64,000 nucleotides of DNA, from assembly GCA_014695195.1 (NCBI GenBank), contig JACJNW010000032.1:124001-188000 (forward strand), given 5' to 3'. A program made the position numbers and the translations under genes. Of this stretch, positions 1-64,000 are shown one piece after another. The DNA comes from Cyanobacteria bacterium FACHB-DQ100. GTDB lineage: Bacteria; Cyanobacteriota; Cyanobacteriia; Leptolyngbyales; Leptolyngbyaceae. Below the pieces are notes generated by a model, which was not told the DNA's origin, did not search any database, and saw only the letters and a program-made list of their open reading frames with translations. Each line of letters begins with the position of its first letter. The stretch's first letter is position 1.

Positions 1-432
1 CAACTCCCTAGTTTTTAGGTTAATCACCCAATACTCGCGAATTCCTGCTTCTGCATAGACTTTGGGCTTGATCTCTAAGTCCTTTTGCAAACTTGTATTG
101 GAATACTCGATGATCCAGAAGATGTTCTCCGGGTAGGGGTGATGCCCAGTGATGTAGACCTCTCCGAGCGGTTCAACGATCGCTAAGTCGGGTTCGGGTT
201 CTGAGTTGTTTGGCAGGGTAATCGGGTGTCCCTCTCGAACTTTGGCGCGACTGCCTAGACGATCGCGTAAATAATCGCCTGCATCGCTGCTTAATCCAGT
301 ATGAGAAATTCCTTCAGGGGACATTTCTACCAGCTCTCCCTTCAATAGTTCAACCTGCACATCATCAAACACACCTGCTTCTACTGCTTGGTGATAGCGA
401 TCAACTGTCCATTTCCAAGTCGAAATTGTCAT
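1..432 (-). CDS. Uma2 family (DUF820) putative endonuclease, 3' part cut by window edge
   Basis: The minus strand reads open from an ATG at 432 to the left edge, giving 144 residues and no stop, so the C-terminus is missing. The protein begins MTISTWKWTVDRYHQAVEAG and contains VELLKGELVEMSPEG, then EPEPDLAIVE, then FWIIEYSNTSLQKDLEIKP and AGIREYWVINL. These are the classic blocks of the Uma2/DUF820 family, which is greatly expanded in cyanobacteria and has a PD-(D/E)XK nuclease-like fold; the PDLA and IEYS segments carry the candidate metal ligands. The biological role of the family is not established. The gene ends its upstream side 31 bases before the stop of the next leftward gene, so the two may be co-transcribed. 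Family assignment is confident; function is inference. Confidence 0.85.
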   Translation of the reverse strand, partial: MTISTWKWTVDRYHQAVEAGVFDDVQVELLKGELVEMSPEGISHTGLSSDAGDYLRDRLGSRAKVREGHPITLPNNSEPEPDLAIVEPLGEVYITGHHPYPENIFWIIEYSNTSLQKDLEIKPKVYAEAGIREYWVINLKTREL

Positions 433-462
433 ACAGATTCCCTTACTCTAAATTTCAGTGAT

Positions 463-1875
463 CTAACTTTTGAGTCTGCGAATTCGACTGGTTTCTTCTA
501 AGATACTTTCTACATCATCCTCACTCAGTTGTCGCACATAATTAACTTTCACTTCCTCTAACAGATCAATGACCAATGATTGAAGCTCTTGTAGCGATCG
601 CTGTTGCTGCAATTCGGTCGTCAAATTCTGACCAAAGCTTTTCACCAGTTTGCTGATTAATTCTGCACCCTTTTTATCTTCAAGTGCCGTGACGATCGCC
701 TCATACATACCGCTTGTCACTTCAGAAACTAATCGCTCATTGATTTGGCGCGGCAAATCTCCAACCAGCGGCATCGTTTTCAAGCCTTGATAAGCAGGCG
801 ACTGACTCAAAACTTGATCGATCGTATGCCGCAACACTGCATCTAGTTCAGGCTTTATCTTGGGTAGAACTTTGTAAACAGTCGTCTGAACAAAATGTGT
901 TGTTAATTCCTGAATTTCGTCGCGCTGATTGAGATCAATGTAAGGGCGATTCATCGACTGAGCAATCCAACGGGAAAACTCGCCCCGCTCGATCGTCGAT
1001 TGAAACCGATCGATCACCTGAGTTACCACCGCTTCTGCCATATCCTCTGAGATATTTGCGACAAAGCCTTGACTCGCTTGAGCGCGAATGTGGCTGAGAT
1101 CGATCAGTTTTGCGTGATCCAGTCGAACTGTGATCGGAATCACTCGCAGCCACCGGAAAAAGGGCAATAGCAGAAAGATGTCATACCATCGCCAAAGTGC
1201 CGCATCGAGCCAGCTTAAACTTCGATAACGCCGACTAAGATAGAAAGTCCGAGCGATAAACTCTAGCGCAAAGATGGCGATAAATGGAGCATCGATCGCC
1301 CAGAACCAATCGACAAATTCACCGTTTTCACCAATGCTGCGGTAATAGTTTGAAGCAATCAACGGACGGATCTCACGATTGAAAAATTGCAGTTCGTTAT
1401 TGATTCCGCGCTGGGTTAAGTTTTCTGTGCTCCAAAAGGTTGCGAATGCCTGTTTTGAAGATTCACGCCGACGCTCCTGAAAGATATGCTCTCGCATTCG
1501 ATTTTTGATTTTCTCTAGCGTTCCGCTTTTATTTGCGACTGCAAAGGGATTGGTATCAACCATCTCGGAACTGCGCGATCGCAATTCCTGTAATCTTGCT
1601 TGCACTGCCGGATTTTCTAATCCAGTTTGCTGAAGTTCCTGCTGTAACGCGTTAACAGTATCTAAATACGCTTCGGTGTCGCGATGTGGCTCAATTCCTT
1701 TGACCCGATCGTACCCCCGTGTCACACCGGGAAAATTACGAAGCCAGAAATCTCGCCACGGGATATACGACCAATCAAACGCCACCAGTCCTAAATTTGC
1801 CACTGCTAAAAATGCCATCGATCGCTCAAACAGCAGATTACGACGGAGCGGAGAGCGAGAAGGAGACGATCGCAT
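463..1875 (-). CDS. Conserved hypothetical membrane protein
   Basis: A 470-residue protein that I do not recognise as a named family. It has a hydrophobic segment near residues 18-36 and two more near 190-208 and 230-250 (FWAIDAPFIAIFALEFIAR, and a segment with DIFLLLPFFRWLRVIPI). These are separated by a polar, predicted helical region of about 150 residues with PAVQARLQELRSRSSEM. The C-terminal 200 residues are soluble and helical. The second membrane pair followed by a basic stretch recalls voltage-sensor or ion-channel-like segments, but no pore motif is visible, so I leave the function open. The reading frame has typical codon use with many CGATCG sites and starts with ATG at 1875; trmFO is divergent, 81 bases away. 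Confidence 0.7.
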   Translation of the reverse strand: MRSSPSRSPLRRNLLFERSMAFLAVANLGLVAFDWSYIPWRDFWLRNFPGVTRGYDRVKGIEPHRDTEAYLDTVNALQQELQQTGLENPAVQARLQELRSRSSEMVDTNPFAVANKSGTLEKIKNRMREHIFQERRRESSKQAFATFWSTENLTQRGINNELQFFNREIRPLIASNYYRSIGENGEFVDWFWAIDAPFIAIFALEFIARTFYLSRRYRSLSWLDAALWRWYDIFLLLPFFRWLRVIPITVRLDHAKLIDLSHIRAQASQGFVANISEDMAEAVVTQVIDRFQSTIERGEFSRWIAQSMNRPYIDLNQRDEIQELTTHFVQTTVYKVLPKIKPELDAVLRHTIDQVLSQSPAYQGLKTMPLVGDLPRQINERLVSEVTSGMYEAIVTALEDKKGAELISKLVKSFGQNLTTELQQQRSLQELQSLVIDLLEEVKVNYVRQLSEDDVESILEETSRIRRLKS

Positions 1876-1956
1876 AAGTTCAAACCAGCACTGACTTTCC
1901 TAGATTGATCATAGAACCGTTTATCCTAGATAAGGACTCGATCGAAAGTGTTGACT

Positions 1957-3327
1957 ATGACCGAACTTTCTCCAATTCATGTCATTGGCGGCGGATTAGC
2001 AGGCACCGAAGCGGCTTGGCAGATTGCTCAAGCGGGTGTCCCCGTCGTGCTACATGAAATGCGCCCGATTCGTCAAAGCCCTGCTCATCACTCCGAGCAT
2101 CTGGCGGAATTGGTGTGCAGTAACTCATTTGGAGCGCAAGCAACCGATCGCTCCTCCGGACTGCTGCACGAAGAATTGCGGCGCTTGGGGTCGATCGTGA
2201 TTCAAACCGCAGATCAGCATCAAGTTCCGGCGGGTGGGGCATTGGCGGTTGATCGGGGGGTGTTCAGCCAAGAATTAACCGAAACCCTGTCGAATCATCC
2301 TCTAATTGAGTTACGGCGTGAAGAAGTGGTCGAAATTCCGCGATCGGGCGTTGTGGTGCTGACGACAGGGCCTTTAACCAGTGAAGCGCTCTCCCAGGAT
2401 TTGCAGCGCCTGACCGGAATGGAGTATATGAGTTTCTTCGATGCAGCAAGCCCGATCGTCGTGGGAGAGTCGATCGATTTTGAAACCGCATTTTTGGCTT
2501 CTCGGTACGATCGTGGCGAAGCCGCCTACCTCAATTGCCCAATGGACAAAGCGCAGTATCTCCACTTCTGGCAAGAGCTGTGCAATGCAGAACAGGCGGA
2601 ATTAAAAGATTTTGAGCGCGAAACGGCGAAATTTTTTGAAGCGTGCTTACCGATCGAGGAAATGGCGCGACGGGGCGAAGATACGATGCGTTACGGCCCG
2701 CTTAAACCTGTGGGACTGTTTGATGCCCGAAAAGGCAACTTCCGCGACAACAAAGAGCATCGCCCTTATGCAGTTGTCCAGTTGCGCCAGGAAGATAAAT
2801 CCGGGCAATTGTGGAACATGGTCGGATTTCAAACCAACTTACGCTGGGGTGAACAAAAGCGCGTCTTTCGGCTCATTCCCGGTTTAGAGAATGCTGAATT
2901 TGTGCGAATGGGTGTGATGCACCGCAATACGTTTATCAACTCACCCGAACTGCTTCTACCAACCTTGCAATTTAAATCGCGATCGACCCTTCTTGCCGCC
3001 GGACAACTCAGCGGAACTGAAGGTTACACGGCGGCTTGTGCAGGCGGTTGGTTAGCGGGAACCAATGCTGCTCGTGTGGCGTTGGGATTACCAACCCTGT
3101 CTCTTCCGGTCACAACGATGATGGGCGCGTTGTTCGATTTCATCAGTTCTGCCTCTCCAAAGCATTTCCAACCGATGCCGCCGAACTTTGGCATCTTACC
3201 GGAACTGCCGCAGAAGATTCGCAACAAACAAGAGCGGTATGGACAATATCGCGATCGTGCCCTGTCCGATTTAGACCAATTCCGCGCTTCTTTATCCTCG
3301 AACAACTATGCGTTTGCTTTGTCTTAG
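1957..3327 (+). CDS. trmFO: Methylenetetrahydrofolate-tRNA-(uracil-54-C5)-methyltransferase TrmFO
   Basis: TrmFO makes ribothymidine (m5U54) in the T-loop of tRNAs, using methylenetetrahydrofolate and FADH2. The sequence shows the FAD-binding [16 protein letters not shown] at the N-terminus, the family blocks [11 protein letters not shown] and [25 protein letters not shown] in the middle, and [20 protein letters not shown] near the C-terminus. Length from the ATG at 1957 is 456 residues, normal for the family. The frame is open upstream through GTG (1948) and TTG (1951) codons, but the ATG places the Rossmann strand at the expected distance. The stop lies inside the next gene, which starts 20 bases earlier in another frame, suggesting translational coupling. 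Confidence 0.95.
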
Positions 3328-4519
3328 TAACGGTCACGGTGAAGATACGATCGCAATTCGGATTCTTCAAGCGTTGCAGCGAAAATCAGATTGCAAGATC
3401 GAAGCTTTACCGATCGTTGGAGAAGGTCACGCATACAGAAATGCAAATATTCCTGTAATCGGCTCGGTGAAAGCGATGCCATCGGGCGGATTCATCTACA
3501 TGGATAATAAGCAACTGGTTCGAGACATACAAGGTGGATTACTAAAGCTCACACTAGAGCAAATCAAAGCGATTAAGAATTGGGCAAAAGACGATGGCTT
3601 AATTCTGGCAGTCGGCGATATTGTTCCAATGTTGTTTGCTTGGATCAGTGGTGCGCCGTTTGCCTTTGTTGCCACTGCAAAGTCAGAGTATTACCTGCGC
3701 GATGAGAAAGGCTGGTTGCCAAGACAATCCTGGTGGGACGATCGATTAGAGCGATCAACCGGATGTATTTTCCAACCGTGGGATCGCTGGCTGATGAAGC
3801 GTCCTCAGTGTAAAGCTGTGTTTCCTCGCGATCGTTTCACCGCTCAGATTCTCAAACGCTTTGATGTGCCTGCTTTTGATCTGGGTAATCCGATGATGGA
3901 CGGCTTGGAATGGTCAGGCTCAGAAACCTTCGATGGTTTGACTGTTGCGCTGATTCCTGGTTCTCGCCCACCCGAATGTTTTGCGAATTGGGAATTGATG
4001 CTGCAAGCGATCGATAATCTGAGCGATCTAAAGCAACCCATGCAGTTCTTGAGCGCGATCGCACCTGGAATCGATCTCGATCAATTACATACTTTATTAG
4101 TTCGCTATCGCTGGCGCTCCACAGATTCTAATACTTATGTGAACGGATACGGTGAAAATCAAACAACACTCAAGTTAATGCCTGGACGATTTGCAGAATG
4201 TATTCAGCGAAGTGAGATTGCGATCGCAATGGCAGGAACCGCCACCGAACAATTTATCGGACTGGGTAAACCTGCGTTTATCATCCCTGGTGCAGGACCT
4301 CAATTTACTCCTGCTTTTGCAGAGGCTCAAACTCGATTGTTAGGGGCTTCAGTAACGTTAGTTCCGCATCCCGCTCAGATGAGTCGTGCAGTGCAATCGC
4401 TCCTAGAAAATCCCGATCGCATTCAGATGATTGCAGAAAACGGACGGCGACGCATGGGAGAACCGGGAGCAGCGGAGCGGATTAGCGATTGCTTAATTGA
4501 CATTCTTCACACCCTCTAA
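3308..4519 (+). CDS. Lipid-A-disaccharide synthase-related protein (LpxB-like)
   Basis: A 403-residue protein beginning [20 protein letters not shown], characteristic of the cyanobacterial family annotated as lipid-A-disaccharide synthase-related (GT-B fold). Supporting blocks are [25 protein letters not shown], the [10 protein letters not shown] segment, [11 protein letters not shown] and [18 protein letters not shown], the last typical of the nucleotide-sugar binding half of LpxB/MurG-like glycosyltransferases. Its substrate is not known; many cyanobacteria with this gene also have a true LpxB, so a different sugar-lipid transfer is possible. The ATG lies 20 bases upstream of the trmFO stop. 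Confidence 0.85.
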
Positions 4520-4618
4520 AATTTTGAAGCTAACGGATGGACTTGATAGAGTGAGAGTGCAATTTGTAGGTTTCAATGGATTACGATCTCTTAATCGAAA
4601 TTTTTCACGCTACCTCAA

Positions 4619-5182
4619 ATGACGAATACCGAATTGCAAACATGGCTTGATCGTGATGATTTTGAGCTTCTTGATGCGATTAAATCAGAAATTCGTACTC
4701 ACATTGCAAAACTTCATGCACATAGTACGCAATTCTATGGATATGCACTATTACCTGGTGAACTTGAGGCAATCTGTGATCTTGTTGCTGCTTTCAATTG
4801 TGAATCGGATATTGCTCCAGAACATATTGCTAGCAGTTATTACCGATACTCTGTCGATGAATGGGCTAACTATGCACATAGCGAATTTCCAAGAAGCAGC
4901 GCAATCATCGATTCGCGCAACGCTCAATTCAAGAAACTCCACCGTAAAGATAATTCTAATGAATATCTACTGGATGACTGGGAAGTCGCACACGCTAATA
5001 AACTGCTTACCACAATTCTGACAGCAATGATTGAATTACGACATGATGGTCTGCTCGGAGGTGAAAAATCGTTCGCTATCATCTGGATCTCTGATTCGGA
5101 TCACAGCATCATGTCTCAGTCTGCTAAAGCGCTGAATTCTGATGCTATCTACAAAACGTATATACAAGAGTTTTGTGATTGA
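4619..5182 (+). CDS. DUF4303-like hypothetical protein
   Basis: A 187-residue soluble protein, MTNTELQTWLDRDD at the start, with FYGYALLPGELEAICDLVAAFN and YYRYSVDEWANYA, which resemble the DUF4303 family (small proteins sometimes associated with immunity or toxin contexts; function unknown). No signal peptide or membrane segment. The gene is visibly more AT-rich than its neighbours and holds almost no CGATCG sites, unlike trmFO and trpA, which suggests a more recent acquisition. There is no strong Shine-Dalgarno, and it stands alone between convergent genes. Confidence 0.7.
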   Translation: MTNTELQTWLDRDDFELLDAIKSEIRTHIAKLHAHSTQFYGYALLPGELEAICDLVAAFNCESDIAPEHIASSYYRYSVDEWANYAHSEFPRSSAIIDSRNAQFKKLHRKDNSNEYLLDDWEVAHANKLLTTILTAMIELRHDGLLGGEKSFAIIWISDSDHSIMSQSAKALNSDAIYKTYIQEFCD

Positions 5183-5221
5183 GAGTGCAGCAGCCTACAA
5201 AGAATGAAAACTATTTGCAAA

Positions 5222-6022
5222 CTAATCTGTAATGATCGCACTTCTCAACGTCTGACAAAACTCCTCGATCGCTTTCAATCCCTCCGCAGGCGATCCCTCA
5301 GACAATCGCTTCACAAACGCACTTCCGACGATCGCCGCATCTGCGCCCCAGTTCATCACTTGCCGCGCCTGTTCCGGTTGTGAAATCCCAAATCCAACAC
5401 CGATCGCTTTATCCGTCACCTGTCGCAACTCTGCGATTAAATCTTTCACCCGCGATTCCATTTGCGATCGCATTCCGGTGACACCCGTTGTACTCACTAA
5501 ATAGATAAACCCTTGCGACTGTTGCGCGATCGCTGCGATTCTCTCCGGTGGACTCGTCGGTGCAACCAACAGAATTAATTCAATCCCGTATTCTTTTGCG
5601 GGACGGAGCAGTGTTTCAGCCTCTTCTAGTGGCAAATCTGGAACTACTAAACCTTTCGCACCCGCTTCAGAAATCTCCTTCAAAAAGGATTCAATGCCGC
5701 GATTCAGAATTGGATTGTAGTAAGTGAAGAGAATGATCGGCGATCGCAAGCTCGGAGCAACCTGCTTTACTAATTGCAGAACATCATCGAGTCGGGTTCC
5801 ATTAGCGAGCGATCGTGTGGCTGCCGCTTGAATCACCGGGCCATCCGCCAACGGATCAGAATAAGGAACGCCCAACTCGATTAAATCGGCTCCATTGCGA
5901 TCGAGAATCTGCAACGCCTGAGCGGTCGTCTCTAAATCCGGATCTCCGGCAGTTAAAAAAGGAATCAACGCACACCGACCCTGATTCCGTAGCCGCTCAA
6001 AACATTCCGACACTGAAGCCAT
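5222..6022 (-). CDS. trpA: Tryptophan synthase alpha subunit
   Basis: TrpA cleaves indole-3-glycerol phosphate to indole and glyceraldehyde-3-phosphate, passing indole to TrpB. The 266-residue protein has the TIM-barrel signatures [35 protein letters not shown] (with the catalytic Glu), [15 protein letters not shown] (catalytic Asp), [12 protein letters not shown] and [10 protein letters not shown]. Length is normal. It is the last gene of a leftward set with ndhL and DUF3007, 57 bases downstream of the latter. trpB is not in the window; trpD lies 32 kb away, so tryptophan genes are dispersed, as is common in cyanobacteria. Confidence 0.97.
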
Positions 6023-6079
6023 CTCGATTCTCTAAAACGCACAACTTCAGTAGATTACTGCAAATTTGGGCACGAAATT

Positions 6080-6394
6080 CTAAGAACCTTGCTTTTTCCG
6101 TTCCGCTTCAATCTCTGCCTGAATTTTCTCTAATTCTTCAGGAGTTAATTCTTCTAAGCGCTTGCGGAGGACGGCTTCTTCGTAATCCTTAAGCTGCTGG
6201 TTGTACGTCATGTTCTTTGACAGCACCCGAAACAGGTAACTCGCCAACCATCCAATCAAGCCGCCGACTAACAGCAACTGACTCCAAATTCCTGCGCTAA
6301 CGCTGTCCAGACCTGCGCCCTGAAGTGCCAGAAACGCAAGTCCGCCCGCTAAAAACACACCAAACGTAATCCCGATCGCGTCAATTCGTCGCAT
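6080..6394 (-). CDS. DUF3007 family membrane protein
   Basis: A 104-residue protein with two hydrophobic segments (about residues 7-27 and 36-58) followed by a charged helical tail, YEEAVLRKRLEELTPEELEK. This layout and the opening MRRIDAIGITFGVFLAGG match DUF3007, a family restricted to cyanobacteria and plastid-bearing plants. It starts 4 bases after the ndhL stop, so the two are surely co-transcribed. That linkage suggests, but does not prove, a thylakoid role near the NDH-1 complex. Confidence 0.88.
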   Translation of the reverse strand: MRRIDAIGITFGVFLAGGLAFLALQGAGLDSVSAGIWSQLLLVGGLIGWLASYLFRVLSKNMTYNQQLKDYEEAVLRKRLEELTPEELEKIQAEIEAERKKQGS

Positions 6395-6398
6395 CGTT

Positions 6399-6611
6399 CT
6401 AAGCTTCTATCTGTCGCGCTTTCGGTCTGAAATTCAAGAACGGCGCAAGCAAGAGCATTCCCGGAAAATAGAGAAACACCATGAAATACATAAAGCCCCG
6501 CTCAACTGAACTTGCCACATACCAGCGCGACTTCAGATAGAAAAAGATGATTAAGGGCACAACCACCAGGTAAGCGCCGCCCAAAGCGAGGTATAGAAGT
6601 GCTACATCCAT
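6399..6611 (-). CDS. ndhL: NAD(P)H-quinone oxidoreductase subunit L
   Basis: NdhL is a small oxygenic-photosynthesis-specific subunit of thylakoid NDH-1, required for cyclic electron flow and inorganic carbon uptake. The 70-residue product begins [19 protein letters not shown], has two transmembrane helices and ends with [19 protein letters not shown], the typical form. I choose the ATG at 6611; the frame extends three codons upstream to a TTG, which is less likely. It heads the set ndhL-DUF3007-trpA. Confidence 0.92.
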
Positions 6612-6787
6612 GCGTTTCAACCGGATATCAACTTTTCTATCCTAGCGCTTTCGTGCGATCGCGCTCTGAAAATCAAACAGTGAAATTTAATTTGCGATCG
6701 TTTCACAAATTTCTATACCAATCCTGCAGATCTAGTGATATCCTTGGAAAGCTTCTGAATTGCAATCCTAATTCAGAATATTGTCTT

Positions 6788-6870
6788 GGGGGCGTGGCGG
6801 AATGGTAGACGCTACGGACTTAAAATCCGTTGACCGCAAGGTCGTAAGGGTTCAAGTCCCTTCGCCCCCA
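6788..6870 (+). tRNA. trnL: tRNA-Leu (anticodon UAA), no intron
   Basis: The 83-base cloverleaf has a 7-bp acceptor stem GGGGGCG/CGCCCCC, discriminator A, anticodon stem ACGGA/TCCGT with loop CTTAAAA (anticodon UAA), a class II variable arm and a T arm ending GGGTTCAAGTCCC. The 3' CCA is not encoded. Many cyanobacteria carry a group I intron in this gene within the anticodon; here the anticodon loop is continuous, so there is none. Confidence 0.96.
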
Positions 6871-7032
6871 TACCTTAAAGATTTATTGCGGCAGTCCCTC
6901 TACAAAATTTAGCCGCACAAAAATTACGGATTCCCCAACTCGTCCCGCTCGGCTTGGGCTGTATTATTCCTCGTTCCACGCGCTACCATGAATAAACCGC
7001 CACTTATAGGCAAATTGTTTCAGGCAACTGCT

Positions 7033-7719
7033 ATGGAATCACCGATTAAGGCTGTTCAGTCCTCAAATTATTATGGCGATGCCTCTTACCGCACGCCCCC
7101 ACCCGATTTAGCATCTCTGATGCTGAAAGAGCGCATTGTTTATCTTGGCGGCCCCCTGCACTCGATCGATGAATATCGTAGAAACCCCAACCAAGATTAC
7201 ACCCGATTGATCATCGCGCAACTGCTGTATCTGCAATTCGACGATCCGGAAAAGCCGATTTATTTCTACATCAACTCAACCGGAACTTCCTGGGAAGGTG
7301 AAACGATCGGGTTTGAAACCGAAGCGTTTGCAGTCTGCGACACCCTTAGCTACATCAAGCCTCCGGTGCATACGATTTGTATCGGGCAGGCGGTTGGTAC
7401 AGCCGCAATGATTCTCTCGGCGGGAACCAAGGGATTCCGCGCAAGTCTGCCGCACGCGACGATCGTTCTCAACCAACCGAAATCGGGAACACGCGGACAA
7501 GCAACCGATATCCAGATCCGGGCGAAAGAAGTTCTAGAAAACCGAGCTGCAATCCTCGACATCCTGTCTAAGAACACTGGACAACCGATCGAGAAAATCG
7601 TTAAAGACACCGATCGCACCTTCTATATGACACCGCAAGAAGCGAAAGAATATGGACTGATCGATCGAGTTCTCGAAAGTACCAAGCAACTGCCCAAACC
7701 TGTTGCCGCTTTGACTTAA
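7033..7719 (+). CDS. clpR: ClpR: catalytically inactive ClpP paralogue
   Basis: A ClpP-fold subunit of 228 residues from the ATG at 7033 (MESPIKAVQSSNYYGDASYR, the usual ClpR opening); an in-frame ATG at 6988 would add 15 residues. Compared with active ClpP, the catalytic Ser, His and Asp are replaced by Gly122, Asn147 and Thr196 (motifs GQAVGTAAM, IVLNQP, DTDRTF). The segment between LGGPL and IAQLLYL is also longer than in ClpP. In cyanobacteria, ClpR assembles with ClpP3 into the essential mixed-ring core that works with ClpC. It is the first of three tandem paralogues, 21 bases from the next, so one operon is likely. Confidence 0.9.
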   Translation: MESPIKAVQSSNYYGDASYRTPPPDLASLMLKERIVYLGGPLHSIDEYRRNPNQDYTRLIIAQLLYLQFDDPEKPIYFYINSTGTSWEGETIGFETEAFAVCDTLSYIKPPVHTICIGQAVGTAAMILSAGTKGFRASLPHATIVLNQPKSGTRGQATDIQIRAKEVLENRAAILDILSKNTGQPIEKIVKDTDRTFYMTPQEAKEYGLIDRVLESTKQLPKPVAALT

Positions 7720-7740
7720 TTCACCCCCTCACTGAGCCTT

Positions 7741-8370
7741 ATGCAAGTTCCTTACCGTCTTCCCGGTAGCCAATATGTGCAGTGGGTCGATATCTACACC
7801 CGCATGGCATTCGAGCGGATTATCTTTCTCGATGGCGAGATTGATGACAATACTGCGAATAGCATTGTTGCGCTACTGTTGTATCTCCATTCAGAAGACG
7901 CAACCAAGCCGATTTATCTGTACATCAATTCGTATGGTGAGCGGATCGGTGGCGGTGTGTCCTCGTTAGCGGCAAGCATGGCGATCTACGACACAATGCA
8001 GTACATCAAAGCGCCGGTGCATACGATTTGTATGGGCATGGCAGCGAGTAGTGCAGTGTTGCTGCTGTCATCCGGTACAAAGGGATCGCGCCTGAGCTTA
8101 CCGAATGCAGAGATTGTTTTATCTCCGCAGTATGGACGATCGCGAGGACAAGCAACCGATATTCAAGTCGATGCCCAAAAGGTACTTGCCGATCGTGCAA
8201 CCTTCCTGCAAATTCTGTCGCTCAACACTGGTCACACTGTCGAAAAACTCAGCAAAGATCTCGATCGACGCTTCTATCTCACCGCTCAGGAAGCAAAAGA
8301 CTATGGACTGATCGATCGGGTTCTCACCAGCACTAAAGAGTTACCCAAACAATTGCCCGCCCTCGTTTAA
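7741..8370 (+). CDS. Second ClpP-like subunit with incomplete catalytic triad
   Basis: A 209-residue ClpP homologue. The nucleophile position is kept (Ser103 in GMAASSAV), but the His is replaced by Ser128 (IVLSPQ) and the Asp by Arg177 (DLDRRF), so conventional serine-protease chemistry is not expected. It also carries an insertion of about seven residues in the glycine-rich loop, YINSYGERIGGGVSS instead of [12 protein letters not shown]. The C-terminal YGLIDRVLTSTKELPKQ tail resembles that of ClpR, suggesting these two are closest relatives. Tandem position between clpR and clpP argues that all three proteins enter one complex. The name is left blank because its place in cyanobacterial Clp nomenclature is not certain from sequence alone. 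Confidence 0.85.
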   Translation: MQVPYRLPGSQYVQWVDIYTRMAFERIIFLDGEIDDNTANSIVALLLYLHSEDATKPIYLYINSYGERIGGGVSSLAASMAIYDTMQYIKAPVHTICMGMAASSAVLLLSSGTKGSRLSLPNAEIVLSPQYGRSRGQATDIQVDAQKVLADRATFLQILSLNTGHTVEKLSKDLDRRFYLTAQEAKDYGLIDRVLTSTKELPKQLPALV

Positions 8371-8385
8371 TCAAGAGATTGTCTT

Positions 8386-8979
8386 ATGCCAATTGGAACT
8401 CCAAAAGTCCCGTATCGTTTACCGGGTAGCTCATACGAGCAATGGATCGATATTTATCAGCGCTTAAGCTTAGAGCGGATTATCTTCTTAAGCCAAGATG
8501 TCGATGACAATATCGCGAATCAGATCGTGGCAATCATGCTCTATCTCGATTCCGAAGATCCGACCAAACCGATCCAGTTGTATATCAATTCTCCTGGGGG
8601 ATCAGTCACCGCAGGAATGGCGATCTACGACACGATGCAGCACATTAAATCCGAAGTGATCACAATCTGTGTCGGGCTTGCTGCTTCAATGGGAGCCTTT
8701 CTTCTCGCCGCTGGCAGCAAAGGAAAGCGCGTTGCACTGCCGCACTCTCGAATCATGATTCACCAACCCTTGGGTGGAACCGGACGACAACAAGCGACCG
8801 ACATCGAGATCGAAGCTAGAGAAATTATTCGGATGCGGCACCAGTTGAATGGAATGCTGTCAGACCGCACCGGACAACCGCTTGAGAAGATCGAAAAAGA
8901 CACCGATCGCGATTACTTTATGTCCGCCGCAGAAGCGAAAGAATACGGACTGATCGATCGCGTCATCGAAACGGTCTAA
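8386..8979 (+). CDS. clpP: ATP-dependent Clp protease proteolytic subunit (ClpP3-type)
   Basis: The active serine-protease subunit of the Clp core, 197 residues. The triad is intact: Ser101 in GLAASMGAF, His126 in MIHQP and Asp176 in DTDRDYF. It begins [20 protein letters not shown], the form seen in the cyanobacterial ClpP3 that partners ClpR. It follows the second paralogue by 15 bases and is closed by a rho-independent terminator 37 bases downstream, so it is the last gene of the operon. Confidence 0.95.
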
Positions 8980-9016
8980 TCGTCAAACACACGCTACACC
9001 AATTTGATAAAGAAGT

Positions 9017-9048
9017 GGCAGAATGCAATAAGTTCTGCCCTTTTTTTT
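9017..9048 (+). terminator. Rho-independent terminator of the clp operon
   Basis: A 7-bp stem GGCAGAA/TTCTGCC with a 9-base loop is followed immediately by eight T residues. It lies between the clpP stop and the J-domain gene, and ends only six bases before that gene's ATG, so that gene must rely on read-through or on a promoter overlapping the terminator. Confidence 0.85.
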
Positions 9049-9054
9049 GTATCT

Positions 9055-9660
9055 ATGAATATTGCTGATTCTTACCGACTGTTAGGGCTAAGGACGGGAG
9101 CAACTCACGAAGACATCAAAGCTGCCTACCGTAAACTAGCGCGGCAATTACACCCGGACATGAATCCGGAGGACGATCGCGCCAAAGAACGCTTCATTCG
9201 CATCACCGAGGCGTACCAGTTTTTATTGGGGATCATCGCTGAGAAGCCGCCCGACCCTACTGAAGCACCATCGGCAGAACCCCAATCGGCAGAACCCCCT
9301 AAAGTGACCATTAAAGTAACTCATCCCCAAACCGCACCCGAACTTTCCCTGATCGATCGCCAATTGCTACAAACCTCCTACGAGCAATTGCAGGATTTCT
9401 TCAAGCTGAAGAAATTCCCACGGGCGATCGCGCTAGTGGAAGGACTTGCCCAGCGCTTCCCAGATCACCCCGATGTACGCCAATGGCAAGCGATTACTTA
9501 TCACCGCTGGGCACAACATCTCATTCAGGAGCGCAACTATGAAAAAGCGCGGCTTTACCTGAAAAAGGCTCTCCGCACTGATCCCCACAATCGGCGGCTT
9601 TGGGCGGAAATTGACCAGGATTTTCGACGATTAGAAGAAAGAGTTTATCGGCGACGATGA
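9055..9660 (+). CDS. J-domain protein with TPR-like C-terminus
   Basis: A 201-residue DnaJ-type co-chaperone. The J domain occupies about residues 5-65 and keeps the HPD motif (ARQLHPDMNPEDD) that stimulates DnaK ATPase. A short Pro/Glu-rich linker (repeated SAEP units) leads to a helical C-terminal half with TPR-like repeats (FPRAIALVEGLAQRFPDHPDV, and a second around NYEKARLYLKKALRTDP). There is no zinc-finger or C-terminal DnaJ domain, so it is a class III J protein, probably targeting DnaK through its TPR region. Upstream in-frame codons to 9004 overlap the clp terminator, so I use the ATG at 9055. Confidence 0.88.
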   Translation: MNIADSYRLLGLRTGATHEDIKAAYRKLARQLHPDMNPEDDRAKERFIRITEAYQFLLGIIAEKPPDPTEAPSAEPQSAEPPKVTIKVTHPQTAPELSLIDRQLLQTSYEQLQDFFKLKKFPRAIALVEGLAQRFPDHPDVRQWQAITYHRWAQHLIQERNYEKARLYLKKALRTDPHNRRLWAEIDQDFRRLEERVYRRR

Positions 9661-9890
9661 CAGAAAGATGAGTAAAAATTCGTGTCTCAGCCCTCGTATT
9701 TTGGTATAGGATGAAGACATAGGCATACAGAGCGCGTTTCGCTTCTGCAAAGCCTCAATAAATTTGCGAATTTATAACAAGGTTGCTTAACTCTTTTAGG
9801 TACAGGATTGACGGTAAAGCAGGATAAAAACTCTAAGGTTCTTCAATCAGTACCAAGCTGATTTCTCTAGAAGCAACCCAGTTTTTCCAC

Positions 9891-10400
9891 GTGCAATTGC
9901 TAAATGATCTATGTGTTGATCCATTTGAAAGCAACGGAGTTCTCCGAGTGATTGCGATGTCTCCTCGTCCGGTTGGACGCAATTGGAATACGGTCAGCTT
10001 TCCTTCAACGCTGTATCTTCTTCCGATTCTTGATCTTCTGCTGTCAAAAGTTCCCGCCCGCTGGAAAGCCGAGGTGAGGTTGGGATTGCAGGAAGCTCTT
10101 GTCAACGCCGCAAAGCATGGAAACTGCCTTGATCCCTGCAAAAAAGTCCTGATTCAGTTTTCAATGGTTGCTGACGAATACTGGTGGATTATTTCAGATC
10201 AGGGATCTGGATTTGAAGCGCCTGAATGCTGCTGTGTAGAAGAGGCAGAAGAACACCTTCCTCAGCATGAAGGCGAATCTGGACGAGGTTTGTACATTCT
10301 GTATCAAGTGTTTGACCAGGTTGAGTGGAATCGTGAAGGGACAGAACTAAGGCTATGTAAGCAGGTTCGGAATGCTCACCGATCGCCATTAGTAGTTTAG
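9891..10400 (+). CDS. Anti-sigma factor-type ATPase (RsbW/SpoIIAB-like HATPase)
   Basis: A GHKL ATPase fold of up to 169 residues: N box LQEALVNAAKHGN, G1 box DQGSGF, G2 box GRGLYIL. Such single-domain proteins in the RsbW/HATPase_c_2 family usually phosphorylate a STAS-domain antagonist and bind a sigma factor or another output. Start choice is open: GTG at 9891 gives the longest form, while ATG at 9957 (MSPRPVGRNWNTVSFPS) begins closer to the conserved domain. A possible partner STAS protein lies at 54.7-55.1 kb. The target is unknown. Confidence 0.8.
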   Translation: MQLLNDLCVDPFESNGVLRVIAMSPRPVGRNWNTVSFPSTLYLLPILDLLLSKVPARWKAEVRLGLQEALVNAAKHGNCLDPCKKVLIQFSMVADEYWWIISDQGSGFEAPECCCVEEAEEHLPQHEGESGRGLYILYQVFDQVEWNREGTELRLCKQVRNAHRSPLVV

Positions 10401-10559
10401 TACCAGTCTTTCTCTAAGTCAAGCTTAGGTAGAAGAACGACTCACGCCTTAATTTGAACGGTCTCGCTCGTTACCAGATTTGCAACACAAGCGCATCATT
10501 CTGGCGAAATTTTGTTATCGTGGCAGAGCAGATTGCCCATTGTGCGAATAGTCAGAAGA

Positions 10560-10754
10560 ATGAAGACCAAGCGATTAGAGTTATTTTTGTTAGCAAGTTG
10601 TTCTTGTTTGATCACGCTGTTGGTGCATCCGATCGCATCGGCGATCGCGTCTCCCCCAGTGATCCCCAATCTTCAAGCTCCAAAACCTGTGACTGGTGCA
10701 TTCTGTGCCCTCAAATTGGAGTCAGAATTCTTGCAGGCGCGATCGGACTCCTAG
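10560..10754 (+). CDS. Possible small secreted protein
   Basis: A 64-residue frame beginning MKTKRLELFLLASCSCLITL with a signal-peptide-like profile (basic N-terminus, hydrophobic core, then IASAIASPP as a plausible cleavage region) and a short mature part of about 30 residues. There is only a weak ribosome site. A second longer frame on the same strand overlaps it. It overlaps the end of the convergent membrane-protein gene by four bases. Could be spurious. Confidence 0.3.
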   Translation: MKTKRLELFLLASCSCLITLLVHPIASAIASPPVIPNLQAPKPVTGAFCALKLESEFLQARSDS

Positions 10755-11302
10755 CGCTTTTGTCTTAGTTTTGCTGATTGGAGTTCGAGCCACTCTAGTA
10801 TCCAGCAGGAAATGAGACCCACAACCATGATCGCGGCCCCATGAGCCAGATGTTCCTGCCAAAGAAACAATATGGCAAAGACTCCAATTCCACTCAGGGT
10901 GATGAGCAGCAAGGATTGCAGGTTTCTTCTTCGGCTTTCTTTCAGCACGGATGAACTCTGCAAGCCGAATGTCATGATCCCCAAAAGCAGATAGACCAAA
11001 AGACTAACGAGACTAACCAAGCCTCCCGCGTAAAGGAGAAGTCCTGGTAGCTTTCCGGGGATCGCGATCGCTTGAAAAATCACACCGGGTAGGAATAGCA
11101 CCAGCACAAATAGAATGTGCAAGTAGTTGATCATGCCGAACTCTTGATCCTGAACGACTGGGATTACAAAGCCGATCGTTAGTAGAATCAGATTGACCAA
11201 CCTCCACGTGCGTCTGAGGCTAGAAGATTGGTAAAAACGCGATTTGCTCATGGGCAAGAAGCAAGATAGCCACTGTCTCAGGATAACGATTGCCATCAAC
11301 AA
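10751..11302 (-). CDS. Hypothetical multi-pass membrane protein
   Basis: A 183-residue frame, of which the part from a second Met (position 11251, MSKSRFYQSSSLRRTWRL) looks most natural as the start. Four to five hydrophobic segments follow: LVNLILLTIGFVIPVV, LHILFVLVLFLPGVIFQAIA, LLLYAGGLVSLVSLLVYLLLG, ITLSGIGVFAILFLW and AAIMVVGLISCWILEW. I do not recognise the family and no active-site motif is visible. It is flanked by convergent and tRNA genes and not obviously in an operon. Confidence 0.6.
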   Translation of the reverse strand: MLMAIVILRQWLSCFLPMSKSRFYQSSSLRRTWRLVNLILLTIGFVIPVVQDQEFGMINYLHILFVLVLFLPGVIFQAIAIPGKLPGLLLYAGGLVSLVSLLVYLLLGIMTFGLQSSSVLKESRRRNLQSLLLITLSGIGVFAILFLWQEHLAHGAAIMVVGLISCWILEWLELQSAKLRQKR

Positions 11303-11540
11303 GTGCGATGAGCAACCGTGACAAAGTGAGATAAAAATAGTTCAAGAACGCAGCAGTTGTCCCATTCCTGTCCACCAGTGGTCGCGCTCTTATTCAGGAT
11401 TGCGCTGCGCTTTTATTCGTCTAATTGTCGTCTACCAGTTCTCTACCAACGTTGGGTCTAAACTTCTCAAGAAGTTCCCAAAATCATAAGTCCCCAAAAT
11501 TGTCTTTTGCTGAGAGTAGGACACTATCAGAAGTTAATGC

Positions 11541-11573
11541 AAAAACGACAGAAACCTCTCAATGAGAGGTTTC
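11541..11573 (-). terminator. Rho-independent terminator of the tRNA-Tyr/tRNA-Thr transcript
   Basis: On the minus strand GAAACCTCTCATTGAGAGGTTTC forms an almost perfect hairpin (10-bp arms), followed by TGTCG and a run of five T. It begins six bases after the 3' end of tRNA-Thr, which fits termination of the two-tRNA transcript. Confidence 0.75.
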
Positions 11574-11579
11574 TGCGAA

Positions 11580-11651
11580 AGCCCGTGACGAGGATTGAAC
11601 TCGTGACCTCACCCTTACCAAGGGTGTGCTCTACCACTGAGCCACACGGGC
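11580..11651 (-). tRNA. trnT: tRNA-Thr (anticodon GGU)
   Basis: A 72-base cloverleaf on the minus strand: acceptor GCCCGTG/CACGGGC, discriminator T, D arm GCTCAGTGGTAGAGC, anticodon stem CACCC/GGGTG with loop TTGGTAA (anticodon GGU), and T arm CGAGTTCAATCCTCG. No encoded CCA. It lies 33 bases downstream of tRNA-Tyr. Confidence 0.96.
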
Positions 11652-11684
11652 GGAAGGCGATGAAAACCATCGCACTTGTGAATA

Positions 11685-11766
11685 TGGGCCGAGCTGGATT
11701 TGAACCAGCGTAGGCGTAGCCAGCGGATTTACAGTCCGCCCCCATTAACCACTCGGGCATCGACCC
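11685..11766 (-). tRNA. trnY: tRNA-Tyr (anticodon GUA)
   Basis: An 82-base class II cloverleaf on the minus strand: acceptor GGGTCGA/TCGGCCC with one T-G pair, discriminator A, anticodon stem GCGGA/TCCGC with loop CTGTAAA (anticodon GUA), a long variable arm and T arm CTGGTTCAAATCCAG. No encoded CCA. The trnY-trnT order is a common cyanobacterial arrangement. Confidence 0.96.
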
Positions 11767-11823
11767 TTGCCATTCACAGTTATATATAGTAGCACAGGAT
11801 TGTGAGCAAGAGCGAATCTCGAA

Positions 11824-13416
11824 TTAAAAAAATGTTTTTTGTTGTTGACTTACTAGGGCTGGAATCAGAAATTGAGTCAACGTATGGGCATCAACTCCAA
11901 GCTCTGTGCGGTTTTGAGCCGCGAGAATGCCTGCTTCAGCATGCCACCAGGCAGCAGTCTGAGTCAGACCGAGCAGCGGAATTGGAGGCTGATCTGCAAG
12001 ATTTTGTGCCAGGAGTCCGCCGAGTAGTCCGGTCAAGACATCGCCGCTACCGCCACGGGCAAGCGCTGGGGTACTCTTTGGGTTAATTCTTGTTTGCGCT
12101 TCGGGAGATGCGATCGCAATTCTTGCTCCCTTAAGCAGTACGATTGCACCTGTTGATTTTGCCGCTTGCTGAACCGCAGTCACTCGACATTCAACCGCAA
12201 GATCCGGAAATAAGCGGTTAAACTCGCCGAGATGCGGTGTAAGAATCGTTGCAGCTTGGCGCTTTTGAAGAGTCGGAACGGTTCCAAATTGCGCTAAAGC
12301 ATTTAATCCATCGGCATCGAGCACGACTGCGCGATCGGACGCTAAAACCTGACCGACGATCGCAGCGGCATCGAGCGTTAATCCGGGGCCGCAAGCGATT
12401 GCATCAAATGCGCTCAAATCGATTTGTGAAAGCTCGGCGACCGCGCCGGATTTAGTTTCAGGACAACCAATGATTAAGGCTTCGGGCAGTTGAGCGGAAA
12501 GGGTCGGTTTGAGCGATTCGGGAACGGCGATCGACAGCATTCCCACGCCGCTCGATCGTGCGCCGAGTCCAGTTAGTAGCGCTCCACCTGCATATCGACG
12601 AGAGCCGCAGATTAGTAGCAAATGCCCCATCTTATATTTATGAGTTGAGGCAGGACGATGAAGCGGTAAGGCGGACATTGCCCAGGCTGAGGTAACTCGT
12701 TGAATTTGGGGCGGATCGCCTAACACCGCAGCGATGTCAGTTAGGGGAATATCAAAATCAATTAATTCAGCTTGACCGACAAACTCCAAGGCATGATCTT
12801 GCAGTAAGCCGAGTTTCCATAAGCCGAGACAGAGCGTGTGAGTGGCTCGGATTGCGGCTCTAAGGGGGCGACCTGTATCGGTGTGCAGTCCTGATGGCAG
12901 ATCAATGCTGACGATCGGTAAATTCCATTCATTGACAGAATCAACCATTGTAGAAATCGGGGCTTCGAGCGATCGGGTTAGCCCAAAGCCAAATAAGCCA
13001 TCAATTAAAAAGTCAGACGATCGCAAACTGTCGATTTCTGCGTCACAAGGAATGCCTAAACTTTTTGCGTACTGTAGGTGACTGGTGGTTAGCTCTTTGC
13101 AGCGAGAGAAGGGACAGCACAATCGCACGTCATACCCTCGAAAGTGCAGTTCTCGCGCCACCACTAAGGCATCTCCGCCGTTATGCCCTGACCCGACGAG
13201 AACTCCAACTTTGCAAGCAGAAGGATACAGGCTGACAATGCGATCGCTCAGCCTTCCAGCAACCTTTTCCATCAGTGCGGTAACGGGCATTCCCGCATCA
13301 AATAGGCGCTGCTCGATCGATCTCATTTGTGCAGCCGTGACGATCGTGCGGTGGATTTGTTCTAGCCTGGTGTCTAACTTCGTGCGTGGAGAATTCACAA
13401 CCTCAATTCCAATCAC
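11824..13416 (-). CDS. nnrE-nnrD: Bifunctional NAD(P)HX epimerase/dehydratase
   Basis: This fused enzyme repairs hydrated NADH/NADPH. The N-terminal YjeF-type epimerase domain spans about residues 25-225 (GVLVGSGHNGGDALVVARELH, DFLIDGLFGFG, IVSIDLPSGLHTDTG). The C-terminal ribokinase-like ADP/ATP-dependent dehydratase domain spans about 245-520 (HKYKMGHLLLICGS, DAIACGPGLTLD, LTPHLGEFNRLFP, ALARGGSGDVLTGLLGGLLA with the catalytic Asp). At 530 residues the length is normal for the fusion. The frame opens at a GTG (13416); another GTG occurs six codons later, so the exact start is uncertain. A tiny membrane-protein gene ends 32 bases upstream and may share its transcript. Confidence 0.93.
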   Translation of the reverse strand: MIGIEVVNSPRTKLDTRLEQIHRTIVTAAQMRSIEQRLFDAGMPVTALMEKVAGRLSDRIVSLYPSACKVGVLVGSGHNGGDALVVARELHFRGYDVRLCCPFSRCKELTTSHLQYAKSLGIPCDAEIDSLRSSDFLIDGLFGFGLTRSLEAPISTMVDSVNEWNLPIVSIDLPSGLHTDTGRPLRAAIRATHTLCLGLWKLGLLQDHALEFVGQAELIDFDIPLTDIAAVLGDPPQIQRVTSAWAMSALPLHRPASTHKYKMGHLLLICGSRRYAGGALLTGLGARSSGVGMLSIAVPESLKPTLSAQLPEALIIGCPETKSGAVAELSQIDLSAFDAIACGPGLTLDAAAIVGQVLASDRAVVLDADGLNALAQFGTVPTLQKRQAATILTPHLGEFNRLFPDLAVECRVTAVQQAAKSTGAIVLLKGARIAIASPEAQTRINPKSTPALARGGSGDVLTGLLGGLLAQNLADQPPIPLLGLTQTAAWWHAEAGILAAQNRTELGVDAHTLTQFLIPALVSQQQKTFF

Positions 13417-13448
13417 AGCACTCTCAGGCTATCAAGCAAACGCCAACT

Positions 13449-13601
13449 CTACGAGCTTTTTCCGGGTTCCAATAGACGGAGGTACAGAAGGGTTGCCACG
13501 AAGAAAAAGGGGACAAAAAACCATTCGGGCGAATTGCGATAGACCCAAATCATGAGGATAAGCCAACAGGCTAGGCTGGTCAGAGCGAGAAGATCACGCA
13601 T
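13449..13601 (-). CDS. Small membrane protein (50 residues)
   Basis: A short frame beginning MRDLLALTSLACWLILMIWV, then RNSPEWFFVPFFFVATLLYL, ending EPGKSS. It has two hydrophobic helices with a short polar turn. A strong ribosome site, GGAGG, sits seven bases before the ATG on the minus strand, which argues that it is a real gene. The stop is 32 bases upstream of the NAD(P)HX repair gene, suggesting co-transcription. Family and function are unknown to me. Confidence 0.6.
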   Translation of the reverse strand: MRDLLALTSLACWLILMIWVYRNSPEWFFVPFFFVATLLYLRLLEPGKSS

Positions 13602-13840
13602 GGAATGCCTCCATGATTTTTAGAGAACCAGTTAGTCCTTCAGCAGATTTACTGGCTTGTCAGACAAAATCAGTGAAATCTTTCTAAAGATCCTGTGAAC
13701 TCGACACTCCATACGTGACCCTTCTGTTCGCGATCGCCCCTACAGAGTACGGTCTCCCCCCAAAGCGCAGAGATCCCGGAAACGGAACGGCTTCGCTACA
13801 ATAAACGAAAACCACCCCGAATACGCACGAGGCTTGCTTA

Positions 13841-15313
13841 ATGCAATCACCGACTCTTTTGATCTCCAAAGAGCTACCCAGCTTGAACTATACCTATGCT
13901 CCCGATCGCTTCGATGAAACGTGGGAAGCACCGTTGTCGATTTTGCTTGGACTTGGACGGGCAGCCGGGGCAGACTTTATCGAATTTTTCTTAGAGCGCG
14001 TCAACTACATTAGCTGTATGGCAGAAGACGACGCGATTACCAGCATTTCGCCTCGATTGGCAACGGGTGCAGGGGTGCGGGTGTTTCGTGGCAAAGCAGA
14101 CTGTTACGTTTCGACGAATGACTTGTCGTTTAACGGTCTGAAAGCAGCATTAGAGAAGGGCTTGTCGATCATGGGGTTGCACTTGCCGTCTCCCAATTCG
14201 TTTATCCCAGAAATTCATCTCGAACTGCTGCGCGATTACGCGACGAAGAAGGGCAAAGAAGCGTGGCTCGGTCAGTCGAGTTCGATGCGGGAAATGGGCG
14301 ATGTGCTGCTTGCGGCAAACGGATCGCTCTTGCAGAAAGCAAATCACGTTCAATCGCGCCGCGCTGTGTATTTCCGCGATTGGCAAGAAGTGTTAGTTGC
14401 TGCGAGCGATGGCACGTTTGCGCGGGACATTCGTTTAACGCAGTCGGTTGGATATAGCTTGCTGTGCGCCGAGGGAACGAATCGATCGTCGATCAATAAG
14501 CGTGTCGGTAGCACCAGTGAGCCAGATTTTCTCAGAAATTGGAATTACGCGAACGATGCGGAAGAAGTAGCAGATTCTGCCGCGAAGATGCTGTATGCGG
14601 ATTATGTTGAGTCGGGCAACTATCCGATCATCATGGCAAACGAATTCGGCGGCGTGATTTTCCATGAAGCGTGTGGACACTTGCTCGAAACGACGCAGAT
14701 CGAACGCAAGACGACTCCGTTTGCTGAGAAGAAAGGCGAGAAGATCGCACACGAAAATCTCACTGCTTGGGATGAAGGCATTACATCGGATGCGTTTGGA
14801 ACGATCGACATGGATGATGAAGGAATGCCCGCTCAGCGCACGTTGCTGATTGAGAATGGCATTTTGAAGAACTTTATTTCCGATCGTGCAGGTTCGGTGA
14901 GAACTGGGCATCCAAGAACTGGCAGCGGTCGCCGTCAAGGATACACTTTCGCAGCAGCCAGTCGGATGCGGAACACCTACATTGCACCGGGAGAGTATGA
15001 GATCGATGACTTGTTTGCGTCGATCGAGAAAGGCATCTACTGCAAGAAAATGGGTGGCGGTAGTGTTGGGCCTACCGGCCAGTTCAACTTTGCAGTTGAT
15101 GAAGCGTATTTGATCGAAAACGGCAAAGTGACCAAACCGCTCAAAGGTGCAACGCTGATCGGAGAAGCAGTGGACATCATGAATAAGATTTCCATGTGTT
15201 CTAAGGATCTAGGCTTGGCGGCAGGGTTCTGTGGTTCGGTGAGCGGTAGCGTTTATGTGACCGTTGGACAGCCGCACCTGAAGGTCGATTCGATCACCGT
15301 GGGTGGTCGATAA
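13841..15313 (+). CDS. tldD: TldD metalloprotease subunit
   Basis: TldD is the zinc-protease half of the TldD/TldE (PmbA) complex, which in E. coli degrades unfolded peptides and matures microcin B17. The 490-residue protein has the motif [12 protein letters not shown] (HExxxH) near residue 273, and the C-terminal [21 protein letters not shown] and [22 protein letters not shown] typical of the family. The partner pmbA follows in the same direction 328 bases downstream, the gap being filled by a palindromic repeat element. Together they form one functional pair. Confidence 0.93.
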
Positions 15314-15345
15314 GGGCAAATTGCTTCGTTTTGGGTGGGTTGTTG

Positions 15346-15506
15346 CCCCCTAAATCCCCCACCAGTGGGGACTTTGAGATAAAGGAATCGATCGACTGTA
15401 GGAGCATTCTTGGCGTTAAAGCTTATACCGAATTAAACATAGAATGCGACAGATCATACTCAAAGTCCCCCATTCTGGGGGATTTAGGGGGCGAGAATCT
15501 GTCGCA
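15346..15506. repeat. MITE-like palindromic repeat element between tldD and pmbA
   Basis: Two 33-bp units face each other at 15346-15378 and 15459-15491, each with CCCCCTAAATCCCCCA at its outer side and ACTTTGAG (or its complement) at its inner side. About 80 bp separates them. The right unit is also enclosed by a perfect 10-bp inverted repeat, TGCGACAGAT (15445-15454) and ATCTGTCGCA (15497-15506). No coding frame is evident. The layout resembles a miniature inverted-repeat element or a pair of nested repeat insertions. A related unit occurs inside egtB at 26078-26110. Confidence 0.75.
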
Positions 15507-15560
15507 TCCACAAATCAATCTGGTATTAGTGGTGCTTCTCAGGAGGTTAAAGCATTTTGT

Positions 15561-15590
15561 TCAAAGTTTCTGATTGGGGATTTAGGGAGC
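15561..15590 (-). repeat. Degenerate third copy of the 33-bp repeat
   Basis: The stretch TCAAAGTTTCTGATTGGGGA followed by TTTAGGGAGC matches the orientation and spacing of the 15459-15491 unit (CAAAGT, ATT, GGGGATTTAGGG) with several substitutions and a shortened C-run. It lies in the pmbA leader, 51 bases upstream of the pmbA ATG. Confidence 0.55.
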
Positions 15591-15641
15591 AAACCCGAAG
15601 TAATTAAAGAGATTTATTTCTGCACAATAGGCGCTAAACAA

Positions 15642-16982
15642 ATGGCAAAGGTTCAAGACATTGCAGCCGCAGCACAAGAAGCTGCAAAGAAACTCGGAAT
15701 TGAGAAGTTTGATATCTATGGTTCATCGATCGATGAAACCAGCGTGCAGGTCGATCAAGGTGAGCCGCAGCAAATGAAGGCTTCACAACGATCGGGCGTA
15801 ACGGTGCGCGTGTGGAACGAAGAACACAGTGTAGGTGTAACTTCGACAACCGATGTTGATTCGATCGGCTTAGAGCTTGCTTTGAAGACGGCTAAAGAAG
15901 CAAGTTACTTTGGCGTGAAAGACAATGCACCGGATTTTAGTCCTGAAGCAACGGCGAAAACAGCGGATGTGAACAGTGAGCATCTGCCGCAAGCTCCGGT
16001 GTCGCAATTGTTAGAAACATTGATTCACGCAGAGAAAGAACTACTATCGGCGCATCCTGCGATCGTCGGTGTTCCCTACAATGGTTTGGCGCAGCGGGAT
16101 ATCGATCGCTTCTATCTCAACAGTCAAGGTGCATTACGGCATGAAGCGCATTCTTATGCGTCAATGTATCTCTACACCAAAACCGAAGAAGAAGGCAGAA
16201 AACCTCGTAGTGCAGGAGCTTTTCGCGTCAGCCCTGGAATCGAAAAGCTGGATGTTGAAGGCTGTTTGAAAGAAGCAGCAGAGAAAACAATCAGTCATTT
16301 GAACTATGACAAAGTAAAAACAGGCAAATATCGCATCGTGTTTTCACCAGAAGCCTTCTTGAGCTTGATTGGTGCGTTTTCTAACTTGTTTAATGCTCAG
16401 AGCATCTTAGATAACCAAAGTCTCTCTACTGTTGAATCTTTGGGCACAACGATCGCCTCTCCGCTCCTGTGCTTAAATGACAATGCCCTACATCCTGAAA
16501 ACATTGGTGCAGAAGCATTTGATGGCGAGGGAACTCCGACTCGTGCCATTCCATTGATCAAAAATGGCGTGTTGTCGAACTTCCTACATAGTGCAGGCAC
16601 AGCAAAACGGATGAATGCACAGCCCACTGGACACGCAAACATGGGCGCAAAGGTTACAGTCAGTCCGCATTTCTTTCATGTCTATGCGGGTGAACCCGCA
16701 GCGCAGGAATATAGCTTAGAGAATGCAGACAATCTAATTCTGATTGATGATCTGAGTGCGCTTCATGCGGGAGTTCAAGCGCTGCAAGGTTCGTTCTCGC
16801 TGCCGTTTGATGGTTGGCTGATTCAGAATGGAAAGCGTACCAGCATTGAATCTGCTACCGTTGCAGGTGACATTCGGGAAGTGCTGAAGTCGATTATCTA
16901 TGTCGAGAAAGAGACGGAATTTACAGGCTCAGGGGTTGCTCCGAGAGTTTGGGTAGACGAACTATCCGTTACTGGAGAATAG
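15642..16982 (+). CDS. pmbA: PmbA/TldE partner of TldD
   Basis: A 446-residue TldD/PmbA family protein lacking the zinc-binding HExxxH motif; this is the usual state of the E subunit. It carries VRVWNEEHSVGVTSTTDVDS at the N-terminal part, IVFSPEAFLSLIGAFSNLFN in the middle, and NMGAKVTVSPHFFHV with LIDDLSALHAGVQALQGSFSLP towards the end. I use the ATG at 15642 (MAKVQDIAAAAQEAAKKLG); the frame runs open upstream to 15444 through the repeat element, which is not expected to be translated. A bidirectional terminator follows. Confidence 0.9.
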   Translation: MAKVQDIAAAAQEAAKKLGIEKFDIYGSSIDETSVQVDQGEPQQMKASQRSGVTVRVWNEEHSVGVTSTTDVDSIGLELALKTAKEASYFGVKDNAPDFSPEATAKTADVNSEHLPQAPVSQLLETLIHAEKELLSAHPAIVGVPYNGLAQRDIDRFYLNSQGALRHEAHSYASMYLYTKTEEEGRKPRSAGAFRVSPGIEKLDVEGCLKEAAEKTISHLNYDKVKTGKYRIVFSPEAFLSLIGAFSNLFNAQSILDNQSLSTVESLGTTIASPLLCLNDNALHPENIGAEAFDGEGTPTRAIPLIKNGVLSNFLHSAGTAKRMNAQPTGHANMGAKVTVSPHFFHVYAGEPAAQEYSLENADNLILIDDLSALHAGVQALQGSFSLPFDGWLIQNGKRTSIESATVAGDIREVLKSIIYVEKETEFTGSGVAPRVWVDELSVTGE

Positions 16983-17000
16983 CGAACCATTGAACTGATC

Positions 17001-17040
17001 AAAAACGATCGGAGCTTATCAATCCTCCGATCGTTTTTTT
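17001..17040. terminator. Bidirectional terminator between pmbA and the porin gene
   Basis: A perfect 12-bp stem AAACGATCGGAG/CTCCGATCGTTT with a 10-base loop lies between the convergent genes. It is followed by a T run on the plus strand (seven or more T) and by five T on the minus strand, so it can stop both transcripts. Confidence 0.85.
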
Positions 17041-17045
17041 GCACC

Positions 17046-18731
17046 TTAGAACGTGAAAGTGGTTCGGATTGTTCCAATCACAATGTCATCGTTGCGATCG
17101 TCATGATTCGGAGCCGTTAGCCAAATAATTCCGGGTGTAATCGCAATGTTGTCATTGAGTTGATATTGATAGAAGCCTTCAACATGGAGTGAGGTGCTGC
17201 GATCGCGTCCCACCGCAGATCCGAATGTTCCCCGCGCTCCGGTAACTTTCGGTTCCATCCCCACAATCACCCCGGCAACGCTGCCTTTTTTGAGAAAGTC
17301 AGGAACCGCTAAACCGACTGACCAGTTCCAGATGTCCAATGTCCCCCGCTGTCCAGGCTGTAACGATTGAGCATTCGTGTAGCCGACTGCACCATTAAGT
17401 ACAAGCTGCGGCGCAAGTTGGAAGGTTGCCGAGATGCCGTAAGCATTCGCCGAAGTAGGCACATTGTTGGCTAAGAAGCCTGTGTCGCCGAGAGAGCGGA
17501 AATTTGCACGAGTGCTACCTACCGAGCCGTTTCCTGCAAAATCGACGTTGTAAGCGTGAATGTAAGTCAAACCGATTCCCAGTCGTTCAGTCGGACGGAA
17601 GGTGAGTTGAGCCAGCGCACCGTAAGAACCGTTAAATAAGCCGTCTCCGGCTGCGGGAGAATTTGGCTCACCTGAGAGATAGCCTAAACTCAGTTCTAGA
17701 GCATCGCCGAACTTATGGCGCAGTCCGAGGCCGGTTCCGGCGGTACCGTTGCCTAGATAGTAAATCGAGTTGCGTGTGCCGAAGTGCGACAATGCGCCTG
17801 AACCACCATCTCCATCAAGATAAGGATTCAATGTATCGGTAAAGTCATCGATCGCACCTGCATTCGCTTCGACCACAACGGTCGTGTTTTCTCCGATCGG
17901 AAACGTATAGTTCAAAGCATCGATCACCACTTCATTATTATCACCCCCTGCAAATCTCAACGCCCCTTCGGTGGTCAGTTGGTCGCCACTCACGCTGGCA
18001 GGAAGCGCAGAAAGGTTTGCCGCTTGCAGACGGGTTCTCAAGTTGTCGCGTCCGGTGAAGCTGGTGTCGAAGTTCAAGCGGATACGATTGCCGACGATCG
18101 TATTGCGGGAGACGCGATCGAGCACTTCGGTACTGGTTCCGGTCACAGGATCAAACTCACGTCGAATAAAATCGCGTCCTGCGGCGGCTCCGGTGATACC
18201 TAAAACGACTTCGGCATTGAGCTTTGTGGTGGTTGAAAATTGTTGTTTTTCCAGCGTAGTCGTGCGAGCTTCCAGCGAATCGACCCGACCCCGCAGGGTT
18301 GCGAGTTCTGCGGCAAATTGTTCTTGCAGTTTTTGCAGCGTGGCGAGGTCTTCTTTTTTGACTAAATCTGCGGTGGAAGCGGCGATCAGTTCATTAATGC
18401 GATTGAGGCAGGCATTCAATCCGGCTGCAAATTCATATCGAGTGGTGGCACGATTGCCTCGGAAGGTACGATCGGGATAACCCGCGATACAGCCATAGCG
18501 CTCAACTAGAGACTGTAGCGCCTGAAATGCCCAATCTGTCGGGCGGACATCGGAAAGCTGCGAAACCGATGTCACCTGCGCTAAAGGCTCCTCGTTGCTC
18601 AGTTCTGCAACAGCTGGATTTGCTGAATTTACCTTAATTTCTGAATCTACGCTAATTTCAGATGCGGTGGCGTTAGAAGCAAGTCCCAATCCTGCTGCTA
18701 AAACCAGGGAATGAATCAAAAGCTTTGTCAT
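17046..18731 (-). CDS. SLH-domain outer-membrane porin (OprB/iron-uptake porin family)
   Basis: A 561-residue outer-membrane channel. The N-terminus is a signal peptide (MTKLLIHSLVLAAGLGLASN, cleavage near ATAS). An SLH domain at about 60-115 (VRPTDWAFQALQSLVERYGC, YPDRTFRGNRATTRYEFAAG) anchors it to peptidoglycan. A coiled-coil with LRGRVDSLEARTTTLEKQQ precedes a beta-barrel that ends in an aromatic residue (RTTFTF), as barrel proteins do. This is the usual cyanobacterial Som porin architecture; the substrate (small solutes, possibly iron or sugars) cannot be told. It stands as a single gene. Confidence 0.9.
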   Translation of the reverse strand: MTKLLIHSLVLAAGLGLASNATASEISVDSEIKVNSANPAVAELSNEEPLAQVTSVSQLSDVRPTDWAFQALQSLVERYGCIAGYPDRTFRGNRATTRYEFAAGLNACLNRINELIAASTADLVKKEDLATLQKLQEQFAAELATLRGRVDSLEARTTTLEKQQFSTTTKLNAEVVLGITGAAAGRDFIRREFDPVTGTSTEVLDRVSRNTIVGNRIRLNFDTSFTGRDNLRTRLQAANLSALPASVSGDQLTTEGALRFAGGDNNEVVIDALNYTFPIGENTTVVVEANAGAIDDFTDTLNPYLDGDGGSGALSHFGTRNSIYYLGNGTAGTGLGLRHKFGDALELSLGYLSGEPNSPAAGDGLFNGSYGALAQLTFRPTERLGIGLTYIHAYNVDFAGNGSVGSTRANFRSLGDTGFLANNVPTSANAYGISATFQLAPQLVLNGAVGYTNAQSLQPGQRGTLDIWNWSVGLAVPDFLKKGSVAGVIVGMEPKVTGARGTFGSAVGRDRSTSLHVEGFYQYQLNDNIAITPGIIWLTAPNHDDRNDDIVIGTIRTTFTF

Positions 18732-18944
18732 GACCTATCTATCCTTACACCAGTGAATCATGAATCGTGTTGCAAACTAGCAATACCGAAAAGGGCGGTC
18801 TTTTTGATAATAGGTCTTATTCTCAACTAAATCGCGAGCGATTTTCTCTGAATTTAAGATTTTCTTTTTCTGGGGAAGGGACTCAGACTGTTACAACGAC
18901 AGGCTGTAAAACTTGAAGCCTGTCATTTTTGAAAAGTAGTATCG

Positions 18945-20363
18945 TTAATTCCTGCCTTGGGAAATCGTTGTTGGTGCAGGCGTAGTGGCTCCGAACGTCA
19001 TCGAGTCTAAATCATTCAGTAGCTTCAGTGCTTGGGCACGACGCAGGCTCGAATCTTGGGGTTGTTTCTTGAGCCACGCGATCGCGTTTGGTTTGCCATG
19101 TTGTGCGGCGAGTCGGAGTGCTGCCCAAAGCTGCACGTCCGATCGAGCAGGATTTAGGTTTAGCACTGCATCAATACGCTTCTGAACTCGATCTGAATCC
19201 AATTTGAGCGTATCCAGGATTTCAGCACGATCGGTTGCAGGGTTCTGCACAAACTGGGCAGCGCGTTCCCAGCGTCCATCAATTAGGTTGGCTAACACTT
19301 GCTGTCCTGGACTTGCCCAAGGCTGATCAGCTTGTGCTTTGGTCACTTTGGCATGACGCTCGACGAGATCCATTTGAGCTTGAGCCGTCATCGTCCAGTT
19401 TTTGCCAACTTGCTGCTTGACAGACTGCATATACTCAAGTGCTGGTGACCATAACCCACTGCGGGCAAGGAACAACGCATCGACAAAGGCTCCATTCTCT
19501 TGCCGCAGTCCGCTTTGGCTGAGTGAAATCGGCTGAAGCTGAAACGGAATGTTTTTTCGCTGCACCGATCGCAGTTGATACACCTGAAAATCTGGCTCTA
19601 GTCCGACGGTTTGATTGACTACAAACTCAGCCGGACGACCTTTTGAAGCCGCTTGCCAGGTTGGAAACTCGCCCGTTGAACTTGTCCAAGACAGCATCAC
19701 GCTCATCGCAGTCGTGATGGGATTGTAGTAAACCACCTGACCGTAAGCGATCGATTTGTCCCCCTGCTGGAGCTTGCCGCTCAGGGTGAGCCATGCCCCG
19801 TTACGTGGCGCGCGGTCTTCAAATCGTTGAACTGTGGTGAACGGGACAGATCGATCGACACCGGAATCGATCACATGGGCGCGAATGAGAGGTTCGGTGA
19901 CAAAATCTTCCTGTAGCTCCCGCACTGCGATTTGATTGACGAACTGCAGGGCTTCGGGTTTGTTTGGGGTTGGATTGAACACCAATTGATAAGCCCGGAG
20001 TTCGGTTAAGCGATCGTCTCCGCCATTTTTATCAGGACGATAGATCGGGATGAGCAAATCGGTTTGGTTTGATTTGGCTTTGATTGCCGTTTCAATGCGG
20101 ATTGGTTCTCCTGCAAATAAGCCAGCTTTTCTTAGGTCTGCTTGGATTTCTCGGAGCGTTTTTGGATCGTCCCAAGCGCTAATCGGGATTTTGGCGTTTG
20201 TGGGCAGGTATTGATTCATCCAGGCGACCGATCGCGGGTCTTTGATGAATTGCAAACTTAGCCAAATGCTAGAAGCAACCAAACCTGCTGCGGTCACGAT
20301 TACCACACTCGATCCGACTGACTTCCAGGGAATTGCACCGATTTTTGGCAATTGCACTTTCAT
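18945..20363 (-). CDS. Conserved hypothetical single-pass membrane protein
   Basis: A 472-residue protein from the ATG at 20363 (MKVQLPKIGAIPWKSVGSS); the frame is open up to 20471, but that would overlap the upstream glycosyltransferase. One transmembrane segment (VVIVTAAGLVASSIWLSLQF) follows the short cytoplasmic N-terminus. The large outer part has no motif I recognise; the last 130 residues look helical, resembling TPR- or HEAT-like arrays (DGRWERAAQFVQNPATDRAEI, LWAALRLAAQHGKPNAIAWL). Its position just downstream of a GT4 gene on the same strand suggests a possible envelope role, but this is only context. Confidence 0.65.
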   Translation of the reverse strand: MKVQLPKIGAIPWKSVGSSVVIVTAAGLVASSIWLSLQFIKDPRSVAWMNQYLPTNAKIPISAWDDPKTLREIQADLRKAGLFAGEPIRIETAIKAKSNQTDLLIPIYRPDKNGGDDRLTELRAYQLVFNPTPNKPEALQFVNQIAVRELQEDFVTEPLIRAHVIDSGVDRSVPFTTVQRFEDRAPRNGAWLTLSGKLQQGDKSIAYGQVVYYNPITTAMSVMLSWTSSTGEFPTWQAASKGRPAEFVVNQTVGLEPDFQVYQLRSVQRKNIPFQLQPISLSQSGLRQENGAFVDALFLARSGLWSPALEYMQSVKQQVGKNWTMTAQAQMDLVERHAKVTKAQADQPWASPGQQVLANLIDGRWERAAQFVQNPATDRAEILDTLKLDSDRVQKRIDAVLNLNPARSDVQLWAALRLAAQHGKPNAIAWLKKQPQDSSLRRAQALKLLNDLDSMTFGATTPAPTTISQGRN

Positions 20364-20422
20364 AACGCGATTTGAAACACTGCCCTTTCTTTGAATGGTA
20401 TATGCGTTTTTGAGTTTTCGAG

Positions 20423-21616
20423 CTAATTTCTCTCTAAGACTTGTAAATATTGCCGTCCTGCGCGTTCCCAAGTGTATTCGGTTTCGATTAACGATCGTGC
20501 ATTTTGGGACAGTTGCGATCGTAACGCTGGATCACCAAACAATCGTGAAATTGCTGCAACATATTCGCTCACTGTATTTGCTTGCAGTGCCCGAATGGGT
20601 CGGTTGAATTGTACTCCTTCAAGTCCTCGATCGCTCGATACAATCGGTGTTCCGGCTGCCATTGCCTCAAGTGTTTTGTTTTTAATTCCGTATCCGGTTC
20701 GCATTGGAATTACACAGACTGTTGCTTGGTGTAGGTAATCTGCGATCGATTCAACTCGTCCGGTAACGATGATATTTTTGCGCTCACCCAATTTGCGCTC
20801 ACCTAATTGTTGAATTTCTGCGGTTGGACGTGCGCCAACGATCGACAACGTAACATCAGGATAAATCAATTGAAGCTGCGGTAAGATTTCCAGACTTAAA
20901 AACTTTGCAGCATCAATATTCGCTAAATTATCCATTGCACCAATGAAAACCAGATGATGACCACCCGGATCAGTGGTGCGGTAAGGAAAAGCCGTGAAAT
21001 CGACTCCATTCGGAATCACGGTGAAATCGGCATTTGGATTAAAGCGTTGGAGTTGGGTACGATCGTCGTCAGTTGTCACCACAATGTTGGTAAATTTTCG
21101 ACAATAGCGTTTCTCGTAGCGTTTCAGAAGCGGTAGATTAATGCGATCGCGCAGTTGATTCTCAGAAGTTCCAGTCTGTAATTGATTCTTGCAAGATCCA
21201 TACACTGAGCTATGTACGTTTACGATTTTTTTCTGTTGGAATGTTGGACGGAGATAGATTTCGTTAACGCTATGTTCACAAGTAATCACATCAAACTGAT
21301 CGATGTGCTGATCAATCCAAGCTTGCATCTGGGGTGAATAGTTTGATCGCACACTCGGTGGTGTTCCTTCGATCAAAAACTCTGAAAATCGTTGCGCTTT
21401 ATTCGATCGAGAAATCGGTTTCTCAAATACAACTAATTTCCCCGTAAATTCCCGTAGTGCTTCAATTTCTGCATCGCTAACATCCTCGCTTCGCTGGGTC
21501 AGAAGCGTAACGTGATGTGCTTGATTGAGATACTTCAGCAAATGAAATGTACGAACCTGCGTCCCGCCTTTGGTTGGGGGATACGGGAAAGTTGTGGACA
21601 ACATGAGGATATTCAT
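20423..21616 (-). CDS. Glycosyltransferase family 4 (GT-B)
   Basis: A 397-residue retaining glycosyltransferase. The N-terminus MNILMLSTTFPYPPTKGGTQ is a typical GT4 start with a glycine-rich loop. The C-terminal GT1-type domain shows VIPNGVDFTAFPY, VFIGAMDNLANIDA, ITGRVESIADYL-like spacing, and the nucleotide-sugar binding GIKNKTLEAMAAGTPIVSSD with the conserved Glu. Probably builds an extracellular or cell-wall polysaccharide. It is divergent from a GT2 gene 44 bases away, indicating a small glycan cluster. Confidence 0.88.
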   Translation of the reverse strand: MNILMLSTTFPYPPTKGGTQVRTFHLLKYLNQAHHVTLLTQRSEDVSDAEIEALREFTGKLVVFEKPISRSNKAQRFSEFLIEGTPPSVRSNYSPQMQAWIDQHIDQFDVITCEHSVNEIYLRPTFQQKKIVNVHSSVYGSCKNQLQTGTSENQLRDRINLPLLKRYEKRYCRKFTNIVVTTDDDRTQLQRFNPNADFTVIPNGVDFTAFPYRTTDPGGHHLVFIGAMDNLANIDAAKFLSLEILPQLQLIYPDVTLSIVGARPTAEIQQLGERKLGERKNIIVTGRVESIADYLHQATVCVIPMRTGYGIKNKTLEAMAAGTPIVSSDRGLEGVQFNRPIRALQANTVSEYVAAISRLFGDPALRSQLSQNARSLIETEYTWERAGRQYLQVLERN

Positions 21617-21660
21617 GGGGCGATCGTGTCGATATTGAGAGAAACTAACCTCCTATCGGT

Positions 21661-22605
21661 ATGCCCAAAATTAGCGTTTGCATTCCTACGTATAATCGCG
21701 CTCACTTTCTGCCTTATGCGATCGAGAGTGTTTTCGCGCAAACGATTTCGGATTGGGAGTTGATCGTCTGCGATGACGGCTCTCAAGATGGAACTCCAGA
21801 AATCATGCAGCGCCACACTGATCCGCGAGTCCGATATGTGCGACATCCTCGCAACGTGGGCAAAAGCAACAATATGCGATCGGGCTATGAAGTTGCGAGT
21901 GGGAAGTATTTTATTAAATTCGATGATGATGATCGCCTCATCCCAGAGTTTTTAGAAAAAACGAGTGAAATTCTTGATCAAAATTCAGGGATCGACTTTG
22001 TTGGAACGGATCACTGGATTATTAATTCCGACAATCAGCGCGACCTTGAACAAACGGATAAAAATTCGCAAAAATGGGGCAGAACTGAATTGACCGAAGG
22101 AATTCCGCGATCGCTTCTAGAAATCGTATTTGTGAAGCAGAGTTTTCAAGTTGGTGCAACGCTTTTTAGAATGCAAGCATTACAAGATGTAGATTATATG
22201 CGCCCAAATATTCAAAACTGTGAAGATAATGATTTATTTGTGCGATTAGCAATTGACGGAAAGCAGGGTTATTACTTGCCACAACGCTTAATGGAATATC
22301 GAGTACATCCAGAGCAGCAAGGCATCGATCGTGCCATTCCTTATCTCAAAGACAAGCTGCGTTATTTAGAGAATTTTCAGTTTACGTCAGAATTAGAGCA
22401 GATCCGGCGATCGCGCTTAGCCGAAACGCAATTGTTACTTGGACTGAGATTGATCGAAATGGGTGAAACAAAGCGCGGACGGGAATTAGTGCAATTTGGC
22501 AAATCTGCTTCAGTTCCAAAAGCTTATGCTGGATTAGCACTTTCGCTGGTACCCAAATCCTTGAGACAAATGCTGTTTCAAAGGATTCGGAAAGTTAAAG
22601 CTTGA
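21661..22605 (+). CDS. Glycosyltransferase family 2 (GT-A)
   Basis: A 314-residue GT2 enzyme. It begins MPKISVCIPTYNRAHFLPYA, has WELIVCDDGSQDGTPEIM, and the metal-binding DxD-type motif in YFIKFDDDDRLIPEF; NCEDNDLFVRLA is the probable catalytic-base region. There is no transmembrane segment, so it acts in the cytoplasm or at the membrane face. The gene abuts the stop of the convergent permease gene with no spacer. Sugar and acceptor are unknown. Confidence 0.9.
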   Translation: MPKISVCIPTYNRAHFLPYAIESVFAQTISDWELIVCDDGSQDGTPEIMQRHTDPRVRYVRHPRNVGKSNNMRSGYEVASGKYFIKFDDDDRLIPEFLEKTSEILDQNSGIDFVGTDHWIINSDNQRDLEQTDKNSQKWGRTELTEGIPRSLLEIVFVKQSFQVGATLFRMQALQDVDYMRPNIQNCEDNDLFVRLAIDGKQGYYLPQRLMEYRVHPEQQGIDRAIPYLKDKLRYLENFQFTSELEQIRRSRLAETQLLLGLRLIEMGETKRGRELVQFGKSASVPKAYAGLALSLVPKSLRQMLFQRIRKVKA

Positions 22606-23517
22606 CTATAGCTTTGTTTCGTTTAAGCTTTCCGCATCGGTAGAACGCTGCACCGCTAACCGCACGATCGACAAAACTAAAATCATCAAAAACATCACAA
22701 GCCCGATTGTACAGGCATAGCTAATTTCTAGTTTTGTGAACGCCTGCTCATACACGTAAAACACGATGGTTTTAGAACTATTCAACGGGCCGCCTTGCGT
22801 CATGATGAATATTTCTTCAAACACTTTCGTTGCAGAAATTGCAGAAATCACCGCAACTAACAACAAATAAGGCTGCATCAACGGCAGAGTAATATCCCAG
22901 TGCTTGCGAATGCCGTCTGAACCCTCGATCGCTGCTGCTTCGTATAATTCCGCCGGAATCGACTGCAATCCTGCCAGATAAATCACCATGTAGTAGCCCA
23001 ACCCTTTCCAAATCGTCACCGCCATCACGCTAAACAGCGCCCAATTTGGATCAGTTAACCAGGGCACGCCTCCAAAACCGATCGCTCGTAAAAACTGATT
23101 CAACAATCCGTTATCCGAGTACAACCACTTCCAAGCAATTCCCGCCACCACCATCGAAATGATCACAGGCGTATAGTACGCTACTCGAAACCAGCGAATT
23201 CCTCGAATCTTCTGATTGACCAGAATCGCTAAAGCCAGAGGTGCGATCGCCAGAACCGGAACCACGCAGACCAAATACAAAATCGTATTGCGTAACGTCT
23301 GCCAAAACACCGGATCAGTACTCAACCGCTTAAAATTTGCCCACCCGATCCACTGCGGTTCTGTGATCAAGTCGTAGCGCGTAAAACTGAAATAAAACGC
23401 TTGCAGTGCCGGATAGAAAACCGTAATCCCCAACACGATCAACGCTGGCAACAAAAACAGATAAGGCGTTAAACGCCGCTGAATCGGAGACCAACTGATT
23501 CGGAGTGTCTTAATCAT
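22606..23517 (-). CDS. Sugar ABC transporter permease (MalF/UgpA type)
   Basis: A 303-residue inner-membrane permease from the ATG at 23517 (MIKTLRISWSPIQRRLTPYL). It has six hydrophobic helices and the EAA loop EAAAIEGSDGIRKHWDITLP that contacts the ATPase. It matches the CUT1 sugar permease family. No binding protein, second permease or ATPase gene is adjacent, so the rest of the transporter must be encoded elsewhere, as is frequent in cyanobacteria. The frame extends ten codons upstream, but the chosen start fits the family. Confidence 0.9.
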   Translation of the reverse strand: MIKTLRISWSPIQRRLTPYLFLLPALIVLGITVFYPALQAFYFSFTRYDLITEPQWIGWANFKRLSTDPVFWQTLRNTILYLVCVVPVLAIAPLALAILVNQKIRGIRWFRVAYYTPVIISMVVAGIAWKWLYSDNGLLNQFLRAIGFGGVPWLTDPNWALFSVMAVTIWKGLGYYMVIYLAGLQSIPAELYEAAAIEGSDGIRKHWDITLPLMQPYLLLVAVISAISATKVFEEIFIMTQGGPLNSSKTIVFYVYEQAFTKLEISYACTIGLVMFLMILVLSIVRLAVQRSTDAESLNETKL

Positions 23518-23556
23518 CAGGAGTGGAGTTGCAAAAAGCCAACTCACACTCTACCG

Positions 23557-24156
23557 CTAATCGATTTCCTCTGCTTCAACTCGTCGGATCGATCGCCGCG
23601 CAGGCAGCACTTGCGTTCGACGACGGTTCGACAAATAGCCCGGATACTCATCGTGAATCACTTCGATCGTTCGCGAAGGGCGCTGCTGCTTTGCGAATAA
23701 CACAAACATTCCAACCAGGGCAATCCCACCGCCAAAGGTTAAAATCACCCCGCCCAGCATCCAGAGAAGATTCGAGAGAACAGAATTGTTTTCGCTTGTT
23801 GGATTTGCAGTCCTTTGTGGCGCGGGTACGGCAACTTTGTTTTGAGTATTCAGCGTTTCAATCAGAGCTTGCTGGCTTTGCAGTTGCGTTTTGAACTGCT
23901 CGGTTTGAATCCGCTGTTGCTCGACGATCGCTCTCAACTGCTCAATCTCTGCTTTTTGTTTATCAAAATCAGCGCTCGTTGTGGCGATCGGAGAAGGAGG
24001 TGCAGTAGGAACAGCAGGCGGCACAGAATAGTTATAGTTCGGCAAGGGTTGAGACGGGATCGTAGGCGAACTGTTGCCGACTCCTCCTTTCAGCAAAACA
24101 ACAGCCGCCAGTCCTGCAAGTGCTGCGCCTCCTAAAAATGATGTCGTTTCACTCAT
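23557..24156 (-). CDS. Hypothetical protein with two membrane segments and a coiled coil
   Basis: A 199-residue protein: a small hydrophobic N-terminal segment (LGGAALAGLAAVVLL), a Pro-rich stretch, a coiled coil around residues 63-105 (KAEIEQLRAIVEQQRIQTEQ), then a strong transmembrane helix (LLWMLGGVILTFGGGIALVG) and a basic cytoplasmic tail with RRRTQVLPARRSIRR. I do not recognise the family. It lies 39 bases upstream of the permease on the same strand; any functional link is unproven. Confidence 0.6.
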   Translation of the reverse strand: MSETTSFLGGAALAGLAAVVLLKGGVGNSSPTIPSQPLPNYNYSVPPAVPTAPPSPIATTSADFDKQKAEIEQLRAIVEQQRIQTEQFKTQLQSQQALIETLNTQNKVAVPAPQRTANPTSENNSVLSNLLWMLGGVILTFGGGIALVGMFVLFAKQQRPSRTIEVIHDEYPGYLSNRRRTQVLPARRSIRRVEAEEID

Positions 24157-24208
24157 CTCCCCTTCACCTTCTCATGCTGGCTGTAACACGGATTGCGGTC
24201 TCCCAACG

Positions 24209-24250
24209 GTCTCTAGTTTATAGTCTCTAGTTTGTAGTCTCTAGTTTATT
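24209..24250. repeat. Three tandem 14-bp repeats
   Basis: The unit GTCTCTAGTTTATA occurs three times in direct tandem (24209, 24223, 24237) with one or two substitutions. It sits in the 295-bp gap between the egt operon end and the upstream side of the coiled-coil membrane protein. Apart from this repeat, I see no gene or clear promoter in the gap. Confidence 0.8.
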
Positions 24251-24451
24251 GTGACTCAAGCCAGGATTTCTGAATCTTATTGGTGATTCCATACTTATTC
24301 AAGTTCAGATTTTCTGACTTGTCCATATCAGTTTATATAGATTTTTCCGGAAAAGGGCAATTTCTAATCTATTTAAAGATTGAAGCTGCCCCGTTTTGAG
24401 TCGCTTTTACTGAAGCCTAGAATGCCCTAGTGCGCGATCGATCTCGACGTT

Positions 24452-25465
24452 CTAACCCAGAATTCGTTGACACAGCAGAACGGCAAAGGCTTGCTCGGAA
24501 TCTGTCCAGACGTGAACCCAGTCTAATTTTTTTGCGCTTAAAAGCTGTTTCATTTCATCGAGATCAAATTTGCGCGAAATCTCGCTTAAAATCGTCTCCC
24601 CGGCTGAAAATTCGACCGTTAAATCTAATGTGTTCAGGCGAACGGTTTGCGATCGCAAACTCCGTAAGTGCATCTCAACTTGTCGCTCAGCTTCGTTATA
24701 AATCGCGACGTGCTGAAACTGCGTTAAATCAAAATCGCCCTGAAATCGCTGATTTAAATGACGCAGCATATTCAAGTTAAATTCTGCGGTTACGCCTTGG
24801 CGATCGTTATACGCTGCTTCTAATCGGGCAGTGGATTTATGTAAATCAATTCCGAGTAGAAAATATTCTTTCGGCTTCAGCGCATTTGCAATTTGATCAA
24901 GAAAAATATCGCATTCCTGCGGATTCAAATTTCCTAATGTGCTGCCGATAAACCCGATCATTCGACTTTGAAGATGAGTTTGCGGAAGTTTTTCCAGTGC
25001 CTGTTCATAGGTTCCGACTAGCCCATAAACTTCAAGGGTTGGGTAGTCCGACAGCAAGCTTTGAGCGCTACTTTCAAGAATTCCAGCGCTAATGTCGATC
25101 GGACAATACACCAAAGGATGATCCGCCGCTCGGTAGGCATCCAGCAAAATTCGCGTTTTGGTTGAATTGCCGCTACCGAGTTCAATCAGTTCGCAGGCTC
25201 CGGTGATTTGAACAATTTCGGGCGCACAAGCTTTGAGAATTTCTGTTTCAGTTCGAGTTAGATAATATTCTGGCAGTTCGGTAATTTGCTCAAATAGTTG
25301 AGAGCCGCGATCGTCATAAAAATAGCGCGGCGGTAAGGTTTTTGGTGCTTGACTCAATCCGCGTATAACATCACTTCCCGGATGTAGCTCATCTTCAGAA
25401 GGAAGGGAGCGATCGACGAGATAAACGAGGTGAACGCGATCCAACGCACTAAAATTCTGCGGCAC
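24452..25465 (-). CDS. egtD: L-histidine N-alpha-methyltransferase (ergothioneine)
   Basis: EgtD trimethylates histidine to hercynine with SAM, the first step of ergothioneine synthesis. The 337-residue protein contains LPPRYFYDDRGSQLFEQITELPEYYLTRTE (the N-terminal family signature, positions about 41-70), the SAM-binding ELIELGSGNSTKTRILL, and GFIGSTLGNLNPQE. I choose GTG at 25465: it follows an AAGGAG ribosome site by six bases and begins just two bases after the egtB stop, while the longer frame would lie inside egtB. Last gene of the egtC-egtB-egtD operon. Confidence 0.93.
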   Translation of the reverse strand: MPQNFSALDRVHLVYLVDRSLPSEDELHPGSDVIRGLSQAPKTLPPRYFYDDRGSQLFEQITELPEYYLTRTETEILKACAPEIVQITGACELIELGSGNSTKTRILLDAYRAADHPLVYCPIDISAGILESSAQSLLSDYPTLEVYGLVGTYEQALEKLPQTHLQSRMIGFIGSTLGNLNPQECDIFLDQIANALKPKEYFLLGIDLHKSTARLEAAYNDRQGVTAEFNLNMLRHLNQRFQGDFDLTQFQHVAIYNEAERQVEMHLRSLRSQTVRLNTLDLTVEFSAGETILSEISRKFDLDEMKQLLSAKKLDWVHVWTDSEQAFAVLLCQRILG

Positions 25466-25467
25466 AA

Positions 25468-26580
25468 CTAACTCCTTACACCAGCCGAACAAACACAGCG
25501 AAACCCTGAAAAAATCTCTCGAACCTGCGGATAATACCAGTTTCGGAAGCTGTTTCGCATTGCCCACGGGAAAGTTGCCCAACTTCCGCCTTTGAGTACG
25601 CGATGCGCTCGATCGAAATAGGTTTGAGAATATCCCGGATACGGATAGCTCTCAAAGCCCGAATATCCATCAAACCAGGTCGATGTCCACTGCCAAACCT
25701 CACCTAGCATATTCTGAAATGCAGCCGCTTTTTCCCATTCGGCTTCGGTTGGCAGTCGTTTTCCCACAAATTTTGCGTAAGCGTCCGCTTCATACCAACT
25801 CACACCGCAAACTGGAATATTGTCTGCACTCCCATACAACGGACGATCGATTCCGCTTTTCTGAACCCATTCCCATCCTTCTGCTGTCCACCACTCCCGA
25901 TCCTGATAGCCGCCCGCTTCAATAAACGATCGATATTCCGCACAAGTCACTGGATGTCGATCGATCCAATATGCCTCTAAATAGACTTCGTGCTGGGGTC
26001 GCTCATTATCTTGTGCCTTGATCGCCTCATTCCCCTGAATAAAAGAACCCCCTGGAATTGAAATCATGCGCTCTGATTCAAAATCCCCCACGGGTGGGAG
26101 ATTTAGGGGGCTTCCTGCATCTCCCACCGCAGCCCGTCCGATCAGCGCAAGCACGATCGCCATCGTTTCCGCGTGTTGACACTCATGTTGCAATAACCAT
26201 TTCCACAATCGTTCCTGCTGATCCACAGGCGCGATCGCCAAATAATCAAACACTTTTGCCCTCACCGTCGCTAAATATTCAACGACCGTATTAATTTCAG
26301 GTAATCGAACACGATCGCTTTTCGGCAATCCATCCTGAGCAAACAATCGATGATATTCAGGCAGCAACGGCGGATAACCTGCACATCGCTGCAAAATCCA
26401 CAGCGCCTCAGTATAAGCAATATGTCCCAGATGCCACCCGATCGGGCTGAAGTCCGGATGTGCCTGAGTGCAAAAAGTGTTGTAATCAATCGATTCAATG
26501 AGCGCTAACGTTCTCGATCGACACTGCTGCATCGAGTGTTGCAACTCAGATAGAAGTAATGTTTGGCTCGAAATCATCAT
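25468..26580 (-). CDS. egtB: EgtB-like sulfoxide synthase, shortened, with repeat-derived insert
   Basis: EgtB is a non-haem iron enzyme joining hercynine with a cysteine-containing thiol to a sulfoxide. Residues 1-150 form the DinB-like domain with iron ligands at His50/His53 (GWHLGHIAY) and His132/His136 (QHECQHAET). From about 172 the formylglycine-generating-enzyme-like domain follows (ISIPGGSFIQG, RLPTEAEWEKAA, HRVLKGGSWATFPWAMRNSF). At 370 residues it is short: EKAAAFQNM runs straight into LGEVWQWT, where relatives have about 45 residues including a PWG block, and the usual GNVWEWT is altered. Residues 157-167 (SPLNLPPVGDF) are encoded by the dispersed 33-bp repeat. The frame is otherwise intact, so this may be an active variant or a decaying one. 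Confidence 0.85.
   Translation of the reverse strand: MMISSQTLLLSELQHSMQQCRSRTLALIESIDYNTFCTQAHPDFSPIGWHLGHIAYTEALWILQRCAGYPPLLPEYHRLFAQDGLPKSDRVRLPEINTVVEYLATVRAKVFDYLAIAPVDQQERLWKWLLQHECQHAETMAIVLALIGRAAVGDAGSPLNLPPVGDFESERMISIPGGSFIQGNEAIKAQDNERPQHEVYLEAYWIDRHPVTCAEYRSFIEAGGYQDREWWTAEGWEWVQKSGIDRPLYGSADNIPVCGVSWYEADAYAKFVGKRLPTEAEWEKAAAFQNMLGEVWQWTSTWFDGYSGFESYPYPGYSQTYFDRAHRVLKGGSWATFPWAMRNSFRNWYYPQVREIFSGFRCVCSAGVRS
26078..26110 (-). repeat. 33-bp dispersed palindromic repeat inside egtB
   Basis: Read on the minus strand this unit begins CCCCCTAAATCTCCCACCCG and ends GTGGGGGATTTTGA. It matches the 15346-15378 unit at about 29 of 33 positions and keeps the same length. It is translated in frame within egtB in the linker between the DinB-like and sulfatase-like domains. 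Confidence 0.8.
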
Positions 26581-27319
26581 CTATAGTTAACAAACAGCGA
26601 TCGCTTAATGCTTTCCAATTTCCCTCGAATAGAGGCTCAGATGCAACGAGAACCGACTGCGGAAAATTCGGGTCGTTCACCAGATAATAAAGCGTGGGAG
26701 TCGGAACTCCCTGAGCATAACGAGATGCAATCAACTGATTGCCATCACTCAGGATTAGGTTTGCCGAGAAAGGAACTTGATGTTTTTCACCCAGTTCAGT
26801 CAGCACCTTCAAAGTACGATGCAACGCCTCGGTTAAATTCGCGCTCGTTTCTAGCTCATTAATCACGGTTGCAAAAAGATGCTCTGAATCCGTCAGTCCT
26901 TGGATTAATTCATAAGCAACGTCGCTAAGACGATCGCGCAGGGGACGATACAGCGTTTTGCGAAAATTCTGAATAAATCCGTTGTGAAGTCCCAAGATCG
27001 AATCGTACTGGAATGGCTGACAGTTACTCAAATCCGTCGCAAGTCCAGCCGTTGCGCTCCGAACATTTGCCAACACACAGCCTGATTCGACATACCGACT
27101 TAAACTTTGCAAGTTCATATCATTCCAAATCGGTAAGGTGTTGCGATACATAAACGCTTCAGTTTCCCGATACCAACCGACCCCAAAGCCGTCAGCATTC
27201 ATTAAACCCGCCGTCATTTCCTTCGGTTGATAGCTCTGCACGACCAGAGAATGATCCGATTGAGAAACTAAGCGATCGAGTAAAACAGGCTGTCCCAAAT
27301 AACCTAGCAATCGACACAT
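26546..27319 (-). CDS. egtC: Ergothioneine biosynthesis amidotransferase EgtC
   Basis: EgtC removes the gamma-glutamyl group from the gamma-glutamyl-hercynylcysteine sulfoxide. It is a class II glutamine-amidotransferase-fold hydrolase with Cys2 as nucleophile (MCRLLGYLGQPVLL), followed by the family blocks GLMNADGFGVGWY, CVLANVRSATAGLA, CQPFQYDSILGLHNGFI and VLVASEPLFEGNWKAL. Length 257 is normal. Its 3' end overlaps egtB by 35 bases. The presence of EgtC suggests the gamma-glutamylcysteine route, although egtA and egtE are not in the window. Confidence 0.93.
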   Translation of the reverse strand: MCRLLGYLGQPVLLDRLVSQSDHSLVVQSYQPKEMTAGLMNADGFGVGWYRETEAFMYRNTLPIWNDMNLQSLSRYVESGCVLANVRSATAGLATDLSNCQPFQYDSILGLHNGFIQNFRKTLYRPLRDRLSDVAYELIQGLTDSEHLFATVINELETSANLTEALHRTLKVLTELGEKHQVPFSANLILSDGNQLIASRYAQGVPTPTLYYLVNDPNFPQSVLVASEPLFEGNWKALSDRCLLTIDDDFEPNITSI

Positions 27320-27368
27320 ATATAAATTTCGTGGGCGAACTGTCTAAATGGTGACATAAATCTTTTGC

Positions 27369-27746
27369 TTATAGTTTCAGTCTCCAAGCTGAGATCGCCA
27401 AACATACCCAACCGACGATAAACGCTGTTCCGCCTAATGGAGCCACCGCTCCCAACCACTTCACGCCAGAGAGCGACAGCGCGTACAAACTGCCAGAGAA
27501 AAGCACAATTCCTACAATAAACGCGATTCCTGAAGCAGTTAAAAGCGGATCTGCAAATTCAGTTCTGCTAATAAATAATGCAACTAGAACTAATGCGATC
27601 GCGTGGTACATCTGATATCGTGCCCCCGTTTCAAAAATAGTCAAAGCGCGATCGTCTAGTTTTCCCTTTAACGCATGACTTGCAAATGCCCCTCCTGCAA
27701 CCGAAATTGCAGCAAAAATCGCTCCGATTGATAAAAAGAATCGCAT
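27369..27746 (-). CDS. DUF423 family membrane protein
   Basis: A 125-residue protein with four transmembrane helices, starting MRFFLSIGAIFAAISVAGGA and containing the family signature GAFASHALKGKLDDRALTIFETGARYQMYHAI (about residues 20-50). DUF423 (YgdD-like) proteins are small membrane proteins of unknown function. A GTG-side extension of three codons is possible. It is 49 bases upstream of egtC on the same strand and may be co-transcribed. Confidence 0.9.
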   Translation of the reverse strand: MRFFLSIGAIFAAISVAGGAFASHALKGKLDDRALTIFETGARYQMYHAIALVLVALFISRTEFADPLLTASGIAFIVGIVLFSGSLYALSLSGVKWLGAVAPLGGTAFIVGWVCLAISAWRLKL

Positions 27747-27755
27747 TACAATCAA

Positions 27756-28517
27756 TCCTTCTAATTAGTTCTACTCAATGATTTTAGATCTGACTTTCAC
27801 GATCGAGCACGGGCTATAAAACAATTATGAAGATAAATGAATAAGAGCGAATTGATTCTGCTCTATCTAAAGAATCAATAAAATTGCACTGAAACTGATC
27901 TCGCTTCGAGCAAAACGCAAATTTGTAGGCAGATATTTTGTAATTTAGCCCTGTGTAATAGAGCAAACATAATCTAACCAAAAGCGCAATTTCGATAGAT
28001 CAAAACAATCATTTGGCGGCTGAAACTTCCTTAATATCTTTCTTCTAGCCATTTCTGAACGTTCATAGGTTCCAATCAATTTTTAGCATTAATAGGTTCA
28101 AATAAGAATAATTGCTTAATCAATAATTCGGATTATTAAATCAAAATAAAAACTTATCGAATGGATTGGATATTACTCTCATGGTTTTATTCCTAACTTG
28201 ATCAAGATGGCTATAAAAGGCTATAAACTAATTTCCATCAGAGAAGAAAGTTCTGAGTTCACAAAGTTTATTTACTAATTGAATACTTGAACGCAAACAC
28301 AAATGTCAGCGCGATCGCGGCTTCTATCTGTTTAAACAAATGTTAGAAGACCTCAGGGATTGTGCGGCTTTGCGTCCTTCCGGTTGCAATATTTGTGTTT
28401 CGTTTTGGTTCAATTTCTGCTCAGCTTTTACTTCTCAAAAGGCTGTCACTTTGGGATAACTCCTGACAGCTTCTCATGCCAAAAAATAGCGATTTTGTTT
28501 GTTAGGAGATTCGAGTT
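27756..28517. promoter_or_regulatory. Long AT-rich intergenic region upstream of cmpA
   Basis: This 760-bp gap between divergent genes has no convincing coding frame. It is AT-rich at 27.8-28.3 kb. An inverted repeat AATAAT-TCGG-ATTATT lies at 28122-28137, a possible binding site of unknown factor. A structured segment is at 28.32-28.40 kb, and a 7-bp stem GCTGTCA/TGACAGC with a 15-base loop is at 28442-28470. A ribosome site AGGAG lies eight bases before the cmpA ATG. I looked for an NtcA site (GTA-N8-TAC) and saw none. Confidence 0.45.
28319..28400 (-). ncRNA. Candidate c-di-GMP-I (GEMM)-like RNA, minus strand
   Basis: Minus-strand positions 28387-28366 read GCAACC, a GGAA tetraloop, then GGACGCAAAGCC. 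That is the order of the conserved GCAAACC...GGGACGCAAAGCC core of c-di-GMP-I aptamers with a minimal P2 helix. Downstream a stem CTTCTA/TAGAAG (28349-28344 with 28326-28321) could stand for the second helix. The nearest gene it could control on that strand, DUF423, is about 570 bp away, so a cis role is doubtful. Signature-only evidence. Confidence 0.3.
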
Positions 28518-29873
28518 ATGAGTCAGTTTTCCCGTCGCCGCTTCTTATATACTGCAACTGCATCCGGTATCGGCGCGTTTGTGCTGAAAGGCTGCGTTGG
28601 CAATCCTCCCAGCCGGGATAATGCGGCTGCCCCTTCCTCCCCCGGAGCCGTTCCAGCCGTGAACTCTGGTGGTGGAGATGCCCCAGAAGTCACAACCGCT
28701 CGGCTTGGCTATTTGCCTATCTTTGAAGCTGCGCCATTCGTCGTTGCCGTTGAAAAAGGCTTCTTTAAGAAGTACGGCATGACCGATGTGCAAGCCTTGA
28801 AGCAATCTTCCTGGGGTGCATTGCGAGATAACATTGTCATCGGCTCGGCAGGTGGCGGGATTGACGGCGCACAGTTCCAAATGCCGATGCCTTACTTAAT
28901 TTCAGAAGGCAGAATCACGGATAACCGCAAGGTGCCAATGTACGTGATGTTGCAGACCTCAACTCAAGGAAATGGCATTGCGATCGCCAATAAGCACCTC
29001 GGCAAAAATCTTCACCTCGATCTGTCCAAAGGCGGCGCTACCTATTTGAAGGAACTGCAATCGAAAGGCACTCCGTTCACCGCAGCCTACACTTTTCCTG
29101 GCGCAAACCAAGAGCTGTGGATTCGCTACTGGCTAGCTGCAGGCGGTGTGAACCCCGATACCGATGTGAGACTGATCGTGGTTCCGCCCGCGCAAACCGT
29201 TGCCAATATGAAAACCGGCACAATGGACGGATTTAGCACCGGCGACCCCTGGCCCTACCGGATCTTGTCTGACAACATCGGCTTTATGGGAGCGCTCACC
29301 GCTCAAATCTGGAAAGACCACCCCGAAGAATACTTTGGAATGCGAGCAGACTGGACAGACAAGCACCCGAAAGCGGCCAAAGCGATTCTGAAAGGCTTGA
29401 TGGAAGCGCAACAATGGTGCGACAAGCAGGAAAACCGCAAAGAACTGGCTCAGCTTGTGGGTGGACGGCAATACTTCAACCTGCCGGCGAACATCCTCGA
29501 CTCGCCGCTCGCCGGTAAGTACAACATGGGCGACGGTCAGCCTGAAATCAACGATATCAGCATGGGGCCGCTCTATTGGAAAGACAGCAAAGGCAGCGTG
29601 TCTTACCCCTACAAGAGTCACGACACCTGGTTCCTCACCGAGAACATTCGCTGGGAAATGCTTCCCGCTGAAACCGATGTCAAAGCGCTGGTAGATAAAA
29701 CCAACCGCGAAGACCTCTGGAAAGAAGCGGCGAAAGAAGCCGGAATTGCAGATGCTGACATTCCGAAGGATGCCTCGCGCGGGGTCGAGAAGTTCTTTGA
29801 TGGGGTTTCATTCGATCCTGCTAATCCGATCGAGTACCTCAAGAGCCTGAAAGTGAAGAAAGTCAAAGTCTAG
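28518..29873 (+). CDS. cmpA: CmpA-type bicarbonate-binding lipoprotein of an ABC transporter
   Basis: A 451-residue substrate-binding protein of the NrtA/CmpA family. The twin-arginine leader SRRRFLYTATASGIGAFVLK ends at a lipobox Cys (LKGC), so it is probably a Tat-exported lipoprotein. The features favour CmpA (bicarbonate) over NrtA (nitrate): IDGAQFQMPMPYLI, FSTGDPWPYRI, YNMGDGQPEI and the C-terminal SLKVKKVKV. CmpA normally works with CmpB and the ATPases CmpC/CmpD, but the next gene is on the other strand, so this copy is isolated. The choice between bicarbonate and nitrate is by recalled similarity, not by a run alignment. Confidence 0.85.
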   Translation: MSQFSRRRFLYTATASGIGAFVLKGCVGNPPSRDNAAAPSSPGAVPAVNSGGGDAPEVTTARLGYLPIFEAAPFVVAVEKGFFKKYGMTDVQALKQSSWGALRDNIVIGSAGGGIDGAQFQMPMPYLISEGRITDNRKVPMYVMLQTSTQGNGIAIANKHLGKNLHLDLSKGGATYLKELQSKGTPFTAAYTFPGANQELWIRYWLAAGGVNPDTDVRLIVVPPAQTVANMKTGTMDGFSTGDPWPYRILSDNIGFMGALTAQIWKDHPEEYFGMRADWTDKHPKAAKAILKGLMEAQQWCDKQENRKELAQLVGGRQYFNLPANILDSPLAGKYNMGDGQPEINDISMGPLYWKDSKGSVSYPYKSHDTWFLTENIRWEMLPAETDVKALVDKTNREDLWKEAAKEAGIADADIPKDASRGVEKFFDGVSFDPANPIEYLKSLKVKKVKV

Positions 29874-30059
29874 AACGCGATCGATTCCGAAGAGTCGTGT
29901 CTTGCTCTTCGATCGTTCATTGCCAGCCTGACTTAAACCAACATTGCGAAGGTTGGAGCGTCGATACATTCTCCACTTTCGATCGAGTGTCCCAAAGGAT
30001 AGCATCAAGAGTGCGGAACGTCGAAAGACCGACTGTGCTCTTGTTTTCTTTTTAAATCT

Positions 30060-31295
30060 TCAACGCCCTAGCTTATTCGGAATTCCTTCACACCCACCGG
30101 GAATAGTGCTGCGTGTTGTTGAGCCACCCCAAGCGCAGCAGTAGTATCGTTGCTCCTCAGACATATCTTCTGCATCAGTGAAGTCTGCGTTTTCGATCAC
30201 GGCACCTGTATAAGCTCCGGTTTTGAAGTTTGGCGGCTCTGTGCGACTGCGAGGCGAGGCGGTTTCTGCTTTGCCATAGAAGAAACGAGTCCCGCTTAAA
30301 TCAGCGCCGCGTAAACTCGCACTACATAATACCGTGCGGGCAAAATTCGTTTTCACTAAGTCGCAGTTGGCTAGATTTGCACGAATGAGGTTCGCTTCAC
30401 TCAAATCTGCCCAGCGTAAATCCGTTCCTGAAAGATCTGCTGCTGCCAGCATAATTCCTAAATCGATCACCCGAATCCCGTTGACTCGATCTTCTGCATA
30501 TCCACCCGTTCCGTTAAGGATTGCTCTGCCCAAGCGTGCATCTCGCTTGAGGGGAGACAGCAATTTTGCCCGCGAAAGGAACCGAATGATCTTGGCTTTT
30601 CCGGCACCATCGACACTGCTTAAAATTGCAGCTGTTCGCCCTTCTGCGATCGCTCGTTCTTGGGGCCAATCTTCCAGCAGCCCTTCTTCATCCAGCACTA
30701 GATCCGAGATTCCCTGGAAATACGTATCGATCGTTTGCTGTTGCGTAATTGTATTTTGCTGCACGGTGAGTTCGATCGAGATGATGTACTGTCGCCATGC
30801 AATATAAACTGCCAAGATCGCGATCAAAATCTGTCCCAACGCGCCGAACACTTCACCTAATGCCCCAACTGCATCCCAATCTAAAGCGCGATATAACTGT
30901 GCGATCGCTTGATCGGCTCCGAAAATTTTTGCAATCCCAATCAACCCCACAACTGCCCCAATTACCCCCAAAGTAATCCCTTGATCTTGCTCGGTGAGAA
31001 TTTCGATCAGGACGGGCTTTACGGTTGGGTAAAGCATCTGCGCTGAGAACAAGAGCGTGACGATCGAGCCTGCCAAAATTAGCCAGAACTGGTTGAGAAA
31101 TAGCCCGATCGACACAATGAGCAATGCCACAATCAAAATGATCGCTCGACTCGGATTTGGGGGCGATGAGCCAGATTGTGAAGACGCTAGATGAGAGGCA
31201 GTCCGCTCTCTCGAAACTTCTGCGCGAGTTGGCGTGATTGAAACCGCAGAACCATTGGTGGTATTGGAAGCAGGCAAATTGGGATCAACAGACAT
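30060..31295 (-). CDS. Membrane-anchored pentapeptide-repeat protein
   Basis: A 411-residue protein. After a polar N-terminus of about 45 residues come hydrophobic segments (IILIVALLIVSIGLFLNQFW and neighbours; then LGVIGAVVGLIGIAKIFG and ILIAILAVYIAWRQYI). A helical region of about 100 residues follows (SIELTVQQNTITQQQTIDTY). The last third has A(D/N)LXX pentapeptide repeats (ADLSGTDLRWADLSEANLIR, ANLANCDLVKTNF), forming a right-handed quadrilateral beta-helix. Such proteins are abundant in cyanobacteria; function unknown. Confidence 0.82.
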   Translation of the reverse strand: MSVDPNLPASNTTNGSAVSITPTRAEVSRERTASHLASSQSGSSPPNPSRAIILIVALLIVSIGLFLNQFWLILAGSIVTLLFSAQMLYPTVKPVLIEILTEQDQGITLGVIGAVVGLIGIAKIFGADQAIAQLYRALDWDAVGALGEVFGALGQILIAILAVYIAWRQYIISIELTVQQNTITQQQTIDTYFQGISDLVLDEEGLLEDWPQERAIAEGRTAAILSSVDGAGKAKIIRFLSRAKLLSPLKRDARLGRAILNGTGGYAEDRVNGIRVIDLGIMLAAADLSGTDLRWADLSEANLIRANLANCDLVKTNFARTVLCSASLRGADLSGTRFFYGKAETASPRSRTEPPNFKTGAYTGAVIENADFTDAEDMSEEQRYYCCAWGGSTTRSTIPGGCEGIPNKLGR

Positions 31296-31532
31296 GGAGC
31301 TTTGTCAATTCAGTCAGTAAGCTTATGTTACCCGTTACGCACAAGGCTGATCTGTGTCTTTGCTGCGATTCCAATCTCGAATACAGTGCGGATTGATCAA
31401 TTCATCGTTAGATTGTGGGAAAAATATTTCTCCAATGTGACAAAAGTTGGCTTTATGCCATAAAATTCGTTCAACTTCCCAGAATTGCAGTATTACTAAT
31501 TTGTGTCCTTGTGCGTGTGGAGTCTAAACAGT

Positions 31533-33503
31533 ATGGGTCAGGCAACTCAGTCAAATCAGCCCTCGGTGCAGGAGTTGGCACGATCGGGCGATTTGGATGC
31601 ACTCACGTATTGGCTGAATGTGTTTTTGCTGCCTCATAATCTGTTCGCTCAGACAGAATCCGCTTCATCGCCGGGATGCGTCAGAATCTTTGTCGAATTT
31701 TATCCTTCTCCGGAAGTCGATGCCCAATCGCCAGAATTTCAGCAAAATCTGGTGCGCTTCATTTGCCATCACATTTGGCAATTGAACTCTGCCGCGATCG
31801 ATGGCGTTCAAATTGCTGCCCGCTTTACGGGTAAACCTCAAATTCTCTGGCGTAAAACGGTGCGAGTTGTTTCTCCCGCTCGTCGCGCCAAACTCGCACA
31901 ACCCCAGGCGCAAGCTCCCACCACAGACGTTGCTCAGATCAAGTCAAAACTCCGGCAAACCACTCGTCAAAGAGTGCAGTTTCGCGCCCTGCGATCGCTC
32001 TTACTCACCGGGACGACTGCTGCCGCGTTTATCTTCGGCTGCTGGTTAGGGTACAAAGACGCACCGCCCACCCAAACCACGGCGACAGCAGCCAACTCTA
32101 CAGTCAGACCCCAAACCGTGACCACTGCGCTAGAACCTGTGCAGGTCGAGACTGCCGGAACTTCCACCGATGGAACCGCCACGCTTCTATTTACGGGTGA
32201 TGTGTCGCTCACGCATACTTACGCAGAGTTGGTGAAGGACGACAAAAACTGGGCATTTGCCGCGCTGCCAGAAACACGGCAAGCGGATGTCTCGATCGTC
32301 AACCTCGAAGCGCCGTTTACTACGGCATCCGATTCAACCAAGAACGAAGGGTTCAAAGCTGATCCGGCTCAAGTAGACGTGCTGAAAAACGGCGGCATCG
32401 GTCTTGTGAATCTAGCAAACGATCGCATGATGGATTACCAGGGCACCGGACTCGAAGACACGATCAAAACGCTTGACCAAGCGGGAATTCGTCATTTTGG
32501 GGCAGGACGAGACACGAAAGAAGCCCGTCGCCCTGAAATTCTTGATGTCGATGGGCAACGAGTGGCGTACCTGGGTTATTTTGGCGCACCGGAGCAAGCC
32601 GCTAGCGAATCAACCCCCGGAACGAACCTGAAGCAAAACGATCGCATTGCAGCCGATATTAAAGCCATTCGCGATCAAGTCGATTGGGTGGTTGTGAACC
32701 TCCACTGGGGCGATGAGATTGCCAAATATCCCAGCGAATCTCAGATCGAACTCGCCCATTTTTCCATCGATCAAGGCGCAGATTTAGTGGTGGGTCATCA
32801 TTCCAGCGTTTTGCAAGGCGCAGAAATTTACAAAGGTCGCCCGATCGCCTATTCGCTCGGAAACTTCATTTTTGGCAAAAAAGCAGAAGGGAATTATGAC
32901 AGTGCAATGCTGCGGGTTGCGCTCAAAGATCGGCAAATGAAGGTCGAACTTTTGCCCGTTGAGGTTAAAGGATTTCAGCCGCATGTGGCAACGGGCGATC
33001 GTGGACAAGAAATTCTCAACCAAATCGAATCGGTTTCCGATGTGTTCCAGCAACCGCTAAAGTCGCCTACGATTATTGATGCGCGATCGAACAGCATAAC
33101 TCAGCCGAATACCCCATCTCCGAGTCCCTCTAGCACTGTTCAACCTGATTCTGATCCTGATCAGGCTGCACCAAACCCAGAGTCAACGCCTTCAGATTCC
33201 CAATTGAGTCCCGATTCTGCAAGTCCGACTTTAACGCCTGCTCCAGAATCAAGTCCGACTTCTTCTGACCAACCTTGGAATCAAAATTCGTTCATCAATC
33301 AACCCAGCCGCGAATCTCCGGCTCCAGAGGTTCAGCCCTCTATTTCACCCAGTCCGCAGGCGACCGACGATCCAAACGATCGCCAAACAGACTCAGATGG
33401 ACTCAACCCTCCAGCACCGAGTCAAAGCATTGAACCCGATCGTCGTCGTTATGCAACCTCAATGCCTAATGACACGATCGTCGATGCTGCTCTCTATCCT
33501 TAA
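31533..33503 (+). CDS. CapA-like metallophosphatase-fold protein with long N- and C-terminal extensions
   Basis: A 656-residue protein from the ATG at 31533. Residues 1-150 form a soluble domain I do not recognise (DALTYWLNVFLLPHNLFAQT, FICHHIWQLNSAAIDGVQIA). A transmembrane helix follows at about 160-180 (LLLTGTTAAAFIFGCWLGY). The outer domain at about 215-510 is CapA/PGA_cap-like (LLFTGDVSLTHTYAELVKDD, VSIVNLEAPFT, WVVVNLHWGDEI, LVVGHHSSVLQGAEIYKGRP, AYSLGNFIFG). The last 130 residues are Ser/Pro-rich and disordered. CapA proteins act in polyglutamate or envelope polymer synthesis; here the role is unassigned. The expected NH motif position reads NDRMMDY. Confidence 0.87.
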   Translation: MGQATQSNQPSVQELARSGDLDALTYWLNVFLLPHNLFAQTESASSPGCVRIFVEFYPSPEVDAQSPEFQQNLVRFICHHIWQLNSAAIDGVQIAARFTGKPQILWRKTVRVVSPARRAKLAQPQAQAPTTDVAQIKSKLRQTTRQRVQFRALRSLLLTGTTAAAFIFGCWLGYKDAPPTQTTATAANSTVRPQTVTTALEPVQVETAGTSTDGTATLLFTGDVSLTHTYAELVKDDKNWAFAALPETRQADVSIVNLEAPFTTASDSTKNEGFKADPAQVDVLKNGGIGLVNLANDRMMDYQGTGLEDTIKTLDQAGIRHFGAGRDTKEARRPEILDVDGQRVAYLGYFGAPEQAASESTPGTNLKQNDRIAADIKAIRDQVDWVVVNLHWGDEIAKYPSESQIELAHFSIDQGADLVVGHHSSVLQGAEIYKGRPIAYSLGNFIFGKKAEGNYDSAMLRVALKDRQMKVELLPVEVKGFQPHVATGDRGQEILNQIESVSDVFQQPLKSPTIIDARSNSITQPNTPSPSPSSTVQPDSDPDQAAPNPESTPSDSQLSPDSASPTLTPAPESSPTSSDQPWNQNSFINQPSRESPAPEVQPSISPSPQATDDPNDRQTDSDGLNPPAPSQSIEPDRRRYATSMPNDTIVDAALYP

Positions 33504-33523
33504 CACCATTTATTCATCTGCCT

Positions 33524-34393
33524 GTGTTTTCCATTGAACGTCGTCGCCAGCAATTCGATACCTATGTCTTATCTGATCGAGCTTCTAACTCTAAGCTCGA
33601 AATCGTTCCCGATCGCGGGGGCATTATCACCAGTTGGCAAGTTCAGGGACGCGAACTCCTGTATATGGATACCGCTCGGTTTGCTGATCCCACGCTTTCA
33701 GTCCGGGGTGGAATTCCGATTTTGTTCCCTATCTGTGGGAATTTACCCAACAATGCTTATACCTACAAAGGACAGTCCTACACCTTGAAGCAGCACGGAT
33801 TTGCCCGTGATTTGCCCTGGGAAGTGATGGAGCAAAACACAGAAGCGGAACTCAGCTTTACGATCGGGCTTTCCAGTACTCCTCAAACTCGTGAACACTA
33901 TCCGTTTGACTTCCGGTTAGTACTTACTTACCGATTACAGGGTCAAACGTTACTGATCGAGCAGCAAATTAGCAATCTCTCAGATGAACCGATGCCGTTT
34001 TCGATCGGGTTTCATCCCTATTTCTTGGCTCCAGAAAAACATCAGCTTCGATTCGATATTCCTGCGAACGACGCTCTAGATCAAAGAACTCAAGCGCACC
34101 ATTCGTTCTTCAATACGTTTGATTTCGCTCAGGATGAGATCGACTGGGCGTTTCTGCAAATCAGCCGCCAAGTCTCAAATGTCACGGATCTAAGCCGTCA
34201 CACACGAATTACTCTGACTGCGGCGGATGAATTTCCTTTGCTGGTGTTTTGGACGCTGAAAGGCAAGGATTTTTATTGTCTAGAACCTTGGAGCGCTCCC
34301 CGCAATGCTTTAAATACAGGCGATCGATTACTTTCGGTGGAACCTGGCGCAACGATGAACACAACGATTAGCTTATCTATTGAGTTTTCGTGA
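33524..34393 (+). CDS. Aldose 1-epimerase (mutarotase) family protein
   Basis: A 289-residue galactose-mutarotase-fold enzyme, starting with GTG (MFSIERRRQQFDTYVLSD). It shows GGIPILFPICGNLPNNAYTY, YTLKQHGFARDLPWEV (His), FSIGFHPYFLAP (His) and the C-terminal YCLEPWSAPRNALNTGDRL with the catalytic Glu. This form resembles the YeaD-like or glucose-6-phosphate epimerase branch. It interconverts anomers of a hexose or hexose phosphate; the exact substrate is unknown. It starts 20 bases after the CapA-like gene. Confidence 0.9.
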   Translation: MFSIERRRQQFDTYVLSDRASNSKLEIVPDRGGIITSWQVQGRELLYMDTARFADPTLSVRGGIPILFPICGNLPNNAYTYKGQSYTLKQHGFARDLPWEVMEQNTEAELSFTIGLSSTPQTREHYPFDFRLVLTYRLQGQTLLIEQQISNLSDEPMPFSIGFHPYFLAPEKHQLRFDIPANDALDQRTQAHHSFFNTFDFAQDEIDWAFLQISRQVSNVTDLSRHTRITLTAADEFPLLVFWTLKGKDFYCLEPWSAPRNALNTGDRLLSVEPGATMNTTISLSIEFS

Positions 34394-34436
34394 GAAGGCG
34401 ATCGTCTTAAAGGCGCGATAAGTGTAGAACTTGTCA

Positions 34437-34462
34437 TAGCGACGCGAGTAATCGCGTCGCTA
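34437..34462. repeat. Palindromic intergenic repeat, family TAGxGACGCGA
   Basis: The 26-base palindrome TAGCGACGCGAGTAATCGCG plus TCGCTA forms an 11-bp stem with a 4-base loop, located between two convergent genes. It is 22/26 identical to 57302-57327, with a compensatory pair change (C-G here, A-T there). No T run follows, so it may be a terminator of a different kind or a repeat. Confidence 0.75.
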
Positions 34463-34511
34463 CGATCACGGATGCAATAAATCGGCGATCTGCCACCTTT
34501 ATTCTTTAAAG

Positions 34512-35174
34512 CTACGACGCAGCCAAAACTTGTTTTGCGTGACTTGCAACTTGCTCGGCTTCATCGTGGGTCAGAGTTTCGATCGTCGCTCTTGCTTCAG
34601 GTGTATTCAACCGAGCTAGGGCTTGCACCACCCGATAGCGAATCTGCCAGTCGGAGTCAGTTGCATAAGGCGTAAGCAATTCAACGGCTCGCGCATCCCC
34701 TAATTCTCCCAGTGAGCCGATCGCTGCCGTTTTGACCAATACCTCACTGTTAGAGCCGAGCGCTGCTTTCAGCAGATCAAACGATCGCGGCTCACCCAGT
34801 TCGCCCAGCGCTGCAATCACACTGAAACTCACCAACCATTCTGACGTTCTGTGGTAGAGGGCTTCGAGTTGTTCATAAGCTTCCGTCAGCTTCAGCGCCC
34901 CGATCGAGTCCGCTGCTGCCGCTTGCACATCCGCTTCCACATCTGCCAGCGCCACTTTTAATAAGCTCAGTGCAGCCTCGCGATTTTGGCTCCCCAGCGA
35001 CGCAAGCTGACTAACCGCAGCATATCGCACCCGCACATTGGAGTCTGCCACAGGAATTTGTATGAGTTCAAACGCGATCGCCGGATCAATCGTTCTGAGT
35101 TGATTGACGCCACGCAGGCGATCGCCAAAATCTTGAGATTGTAATAGGTCGCGAATCGAATCTGGTGTATTCAT
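34512..35174 (-). CDS. NblB-like HEAT-repeat protein
   Basis: A 220-residue all-helical protein built of HEAT/PBS-lyase repeats: VRVRYAAVSQLASLG, VQAAAADSIGALKLTEAYEQ, VKTAAIGSLGELGDARAVEL, WQIRYRVVQALARLNTPEA. The length and sequence pattern fit the NblB family, which helps dismantle phycobilisomes and is related to bilin lyases CpcE/F. The start ATG (35174) gives MNTPDSIRDLLQSQDFGDRL, as in that group. No chromophore-lyase partner is adjacent. Assignment to NblB is by recalled similarity; a generic HEAT protein is the alternative. Confidence 0.75.
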   Translation of the reverse strand: MNTPDSIRDLLQSQDFGDRLRGVNQLRTIDPAIAFELIQIPVADSNVRVRYAAVSQLASLGSQNREAALSLLKVALADVEADVQAAAADSIGALKLTEAYEQLEALYHRTSEWLVSFSVIAALGELGEPRSFDLLKAALGSNSEVLVKTAAIGSLGELGDARAVELLTPYATDSDWQIRYRVVQALARLNTPEARATIETLTHDEAEQVASHAKQVLAAS

Positions 35175-35194
35175 AGGGTCAAATCTCTAATAAA

Positions 35195-35659
35195 TCAAGC
35201 TTGCTCTGCTGCCATGCTGCGGATAATATCGCCACGAGTTAAGATGCCGACGACCTTACCGAATGAATCAAGCACAGGCAATCGATGAATTTTGTGGTCG
35301 TGCATTGCCTTGGCCGCTTTGGACAGGAGTGTGTCTGAAGTCGTGGTGACTGGAGCCGAACTCATCACCTCTCCGACGGTTTGCCCGATCGCTTTATGCA
35401 ATTCTTTTTCATACCGCCCTGGATTTTCTAGATAAATCACACTATCGAGCAGCATGATATAAGCGGGGGGTGTGACATCGGTTTCGCGCCACATCAAATC
35501 GGTTTCAGAAATGATGCCGACCAGTTGACCGTTGGCATCGAGTACAGGCAGACCGCTAATATGCCGCTCGGCTAGGATTTTGATCACGTCGTTGATCGGG
35601 GTTTCAGGATGAACCGTGATCGGATTGGGGGTCATCGCTTCCGCAACAGTTTTCGGCAT
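35195..35659 (-). CDS. CBS-domain pair protein
   Basis: A 154-residue protein from ATG 35659 (MPKTVAEAMTPNPITVHPET). It contains two CBS motifs (ISGLPVLDANGQLVGIISET and HRLPVLDSFGKVVGILTRGD) forming one Bateman module that binds adenine nucleotides. Between them lies a short insert with PAYIMLLDSVIYLENPGRYE, the form seen in many single-module plant and cyanobacterial CBSX-like proteins. The frame is open upstream to 35878, but that would cover the neighbouring divergent gene's start. Its promoter region (190 bp) is shared with a K+ channel gene. Confidence 0.88.
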   Translation of the reverse strand: MPKTVAEAMTPNPITVHPETPINDVIKILAERHISGLPVLDANGQLVGIISETDLMWRETDVTPPAYIMLLDSVIYLENPGRYEKELHKAIGQTVGEVMSSAPVTTTSDTLLSKAAKAMHDHKIHRLPVLDSFGKVVGILTRGDIIRSMAAEQA

Positions 35660-35849
35660 GGAGGTTGTGAACCGTTCTTTTCTAAGGTCTAGATCAATTA
35701 TTGGGGAATTGGCGATCGAGGCTGCGATCGATTCACCCGATTTAACATTCGTAGATCTACCGTTGCGGAATAAACACTCTAAAGGAGGATGAATCTGCGA
35801 TGATAGAAGCACTTCGCCACCGATAGCGCGAACACGCTCAAGCTTGACT

Positions 35850-36914
35850 ATGCAAGGTTCCCTCAGACGAATCATCACCGGAGTCGTCTTTTTTGTGATT
35901 ACCGTCTTGATTGCTGCCGCAGGCTATGTTGTCGCGGGCTGGTCGGTACTCGATGCGTTTTACATGGTAGTGATTACGGTGTTTGGGGTGGGGTTCGGAG
36001 AGGTGCGTCCCGTCAATACCCCGGAACTCAAAGTTTTTACGATGCTGGTGATCATCAGCGGTACGTCGTCTGCAGTTTATGCCGTGGGCGGATTTATCCA
36101 GATGGTGACTGAAGGCGAAATCAAGCAGATTTTACAAAGAAACCATATGTCTCAAACAATCAAGGCACTGGAAGACCATGTGATTATTTGTGGTTTCGGT
36201 CGGATGGGGCAGATTTTGGCGAAAAAGCTGACCGATGCTCAAGTCAAGTTTGTGGTGATTGATCATAACGACGATCGCATCGAGCAAGCAGAATCTCAGG
36301 GCTATTTAGTGTATTTGGGAAATGCGACCGATGACACGGTTTTGCATAAAGCGGGAATCAATACGGCGCGGGCATTGGCGACGGTGCTACCCGATGATGC
36401 AGCGAATGTGTTCATTACGCTGACGGCTCGCGAACTGAATCCAAAACTCTTGATTCTGTCTCGTGGGGAACTGCCTTCGACCGAGAAAAAACTCCGACTT
36501 GCAGGAGCCAATCAAGTAGTGTTACCTGCTTCGATTAGCGCTTTGCGGATGGCACACATGATCACGCATCCGGCAACGCTGGATTTTTTCAGCCAAGGCG
36601 ACGATCGCAATACGCTGAATGAACTGCTTGGACAGATGGATATTCAGATGGATGAACTGGCGATTACCCAAAAGTCCGGCATGATTGGGGCGACGATCGG
36701 CGATATTGAAACGCGGGGACGCGGCACGATGATCATCGTAGCGCTGCGACGAGCAGACGGGACGACAATCACCCATCCGGGACAAATGATCGTTTTAAGC
36801 GAAGGCGATGCGGTGATTGTGATGGGGCATCGCGGCGATATTCCGCAGGTGATGCGAAGTTTAGTCGTGCGCCGGAAGATGCGTTATCGCGGCTCTCCCC
36901 GCATTTGGAACTAA
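35850..36914 (+). CDS. Potassium channel with RCK/TrkA-N domain (MthK-like)
   Basis: A 354-residue protein from the ATG at 35850 (MQGSLRRIITGVVFFVITVL). Two transmembrane helices flank the pore segment VITVFGVGFGEVRPV, with a GFGE filter core rather than GYGD. After MSQTIKALE (an internal Met that in related channels can initiate the free ring domain), the RCK domain has VIICGFGRMGQILAKKL and VVIDHNDDRIEQAESQGYLV. A TrkA-C domain closes the protein (GATIGDIETRGRGTMIIVAL, EGDAVIVMGHRGDIPQVM). It probably conducts K+ in response to a nucleotide or Ca2+ ligand. Confidence 0.9.
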   Translation: MQGSLRRIITGVVFFVITVLIAAAGYVVAGWSVLDAFYMVVITVFGVGFGEVRPVNTPELKVFTMLVIISGTSSAVYAVGGFIQMVTEGEIKQILQRNHMSQTIKALEDHVIICGFGRMGQILAKKLTDAQVKFVVIDHNDDRIEQAESQGYLVYLGNATDDTVLHKAGINTARALATVLPDDAANVFITLTARELNPKLLILSRGELPSTEKKLRLAGANQVVLPASISALRMAHMITHPATLDFFSQGDDRNTLNELLGQMDIQMDELAITQKSGMIGATIGDIETRGRGTMIIVALRRADGTTITHPGQMIVLSEGDAVIVMGHRGDIPQVMRSLVVRRKMRYRGSPRIWN

Positions 36915-37993
36915 TTGACGGACGCTTGATCGATCACTCCTGCGTCAGATTGAAGCGAACCTGCGACGATCGGCATTCGACTCGGCATTCCTAATCCGAA
37001 TCCCTGCCCCAGATCTACGCCAATCGATCGACAAAATTCGATGTCTTCTACAGCTTCGAGTCCCTCGGCTAACACCGTGATGCCAAATTCTTTCGCCACC
37101 TGAACCAAGCTCTTAACCATCACTTGCTTCATTTCGTAGCGACTACACCGGTGAATCAATCGTCGATCGAGCTTGACCACATCCGGGCGTAACTCGGTGC
37201 AATAGTGATCGATTCCCACATTACTGCCCAAGTCATCCAGCGCTAACCCAAACCCGCCTGCCCGAATTTGTTCAATCACTCTCGGTAAGTTAGGATGCTG
37301 AGTCAGCGCTTCGACTTCGGTGAGTTCAAACACGATTTGTTCTGGGTGCAAGCCGAGATCCAGCACTTGCTGAAAGTTCTGCTCTAGCGATTCGGGATGA
37401 TGCGCGATCGCGTTGGGTAAGACATTAATGAAAAAAGTAGGGCGATCCGGCTGATTCCACTGCGCCAAGGTGTTAAAGCACATCGATCGGGCGAGCGTAT
37501 CAAACTCTCGGGTCAAATTCATCATCAACGCTGCATCAATCAGTTGCTGTCCGTTAAAGAGCTGCCCCTCTTCATTGCGAGCGTGGGCTAAACATTCATG
37601 CGCCACCACCTGACCCGAATGCAGATCAAAAATCGGCTGATAGTTAAAAAACAGTTGCCGACTCGACAAGACCTGGAAAAACCAGGTGTGTTTGCCCAGC
37701 AGCATCATGTGTTTGAGCGATTGGGCACTGTGGAACTCACTCAATAAATGCTCCAGATCCAGCACCGATCGCGTCACGAGATATCGAGATAATGCCTTTG
37801 CCTGGTTCGAGACGTGCTGACAGATTGCCGCGAACAGATTCGACAGTTCAAACTGGCTCACAGAACGATAGAGCAGTTGCGGCAAGACTGCGATTTTCTC
37901 AAAGCCCAATCGATACAGCACCGCACGCGTTTCGCGATCGCTTGGCTGCACAATCAAGGTGAACAGATGACTAGATTGGGGAATGATCTGCAC
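36911..37993 (-). CDS. EAL-domain protein (putative c-di-GMP phosphodiesterase)
   Basis: A 360-residue protein. The N-terminal 100 residues (RAVLYRLGFEKIAVLPQLLY) match no domain I know. The EAL domain spans about 115-345: the signature reads VVAHECLAHAR, so Glu is kept but Ala is replaced by Cys; FINVLPNA, FELTEVEAL, LALDDLGSN, VVKLDRRL and TVLAEGLEAVED keep the metal- and base-forming residues (Asn, Glu, Asp-Asp, Lys, Glu). It is probably active in cleaving c-di-GMP. Start at 37993 (MQIIPQSSHLFTLIVQPSD). It is convergent with the channel gene, overlapping its stop by four bases. Confidence 0.85.
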   Translation of the reverse strand: MQIIPQSSHLFTLIVQPSDRETRAVLYRLGFEKIAVLPQLLYRSVSQFELSNLFAAICQHVSNQAKALSRYLVTRSVLDLEHLLSEFHSAQSLKHMMLLGKHTWFFQVLSSRQLFFNYQPIFDLHSGQVVAHECLAHARNEEGQLFNGQQLIDAALMMNLTREFDTLARSMCFNTLAQWNQPDRPTFFINVLPNAIAHHPESLEQNFQQVLDLGLHPEQIVFELTEVEALTQHPNLPRVIEQIRAGGFGLALDDLGSNVGIDHYCTELRPDVVKLDRRLIHRCSRYEMKQVMVKSLVQVAKEFGITVLAEGLEAVEDIEFCRSIGVDLGQGFGLGMPSRMPIVAGSLQSDAGVIDQASVN

Positions 37994-38198
37994 AAAAGAA
38001 ACCCCTCACATTTCTTAAAGGATGCACCACGGATGACGAATTTTTCTCCGTGCCTATAGAGTATCAAATGTGACTTGGATCGCGCTACTTTGCGATCTAA
38101 ATCACACCCTAATTTGCAAATTTTAAGGAAGAAGCTTCAAGAAAACCATTGCGTGAGATCATTTTCTACAGGATTTGAATCGTTCTCCCTCCTGACCT

Positions 38199-39236
38199 AT
38201 GACTACCCCGGCTCTAGAAACCGCACAATGGTCTGAATTACTTCAGCAGCTTCTCGATCGCGACTCGCTCTCGCTCAATCAAGCTTCAACGTTGATGCAG
38301 GGATGGCTCAATGATGAGATTCCCCCAGTTTTATCGGGTGCAATTTTAGTGGCGTTGCAAGCAAAAGGTATTTCAGCGCCAGAACTCGCGGGAATGGCGA
38401 AAGTATTGCAGTCGCAAGCCCAGTTGATCGAGCGCCCCAATTTTTCTCTGATCGATACGTGCGGAACGGGTGGCGATGGTGCTTCTACATTCAATATCTC
38501 AACTGCCGTGGCGTTTGTGGCTTCAGCAGCCGGACTACGAGTGGCAAAGCATGGCAATCGATCGGCATCAAGTTTAGTGGGATCAGCAGATGTTCTCGAA
38601 GCGTTGGGCGTGAATTTGGGTGCAGACCCGGAGCGAATCCAGGCGGCAGTATCAGAAGTGGGCATCACGTTTTTATTTGCTCCGGGTTGGCATCCGGCGC
38701 TGAAGGTCGTGGCTCCGATGCGAAGAACGCTGAAAGTGCGGACGGTGTTTAATTTGCTAGGCCCGTTGGTGAATCCGTTACAGCCGACAGGACAAGTGAT
38801 CGGAGTGTATAGTTCTGTGCTGTTAGAGCCGATCGCAGAAGCATTAAAGCTGTTGGGCAAGGAATCTGCGATCGTGCTGCACGGCAGAGAGCGACTCGAT
38901 GAAGCAGGCTTGAGCGATCTGACTGACATTGCAGTATTGAACAATCAAGCGGTGGAACTGACGACGATCGATCCCCAAGCGCTTGGATTGCAGAAAGCCG
39001 CAACCGATGCCCTGCGAGGAGGGGATATCTCTGTGAATACGGAGATCTTACGATCGGTGCTGCAAGGGAAAGGAACGCAAGCTCAACAAGATGCTGTGAC
39101 TTTGAATGCGGCATTAGCGCTGCGTGTGGGACAGGCGGTAGAGTCGTATGAGCAGGGAATTGATCAAGCAAGAGAAATCCTTAAGTCTGGTGCAGCATGG
39201 GATAAGTTAGCCCAACTCGTTGAATTCTTGAAGTAG
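38199..39236 (+). CDS. trpD: Anthranilate phosphoribosyltransferase
   Basis: TrpD transfers phosphoribosyl from PRPP to anthranilate in tryptophan synthesis. The 345-residue protein shows [20 protein letters not shown] (PRPP loop), [20 protein letters not shown] and [20 protein letters not shown]. Length is normal. It is followed after six bases by xisH in the same direction, so read-through into xisH is likely. Confidence 0.96.
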
Positions 39237-39242
39237 GAGCTT

Positions 39243-39659
39243 ATGCCAGCTCTTGACCTCTATCATCATGTTGTAAAACAGGCACTCACCAAGGATGGCT
39301 GGATCATTACCCATGATCCGCTCCATTTACGGTGGGGACGGAAAGATATGTATGTGGATTTAGGAGCAAAGCGGTTAATTGTTGCAGAACGAGCCGAAGA
39401 GAGAATTGCAGTTGAAGTGAAGAGCTTTACTGGAGACTCCGAAATGCAAGCTTTTCGCGATGCAATTGGACAATTTGCAATTTACCGATCGGTTCTACGT
39501 CGCACAAATCCTGAATACAAACTATATCTCGCTGTTCGCGATATCACGTACAGTTCTTTCTTTGAAGAACCGATCGGGCAACTTTTGATCGAAGATGAGG
39601 ATCTCAAGCTGATTGTATTTGATGCGGAGCAAGAGGTAATTCAACAATGGAGAAGTTAG
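39243..39659 (+). CDS. xisH: XisH family protein
   Basis: A 138-residue protein of the XisH family, first known from fdxN-element excision control in heterocystous cyanobacteria. It has YVDLGAKRLIVAERAEERIA followed by VEVKSF; the D...ExK arrangement is of the PD-(D/E)XK nuclease type. Then QFAIYRSVLRRTNPEYKLYL and the end QEVIQQWRS complete the pattern. It overlaps xisI by 13 bases, as these pairs usually do. No fdxN element or recombinase is seen here, so an excision role at this site is unlikely. Confidence 0.93.
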   Translation: MPALDLYHHVVKQALTKDGWIITHDPLHLRWGRKDMYVDLGAKRLIVAERAEERIAVEVKSFTGDSEMQAFRDAIGQFAIYRSVLRRTNPEYKLYLAVRDITYSSFFEEPIGQLLIEDEDLKLIVFDAEQEVIQQWRS

Positions 39660-39982
39660 CGGAGTATCGCCGAATTATTCAAGCCGTTCTGATCCCATAT
39701 ACTGAAATTCCTTACTCGCATGGCGAGCTGATTTGCAAACCCATTTTTGATGAAAGCCGGGATAGTTATGTGCTGATGACGTTGGGATGGGATCGTAAAA
39801 CGCGGGTTCACGGTTGTCTAGTTCACCTAGATATTATTGATGGCAAAATTTGGGTGCAACGGGATGAAACAGAAGATGGTGTGACTCGTGAATTGGTAGA
39901 AGCAGGTATTCCCAAACATGATATTGTTCTGGGCTTTCATCCTGCCGATGTGCGACCGCATACGGGATACGCGATCGCTTAA
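39647..39982 (+). CDS. xisI: XisI family protein
   Basis: A 111-residue partner of XisH: MEKLAEYRRIIQAVLIPYTE, FDESRDSYVLMTLGWDRKTR, KIWVQRDETEDGVTRELVEA, then GFHPADVRPHTGYAIA. These are the family's complete set of blocks. XisH/XisI pairs occur in many copies in cyanobacterial genomes without nearby excisable elements, so the pair may act as a nuclease-regulator module; this is inference. Confidence 0.93.
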   Translation: MEKLAEYRRIIQAVLIPYTEIPYSHGELICKPIFDESRDSYVLMTLGWDRKTRVHGCLVHLDIIDGKIWVQRDETEDGVTRELVEAGIPKHDIVLGFHPADVRPHTGYAIA

Positions 39983-40079
39983 CTATTTTTCTTGGCGCTC
40001 CACGACGAAAATCGCGTCTGTCTGATCTAAGCGGAGTTTCCCTTTTAAGGTGGGTTGAGTCTAAAGTGGATTGAGTCGT

Positions 40080-40137
40080 GGCTGCTCCGCTTGCTGCGAT
40101 CGCAATTCAAGCTGCGATCGCAGCAAGCGGAGCAGCC
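40080..40137. repeat. 25-bp perfect inverted repeat after xisI
   Basis: GGCTGCTCCGCTTGCTGCGA (start of the left arm, 40080-40104) is matched perfectly by the right arm 40113-40137, with an 8-base loop. Both arms contain GCGATCGC (HIP1). No T run follows on either side. The rest of the 373-bp gap 39983-40355 holds a short direct repeat (TTGAGTC twice near 40055-40077) and no gene I can support. Confidence 0.85.
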
Positions 40138-40355
40138 TGAGATCTGCGCGGTTGTTCCCGATAGCTCTAAATTAAGCTATCGGAAAACCCAGTGAGAGAA
40201 GGTCTCTTTCTAGAAGCCGTTTGCTCTTGTGTTGATGCAGAGAATTCTAGAAGCGATCCGTTGAGATAAAGTCCGGGTAGAGTACACCTCAAAAGTATTT
40301 CTGCTGATCTTGCACTTGATCGGATTCATCCGCGAATCTTTACAATCAGTCTGCT

Positions 40356-40553
40356 CTAATAACTATCTTCTCCTGGAACTGCGAACGGGTCAGAATCCGC
40401 CAATTGCGCGAGTGAAGCGTCGCGAATCGCTTGCCAACGCAGAAGTAGTTCTTCGCCTTGCCAATCATTTGTAATGTAGTTTCTGACTGCCTCATCAAGT
40501 TCCTGCCTTGTCTGCAACACTTGACGAACGGGAACAACGATCGCATCTGCCAT
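40356..40553 (-). CDS. Small hypothetical protein
   Basis: A 65-residue protein from ATG 40553 (MADAIVVPVRQVLQTRQELD). The chosen start is preceded by GGAGG with proper spacing on the minus strand. It is acidic and helical, with WQGEELLLRWQAIRDASLAQ, and ends DPFAVPGEDSY. The size is that of many antitoxin-like proteins, but I see no toxin gene next to it, so no function is assigned. Confidence 0.55.
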   Translation of the reverse strand: MADAIVVPVRQVLQTRQELDEAVRNYITNDWQGEELLLRWQAIRDASLAQLADSDPFAVPGEDSY

Positions 40554-40640
40554 ACAAACCTCCAGATAAGCTGTGCGATTTGTCTCCAATTTTACTGAGG
40601 TCTGGAGAAGTGCAATCCTATTTGCGACAAATACTTCAAC

Positions 40641-41465
40641 TTATTCACACTTCCACGCAGTTGGTAATGAAAATTGATAAACATCTTCGAGGACTTGTAC
40701 CCATCCATTCACTAGAGCGGTGAGAATGCGATCGCCCTTTTCTTTTGTGGCAGTTGTGGGATCGCCCAACACACCGCTGCGGCTCAAATCACGAGTCATC
40801 CAGGCAAACGGAAGCGCTCCTTCCATGCTGAGAACCCCTGCTTGCGGTTCACCCAGCGGATATTCGGCTTTAGCACGTTCCATTTTCACTTGATCCGGCA
40901 GGATTGAAAGTAGCAAACTCGTCTCAACATCGCCTGCATGAATTCCAAGTTCGAGTTCTTTTTCGCTGAAGAGTTCAGATGCAATCGCGCCGATCGTTGG
41001 AACTTTCCAAGTAAATAACGGAAACAAGGCAAAGTCTTCGTATTGCTGGTGCAAATCACGGGCAGCGATTTCGAGAATTTGCGGCTGCCCTCCGTGGGAA
41101 TTGATGAATACTAACTTACGAAATCCAGCCCGATAAATGCTTTCTGCAACTTCAATTAGAACTGCGAGTAGGGTTTGAGTGCTGAGTGTGATCGTTCCGG
41201 GAAAGTGCCAATGTTCATTTGATTTGCCATAGTACAAAGGCGGTAAAGCATAGGCGGGAATGTTGGGATCAAGTTGAGATAATGCTTTACCCAAGACAGC
41301 GACACTAATAGCAGAATCCACCGCTAACGGTAAATGTGCGCCATGCTGCTCGATCGCGCCGATCGGCTGCACAATTACAACGTTCTCTTTGTTAGGCATT
41401 GATTCGATATCTGTCCAACTGAGATAGGGAAAATAGCGATCGCTGGGAATAAAACCGTGCATCAT
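40641..41465 (-). CDS. Creatininase/MftE family amidohydrolase
   Basis: A 274-residue protein of the creatininase fold, with zinc ligands in QPIGAIEQHGAHLPLAVDSA, EHWHFPGTITLS, VFINSHGGQPQILE and LGIHAGDVETSLLL. The family hydrolyses cyclic amides or formamides in diverse pathways (creatinine, FAPy formamide, mycofactocin). The physiological substrate cannot be read from sequence. Start ATG at 41465; the divergent CadD-like gene begins about 50 bases away. Confidence 0.88.
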   Translation of the reverse strand: MMHGFIPSDRYFPYLSWTDIESMPNKENVVIVQPIGAIEQHGAHLPLAVDSAISVAVLGKALSQLDPNIPAYALPPLYYGKSNEHWHFPGTITLSTQTLLAVLIEVAESIYRAGFRKLVFINSHGGQPQILEIAARDLHQQYEDFALFPLFTWKVPTIGAIASELFSEKELELGIHAGDVETSLLLSILPDQVKMERAKAEYPLGEPQAGVLSMEGALPFAWMTRDLSRSGVLGDPTTATKEKGDRILTALVNGWVQVLEDVYQFSLPTAWKCE

Positions 41466-41517
41466 GGGGTTCCTAAGTCTGATACCGTTGATTTCAGATT
41501 GTAAGGTGTCTTGCTCG

Positions 41518-42147
41518 ATGCTCTGGTTTCTCTCGACTGTTTTAACAGGGGCGATCGCGTTTGCGGCGACGAATATCGATGATTTGTTTGTCCTGATGCT
41601 GTTCTTTACTCAGGTCAATTCGTCTTTTACAAGAGCACACATCTATTTAGGACAGTATTTAGGATTTGCCGGAATTGTTGGGTGTAGCTTATTGGGATTT
41701 TTAGGTGGATTGTTGATCCCGCAGACTTGGATTGGTCTGCTAGGAGTTCTGCCAATTTGTCTGGGAATTCGGGCGATCGTAAGCCGAGAGGAAGAAGGTG
41801 AAATTCAAGGCGCAACGCTACCGGATCACCCAGTCACGAAGGTTTTATTGCGATTTTTTCAGCCACAGATCCTAAGTGTTGCGATCGTCACGTTTGCAAA
41901 CGGTGGAGACAATATTGCAACCTACATTCCCCTGTTTGCCAGCTTAGAGTTACAGCGAATGATGATTGTGTTGACCGTATTTTTTAGCTTGGTTGCGGTG
42001 TGGTGTAGAGTTGCCGACTGGTTATCGCGTCATCCAGCGATCGCGCCTGTGCTGGAACAATACAACCGAATTTTAGTGCCGATCGTGCTGATTGGGTTAG
42101 GAATTTACATTTTGATCGAGAACGAAACCTGGAAAATTTTTGCTTAG
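41518..42147 (+). CDS. CadD-like cadmium-resistance/transport membrane protein
   Basis: A 209-residue membrane protein from ATG 41518 (MLWFLSTVLTGAIAFAATNI). The DDLFVLMLFFTQV motif in the first helix, followed by about five more helices (IYLGQYLGFAGIVGCSLLGF, VAIVTFANGGDNIATYIPLF, ILVPIVLIGLGIYILIE), matches the CadD/LysE-like family. CadD confers cadmium resistance in staphylococci; in cyanobacteria the cargo is not known. Confidence 0.88.
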   Translation: MLWFLSTVLTGAIAFAATNIDDLFVLMLFFTQVNSSFTRAHIYLGQYLGFAGIVGCSLLGFLGGLLIPQTWIGLLGVLPICLGIRAIVSREEEGEIQGATLPDHPVTKVLLRFFQPQILSVAIVTFANGGDNIATYIPLFASLELQRMMIVLTVFFSLVAVWCRVADWLSRHPAIAPVLEQYNRILVPIVLIGLGIYILIENETWKIFA

Positions 42148-42431
42148 CTCCAATCGTCGCGTTTTGCGCCGCGCCCTTTGTACGGTTGGGATTCTGCATG
42201 AATTTTGCGAGTTTTTTCAAACAAGACCTCCTCGGTTAAGTTCCACTGTTTGAGAACTTTGTCTAAATCCGCTTGAATGTCTCGCGCTCCAGGAAAGCCA
42301 TTGTAGCGAATGCGAAGCCGCGCGAGTTCAGCAAGATTCAAATCGGTCGCTTCACCGCTCAGTAAACCATTCACAATCTCGCGATCGGTCTTCCACAACG
42401 GATGTTCTTGATCTTTTTGCTCTTGCGCCAT
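42144..42431 (-). CDS. DUF3288 family protein
   Basis: A 95-residue soluble protein, MAQEQKDQEHPLWKTDREIV, then LLSGEATDLNLAELARLRIR and RDIQADLDKVLKQWNLTEEV. This is the complete pattern of DUF3288, a family found in cyanobacteria with unknown function. It overlaps the end of the CadD-like gene by four bases on the opposite strand. Confidence 0.88.
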   Translation of the reverse strand: MAQEQKDQEHPLWKTDREIVNGLLSGEATDLNLAELARLRIRYNGFPGARDIQADLDKVLKQWNLTEEVLFEKTRKIHAESQPYKGRGAKRDDWS

Positions 42432-42488
42432 AGCTCACTGCCGAAGGAATGTTCGATACCATGATAGGGCTTAGCGTTGTCAATTCTC

Positions 42489-43661
42489 ATGAATTTCAAT
42501 CGTCTTCCCTCTCGGATGCAAGCAGTTCAATCGCCGATTATCCCGATCGTCGGTGAACTGATCCGGCAACACCCTGGTACGATTTCACTCGGTCAAGGTG
42601 TGGTGAACTATCCGCCGCCTCAAAGTGCGATCGATCAAATCACCACGTTTCTCAGCAACCCAGCGAATCATAAATATCAAGCGGTTGAGGGAATTCCAGC
42701 ATTGAAAGCGGCGATCGCACAGAAATTAACCACTGAAAACAAGATTGATTTGACTAATCGAGAAATTGTTGTCACCGCAGGCAGCAATATGGCGTTTCTG
42801 CATGTTGTTTTAGCCATTACTGATCCCGGTGATGAGATCATTCTGCAAACTCCGTTTTATTTCAATCACGAAATGGCGATCGAGATTGCGAGTTGTCGAG
42901 CTGTGTTAGTGCCAACAGATGAAAATTATCAGCTTCAGCCTGAGTTAATTCGAGCTGCCATCACCGATCGAACTCGTGCGATCGTCACCATTTCCCCGAA
43001 TAATCCAACAGGTGCAGTGTACTCCGAATTTGCATTGCGAGAAGTGAATCAATTGTGTCGTGAATCGAATTGCTTTCACATTACCGATGAAGCTTACGAA
43101 TATTTCACTTATGGCGTTGATCATTTCTCTGCTGCCAGCATTGGCGATAGTGCTAACCATACGATCTCAATCTTTAGTTTATCTAAAGCGTATGGCTTTG
43201 CCAGTTGGCGCATTGGATATATGGTCATTCCGGCTTACTTGCTCGAATCAGTGCAGAAAATTCAGGATACGAATGTGATTTGTCCTGCTGTGGTTTCTCA
43301 ATATGCAGCACTAGGAGCATTGCAGGCAGGACGATCGTACTGCGAAGAAAAACTTGTATCCATTTCTCAAGTCCGCGACATTGTTTTAGCTGAACTCGAA
43401 TCGATTCGTCATTTCTGTACCGTTCCAAAAGCAGATGGCGCATTCTATTTTCTGCTCAAAGTTCACACCGAACTAGACACAATGGAACTCGTAAAACGAC
43501 TGATTCAAGATCACCAAGTTGCTGTACTTCCAGGGTTTACCTTTGGACTAGAAAATGGTTGTTATTTGCGTGTGGGATATGGCGCACTCGAAAAAGAAAC
43601 CGCGATCGAAGGCATTCAGCGACTTGTCACCGGATTGAAAACGATCGTCGAGACACGCTAG
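42489..43661 (+). CDS. PLP-dependent aminotransferase, class I/II
   Basis: A 390-residue aminotransferase from ATG 42489 (MNFNRLPSRMQAVQSPIIPI). Features of the fold: ISLGQGVVNYPPPQSA, TAGSNMAFLHVVLAITDPGD, VTISPNNPTGAVYS (Asn binding the PLP), ITDEAYEYFTY (Asp), and FSLSKAYGFASWRIGY with the Schiff-base Lys. The C-terminal YLRVGYGALEKET carries the substrate-carboxylate Arg. It is probably an aspartate- or aromatic-type aminotransferase; which one is not clear. Confidence 0.9.
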   Translation: MNFNRLPSRMQAVQSPIIPIVGELIRQHPGTISLGQGVVNYPPPQSAIDQITTFLSNPANHKYQAVEGIPALKAAIAQKLTTENKIDLTNREIVVTAGSNMAFLHVVLAITDPGDEIILQTPFYFNHEMAIEIASCRAVLVPTDENYQLQPELIRAAITDRTRAIVTISPNNPTGAVYSEFALREVNQLCRESNCFHITDEAYEYFTYGVDHFSAASIGDSANHTISIFSLSKAYGFASWRIGYMVIPAYLLESVQKIQDTNVICPAVVSQYAALGALQAGRSYCEEKLVSISQVRDIVLAELESIRHFCTVPKADGAFYFLLKVHTELDTMELVKRLIQDHQVAVLPGFTFGLENGCYLRVGYGALEKETAIEGIQRLVTGLKTIVETR

Positions 43662-43686
43662 AACATTAAAAAATGCGGTGTTAATT

Positions 43687-44145
43687 ATGCTCTCTACTTC
43701 CGAATCGATCGCTTCCTTAACAGGCTGTTTACGTCAGGTGCATCACCTCGCTCTGAACGTCAAAGATATGCAAGCATCTCGCCATTTTTACGGCACAGTT
43801 TTAGGCTTGCATGAACTCACTGGATCAGAAGTTCCCGAAACGCTGAAAAACGCAGTTGCTTCTGGGAAAGTTGCCAACTTCAAAACACCAGATGGCACCA
43901 TTATTGATTTGTTTTGGGAACCCGATTTAACTCCGCCTGATCCCGATCCCAAAAAAGGCTTTACCCGAATGAATCATTTTGCGTTTGACATCGCACCGGA
44001 GTTGTTCGATCGGGCTGTTGAAGTGCTGCATCACTATCACGTGGCGATCGATCATGGCCCTGTATCTCGCCCAACCGGACGCGGAATTTATTTCTACGAT
44101 CCGGATGGCTTTATGTTAGAAATTCGTTGCAATCCTTCACCTTAA
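43687..44145 (+). CDS. VOC (glyoxalase/dioxygenase fold) protein
   Basis: A 152-residue protein from ATG 43687. It has HHLALNVKDMQASRHFYGTV, then TPDGTIIDLFWEPDLTPPDP, NHFAFDI and RPTGRGIYFYDPDGFMLEIR. These provide the His/Glu metal ligands in paired beta-alpha-beta-beta-beta modules. Could be a small lyase, isomerase or dioxygenase. It follows the aminotransferase gene by 25 bases and may be in the same transcript. Confidence 0.87.
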   Translation: MLSTSESIASLTGCLRQVHHLALNVKDMQASRHFYGTVLGLHELTGSEVPETLKNAVASGKVANFKTPDGTIIDLFWEPDLTPPDPDPKKGFTRMNHFAFDIAPELFDRAVEVLHHYHVAIDHGPVSRPTGRGIYFYDPDGFMLEIRCNPSP

Positions 44146-44347
44146 GTTACAGTTTTGTCCTCACTCATTTCTTCTGTTCTCTGTTTGCTGACCTGACTCA
44201 TTTTCACCAACCTAAAGTGAGTCAGATCACTCCATTTCCTGCAAACTTATAAGACTCTAAAGATACGCGATGTGCATCAAATGTGGGTAAGATCATTCAA
44301 AAGGTAGATGCACGATTTGCCTTCCTGAAAATTGAGCGAGGTTCGAG

Positions 44348-44503
44348 ATGCTAGAAAAACTTCTACAAGCGATCGTCATTACTGCGCTTCTGACATTGTT
44401 CGCAGGCATTAGCGCACCCAAACCGAAAGAGGCTCCGACTTCATTTTTTAACACCTTCTCCCTCTCGCTTCTCACTTTGGGATCAATGGGATCAATAAAC
44501 TAA
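44348..44503 (+). CDS. Small hydrophobic protein (51 residues)
   Basis: The frame begins MLEKLLQAIVITALLTLFAG, then ISAPKPKEAPTSFFNTFSLS and ends LLTLGSMGSIN. It has a membrane or signal-like N-terminal helix. A GAGG ribosome site lies eight bases upstream. The stop TAA overlaps the ATG of the DUF952 gene (TAATG), which supports translational coupling and thus reality. I do not recognise it. Confidence 0.5.
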   Translation: MLEKLLQAIVITALLTLFAGISAPKPKEAPTSFFNTFSLSLLTLGSMGSIN

Positions 44504-44841
44504 TGCTCCTGCACATTACAGAGCGCGATGCTGCAATTGCGGCTCAACAATCCGGAGCCTATCGGGCTGATTCGCTTGAGACGGAAGGATTTATTCACTG
44601 CTCCACACCGGATCAAGTGATTTGGGTTGCAAATCAATTTTATCGAGGAAAAACTTCATTGGTTTTGCTCGTGATTGATCCCGATCGCGTTCGTGCAGAA
44701 ATCAAATATGAAGCGGTCGAAGGAGTCGGAGAGTTTCCGCATCTTTATGGTGAACTGAATACAGAGGCGATCGTGCAGATCGTTGATTTTCCGCCGAATG
44801 CAGACGGATCATTCACGCTACCGAAACAGTTCGCAACTTAA
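44503..44841 (+). CDS. DUF952 family protein
   Basis: A 112-residue protein, MLLHITERDAAIAAQQSGAY, with LETEGFIHCSTPDQVIWVAN and FPHLYGELNTEAIVQIVDFP. These are the family's diagnostic blocks (DUF952, mono-ADP-ribosyltransferase-like beta fold; function unknown). It starts within the stop of a 51-residue small gene. Confidence 0.92.
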   Translation: MLLHITERDAAIAAQQSGAYRADSLETEGFIHCSTPDQVIWVANQFYRGKTSLVLLVIDPDRVRAEIKYEAVEGVGEFPHLYGELNTEAIVQIVDFPPNADGSFTLPKQFAT

Positions 44842-44851
44842 AGATCGAATT

Positions 44852-44898
44852 GGGTTAGGGTTTGTTAAGATTCTAGAACTTGCCTGCATTCCTAACCC
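44852..44898 (+). promoter_or_regulatory. Inverted repeat in the leader of the ABC-F gene
   Basis: GGGTTAGG at 44852-44859 is complementary to CCTAACCC at 44891-44898, 12 bases before the ABC-F ATG and next to its GGAG ribosome site. A hairpin with a 31-base loop could affect access to that site. ABC-F genes elsewhere are often controlled by leaders; here this is inference. Confidence 0.35.
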
Positions 44899-44910
44899 TT
44901 GGAGTTTCTT

Positions 44911-46629
44911 ATGTTGCGACTAGAGCACGTCAGCAAAATTTATTCGACTGGCGAAGTTCTTAAAGATGTGAATTGGGAGGTTAAACCGGGCGATCGCATC
45001 GGTCTGGTTGGCGTGAACGGAGCAGGCAAATCTACTCAGCTAAAAATCATTGCAGGCGAGATCGAACCGACTGACGGAGAAGTCATCCGCCCTGCCAGTT
45101 TGCACATCGCTTATCTTACGCAAGAATTTGAAGTCGACCCAACTCGAACCGTGCGCGAAGAATTTTGGCGGGCGTTCAAGGAAGCCAACGAAGTGCATGA
45201 AGCCCTGACCCAAGTTCATTGTGCGATGGAAACCGCGACCCCCGAAGAATTAGACAAGCTGCTGAACAAAATGGATCGCTTGCAGCGTCAATTCGAGGCG
45301 ATGGACGGGTACGGCTTAGAAACTCGAATCGAGAAGATTCTGCCCGAAATGGGATTTGATCCTGACGATGGCGATCGCTTAGTCAGTGCGTTTAGCGGCG
45401 GCTGGCAAATGCGAATGAGCTTAGGAAAAATTCTGCTGCAATCTCCGGATCTGCTGCTGCTTGACGAGCCGACCAACCATTTGGATTTGGAGACGATCGA
45501 ATGGCTGGAGAACTACCTCAAGGAATTATCGACTCCGATGGTGATTGTGTCGCACGATCGCGAATTTCTCGATCGCCTCTGTACCCAAATTGTAGAAACC
45601 GAGCGCGGCATATCGGCAACGTACCTTGGCAATTACTCCGCTTATCTGCAACAAAAGCAAGAACAACGAGACGCGCAACTGAGCGCCTTTGAGCGGCAGC
45701 AAAAGGAATTAGAAAAGCAGCAAGCGTTTGTCGATCGCTTCCGCGCCAGCGCCACCCGTAGCACTCAGGCAAAAAGCCGAGAAAAACAACTCGACAAGAT
45801 CGAGCGGATTGAAGCTCCCGATTCTGATGTCAGAACCCTACATTTCCGTTTTCCGCCTGCGTCTCGAAGCGGTCGTGAAGTGGTGATCATCGAAGATCTC
45901 ACGCATATGTATGGCGATAAAATTCTATTTTTAGGAGCAGAATTGCTCATCGAACGTGGGGATCATGTCGCGATTTTAGGGCCGAATGGAGCCGGAAAAT
46001 CAACGCTGCTGCATCTGATGACCGGAAGCGAACAACCTGTCGAGGGCACCGTTAAGTTAGGGGATCATAATGTAATTCCCAGTTACTTCGAGCAGAACCA
46101 AGCCGAAGCGCTAGATCTAAACAAAACCGTGATCGACACGATTCACGATGAAGTTCCGGACTGGAAAAATGAGGAAGTTCGTACCCATTTAGGGCGATTT
46201 CTGTTCAGTGGTGACACCGTTTTTAAGAGAGTAGAAGCGCTCAGCGGTGGCGAAAAAGCGAGGCTGGCACTGGCAAAAATGCTGCTTCAACCCGCCAATT
46301 TACTCATTCTTGATGAGCCGACCAATCACTTAGATATTCCAGCCAAAGAAATGCTGGAAGAAGCCATTCAGAACTATGATGGCAGCGTTGTGATTGTGTC
46401 GCACGATCGCTATTTCATCTCGAAAACTGCAAATAAAATTGTTGAGATTCGAGACGGTGAACTCCGCCTGTACCGAGGCGATTACCACTATTATTTAGAG
46501 AAAATCGCTGAAGAAAAAGAGAAAGCAAAGCTAGCTGCAATCGAGGCTGAAAAAGCCGCGAAAGTTGCTGAAAAACGCACTAAACAAAAAGCCAAAGAGA
46601 AGGAAAAAAAAGCTCAAAAAAGCGCGTAA
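44911..46629 (+). CDS. ABC-F family ATPase
   Basis: A 572-residue soluble protein with two ABC domains and no membrane part. Domain one: Walker A GVNGAGKST, signature FSGGWQMR, Walker B LLLLDEPTNHLD. A linker rich in coiled coil follows (QQKEQRDAQLSAFERQQKEL-type). Domain two: GPNGAGKSTLLH, LSGGEKARLALAKM, LLILDEPTNHLD. The C-terminal tail is Lys/Glu/Ala-rich (EEKEKAKLAAIEAEKAAK). Members act on ribosomes to relieve stalling or confer antibiotic protection. Closest to the Uup/EttA-like group by general form. Start ATG at 44911; the TTG at 44899 is less likely. Confidence 0.92.
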   Translation: MLRLEHVSKIYSTGEVLKDVNWEVKPGDRIGLVGVNGAGKSTQLKIIAGEIEPTDGEVIRPASLHIAYLTQEFEVDPTRTVREEFWRAFKEANEVHEALTQVHCAMETATPEELDKLLNKMDRLQRQFEAMDGYGLETRIEKILPEMGFDPDDGDRLVSAFSGGWQMRMSLGKILLQSPDLLLLDEPTNHLDLETIEWLENYLKELSTPMVIVSHDREFLDRLCTQIVETERGISATYLGNYSAYLQQKQEQRDAQLSAFERQQKELEKQQAFVDRFRASATRSTQAKSREKQLDKIERIEAPDSDVRTLHFRFPPASRSGREVVIIEDLTHMYGDKILFLGAELLIERGDHVAILGPNGAGKSTLLHLMTGSEQPVEGTVKLGDHNVIPSYFEQNQAEALDLNKTVIDTIHDEVPDWKNEEVRTHLGRFLFSGDTVFKRVEALSGGEKARLALAKMLLQPANLLILDEPTNHLDIPAKEMLEEAIQNYDGSVVIVSHDRYFISKTANKIVEIRDGELRLYRGDYHYYLEKIAEEKEKAKLAAIEAEKAAKVAEKRTKQKAKEKEKKAQKSA

Positions 46630-46756
46630 TTTTTGGCGAAACCCGCTACTATTCAAAAAATAAGAACTTGCGATCGATGGTTTGCTATGAGAATGTTGAC
46701 TGATAGCAAGCCATTTATTGTTGGGTGAATTCCCTGCTGTGATTTGTTGAACTGAT

Positions 46757-46801
46757 AAGATTCTTAAGAAATCATTAATAAAATAACTGATTAAGAATCT
46801 T
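46757..46801. promoter_or_regulatory. Inverted repeat upstream of gpmI
   Basis: AAGATTCTTAA (46757-46767) is the exact complement of TTAAGAATCTT (46791-46801), with a 23-base AT-rich spacer, 80 bases upstream of the gpmI ATG. The left arm also overlaps the palindrome TTCTTAAGAA. Could be a dimeric regulator site or a leader hairpin; no factor can be named. Confidence 0.5.
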
Positions 46802-46880
46802 CAGGGGCATGGAAAAGGGAATGGTCACGATAGCAATGGTATGATTTGCGGAGAATATTTCAGTGAAAGGGCAGAACAAT

Positions 46881-48479
46881 ATGGGGCAACCGCCTGTTTC
46901 TCCTGTGGTGCTTGTTATTCTGGATGGCTGGGGCTACCGCGAGAGCCGCGATGGAAATGCGATCGCGCAAGCCAATACGCCAGTCATGAATAGCTTGTGG
47001 GCAGCGTATCCTCACACGCTAATTCGCACATCTGGAAAAGATGTCGGATTGCCAGACGGTCAGATGGGCAATTCGGAAGTCGGACACCTCAATTTAGGCG
47101 CAGGGCGCGTCGTTCCTCAAGAATTGGTCAGAATTTCTGATGCAGTCGAAGATAAAAGCCTGCTGCAAAATCCAAAATTAGTCGAAATTTGCCAGGAAGT
47201 GTCTTCGCACCAGACGAAGTTACATCTCGTGGGCTTGTGTTCAGAGGGCGGGGTTCACTCTCACATTTCGCACTTGGTCGGCTTGCTAGAACTTGCAAAA
47301 GCACAAGGGATCGAAGAAGTCTGCATTCACGCGATTACCGACGGGCGCGACACCACGCCGATGTCAGCGTTATCAGAGATCCAAAAGTTTCAGCTAGAAA
47401 TCGATCGTCTCGGTGTCGGTCGGATTGTGACGATTAGTGGTCGCTATCATGCAATGGATCGAGATCGTCGCTGGGATCGAGTTGAAAAAGCCTATAAAGT
47501 CATGACCGAGAGCGGCGAAGGCACTGGGCAAAGCGCGATCGAGGTGCTGAAGGCTTCCTATGCGGCAGGTGTAACCGATGAGTTTGTCGAACCGGTGCGG
47601 ATTGCACCGGGAGCCGTGGAACCGGGAGACGGGGTAATTTTCTTCAATTTCCGTCCCGATCGGGCGCGTCAACTCACTCAAGCATTCGTTGATCCCAAGT
47701 TCAATGGATTTGAGCGATCACAGATTTCGCCGCTCTCGTTTGTCACTTTTACGCAGTATGATCCTTCGCTTTCGGTCAAAGTTGCGTTTGAGCCACAGAA
47801 CTTTAACAACATTTTGGGCGAGGTCGTTGCGCGGCATGGATTACGCCAACTCCGCACCGCTGAAACGGAAAAATATGCTCATGTGACGTATTTCTTCAAC
47901 GGTGGGCTAGAAGAGCCTTTCCCCGGAGAAGATCGGGAACTGGTGCCAAGTCCGATGGTGCTGACCTACGACAAAAAACCTGCGATGTCAGCCGAAAAAG
48001 TTACCGAAGGCGCGATCGCAGCCATTGAGAAACGTATCTACTCAATGATCATTCTCAATTACGCCAATCCTGATATGGTCGGACATACAGGACAGATCGA
48101 AGCGACGATTACGGCGCTTGAAACGGTTGATCGATGTTTGGGTCGCTTGCTCGAAGCGATTAATCGCGCCGGCGGAACTGCGTTGATCACAGCCGACCAC
48201 GGGAATGCTGAACAGATGTACGACGAAAATCACAATCCCTGGACAGCTCACACGACAAACCCCGTTCCCTTCATTTTGGTGGAAGGCGAAGGTTTAAAGA
48301 TTCCGGGACATGGAACTGAAGTGTCACTACGAGATGATGGACGATTAGCGGATGTCGCACCAACCATTCTCGATATTCTGAGACTACCGATTCCTGAAGA
48401 AATGACGGGTCGATCTCTGATTCAGAAAGCTGAGTTTGATGTCAGAGCAAACCGGACTCCGGTGAAAATTGCACGATAA
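46881..48479 (+). CDS. gpmI: 2,3-bisphosphoglycerate-independent phosphoglycerate mutase
   Basis: GpmI converts 3-phosphoglycerate to 2-phosphoglycerate in glycolysis using two Mn ions and a phosphoserine. The 532-residue protein from ATG 46881 has VLVILDGWGYRESRDGNAIA, the active-site DGQMGNSEVGHLNLGAGR (Ser in GNSEVGH), ISGRYHAMDRDRRWDRVEKA, FFNFRPDRARQL and ITADHGNAEQMYDENHNPWT with metal ligands. The GTG at 46863 would add six residues. Length is normal. Confidence 0.97.
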   Translation: MGQPPVSPVVLVILDGWGYRESRDGNAIAQANTPVMNSLWAAYPHTLIRTSGKDVGLPDGQMGNSEVGHLNLGAGRVVPQELVRISDAVEDKSLLQNPKLVEICQEVSSHQTKLHLVGLCSEGGVHSHISHLVGLLELAKAQGIEEVCIHAITDGRDTTPMSALSEIQKFQLEIDRLGVGRIVTISGRYHAMDRDRRWDRVEKAYKVMTESGEGTGQSAIEVLKASYAAGVTDEFVEPVRIAPGAVEPGDGVIFFNFRPDRARQLTQAFVDPKFNGFERSQISPLSFVTFTQYDPSLSVKVAFEPQNFNNILGEVVARHGLRQLRTAETEKYAHVTYFFNGGLEEPFPGEDRELVPSPMVLTYDKKPAMSAEKVTEGAIAAIEKRIYSMIILNYANPDMVGHTGQIEATITALETVDRCLGRLLEAINRAGGTALITADHGNAEQMYDENHNPWTAHTTNPVPFILVEGEGLKIPGHGTEVSLRDDGRLADVAPTILDILRLPIPEEMTGRSLIQKAEFDVRANRTPVKIAR

Positions 48480-48558
48480 TCGGCTCTCGCACTAATCTGT
48501 CCCCTTTGTCGGATTGGGTTCTGTAAATTGGATTCAGTCTTACAGAGGGGATCGGTTT

Positions 48559-48669
48559 TTATTGCGAAAAGAAGCCTGCCAGCAATAGCGGGATCAGTAG
48601 AACTGCGATCGCAACAACTAATAAAGTTCCAGCATCAACATCAATTACATTTTTCGGCTTATTATCCAT
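48559..48669 (-). CDS. Possible 36-residue membrane miniprotein
   Basis: A short frame, MDNKPKNVIDVDAGTLLVVA then IAVLLIPLLLAGFFSQ, with a polar N-terminus and one clean transmembrane helix. It lies in the gap between gpmI and the glutathionyl-hydroquinone reductase gene, on the other strand. No clear ribosome site precedes the ATG. The composition resembles small photosystem or cytochrome-complex subunits, but I cannot match it to a named one. Confidence 0.4.
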   Translation of the reverse strand: MDNKPKNVIDVDAGTLLVVAIAVLLIPLLLAGFFSQ

Positions 48670-48698
48670 AATTTGAATTATTGCGCTGGTCTCATCCT

Positions 48699-49673
48699 AT
48701 GCCTCCAAAGCTGATCATTCAACTAGGGCGTTTTGTTTGGACGACGATGTGGCGGATTATGATGTCCAAACTTGCGCCGCGTGATGCGTCTGGTGCTTAT
48801 ACTCGTCCTGAAAGCCAGTTTCGGGATCGCATTGGATCAGAGAATTACCCCGCCGCTTCAGGACGCTATAAGCTATTCGTGGGAATGAGTTGTCCTTGGG
48901 CGCATCGCACCTTAGTCACACGATCGCTGAAAGGATTGGAAGCCGCGATCGCGGTCTCAATCGTCTCTCCTTCTCCGGAGAATGGCGGCTGGATTTTAGA
49001 GAAACCTGAGTTTGGCTGCTCTACTTTAACGGAACTCTATCGGTTAGCAAAACCAGGGTATACAGGGCGATCGACCGTTCCAGTGCTGTGGGATTGTGAA
49101 ACAAATACGATCGTCAATAATGAAAGTTCTGAAATTATTGTGATGCTCAATGCTGAGTTGAACGAATTTGCAGCGCATCCAGAAATTGATTTATATCCAG
49201 AAGCATTACGCGATCAGATCGATCGCTGGAATCTAAAAACTTATAATCCAGTCAACAATGGCGTTTATCGGTGTGGATTTGCTCAAACACAAGCTGCTTA
49301 TGAATCCGCTTGCAACGAGTTATTTACAACGCTGGATGCGATCGACAACACATTAGAAAAAAATCGCTACCTCTGTGGTGATACTCTAACGCTTGCAGAT
49401 ATTCGCCTCTTTACAACGCTATTTCGCTTTGATGCTGCTTATTACGGCATTTTCAAGTGTAGCCGCCGCCGCATTCAAGATTATGCAAATTTAGGCGCGT
49501 ATGTTCGAGATATTTATCAGCTTCCTAGCGTTGCGGAAACGTGCGACTTACAAGCGATAAAACGAGACTATTACGGTAATCTATTTCCGCTTAATCCAGG
49601 TGGGATCATTCCGATCGATAGCGATTCCCAAAACTTACTCGCACCTCACAACCGGGATCGGATTTACGCCTGA
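48699..49673 (+). CDS. Glutathionyl-hydroquinone reductase (Xi-class GST)
   Basis: A 324-residue protein from ATG 48699 (MPPKLIIQLGRFVWTTMWRI). The catalytic Cys is in GMSCPWAHRTLVTR, followed by STVPVLWDCETNTIVNNESS (the thioredoxin-like domain's cis-Pro and the Glu-Ser glutathione site). The all-helical C-terminal half includes ICGDTLTLADIRLFTTLFRF-like sequence. These features are of the Xi class that reduces glutathionyl-hydroquinones or quinone adducts. It probably serves in oxidative or quinone stress. Confidence 0.9.
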   Translation: MPPKLIIQLGRFVWTTMWRIMMSKLAPRDASGAYTRPESQFRDRIGSENYPAASGRYKLFVGMSCPWAHRTLVTRSLKGLEAAIAVSIVSPSPENGGWILEKPEFGCSTLTELYRLAKPGYTGRSTVPVLWDCETNTIVNNESSEIIVMLNAELNEFAAHPEIDLYPEALRDQIDRWNLKTYNPVNNGVYRCGFAQTQAAYESACNELFTTLDAIDNTLEKNRYLCGDTLTLADIRLFTTLFRFDAAYYGIFKCSRRRIQDYANLGAYVRDIYQLPSVAETCDLQAIKRDYYGNLFPLNPGGIIPIDSDSQNLLAPHNRDRIYA

Positions 49674-50248
49674 TGACCACTTTCGCCGTTAATAACAGCC
49701 GAAGCAATTAGATGCGCTAATCTTAAGGCTTCGGGAACATGACCCCGATCGGTTAATCTCGCTAACACTCGCGCTGTCGTGTCCGGTGCTGCACCCTGAA
49801 CTTGAAACACAAACGGCGGCGACTGATAGATTTCCCCCGCTCGCGCAATCAACTTTAATCGGCGTTCTGGCTCTGGCAATCGTCTAAGCGCGTATTCAAC
49901 CTTCTCTAACTTCGGATAGCGACGCATTACGCTCACACAGGGACGATCGATCTCACCCGATAATGCAGGCAAATCCACCACATTAAAGCCCCCTAGCGAA
50001 ATCCCGTCGAGCAGCACAATATGAGCTTGGGGTAAAAACTTACTGTTTAACAGAATGTTTGCGATCGTCTCGGTGGCATTCCAACCATCCGGCTCAATCT
50101 GTCCCCACAACATCCCCTCAAATCGTGTCCCGGCACAAACCACGCCCGCGATCGACACAGGTTCTCCGGACTTGCGGATAAACGGTGCATCATCAAACCC
50201 GATCGCTCGAATCAATCGACGCTGTTCTAATAATGCTTCTAGCTCCAT
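49664..50248 (-). CDS. DUF99 family protein
   Basis: A 194-residue protein: RLIRAIGFDDAPFIRKSGEP, IAGVVCAGTRFEGMLWGQIE, ANILLNSKFLPQAHIVLLDG, ISLGGFNVVDL. These are the hallmarks of DUF99, a family distantly related to endonuclease V with weak or unknown nuclease activity. Its 3' end overlaps the convergent reductase gene by ten bases. Confidence 0.88.
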   Translation of the reverse strand: MELEALLEQRRLIRAIGFDDAPFIRKSGEPVSIAGVVCAGTRFEGMLWGQIEPDGWNATETIANILLNSKFLPQAHIVLLDGISLGGFNVVDLPALSGEIDRPCVSVMRRYPKLEKVEYALRRLPEPERRLKLIARAGEIYQSPPFVFQVQGAAPDTTARVLARLTDRGHVPEALRLAHLIASAVINGESGHQA

Positions 50249-50306
50249 TGCAGTCTACTTCAGCTTTTCCCCACCAGAATAGATCAGCAGATCGCCAGAA
50301 CCCCGC

Positions 50307-50344
50307 AAAAAGCCCTCGATCGGAAACTCACGATCGAGGGCTTT
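50307..50344 (-). terminator. Rho-independent terminator after the DUF2996 gene
   Basis: A perfect 14-bp stem AAAGCCCTCGATCG/CGATCGAGGGCTTT with an 8-base loop ends in a T run on the minus strand. It lies just downstream of the DUF2996 stop codon (50358). Confidence 0.85.
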
Positions 50345-50357
50345 CTAAGCTTTCATC

Positions 50358-50996
50358 TTAGTTGCGAGCTAACCACTTCTGACCGTTCAGGCGTTGAACT
50401 GTACCAAACACCAGCAGATCTAGCGTAACTTTGCGCTCATCAATCAAAAAAGATTCCAGAGTGCTAAGACGATCGCCCTCTGCACAAGCAAATCCTTTCA
50501 AACCATTGATATTTTCATCGAAAAAATAGATATTAAATTCCCGCAATTGCTTATAGCTCGGTTGCCATTTGCCAATCACCTGCCAGCACTCCGGCGCTTG
50601 GTCGTAACCCTTAATTGGAATCTTGCGCTTCTCGAAATGCAGTTCCAGCGATCGCGTTCCCAGGTTCTCTAATCCTTGCTTCAAAGCAGGCAAATAATCT
50701 TGTTGAATAAAGTCACCGAAAGGCTTATCCTCAACGCCTGGAGCCTTTTCTTTCTTCGCCTTCGCAGGCTTGATTCCCGCATCTTCTTTTGGAGCCTTTC
50801 CGGTTGCGGGATTCGCTGCGTTAGGATTATCTCCAGCATTTACGGCAGTGGGATCAGGTGCGTTTGCCGTCGGAATCTCCGTGGTGGTGGGTACATCTTC
50901 CCCATGCAGGTTTTCTTTGACGACATCGGGTACATTTTCGCCCACCGTCGGGGGGAGTTCCGATTCGCCTTGAGGCTTGGTTTCTTCCGTTGCCAT
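50358..50996 (-). CDS. DUF2996 domain protein with disordered N-terminus
   Basis: A 212-residue protein. The first 90 residues are low-complexity (Pro/Ala/Glu/Lys-rich, KAPKEDAGIKPAKAKKEKAP), then a globular domain from DKPFGDFIQQDYLPALKQGL to the end (IPIKGYDQAPECWQVIGKWQ, FNIYFFDENINGLKGFAC). This C-terminal part matches DUF2996, a cyanobacterial and plastid family of unknown function. The N-terminal tail differs among relatives. Confidence 0.85.
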   Translation of the reverse strand: MATEETKPQGESELPPTVGENVPDVVKENLHGEDVPTTTEIPTANAPDPTAVNAGDNPNAANPATGKAPKEDAGIKPAKAKKEKAPGVEDKPFGDFIQQDYLPALKQGLENLGTRSLELHFEKRKIPIKGYDQAPECWQVIGKWQPSYKQLREFNIYFFDENINGLKGFACAEGDRLSTLESFLIDERKVTLDLLVFGTVQRLNGQKWLARN

Positions 50997-51074
50997 AACA
51001 CCAGTTTGTTTGCGAGTATTCGTCTCTCATGATATCGGAGAGCGGGAAGCGAACGTTGAGAATTAGGGGTAGAA

Positions 51075-51914
51075 ATGAATCGATTTTCTTTAAAGGTATG
51101 GATTGATGGAGCGGGCTATCCGATCGTTTGTCTACATGGACATCCGGGATCGGGTCGCAGTATGAGCGTATTTACTCAACATTTATCAAAGCGGTTTCAA
51201 ACGATCGCGCCCGACCTACGCGGCTATGGTCAGTCAAAAACCCGCGCCAATTTTGTCATGCTCGATCACCTGGATGATTTGCAAGGGGTGTTGGAGCAGT
51301 ACGGCATCGATCGTGCCTTAATCCTCGGCTGGTCGCTCGGTGGAATTGTTGCGCTCGAACTTGCCGCCCGCTTCCCCGAAAAAGTGAGCGGTTTGATTCT
51401 CGTTGCTACGTCTGCGCGCCCCTGGGGAAATCATCCTCGAATTAGCCTGCAAGACAATCTCTATACTGGGATCGCTGCCTTGTTGAATGTGATTAAACCT
51501 GGATGGCGCTGGAATATTGACACCTTTGCAAAGCGATCGCTCTTCCGGCACCTCATTCAGCAGCACACCCCCGCAACCTACCGATACATCGCGAGTGATG
51601 CAGTCTATGCTTTTCTGAATACCTCGGTCGCTGCAAATCGAGCGCTGAATGCAGCACTAAGCGAAGGGTATTATCGAGTGCAAAACTTTGAAAAGATTAC
51701 CTGTCCGGTGCTGATGTTAGCGGGTGAACATGATCGCCACATTACCGCAGCGTCAAGTCTTGAAACCGCAAAACATCTGGCGAACTGTGAATGTAAAGTC
51801 TATTCCGACACAGCACACCTGCTGCCGTGGGAAATTCCGAATCAAATTCTAATGGATATCGATCAATGGCTCGATCGACATCCCGAAGTGTATCAGTCCG
51901 AAGTGTGTCAGTAG
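51075..51914 (+). CDS. Alpha/beta hydrolase
   Basis: A 279-residue alpha/beta-hydrolase-fold enzyme. The oxyanion loop is LHGHPGSGRS, the nucleophile elbow LGWSLGG (Ser), the acid Asp sits in AGEHDRHITA, and the His in SDTAHLLPWE. The conserved APDLRGYGQSKTR follows the first block. There is no signal peptide. Family members include haloperoxidase-like and ester-hydrolysing enzymes; the substrate is unknown. Confidence 0.88.
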   Translation: MNRFSLKVWIDGAGYPIVCLHGHPGSGRSMSVFTQHLSKRFQTIAPDLRGYGQSKTRANFVMLDHLDDLQGVLEQYGIDRALILGWSLGGIVALELAARFPEKVSGLILVATSARPWGNHPRISLQDNLYTGIAALLNVIKPGWRWNIDTFAKRSLFRHLIQQHTPATYRYIASDAVYAFLNTSVAANRALNAALSEGYYRVQNFEKITCPVLMLAGEHDRHITAASSLETAKHLANCECKVYSDTAHLLPWEIPNQILMDIDQWLDRHPEVYQSEVCQ

Positions 51915-51916
51915 CT

Positions 51917-51947
51917 GGAAAGACGCGATCGCACATCGCGTCTTTCC
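51917..51947. repeat. Palindromic repeat/hairpin after the hydrolase gene
   Basis: A perfect 13-bp stem GGAAAGACGCGAT/ATCGCGTCTTTCC with loop CGCAC, beginning three bases after the stop codon. Its inner AGACGCGAT...ATCGCGTCT core is shared with the palindromes at 34437 and 57302. It may act as a terminator without a T run. Confidence 0.7.
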
Positions 51948-51975
51948 CAAGCGCTTTGCCAGCTTATGCTTAATA

Positions 51976-52257
51976 CTAATACTGACCGCTCAAAACACCG
52001 GGCATCTTGTTAAACCCCACATCCGCTTTCTCATCGTAAATGGTGAGATTCGAGGGCTTACAGCGTTTGATCGTGATTTTGATGTTGGTCGCGCCTTCGC
52101 GCTCCAAATCTTCGAGATAGCCCGACTGGTGACTTTGAGCCATTTTCTTGTTGGGAAAAGGGCCGAAATAGTAGACGCATCGGGGGCTATCAGTCGTGAT
52201 CTCAACCCACCAAGCAAGACCGATCGAGCTAAGAAAACCTGTCAAGAGTTCATTCAT
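51976..52257 (-). CDS. DUF1816 family protein
   Basis: A 93-residue protein, WWVEITTDSPRCVYYFGPFP, then AQSHQSGYLEDLEREGATNI and KITIKRCKPSNLTIYDE, the DUF1816 pattern. The family is restricted to cyanobacteria and sometimes neighbours phycobilisome linker genes. Function unknown. A weak hydrophobic N-terminal segment is present. Confidence 0.88.
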   Translation of the reverse strand: MNELLTGFLSSIGLAWWVEITTDSPRCVYYFGPFPNKKMAQSHQSGYLEDLEREGATNIKITIKRCKPSNLTIYDEKADVGFNKMPGVLSGQY

Positions 52258-52413
52258 AAGCTAGCTAATTCAATCAAAGAACGACCTGCGATCCGCAGCG
52301 AACATCGTCAGAGGGGAAAGCTACCAGTGCATCAGATTCAATCTTGCAACAGAATGCTGGGAGATTGTTGTGCTTGATGCTCCAAATCGGAGTTCAAGTC
52401 TCTTTATACTCCG

Positions 52414-54069
52414 TCACACTTGATTTTTCAATCCGATCGATGTCTTAAATCCATCCAGATGGATGGTGTTCTCCCAGCGTTGACGGTACACCTCATAGAG
52501 TGCCATTCCTGCTGCAACTGAGGCATTGAGGCTAGGCGTAGTGCCCTGTAGTGGAATTGAAACCAGTACATCGCATCCGCGCTGCGTCATCAATCCTAAA
52601 CCTTCCCCTTCTGCACCAACAACCAACACCGAGGCTTTAGCAAATTTGACGGTATGAACTGGCTGGCTTGATTCGGAAGCTGTACCATAAATCCAGAATC
52701 CAGCCGCTTTGAGGTCTTCCAGCGCACGAGCCAGATTGACCACTCTAGCTACAGGAAGCTTTTCGATCGCGCCTGCTGCCACTTTCATCACGGTTGAAGT
52801 TACGCCCACCGCACGACGCTGCGGAATCACGATTCCCTGTGCTCCTAACGCTTCAGCCGTCCGGATAATTGCGCCTAAGTTGTGGGGGTCGGTAATGCTA
52901 TCTGCAACCACGATCACAGGCTGATCGGTTGCAGCTTTCGCACGAACAATCAAATCACCAAGATCAGTGTACTCATAAGCTGCAATTTGCGCTGCGATCC
53001 CCTGATGATTTGCACCATGTGTTAGCTGATCTAATCGCTTTGGTGTGACTTCATCGATGACTGTTCCGTTTGCTTTCGCTTGATTCAGCAATGAAAGATA
53101 GCGGGGATCATAGTGAAGCTTTTCTGTAATCCAGATGCGATTAAGCGATCGCTCCCCTTGCAGCGCACTTAACACCGGATGACGACCATAGATTAGATCG
53201 GGAGCTTCGTTGCTTTCAAATGGCTCATCATGCGACACAAAATGCTGCGGGATATCATCGCGGGCTTGCTCGGCTAAATGGTCAGGCTTGCGGGGAGCGA
53301 AGCTATCGCGTCTCTCAAATCTCGCACTGCCGTCATTTCGAGGACGATCAAAGTTCCGTTCTCTTCGTTCCCCGTTAAATTCGCTTCTGGGACGATCGAA
53401 GCTGCGTTTTTCACCATTGGGGCGATCAAAGTTCCGTTCTCTTCGTTCTCCATTGAATTCGCCTTTCGGACGATCGAAGCTGCGTCTTTCACCATTGGGG
53501 CGATCGAAATTCCGCTCTCTTCGTTCTCCGTTGAATTCGCCTTTTGAACGATCGAAACTACGTCTTTCACCGCTGGGGCGATCGAAATTCCGCTCTCTTC
53601 GTTCTCCGTTGAATTCGCCTTTTGAACGATCGAAGCTGCGTCTTTCACCGTTGGGGCGATCGAAATTCCGCTCTCTTCGTTCTCCGTTGAATTCGCCCCT
53701 CGGACGATCAGAATCCCGTCCGCGCCGCTCTCCATTGAAATCATCTCTAGGACGATCGCGCTTCTCAAATCGCCGATCGTCGTTTCTGGGACGATCAAAA
53801 CTTCTTTCTTTGCGTTCGTAGCGTCTTTCACCGCTTGAGTCTGAGCGACCCCGATTAGAGCCGTCAGCACCGGCACTGCGCTGATCTCGATCCCCATCGA
53901 AGCTGCGGTCGCGCTTTTCAAATCGGCGATCGTCAGTTTTAGGGCGATCAAAGCTTCCCTCGCTGTTGCGTTTGGGATTGCCCGACTTTTTGAAATTGGG
54001 TTTTTTACCGCCAAAGTCACGATTTGACCGACCTTGTGAGCCAGCGTTGCGGTTATTGGGAGTAGCCAT
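52414..54069 (-). CDS. rlmB: 23S rRNA 2'-O-methyltransferase RlmB with repetitive RGG-like N-terminal extension
   Basis: The C-terminal 260 residues are a SPOUT (TrmH-type) methyltransferase that modifies G2251 in the ribosome P-loop: [68 protein letters not shown] and [20 protein letters not shown] (motif 3 with knot). The first 280 residues are disordered, highly charged Arg/Gly/Asp/Asn sequence. It contains five tandem 26-residue units ([20 protein letters not shown] plus SFDRPK) and degenerate flanks. Total 551 residues, twice the usual RlmB. The extension likely binds RNA. Confidence 0.92.
53330..53720 (-). repeat. 78-bp tandem repeats encoding the RlmB extension
   Basis: The marker TTCCG(T/C)TCTCTTCGTTC recurs at 53354, 53432, 53510, 53588 and 53666 on the plus strand, an exact 78-base spacing. 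The units differ by few substitutions, so they arose by recent duplication and may vary in number between strains. Confidence 0.9.
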
Positions 54070-54160
54070 AGTAATTTAATCCTGGTTGAAGAGGCAGAAG
54101 GAACAGGCAAAAAGACGACAAAGAAAAGCGATCACGTCAAATCTTGCTTTTTCTAATTTT

Positions 54161-54583
54161 TTACTTAAGGTTGAGAAACCCTAACAATTCAAACAAGCGG
54201 GCAGGGTCAGTCAAATACAGATAGCCAATTAGGGCTTCTAGGCTGGTGGCGTGTTGGTAAATTTCGGGGTCAAGTCGTTTTGGGCGATTTACAGCAGCAT
54301 TGCGTCCCCGCTTGAGAAACTCATGTTCAGACTCGCTTAAATGGGGCATGAGCGATCGCAGGTGCAAGGCTTGGGTTTCTGCCCTCACGTTCGACACAAC
54401 TTGTTGATGATAGACTTCAGAACGCTTCGGTGGCAACAGACAACGCCTCCGAATATACAGTTCGTAAACTGCATCGCCTAAATACGCGAACGCAGCCGGA
54501 GAGAGCCGCTGGATCTCAGACATCGATGGCGCAGGCAAGCCTGTAGATAATTCTAGAACCCCTAACTCATTCGATGAGATCAC
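54161..54583 (-). CDS. mrnC: Mini-ribonuclease III
   Basis: A 140-residue stand-alone RNase III catalytic domain without a dsRNA-binding domain. It has LSPAAFAYLGDAVYELYIRR (the conserved acidic motif) and TSLEALIGYLYLTDPARLFE at the C-terminal part. Mini-III matures the 23S rRNA ends in Bacillus and cyanobacteria. It precedes rlmB on the same strand with a 91-base gap; this mrnC-rlmB linkage is also known in Firmicutes. ATG at 54583. Confidence 0.9.
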   Translation of the reverse strand: MISSNELGVLELSTGLPAPSMSEIQRLSPAAFAYLGDAVYELYIRRRCLLPPKRSEVYHQQVVSNVRAETQALHLRSLMPHLSESEHEFLKRGRNAAVNRPKRLDPEIYQHATSLEALIGYLYLTDPARLFELLGFLNLK

Positions 54584-54629
54584 ATCTTTTCCGACTCCGT
54601 AAGACGCTTTTTTATCGTAACAGACTACG

Positions 54630-54665
54630 AAAAAAACCGACTATCCAACCATTTGGACAGCGGTT
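54630..54665 (-). terminator. Rho-independent terminator after the STAS gene
   Basis: On the minus strand AACCGCTGTCC pairs with GGATAGTCGGTT (one bulged T), followed by a run of seven T. It is 21 bases beyond the STAS stop and separates that gene from mrnC. Confidence 0.8.
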
Positions 54666-54685
54666 CTTTTCTGAGATGATGCGAC

Positions 54686-55057
54686 TTAGGCAGATTGAAC
54701 ATTCTCGATCGCGGTTTCCACGGACGGTTGCAGCGCCAAAAATTGTTCTAAACGAACAAGCTTGACCGTCTGTGTGACTCGCGCATTCGTCACAATCTGT
54801 AAGGTTCCCGATGCCTGCTGCGCTTTTTTGGCAACTTGCACCAAAGCGCCCAGACCGGAACTATCAACAAAGTCAATTTTAGACAGATCTAAAATGACGT
54901 GTTTAGGGCCGTCTTCAACGCATTTTGTCAGAACTTTCCGGAAGGTTGGTTCAGAAAAAGCATCAAGTTGCCCGACGAGGCGAAAGAGTTGATATGTATT
55001 GTCCCTAACTTCGCGTGTGCCTCGAAGACTGACTGTTAGGGTTAGTTGCTCAGGAAT
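54686..55057 (-). CDS. STAS-domain anti-sigma factor antagonist, apparent ATT start
   Basis: A 123-residue SpoIIAA-type protein: TVSLRGTREVRDNTYQLFRL, LVGQLDAFSEPTFRKVL, HVILDLSKIDFVDSSGLGAL (the phosphorylatable Ser), VTNARVTQTVKLVRLEQFLA. The in-frame stop TAG lies only three codons upstream of the ATT at 55057, and no ATG, GTG or TTG occurs in that frame before the middle of the domain. A perfect AGGAGG sits five bases before the ATT, so ATT is the likely initiation codon. Such proteins are controlled by HATPase kinases; a candidate is at 9.9 kb. carA lies 72 bases upstream. Confidence 0.88.
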   Translation of the reverse strand: MPEQLTLTVSLRGTREVRDNTYQLFRLVGQLDAFSEPTFRKVLTKCVEDGPKHVILDLSKIDFVDSSGLGALVQVAKKAQQASGTLQIVTNARVTQTVKLVRLEQFLALQPSVETAIENVQSA

Positions 55058-55129
55058 AGCCCCCTCCTACCGCGTTTAAACTCTAAATTTAATTTGACGC
55101 TCCAGTATACACCGTTGCAGCAATATTTT

Positions 55130-56281
55130 CTATTGCCTGATTTCTGATTGTTTATGTTCGCGCATCGATCGCACGAAATTTTCAAATAGATAATCAGCAT
55201 CGTGTGGCCCAGGACTCGCCTCCGGATGATACTGCACTGAGAACATCGGCAGGGTTTTATGCCGTAATCCGGCAACGGTGCGATCGTTGAGATTCAGGTG
55301 AGTGATTTCGATCGAGGCATCCGGGAGCGAATCGGCAGCGAGCGCAAAACCGTGATTTTGGCTGGTGATTTCGATTTGCTGGGTCAGACCGCAGGGTTGA
55401 TTCAAGCCGCGATGTCCGAACTTGAGCTTAAAGGTTTCGGCACCCAGTGATAAGCCGAGAATTTGGTGTCCCATACAAATTCCGAAAACGGGCTTCTCAG
55501 CCTTCAAGAGTGCTTTTGTAGTTTCGATGCCCTCGGTGACAGCAGCCGGATCGCCCGGCCCGTTCGAGAGAAAGATTCCGTCTGGATTATACTTAAGGAC
55601 TTCTTCAGGCGGAGTGTTGACCGGAACAACGATCACACGGCAGCCATAACTCGCAAGCCGTCGCAGAATATTGCGCTTGATGCCGAAATCGATCGCAACC
55701 ACAGTCATCGGGTCTTCAAGGCTCGAAGCAGTCGAGCTAAATTCCCAAATCGTCTCGGTTTTTTCTGACCATTCGTAAACTTGGGTCGTACTGACTTCTT
55801 TGACGAGGTTCAATCCTGCCATGCTCGGTGCGTTCTGCACTTGTTCGAGCAGTTCGCTGGGGTCGAGCACTTCGGTTGAAATCGCGCCGTTCATTGCACC
55901 CGCCGATCGTAGTTTTCGCGTTAGGGCACGAGTATCGATGCCGTAGATGCCGAGTAAGTGGTGCTGTTTGAGATAGTCGGGCAGGGATTGCGTCGATCTC
56001 CAGTTGCTCGGACGTTCGCAAATATTTCGGGCAATCACGCCCCGGACATGCGGCACGTCGGATTCTTCATCGTCGGGATTTACGCCCGTATTGCCCAGTT
56101 CTGGATAGGTGAATGTCACAATCTGACCCCGATAGCTTGGATCAGTCATGACTTCTTGATAACCCGTCATTCCGGTATTGAACACGACTTCTCCGATCGT
56201 GGTTCCCGTTGCACCGAACGAGTAACCCTGATAAGTTGTGCCATCAGCCAGCACAAGTAACGCAGGTTGAGCAGAGGACAT
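55130..56281 (-). CDS. carA: Carbamoyl-phosphate synthase small subunit
   Basis: CarA hydrolyses glutamine and passes ammonia to CarB for carbamoyl phosphate used in arginine and pyrimidine synthesis. The 383-residue protein from ATG 56281 ([20 protein letters not shown]) shows [51 protein letters not shown] with the nucleophilic Cys, and [14 protein letters not shown] with catalytic His/Glu. An upstream TTG/GTG extension is unlikely. carB is not in the window. Confidence 0.97.
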
Positions 56282-56412
56282 AAACACAGTCAATTACAAA
56301 GATCTCATCATTATTATCATGTCTATTGCGGCTTGCAAGGGGTCTCTAAGCTTTTGCACAGAATTCTAGGGAACTCTAAGACGGTCAGGATTGAGTCCTT
56401 GGAATTCTCAGT

Positions 56413-57246
56413 ATGCTCAGAGTTGGTGTTTGGGTTGGGTCGGCGATCGTGTTCGCGGCGATTGCAGCGGGGTGTAGTCAGGAGCGATCGACGCAGCGAG
56501 TTTCTCCACAGGTTTCGTCTTCTCCGGTTCAAACGGTCGCCACTCCTGCGGCACCGACTGAAGATTTCTATCAAACGGCGCTCGATCGAGCGGCAAGTGC
56601 CCGCACGATCAGTCAATCGGCGCAGTCTCCGGAGGATTGGCAACTGGTTGCGAGTCGGTGGAAGAGTGCGATCGCAGCGCTCAAACAAGTGCCGAAATCT
56701 GATCCAAACCGCAAGCGAGCCAATCAAAAACTCTCTGAATTTCAGCAAGCCCTTTCAAGAACGGAAGATCGAGCGGCACGCACCGGAAAAGAAAAAATCG
56801 CCGCGCAAGATCCAGGCATTCGCATCGATCGCGCAATTTCAGCCGAGGAACTAAGCGCGATCGCAGCTCAAAAAGAGCAAGGGATTCGAGTCCCAATTAA
56901 GTATCGTAAGAATCGTATTCCTGTGATCGATGTGGTTTTTAACGGCAATCAACGCTATGAAATGATGGTTGATACGGGGGCATCCGCGACGATGATCACG
57001 GCGGAAATGGCGCGGCGATTGGGAGTTAGGGTCGTCGGTGAGGCTCAGGCGATGACCGCAGCAGGTGTGACGACGGTGAGAGTTGCGGTGGTGCAGTCGA
57101 TCACCGTTGCAGGGAGTACGATTCGCGAGGTTCCGGTGTCGATCGGCCCGTTGGATGTGGGGTTACTCGGTCATGATTTCTTTGGCAATTGCGATATTTC
57201 GATTAGTCGGGATCATGTCGAATTTCGGCAGTGTAATGTGTTGTGA
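56413..57246 (+). CDS. Lipoprotein with clan AA (retropepsin-like) aspartic protease domain
   Basis: A 277-residue protein: lipoprotein signal MLRVGVWVGSAIVFAAIAAG followed by the lipobox Cys, a helical region (about 50-110), then an aspartic-protease-like domain from about residue 155: IPVIDVVFNGNQRYEMMVDT and GASATMITAEMARRLGV (the DTGA active-site motif), and LGHDFFGNCDISI. It belongs to the TIGR02281-type bacterial retropepsin-like group. Such enzymes act as dimers; the substrate is unknown. It probably works in the periplasm or thylakoid lumen. Confidence 0.87.
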   Translation: MLRVGVWVGSAIVFAAIAAGCSQERSTQRVSPQVSSSPVQTVATPAAPTEDFYQTALDRAASARTISQSAQSPEDWQLVASRWKSAIAALKQVPKSDPNRKRANQKLSEFQQALSRTEDRAARTGKEKIAAQDPGIRIDRAISAEELSAIAAQKEQGIRVPIKYRKNRIPVIDVVFNGNQRYEMMVDTGASATMITAEMARRLGVRVVGEAQAMTAAGVTTVRVAVVQSITVAGSTIREVPVSIGPLDVGLLGHDFFGNCDISISRDHVEFRQCNVL

Positions 57247-57301
57247 TGCCCCTTGGGTGTGTTGCTCATGAGTTGCACATCAATTGATCGTTACCGGGAT
57301 G

Positions 57302-57327
57302 TAGAGACGCGATTAATCGCGCCTCTA
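57302..57327. repeat. Second copy of the palindromic intergenic repeat
   Basis: TAGAGACGCGATTAATCGCG plus CCTCTA is a 26-base palindrome between convergent genes, matching the 34437-34462 copy at 22 of 26 positions, with a compensatory change of the fourth base pair. Confidence 0.75.
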
Positions 57328-57343
57328 TATCCATTGGGATTTT

Positions 57344-58405
57344 TTACAACAAATCCTGAAATTCCGATCGCGCCTGAATCGTTTTCAACACCGATTTAAT
57401 TTCTTGCGTCCGGTCTTTTTTCACAATCAGCGTCACTTTGCCATCGCGAACGATCACTGTGTCTTCTAAACCGATCGTCACCACCACTTCATCATCATCT
57501 GAGGTATAAACGATCGCGCCACTGGTATCCAGCCCGACATGCTGCCCTAACTCCACATTTGGATTATCGGACTTCATTAAACGCTCGATCGCTCCCCAAT
57601 CGCCCAAGTCATCCCAGCTAAAGCGCACTGGCAGCACACAAGCACAATCGGTCTTTTCCATCACTGCGTAATCGATGCTGAGTTTAGGAACGGTTGAATA
57701 CGCCTCGATGCCTTTCTCTTCTAATAATTGAATGATTTCTGGGGCGTGTTTGTGCAGCTGATCAAGCATCACTTTTGCTTGAAATACGAACATGCCACCA
57801 TTCCAGCTAAACCGTCCGCTACTGACAAATGCTTCTGCGGTCTCGCGATCGGGCTTTTCTGTGAAGCGATCGACTCGATAAGCAGGATAATCGTCATACA
57901 CTCCAATCTTTTCACCCTGCTCAATGTAGCCATATCCCGTTGCTGCATGAGTTGGCGCAATTCCCAAAGTGACGATCGCTGCATTTTGGACGGCTGCATC
58001 TGTTGCGGCTTTTAGCGTCGCTTCAAAAATGTTTTGTTCTGCAATCCAGTGATCGGCTGGAAAAAATCCGGTTACAACATCCTCACCGTAGCGCTTTGCA
58101 ACTTCGATCGTGCTCCATGCCACTGCCGGAGCCGTATCGCGCCCCTCTGGCTCTACTAGGATGTTTTCGATCGGCAAGTCGGGAAGCTGTTCACGCACCC
58201 CATCGGCTAAATGGGAAGCCGTCACGACCCAAAGATTGCTCCAATCGCCTGCGGTCGAAAGTAAGCGATCGGCGGTTGTTTGTAGAAGGCTGCGTCCGCT
58301 GCCATCTAGACAGAGAAACTGTTTTGGACGGTGTTTGCGGCTGAGGGGCCAAAAGCGCTCACCTTTTCCGCCAGCAAGGATAATCGGAACAAGAGATGGG
58401 GTCAT
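57344..58405 (-). CDS. Mannose-1-phosphate guanylyltransferase
   Basis: Forms GDP-mannose from mannose-1-phosphate and GTP, the precursor of fucose and mannose in polysaccharides. The 353-residue protein has the nucleotidyltransferase start PIILAGGKGERFWPLSRKHR, PKQFL, then VEPEGRDTAPAVAWSTIEVA, FPADHWIAEQ (DH motif), YIEQG, FTEKPDRETAEAFVSSGRFS and WNGGMFVFQAKV. Only the synthase part is present, without a C-terminal cupin isomerase domain, so it is of the short ManC/RfbM class. Divergent from the LCP gene. Confidence 0.93.
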   Translation of the reverse strand: MTPSLVPIILAGGKGERFWPLSRKHRPKQFLCLDGSGRSLLQTTADRLLSTAGDWSNLWVVTASHLADGVREQLPDLPIENILVEPEGRDTAPAVAWSTIEVAKRYGEDVVTGFFPADHWIAEQNIFEATLKAATDAAVQNAAIVTLGIAPTHAATGYGYIEQGEKIGVYDDYPAYRVDRFTEKPDRETAEAFVSSGRFSWNGGMFVFQAKVMLDQLHKHAPEIIQLLEEKGIEAYSTVPKLSIDYAVMEKTDCACVLPVRFSWDDLGDWGAIERLMKSDNPNVELGQHVGLDTSGAIVYTSDDDEVVVTIGLEDTVIVRDGKVTLIVKKDRTQEIKSVLKTIQARSEFQDLL

Positions 58406-58869
58406 ATCGCGTCACACCATTGGGGTTAGAACAACGCTCAGATTTTAATCAATTCACGACTATTCGTATATCGTTGATTACTATCTTTGCGGACTCTTCT
58501 CATTCTTCCCCGATCGATCTAGGCGGATCAGCAATATTCAAGGTTTATCGTGGGAATCAGGCAGCTTGCCTGACTCTGAGAATGCTACTTCGGTTGGCAG
58601 ATGCGAAAGATGCGGTTTTCTTTGACCCCAAATCGTGCAATTTTGATAGACAACACTAGCCGAATGTCGGAAGGGGAGTGTAGAATTCCCTGGAATGACC
58701 CAAGCCTGGTTGCTCAGAATTTCATCTACCGAGTGATAATTCAAGTGGTAATTAATTTACTTAGTTTGGCAGGAGAGAATATCTCCAAAAGCTGAAGAAA
58801 ATTAGAAACTTTCTGGCTAGGATAACGACGAACAGCTTGGTAGAGCGTTTGAGCGAAGTTTTTTGAGGT
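58406..58869. promoter_or_regulatory. Intergenic region between divergent manC-type and LCP genes
   Basis: A 464-bp gap. It holds an inverted repeat TCAGGCA-GCT-TGCCTGA at 58557-58573. Short frames here have no ribosome site or recognisable domain, so I do not call a gene. A promoter for each flanking gene must lie here, but I can locate neither with confidence. Confidence 0.35.
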
Positions 58870-60258
58870 GTGAACGGAGTGAAAGAGTCTAAGCGACCAT
58901 CTACGCTAGATCCGTCTAGCGCGACTGAGAAATTGACCGCTCAATCTCGCCCTGCCGTCCCGATCTCGCCTGTGACCTCTCCTAAGCAGCCTGCGATCGC
59001 ACGATCGCTCTTTTGGATTGCTGGATTTTTGGGAGCCGCGACGATTTCGGCAACGCTTGGAACCACCTTGGCGCTGATCGCCCCGCTTCCCGGTGTCGCT
59101 CCAGACCAGGGGCGAAGATTGCTCGGAGATTTTTGGAGCAGTGGGTTTCGGTACAAAGTGTCTCGTCCCGTGAATGTGTTGGTGATGGGGATCGATCGCG
59201 TGCTGGATGCTCCTGCGGGTTCAAGCGAAATCTTCTCCGGTCGAAGTGATACGATGCTGCTGCTCCGAGTTGATCCAACCGATGATTCGGTGAGTTTGCT
59301 GTCGATTCCACGGGATACTCAAGTTGAAATACTGGGCGTGGGAGTCACAAAGATCAATCAAGCCAACGCCAGCGGTGGGCCGCTTTTAGCGCGAGAAACC
59401 GTGAGTCAGGCGTTAAATGGAGTGCAGATCGATCGCTATGTCCGCGTCAGTACCGATGCGTTTCGCGAACTGGTCGATCTGCTTGGTGGAGTTGAAGTGT
59501 ATGTGCCTGAAGCGATGCAGTACACCGACAACACGCAAAAGCTCAAAATTGATCTCAAACCCGGTTGGCAGACGCTAGACGGAGAAAAAGCAGAGCAGTT
59601 TGCTCGATTTCGGCATAACTCGATCGGCGATATTGGACGGGTACAGCGGCAGCAGGCATTAATCAAAGCGCTGCGATCGAAATTGACCAGCCCAATGGTT
59701 TTGCCGCGCATTCCCAGGTTGGTCAGCTTGATGCAGAAGTACATCGACACGAATCTGACGATGGAAGAGATGCTGGCGCTGGTGAATTTTGGGCAGAAGC
59801 TCGACAAAGATGATTTCAAGATGGTGCTGTTGCCGGGTCGGTTTAGCGCTCCGAATGAATTTCGTGCCAGCTATTGGATCATGGATACGCAGGGGCGCGA
59901 TCGCGTGATGCAGGAATATTTCAAGTCTGCCGCAACGGAAACCGGACTGGAAGCTCCCTTAGCGAATCTCAAAATTGCCGTTCAGAATGCGTCCGGCGAT
60001 CCGAAGGCTGGAACTCAGTTTGCTCAGTATCTTGAAACGCTTGGATATACGAATGTTTATCAGGCTCAGAATTGGCAAGACCCACAGCAGAAAACGCAAA
60101 TTATCGTGCAGCGCGGCGATCTTCAGGGTGCGAAAGTGCTGCAAAGTGCGCTGGGATTTGGCAACGTTGAAGCCAATTCGACTGGGGAACTCGACTCGGA
60201 TTTGACGATTCGGATTGGGGATGATTGGCAAGCTCAGCGATCGAAACTCCCGCAGTAA
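58870..60258 (+). CDS. LytR-CpsA-Psr (LCP) family cell-envelope ligase
   Basis: LCP proteins transfer lipid-linked polysaccharide onto peptidoglycan. The 462-residue protein has a short cytoplasmic N-terminus, a transmembrane helix at about 48-72 (LFWIAGFLGAATISATLGTT), the LCP domain at about 95-315 (VNVLVMGIDR, FSGRSDTMLLLRVDPTDDSV with Asp, LLSIPRDTQVEI with the Arg, KINQANASGGPLLARETVSQ, QFARFRHNSIGDIGRVQRQ), and a LytR_C domain at the C-terminus (IAVQNASGDPKAGTQFAQYL). Start GTG at 58870 follows a GAGG site. Confidence 0.93.
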   Translation: MNGVKESKRPSTLDPSSATEKLTAQSRPAVPISPVTSPKQPAIARSLFWIAGFLGAATISATLGTTLALIAPLPGVAPDQGRRLLGDFWSSGFRYKVSRPVNVLVMGIDRVLDAPAGSSEIFSGRSDTMLLLRVDPTDDSVSLLSIPRDTQVEILGVGVTKINQANASGGPLLARETVSQALNGVQIDRYVRVSTDAFRELVDLLGGVEVYVPEAMQYTDNTQKLKIDLKPGWQTLDGEKAEQFARFRHNSIGDIGRVQRQQALIKALRSKLTSPMVLPRIPRLVSLMQKYIDTNLTMEEMLALVNFGQKLDKDDFKMVLLPGRFSAPNEFRASYWIMDTQGRDRVMQEYFKSAATETGLEAPLANLKIAVQNASGDPKAGTQFAQYLETLGYTNVYQAQNWQDPQQKTQIIVQRGDLQGAKVLQSALGFGNVEANSTGELDSDLTIRIGDDWQAQRSKLPQ

Positions 60259-60298
60259 GCGTTAGGCTGATGGTAGCTCTTTCGTTCACGCTGGTCTG

Positions 60299-60820
60299 AT
60301 GTTTCTTGTTCCAATTCCCCGCACGGTAAAGCGTATCGTTTACGCTCTGTTGATTGTTGCACTGGCTTGGTTTTGGATTTTGCTGGCGGCAAATCCGGCA
60401 TTCGCTGAGACAAGGTTTCTCAACTATGCCAATGCTCAACTCACTGGACAGGATTTTTCCAACCAAAATTTTGAGGGCGGGGTGTTTGTTGCTGCCGAGA
60501 TGCGGGAGGCAAATTTTCAGGGGGCAAACCTGAAAAATTCAATGCTGACCAAGGGAAATTTACTGGGTGCAAATCTGAGCGGCGCAAACTTGGAAGGATC
60601 GCTGATCGATCGCGTCACGCTTTACAAAGCGAATTTGACGAATGCGATTTTAGTCGGTGCAACGTTGACGAATAGCATTCTGGATGAGGCGGACATTACA
60701 GGGGTTGACTTTACCGATGCCATCCTCGATCGCTACACGACAACGCAATTGTGTAAACGTGCGGCTGGGACCAATCCCACAACCGGAGTAGACAGCCGCG
60801 AAAGTTTAGGCTGTCGCTAA
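60299..60820 (+). CDS. Thylakoid-lumen or periplasmic pentapeptide-repeat protein
   Basis: A 173-residue protein: signal peptide (RIVYALLIVALAWFWILLAA, cleavage at ANPAFA), then about 14 pentapeptide repeats (AEMREANFQGANLKNSMLTK, NLLGANLSGANLEGSLIDRV, NLTNAILVGATLTNSILDEA), and a C-terminal Cys-containing cap (TTQLCKRAAGTNPTTGVDSR). This matches the small exported pentapeptide proteins found in cyanobacteria and chloroplast lumen. Function unknown. Confidence 0.88.
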   Translation: MFLVPIPRTVKRIVYALLIVALAWFWILLAANPAFAETRFLNYANAQLTGQDFSNQNFEGGVFVAAEMREANFQGANLKNSMLTKGNLLGANLSGANLEGSLIDRVTLYKANLTNAILVGATLTNSILDEADITGVDFTDAILDRYTTTQLCKRAAGTNPTTGVDSRESLGCR

Positions 60821-61299
60821 GGTTTGATCAGGTGTAGCGCAATTTTCCCAACTAGGGCGATCGCTCCAATTAACACCGCCAGAATAACCCAAAGATAGCC
60901 GGGGCGATGCGTTCGCATCTCGATCGTCGTCGCCTTCGGGTCAGCAAGAAAGCGATCGAGGGATTCCCTCTGCTGCAATAGCTGCTGATTGTTGCTGATT
61001 GACCAATTGCGGGTGAGTGGAATTTGTTCGCCAGACTGGGTGACTAAAGCAAGTCGAATTTGATTAGATCGGCTCTGGATTGTGGTCGATCGCAGCCGGG
61101 ATTTATCAAACTGCTGCGTTTCTAGCTTGCCGATGAGTGGTTCGCGGGTGAGTTCACAAACCACTCGATCGGATTGAGGACGAGCATTGAAATGAACCAG
61201 TTCACCGATCGAGTCGATAAAGTGCGCCCCCGCCCACAATAGACCCACGATCAAACCTACAGAAATGCCGAGAATCAAAACCTTGCTCATCGCACTCAA
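60817..61299 (-). CDS. Hypothetical protein with two membrane helices
   Basis: A 160-residue protein: an N-terminal transmembrane helix (VLILGISVGLIVGLLWAGAH), a periplasmic-like middle (VVCELTREPLIGKLETQQFD, RLALVTQSGEQIPLTRNWSI), and a C-terminal helix (YLWVILAVLIGAIALVGKIA). I do not recognise it. Its ATG overlaps the stop of the kinase gene by four bases (ATGA), so it is surely co-translated with the kinase and could be an accessory or sensory partner. Confidence 0.65.
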   Translation of the reverse strand: MSAMSKVLILGISVGLIVGLLWAGAHFIDSIGELVHFNARPQSDRVVCELTREPLIGKLETQQFDKSRLRSTTIQSRSNQIRLALVTQSGEQIPLTRNWSISNNQQLLQQRESLDRFLADPKATTIEMRTHRPGYLWVILAVLIGAIALVGKIALHLIKP

Positions 61300-62393
61300 A
61301 GCGCCTCGAAAGGAAGCTCAACCACAAAAGTTGTCCAACCCGCTTCGCTTTTGACCGCGATCGTGCCCTGGAGTTGGTCAACCAATTTTTTCACCACCGC
61401 TAGTCCTAACCCTGTTCCACCTTTGAGCGCACGATCGCGACCCGGAACTCGGTAAAACTTGTCGAAAATTTGCGGTAGGCTCTGCGAGGGAATTTCGGCT
61501 TGATTGGCGATCGTAAATCTCAGCACGGTTCTCCGAGTTGAGCGGGCGATTTCATCCACTCGAAAGCAAATTTCGCCGCCGCTTTCGGTGTACTTACAAG
61601 CGTTGTTGAGCAGCTCCACCAAGATGCGTCGTAAGCTGATGCTATCGGCTACGATCGTGGGTAGCGTTTCTGGCAAATTGACTCTGAAGCGTTGCTGACC
61701 CTCGCGGCTTCGCACTCGAAACCCCTCGGTCGTTAAGCGCATCAGTTCCTTTAAGTTGAGCGGTTCTGCAGGAGATAATGCCTCACCCGCCTCTAGTCGA
61801 TATAAGTCAAGCAGATTTTGAATCAGCTCCTCGCCTTGCTCACAGGCAGTCAGCGCAATTTCGGTATATTGCCCTCGATTTTCGGGCACGGCTTCCATCA
61901 GCTGCAGCGCCACTTTAATCGTGGTGAGTGGAGCGCGGAGATCGTGCGTAATCGTGTTGAGCAGATCGTTTTTTTGACTGTTGAGCTGTTGGAGCTGATC
62001 GACTTTCTTCTGAATTTCGACTTGGGCGCGATGGCGTTTGAGGCGCGCCGCGATCGTATCGAGCAATTCAACGCGCCGAAACGGTTTGACAAGATAGTCG
62101 TCGGCTCCCAAATTCATGCCGTGCCGAATTTCGGCTTTGTCCGCTTTTGCGGTGAGAAAGATGAACGGGATCATGGCGGTTTGGGGATCTTGCCGCAGGG
62201 CTTCTAGAACGTGGTAGCCGTCAAAATCGGGCATTTTAATGTCGCACAAGATCAGATCGGGCGATCGTTCTTTTGCCAGTTCTACGCCCATTCGTCCATT
62301 GTCTGCATTCAGCGAGTCGAATCCTCCAGAAGCCAAAATCTCAACAATATTGAGGCGCACGTCCCTTTCGTCTTCGATGACTAAAATCTGCAT
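61296..62393 (-). CDS. Receiver-histidine kinase fusion
   Basis: A 365-residue protein from ATG 62393 (MQILVIEDERDVRLNIVEIL). The N-terminal receiver has the acidic pair in IEDE, the phospho-acceptor Asp in LILCDIKMPDFDGY and Lys in DYLVKPFRR. A coiled linker leads to the H box ITHDLRAPLTTIK, then the HATPase: NNACKYTESGGEICFRVDEI (N box), IFDKFYRVPGRDRALKGGTG and LGLAVVKKLVDQLQG (G boxes). This receiver-first arrangement is typical of cyanobacterial phosphorelay proteins. Signal and output are unknown. Confidence 0.92.
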   Translation of the reverse strand: MQILVIEDERDVRLNIVEILASGGFDSLNADNGRMGVELAKERSPDLILCDIKMPDFDGYHVLEALRQDPQTAMIPFIFLTAKADKAEIRHGMNLGADDYLVKPFRRVELLDTIAARLKRHRAQVEIQKKVDQLQQLNSQKNDLLNTITHDLRAPLTTIKVALQLMEAVPENRGQYTEIALTACEQGEELIQNLLDLYRLEAGEALSPAEPLNLKELMRLTTEGFRVRSREGQQRFRVNLPETLPTIVADSISLRRILVELLNNACKYTESGGEICFRVDEIARSTRRTVLRFTIANQAEIPSQSLPQIFDKFYRVPGRDRALKGGTGLGLAVVKKLVDQLQGTIAVKSEAGWTTFVVELPFEAL

Positions 62394-62447
62394 CAAATCT
62401 TCCCTTAGCGTCGGTTGCAGCGATTGAGGGTTATTCTTTCGAGTCAT

Positions 62448-63105
62448 TGCACGGCTGACTAAATCTGAAGATAGATTTGCTGGAAAATTAGCGGTATTAT
62501 ACTAATCCGGTCATTTTTCTGGTAGGTATTACCTGTGCTGCTCATTAGATGAAACCGCTTTTTAGCGTTAGCCAAAACATTCTGTATAAGTGGAATGTCA
62601 CCTTAAAAATTTCATCTTAAAGATGCTGTATCAGTTGCAGATACTCATGATCTTTCTAGCCAGAAACCTAGAATCCTGAAAGCTTCTACTGTTTTTTCAT
62701 AAAAACATCGCTAAATTTACATCAATTTATTTGCACAAATTCAATACTTTTACTTCTGTGTAGAAAGGTTGTCCTTGAGATAGATCCGATTCTATCTCTA
62801 AAGCGGTTGCTTAATATAGCTTAAAGGTCATTATGTTGAGCACTACGAAGCTGATTCACGGTTGGGTTTCCGTATTAATTTGCTATTCAGAGCAATATTA
62901 CTGGTTAGAAATCGATCCCTGGAATTACTGAGAAGTGATTGAGCAGGCTGAACAGCGATCGGGTTTGAGTTGTGAACGCTAAAACGACACCCCACTCCCC
63001 GACTGATTCAGGGTCGCCCCTACAGGAGTCAGAGTTGGCACGACATCCGCTACTGTAGGAAGCGATTTTCGATTAGGCTAGAAAGCGAAATTTTACCGAT
63101 CGCTC
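62448..63105. promoter_or_regulatory. 658-bp non-coding gap before the geranylgeranyl reductase gene
   Basis: AT-rich, with no frame I trust; a 32-residue frame at 62833 lacks a ribosome site. CCTACAG near 63019 and CTGTAGG near 63054 can pair with about 28 bases between them, in the leader of the reductase gene. No terminator or known RNA was recognised. Confidence 0.4.
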
Positions 63106-64000
63106 ATGCAAAATTACGATGTTATTGTTTGCGGTGCGGGCCCGTCTGGAACGATCTCGGCTGCAAAGTTGGCTCAAGCAGGATTGAAAGTAGCGCTGCT
63201 CGAAAAGCAGTTTTTACCGCGTCATAAGACTTGCGGTGGTGGAATGCCGATGGTGATGCAGGATCAACTGCAAGATTTGGCTCCGGAGGCGTTTGTGGAG
63301 TCGGATGTGACGATGATGCGGCACACCTGGAAGTTTGAGGATGCGTATTTGGGCTTGATGAATCCACGATCGACAGATGAGCGGTTGTCGTTGTGGATGG
63401 TGCAGCGCCCGATTTTTGATCAGGTTTTGGCGCAGAGAGCGCTGAAATTTGGAGCCGAGTTAAGGGATGGGATTGCGGTGCGATCGGTGGAGCCAGAATC
63501 GAATGGCGTGATCGTGAGAGCGCAAGGCTTTAAGACAGGCAGTGAATTTACCGCAAAGGCGCGATATGTGATCGGCGCAGATGGCGCAAACGGAGTCGTG
63601 GTGAAGGCAACACAGCTAAGGAAGAAGCCGACGATCGCGCTGGCGATGGAGATTGAGCATCCGCATCAATGGGGCGAGGGTCATGCGGATTTGCGTCCGG
63701 ATATTGCTCATTTAGAATACGGGGCGGTAAAACGGGGCTATGCGTGGATTTTCCCGAAGGGTGATCATTTAAATATTGGGGCGGGTGCGTTTCGTCCGAA
63801 TTCGCTGGACGCAAGGAGCGATCGTGCTTTACCCGCGCAGTTGAAGCAGACGATTTTTGAATATATGGATGCGCTGGGGGTGAAGTATGACCCGGATGCG
63901 CTGAAGTTTCATGCTCATCCGCTGCCGATTTGGGGTGGAAAAGAGCGACTGCATGAAGGACGAATTTTACTCGTTGGGGATGCGGCGGGGTTGATTAATC
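63106..64000 (+). CDS. Geranylgeranyl reductase family FAD-dependent oxidoreductase, 3' part cut by window edge
   Basis: The frame from ATG 63106 stays open for 298 residues to the window end. It begins MQNYDVIVCGAGPSGTISAA (FAD-binding), followed by CGGGMPMVMQD, the family's Cys/Gly region, VIGADGANGVVVKATQLRKK, YAWIFPKGDHLNIGAGAFRP and ILLVGDAAGLIN (the GD motif). This is the ChlP/geranylgeranyl-reductase group that saturates prenyl chains of chlorophyll, tocopherol or archaeol-type lipids. Which cargo it uses cannot be told; the C-terminus is missing here. Confidence 0.9.
   Translation, partial: MQNYDVIVCGAGPSGTISAAKLAQAGLKVALLEKQFLPRHKTCGGGMPMVMQDQLQDLAPEAFVESDVTMMRHTWKFEDAYLGLMNPRSTDERLSLWMVQRPIFDQVLAQRALKFGAELRDGIAVRSVEPESNGVIVRAQGFKTGSEFTAKARYVIGADGANGVVVKATQLRKKPTIALAMEIEHPHQWGEGHADLRPDIAHLEYGAVKRGYAWIFPKGDHLNIGAGAFRPNSLDARSDRALPAQLKQTIFEYMDALGVKYDPDALKFHAHPLPIWGGKERLHEGRILLVGDAAGLIN

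Follow-up and report, generated by a model that had tools for sequence, protein, structure and literature searches.

The STAS-domain gene described here lies on the minus strand of a stretch of 64,000 nucleotides (the window) from Cyanobacteria bacterium FACHB-DQ100, between carA and a gene whose product we take to be mini-RNase III (mini-III). Features of the locus are collected in Table 1. The open reading frame (ORF) list also contains, at 52414-54069 on the minus strand, a gene with a long and repetitive Arg-rich N-terminal extension; its product is presumably RlmB/TrmH-like.

Table 1. Features at the STAS locus and the basis for each
Feature	Coordinates	Strand	Basis
STAS-domain gene, 123 codons plus stop codon (ending at 54686), ATT start	54686..55057	minus	Frame, profile hits, conserved frame opening at the ATT codon
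ATT (AUU) initiation codon	55055..55057	minus	ATT/ATC/ATA in 269/272 distinct start regions; few third-base changes
AGGAGG Shine-Dalgarno sequence, 5 bases (GGGCT) before the ATT	55063..55068	minus	Sequence and orthologues
In-frame TAG, overlapping the Shine-Dalgarno sequence	55067..55069	minus	Sequence; TAGGAGG overlap in 85/241 orthologue regions
TATACT, -10-like element of an inferred promoter	55104..55109	minus	9/12 in promoter scan; consensus match only
Terminator-like hairpin (54661-54640) plus T run	54630..54661	minus	Consensus match only
carA, upstream neighbor and control gene	55130..56293	minus	ORF list, domain profiles, canonical starts in relatives
Presumed mini-RNase III gene (Ribonuclease_3 domain), downstream neighbor and control gene	54161..54583	minus	ORF list, domain profile, canonical starts

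Profile searches matched the protein to PF01740 over residues 20 to 116 (E=6.5e-19, 68.1 bits, cut-off 22.6) and to TIGR00377 (64.4 bits, cut-off 53.45), which puts it above the curated cut-offs for anti-sigma factor antagonists of the TIGR00377, or SpoIIAA-RsbV, type and bears out the complete STAS domain that a first-pass annotation had placed on this strand. Its relatives in the PDB are SpoIIAA and TM1442. The loop DSSG, of which we take a Ser to be the phosphorylation site, is present in 271 of 272 family members, the remaining one having DSCG. Judged by these matches, the product is a STAS anti-sigma factor antagonist, with putative phosphorylation and putative binding to a kinase/anti-sigma factor.

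From stop to stop the frame spans 126 residues, with just E-G-A (GAG GGG GCT) between the TAG and ATT codons, and an in-frame start farther upstream is excluded because the TAG stands three codons before the ATT. The first canonical codon (ATG, GTG, or TTG) after the ATT is a TTG at codon 72 of 123, within the STAS domain, so a gene finder limited to such codons could recover no more than the final 52 codons. The gene is missing from the standard ORF list, which has a 60-residue floor; in view of the codons absent here, programs limited to ATG, GTG, and TTG would miss or truncate it. The first-pass annotation had seen the ATT as the sole initiation site upstream of the domain, with an in-frame TAG before it, a perfect AGGAGG five bases away, and no ATG, GTG, or TTG before mid-domain, and all of this was confirmed at the exact coordinates. 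A sequencing error behind the ATT is very unlikely, the same ATT being found in other genomes.

TATACT- or TATAAT-like elements recur in many orthologue leaders, and the TATACT and the terminator-like hairpin, as consensus matches, suggest a separate transcript for the STAS gene. No known RNA element was matched in Rfam at gathering scores between 54000 and 56400. A conserved leader hairpin was also rejected: among the five AGGAG/UUCCU pairs of the start region, none was changed on both sides and two were broken in one row each of a 16-row alignment, into which L014, L116, and L118 were entered without their upstream part. The folding z-score was never below -0.6 in five leaders.

Start regions across the class

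Orthologue-level matches to the STAS gene were found in 57 of the 58 genomes of a first set, own genome included; in that set G008 (82% complete) had a paralogue-level match only, and the match of G014 was in two pieces. A class sample gave matches in 163 of 165 genomes, the two misses being 62 to 68% complete, and a phylum sample in 63 of 146, all 63 of the window's class. The 83 nonmatching genomes of the phylum sample include 20 that are listed, one in the class (G321) and 19 outside it, the class of the other 63 not being given. G321, which is 99% complete, gave no STAS-family match at E 1e-12. Start regions were read at 309 loci, comprising the own genome, its relatives, 80 named genomes (the best 80 of the 271 places confirmed), genomes of the class sample, picocyanobacteria, and later additions; the named and unnamed sets overlap, and the 309 loci cover part of the matching genomes in the class, picocyanobacterial, and phylum samples. 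Collapsing identical start regions (37), with no other exclusions, left 272 distinct regions: 241 core, i.e., non-picocyanobacterial, and 31 with profile scores of ≤140, which we take to be picocyanobacterial. At two loci, L141 (G126) and L347 (G143), the AUU gene is followed immediately by a second, diverged STAS copy that has a Met or Val codon before its domain and may have a canonical start.

Codon 1 of the 272 regions is ATT in 209, ATC in 41, ATA in 19, and ATG in 3, so that the start is a conserved codon other than AUG, GUG, or UUG in 269; neither GTG, TTG, nor any further codon occurs at this position in the set. One 30-locus subset has ATT in 27 and ATG, ATA, and ATC in one each. The AUU reading of the first-pass annotation would have been overturned by orthologues with ATG between identical flanks, and in the three ATG regions the flanks differ. 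The motif alone is at chance level: the window contains 5 instances of AGGAGG-N4-8-ATH against 5.06 expected, and AGGAGG-N5-ATT occurs 19 times in the 5.5-Mb genome, compared with 26 for the pattern read backwards. Among those 19, only the one at the STAS gene heads an open frame of at least 100 residues with no canonical start upstream. The case is thus comparative rather than motif-based, with a recurrence over 272 distinct start regions that is far beyond chance.

Since ATT, ATC, and ATA are synonymous codons for Ile, the exclusion of an internal Ile in a longer protein had to be indirect. In 219 core sequences, the amino acid entropy is 3.9 to 4.1 bits at codons -8 to -5, then 2.5, 1.05, 2.44, and 2.93 bits at codons -4 to -1, and 0.1 at codon 1; the dip at -3 arises because the Shine-Dalgarno sequence reads there as Glu. 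Residues 2, 4, and 6 are variable (entropy 1.5 to 2.0) inside an otherwise conserved block. Of these 219 sequences, 79 have an in-frame stop no more than 3 codons upstream of codon 1, 159 have no canonical codon upstream in the open frame, and 74 have none between the upstream stop and codon 25. An ORF in another frame, starting at least 25 codons upstream and crossing codon 1, is lacking in 192 of the 239 core loci for which 300 or more upstream bases were available. The first canonical codon is found upstream of codon 1 in 83 of the 272 frames and at codons 2 to 11 in 96, and a TTG at codon 7 occurs in 46; a longer or shorter protein would have such codons available in part of the family, but the downstream ones are not conserved.

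The choice among the Ile codons also differs between codon 1 and the interior of the gene. The ATT/ATC/ATA counts are 185/25/6 at codon 1 and 743/450/86 at internal Ile codons of the core, ATT being the commoner at codon 1 (p about 1e-13, uncorrected for relatedness). On a tree built from the rest of the STAS gene, we inferred 21 changes among ATT, ATC, and ATA at codon 1, compared with 70 at the equally conserved and nearly invariant internal Ile column 66; the less conserved Ile columns 60 and 96 gave 34 and 37 (p 0.10 and 0.05), a weak contrast, so that the contrast is strong for column 66 only. Removal of the initiator methionine depends on a small residue 2. That residue is Pro, Ala, Ser, or Val, and hence compatible with methionine aminopeptidase, in 233 of the 241 core regions, and is small in 23 of the 31 picocyanobacterial ones; the rule that leads from a small residue 2 to methionine removal is given in PMC13339759.

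The Shine-Dalgarno sequence is strong and properly spaced in most core regions, with AGGAGG in 185 and GGAGG in 218 of 241, and weaker in the picocyanobacteria. GGAGG precedes codon 1 by 5, 6, 7, and 8 bases in 177, 10, 6, and 5 of 219 core sequences, respectively, and 21 are without it. Because its spacing varies from 5 to 8, the upstream bases are kept as a ribosome-binding site and not as codons.

Neighboring genes at the 80 named loci served as controls. A canonical codon lies within reach in 68/68 carA genes, 63/63 mini-III genes, 60/60 copies of a conserved small gene, and 49/49 hydrolase genes, and in 48/50, 31/32, and 13/13 copies of three further neighbors, compared with 12/80 for the STAS gene. 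The exception is the RlmB-like neighbor, with 36/61, a shortfall probably caused by a long N-terminal extension, longer than the 60 codons that the test allowed. Four more rows (20/29, 2/11, 8/10, and 10/10) are apparently shadow frames from the opposite strand.

The 31 picocyanobacterial regions (loci L246-L277) have ATC in 16, ATA in 11, and ATT in 4, and ATA is enriched at codon 1 (11/31) relative to internal Ile codons (13/138). Their Shine-Dalgarno sequences are G-rich and resemble GGGGG or GAGG, with a spacing of 9 in 21 of the 31 and 3 unrecognised. None of the 31 has a stop within 3 codons, 14 have no upstream canonical codon, and 2 have none up to codon 25; with these numbers, the start assignment in this group rests on homology. 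For the family as a whole, the regions compared here make a strong case for a start at AUU with avoidance of AUG, GUG, and UUG, and it is this comparison that establishes the position of the start, its link to a strong Shine-Dalgarno sequence, and its recurrence throughout the class.

Two of the three ATG regions (L109 and L111) have no Shine-Dalgarno match of any kind, and the third, L031, keeps GGAGG. L109 belongs to Chamaesiphon, in which the other state, ATC with AAGGAGG, is also found (L067); L111 is from an uncultured cyanobacterium whose protein is nearly the same as that of L109. The Chamaesiphon states suggest a trade-off between start codon and Shine-Dalgarno sequence, and the ATG there means that a non-AUG codon need not be kept in every lineage.

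Correspondence with Ssr1600

The closest functional reference is Ssr1600 of Synechocystis sp. PCC 6803, an anti-sigma factor antagonist that binds the anti-sigma factor/kinase Slr1861 and thereby frees SigC, the Slr1861/Ssr1600 pair controlling RNAP-SigC formation (Kurkela et al. 2025, PMC12329169). According to that study, suppressor lines that retain mere traces of Ssr1600 are viable at high CO2, and extra Ssr1600 slows growth there; the dose of the protein therefore matters. The study describes the substitutions L24S and G43V and mutations of the serines S59 and S60, and for overexpression it replaced the TTG initiation codon by ATG.

L24, G43, S59, and S60 of Ssr1600 fall on L30, G49, S65, and S66 of the consensus of 255 same-register family proteins at an offset of 6, the only one of the offsets tried (-20 to +44) that gave even three of the four residues. 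The residues L, G, S, and S are carried by 240, 210, 255, and 255 of the 255 proteins, respectively. By this correspondence, and as both are STAS-type antagonists with the reported residues at a constant offset, the STAS gene and ssr1600 are very probably orthologues. The two differ in that the published start of Ssr1600 is TTG, whereas here it is AUU, and it follows from the offset that the published TTG would be codon 7 of the family, six codons downstream of the AUU. The main text of PMC12329169, as far as it was available, has no occurrence of "start codon" and one of "TTG", and no AUU start was seen in it. Should our assignment hold, Ssr1600, a protein under study in the main model cyanobacterium, has been given the wrong start codon, an ATG construct at the assumed start may have deleted a control element, and annotation restricted to ATG, GTG, and TTG would misplace or lose the start.

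Near-cognate starts and control of the antagonist

The Escherichia coli gene infC, which encodes IF3, starts at AUU and is autoregulated. The first-pass annotation had likened the STAS gene to it; the parallel holds for initiation at AUU but not for autoregulation of the infC kind, as the STAS product is not IF3, infC sits elsewhere in the own genome, and a canonical start is available in all 28 readable cyanobacterial infC genes (31 loci, 3 unparsed). None of these has an AUU-only start, and the idea that cyanobacterial infC shares it was not supported. In the infC loci L288-L290 (genus g43), the open frame offers a single canonical codon ahead of the conserved INER motif, a TTG 18 codons upstream.

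Other near-cognate starts are known from single genes. Expression of E. coli pcnB is reduced owing to its AUU start (PMC1780047), and the likeness to the STAS gene is in the codon, the products being unrelated. Closer in setting is Streptomyces sigR, in which IF3 represses a GTC start with a AGGAGGTG ribosome-binding site and so keeps the sigma factor from exceeding its anti-sigma factor (PMC5472188). The sigR gene resembles the STAS gene in having a non-canonical start within a sigma-factor switch, and it had been misannotated to a canonical codon; it differs in encoding the sigma factor itself, from GTC, with conservation across Streptomyces, whereas here an anti-sigma factor antagonist starts from AUU, AUC, or AUA in a whole class. 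In poor medium, the starts of Staphylococcus aureus ccpN (AUA), citZ (AUA), and cvfC1 (AUU) give about 10% of the level obtained with AUG; ccpN rises to 30% of it in rich medium, with no effect of the medium on the AUU of cvfC1 (PMC13009471). Both ccpN and cvfC1 share with the STAS gene a conserved AUU or AUA start and an extended Shine-Dalgarno sequence, but their proteins are unrelated to it, and the reported conservation extends from S. aureus to B. subtilis for ccpN and among the staphylococci for cvfC1. In a reconstituted system, weak pairs, AUU with the CAU anticodon among them, were lowered when IF3 was raised, and IF3 is described as monitoring the strength of the codon-anticodon pair (PMC10158994). 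A non-canonical start with a strong Shine-Dalgarno sequence that limits a regulator is thus a kind already known, and what appears to be new is this gene and the depth of its conservation. Within the accessible part of the open-licence literature, we found neither a non-canonical start of the STAS/ssr1600 gene nor conservation of such depth, and the near-cognate starts in the papers cited here are those of single genes whose conservation goes no farther than one genus or two Gram-positive species.

We propose that translation of the antagonist begins at AUU (AUC or AUA in other lineages), placed by a near-consensus Shine-Dalgarno sequence 5 to 9 bases upstream. These AUH codons mismatch the initiator anticodon at the third base only and would be poorly accepted, and the strong Shine-Dalgarno sequence would offset part of the loss and keep synthesis reliable, the outcome being a low output of a dosage-critical antagonist. 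That output would be expected to vary with IF3 stringency and 30S availability, tying the SigC growth cascade to the translation state. Taken as a whole, an Ssr1600-type antagonist whose AUH start and strong Shine-Dalgarno sequence give low synthesis, sensitive to IF3 and the 30S subunit and linked to SigC, is the explanation we consider likely; its low level, IF3 dependence, and SigC link are inferred for this species.

The most serious competitor holds that the AUU start sets a low and constant level, a stoichiometric set-point relative to the kinase, without sensing of IF3 or ribosomes. It is possible in light of the cvfC1 result, an AUU start without medium dependence (PMC13009471), and of the switch in Chamaesiphon from ATC with a Shine-Dalgarno sequence to ATG without, in which the level is presumably preserved and IF3 sensitivity would be lost; E. 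coli pcnB, too, is described simply as reduced by its AUU start (PMC1780047). A weak Shine-Dalgarno sequence with AUG could give a low level just as well, yet 269 of the 272 regions keep ATT, ATC, or ATA and 218 of the 241 core regions keep GGAGG, and we would put the chances of a constant set-point somewhat below even. A frozen accident, i.e., an ancestral non-AUG start that is functionless now and from which the path to AUG was rarely taken, would suit a gene that looks old within the class, all 63 matching genomes of the 146 in the phylum sample belonging to it. However, ATA is one transition away from ATG and six changes to ATA were inferred, yet ATG is found in 3 regions (two inferred events), and the third base of codon 1 changes less than that of an internal Ile codon (21 versus 70), so that we regard this account as improbable. 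Least credible of all is an internal Ile with the true start upstream, out of frame through a frameshift, or at a downstream TTG or GTG, which has in its favor the canonical codons present in part of the frames and the TTG start used in the Synechocystis study (PMC12329169) and which we reject on the close in-frame stops, the variable frame of the Shine-Dalgarno sequence, upstream residues that are unconserved except for the Shine-Dalgarno codons, and the lack of conservation of the downstream canonical codons.

The class-wide recurrence of the AUH start suggests that the antagonist is deliberately made sparingly. With AUU, AUC, or AUA, usually accompanied by a strong Shine-Dalgarno sequence, kept across a bacterial class in a gene reported to be dose-sensitive at high CO2, the STAS gene offers a ready test of initiation fidelity as a bacterial regulatory signal. 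In its widest form, the proposal would be that throughout the oxygenic cyanobacteria an obligatorily weak AUH start reads IF3 stringency or the supply of free ribosomes out as the level of the SigC-cascade antagonist, and that this has been kept over the history of the class; we offer it tentatively, as a generalization that is on balance unlikely. A search of the whole own genome gave 33 matches to HATPase_c_2, one of them an anti-sigma kinase-like gene in the window itself, at 9891-10400 on the plus strand (E=3.8e-15).
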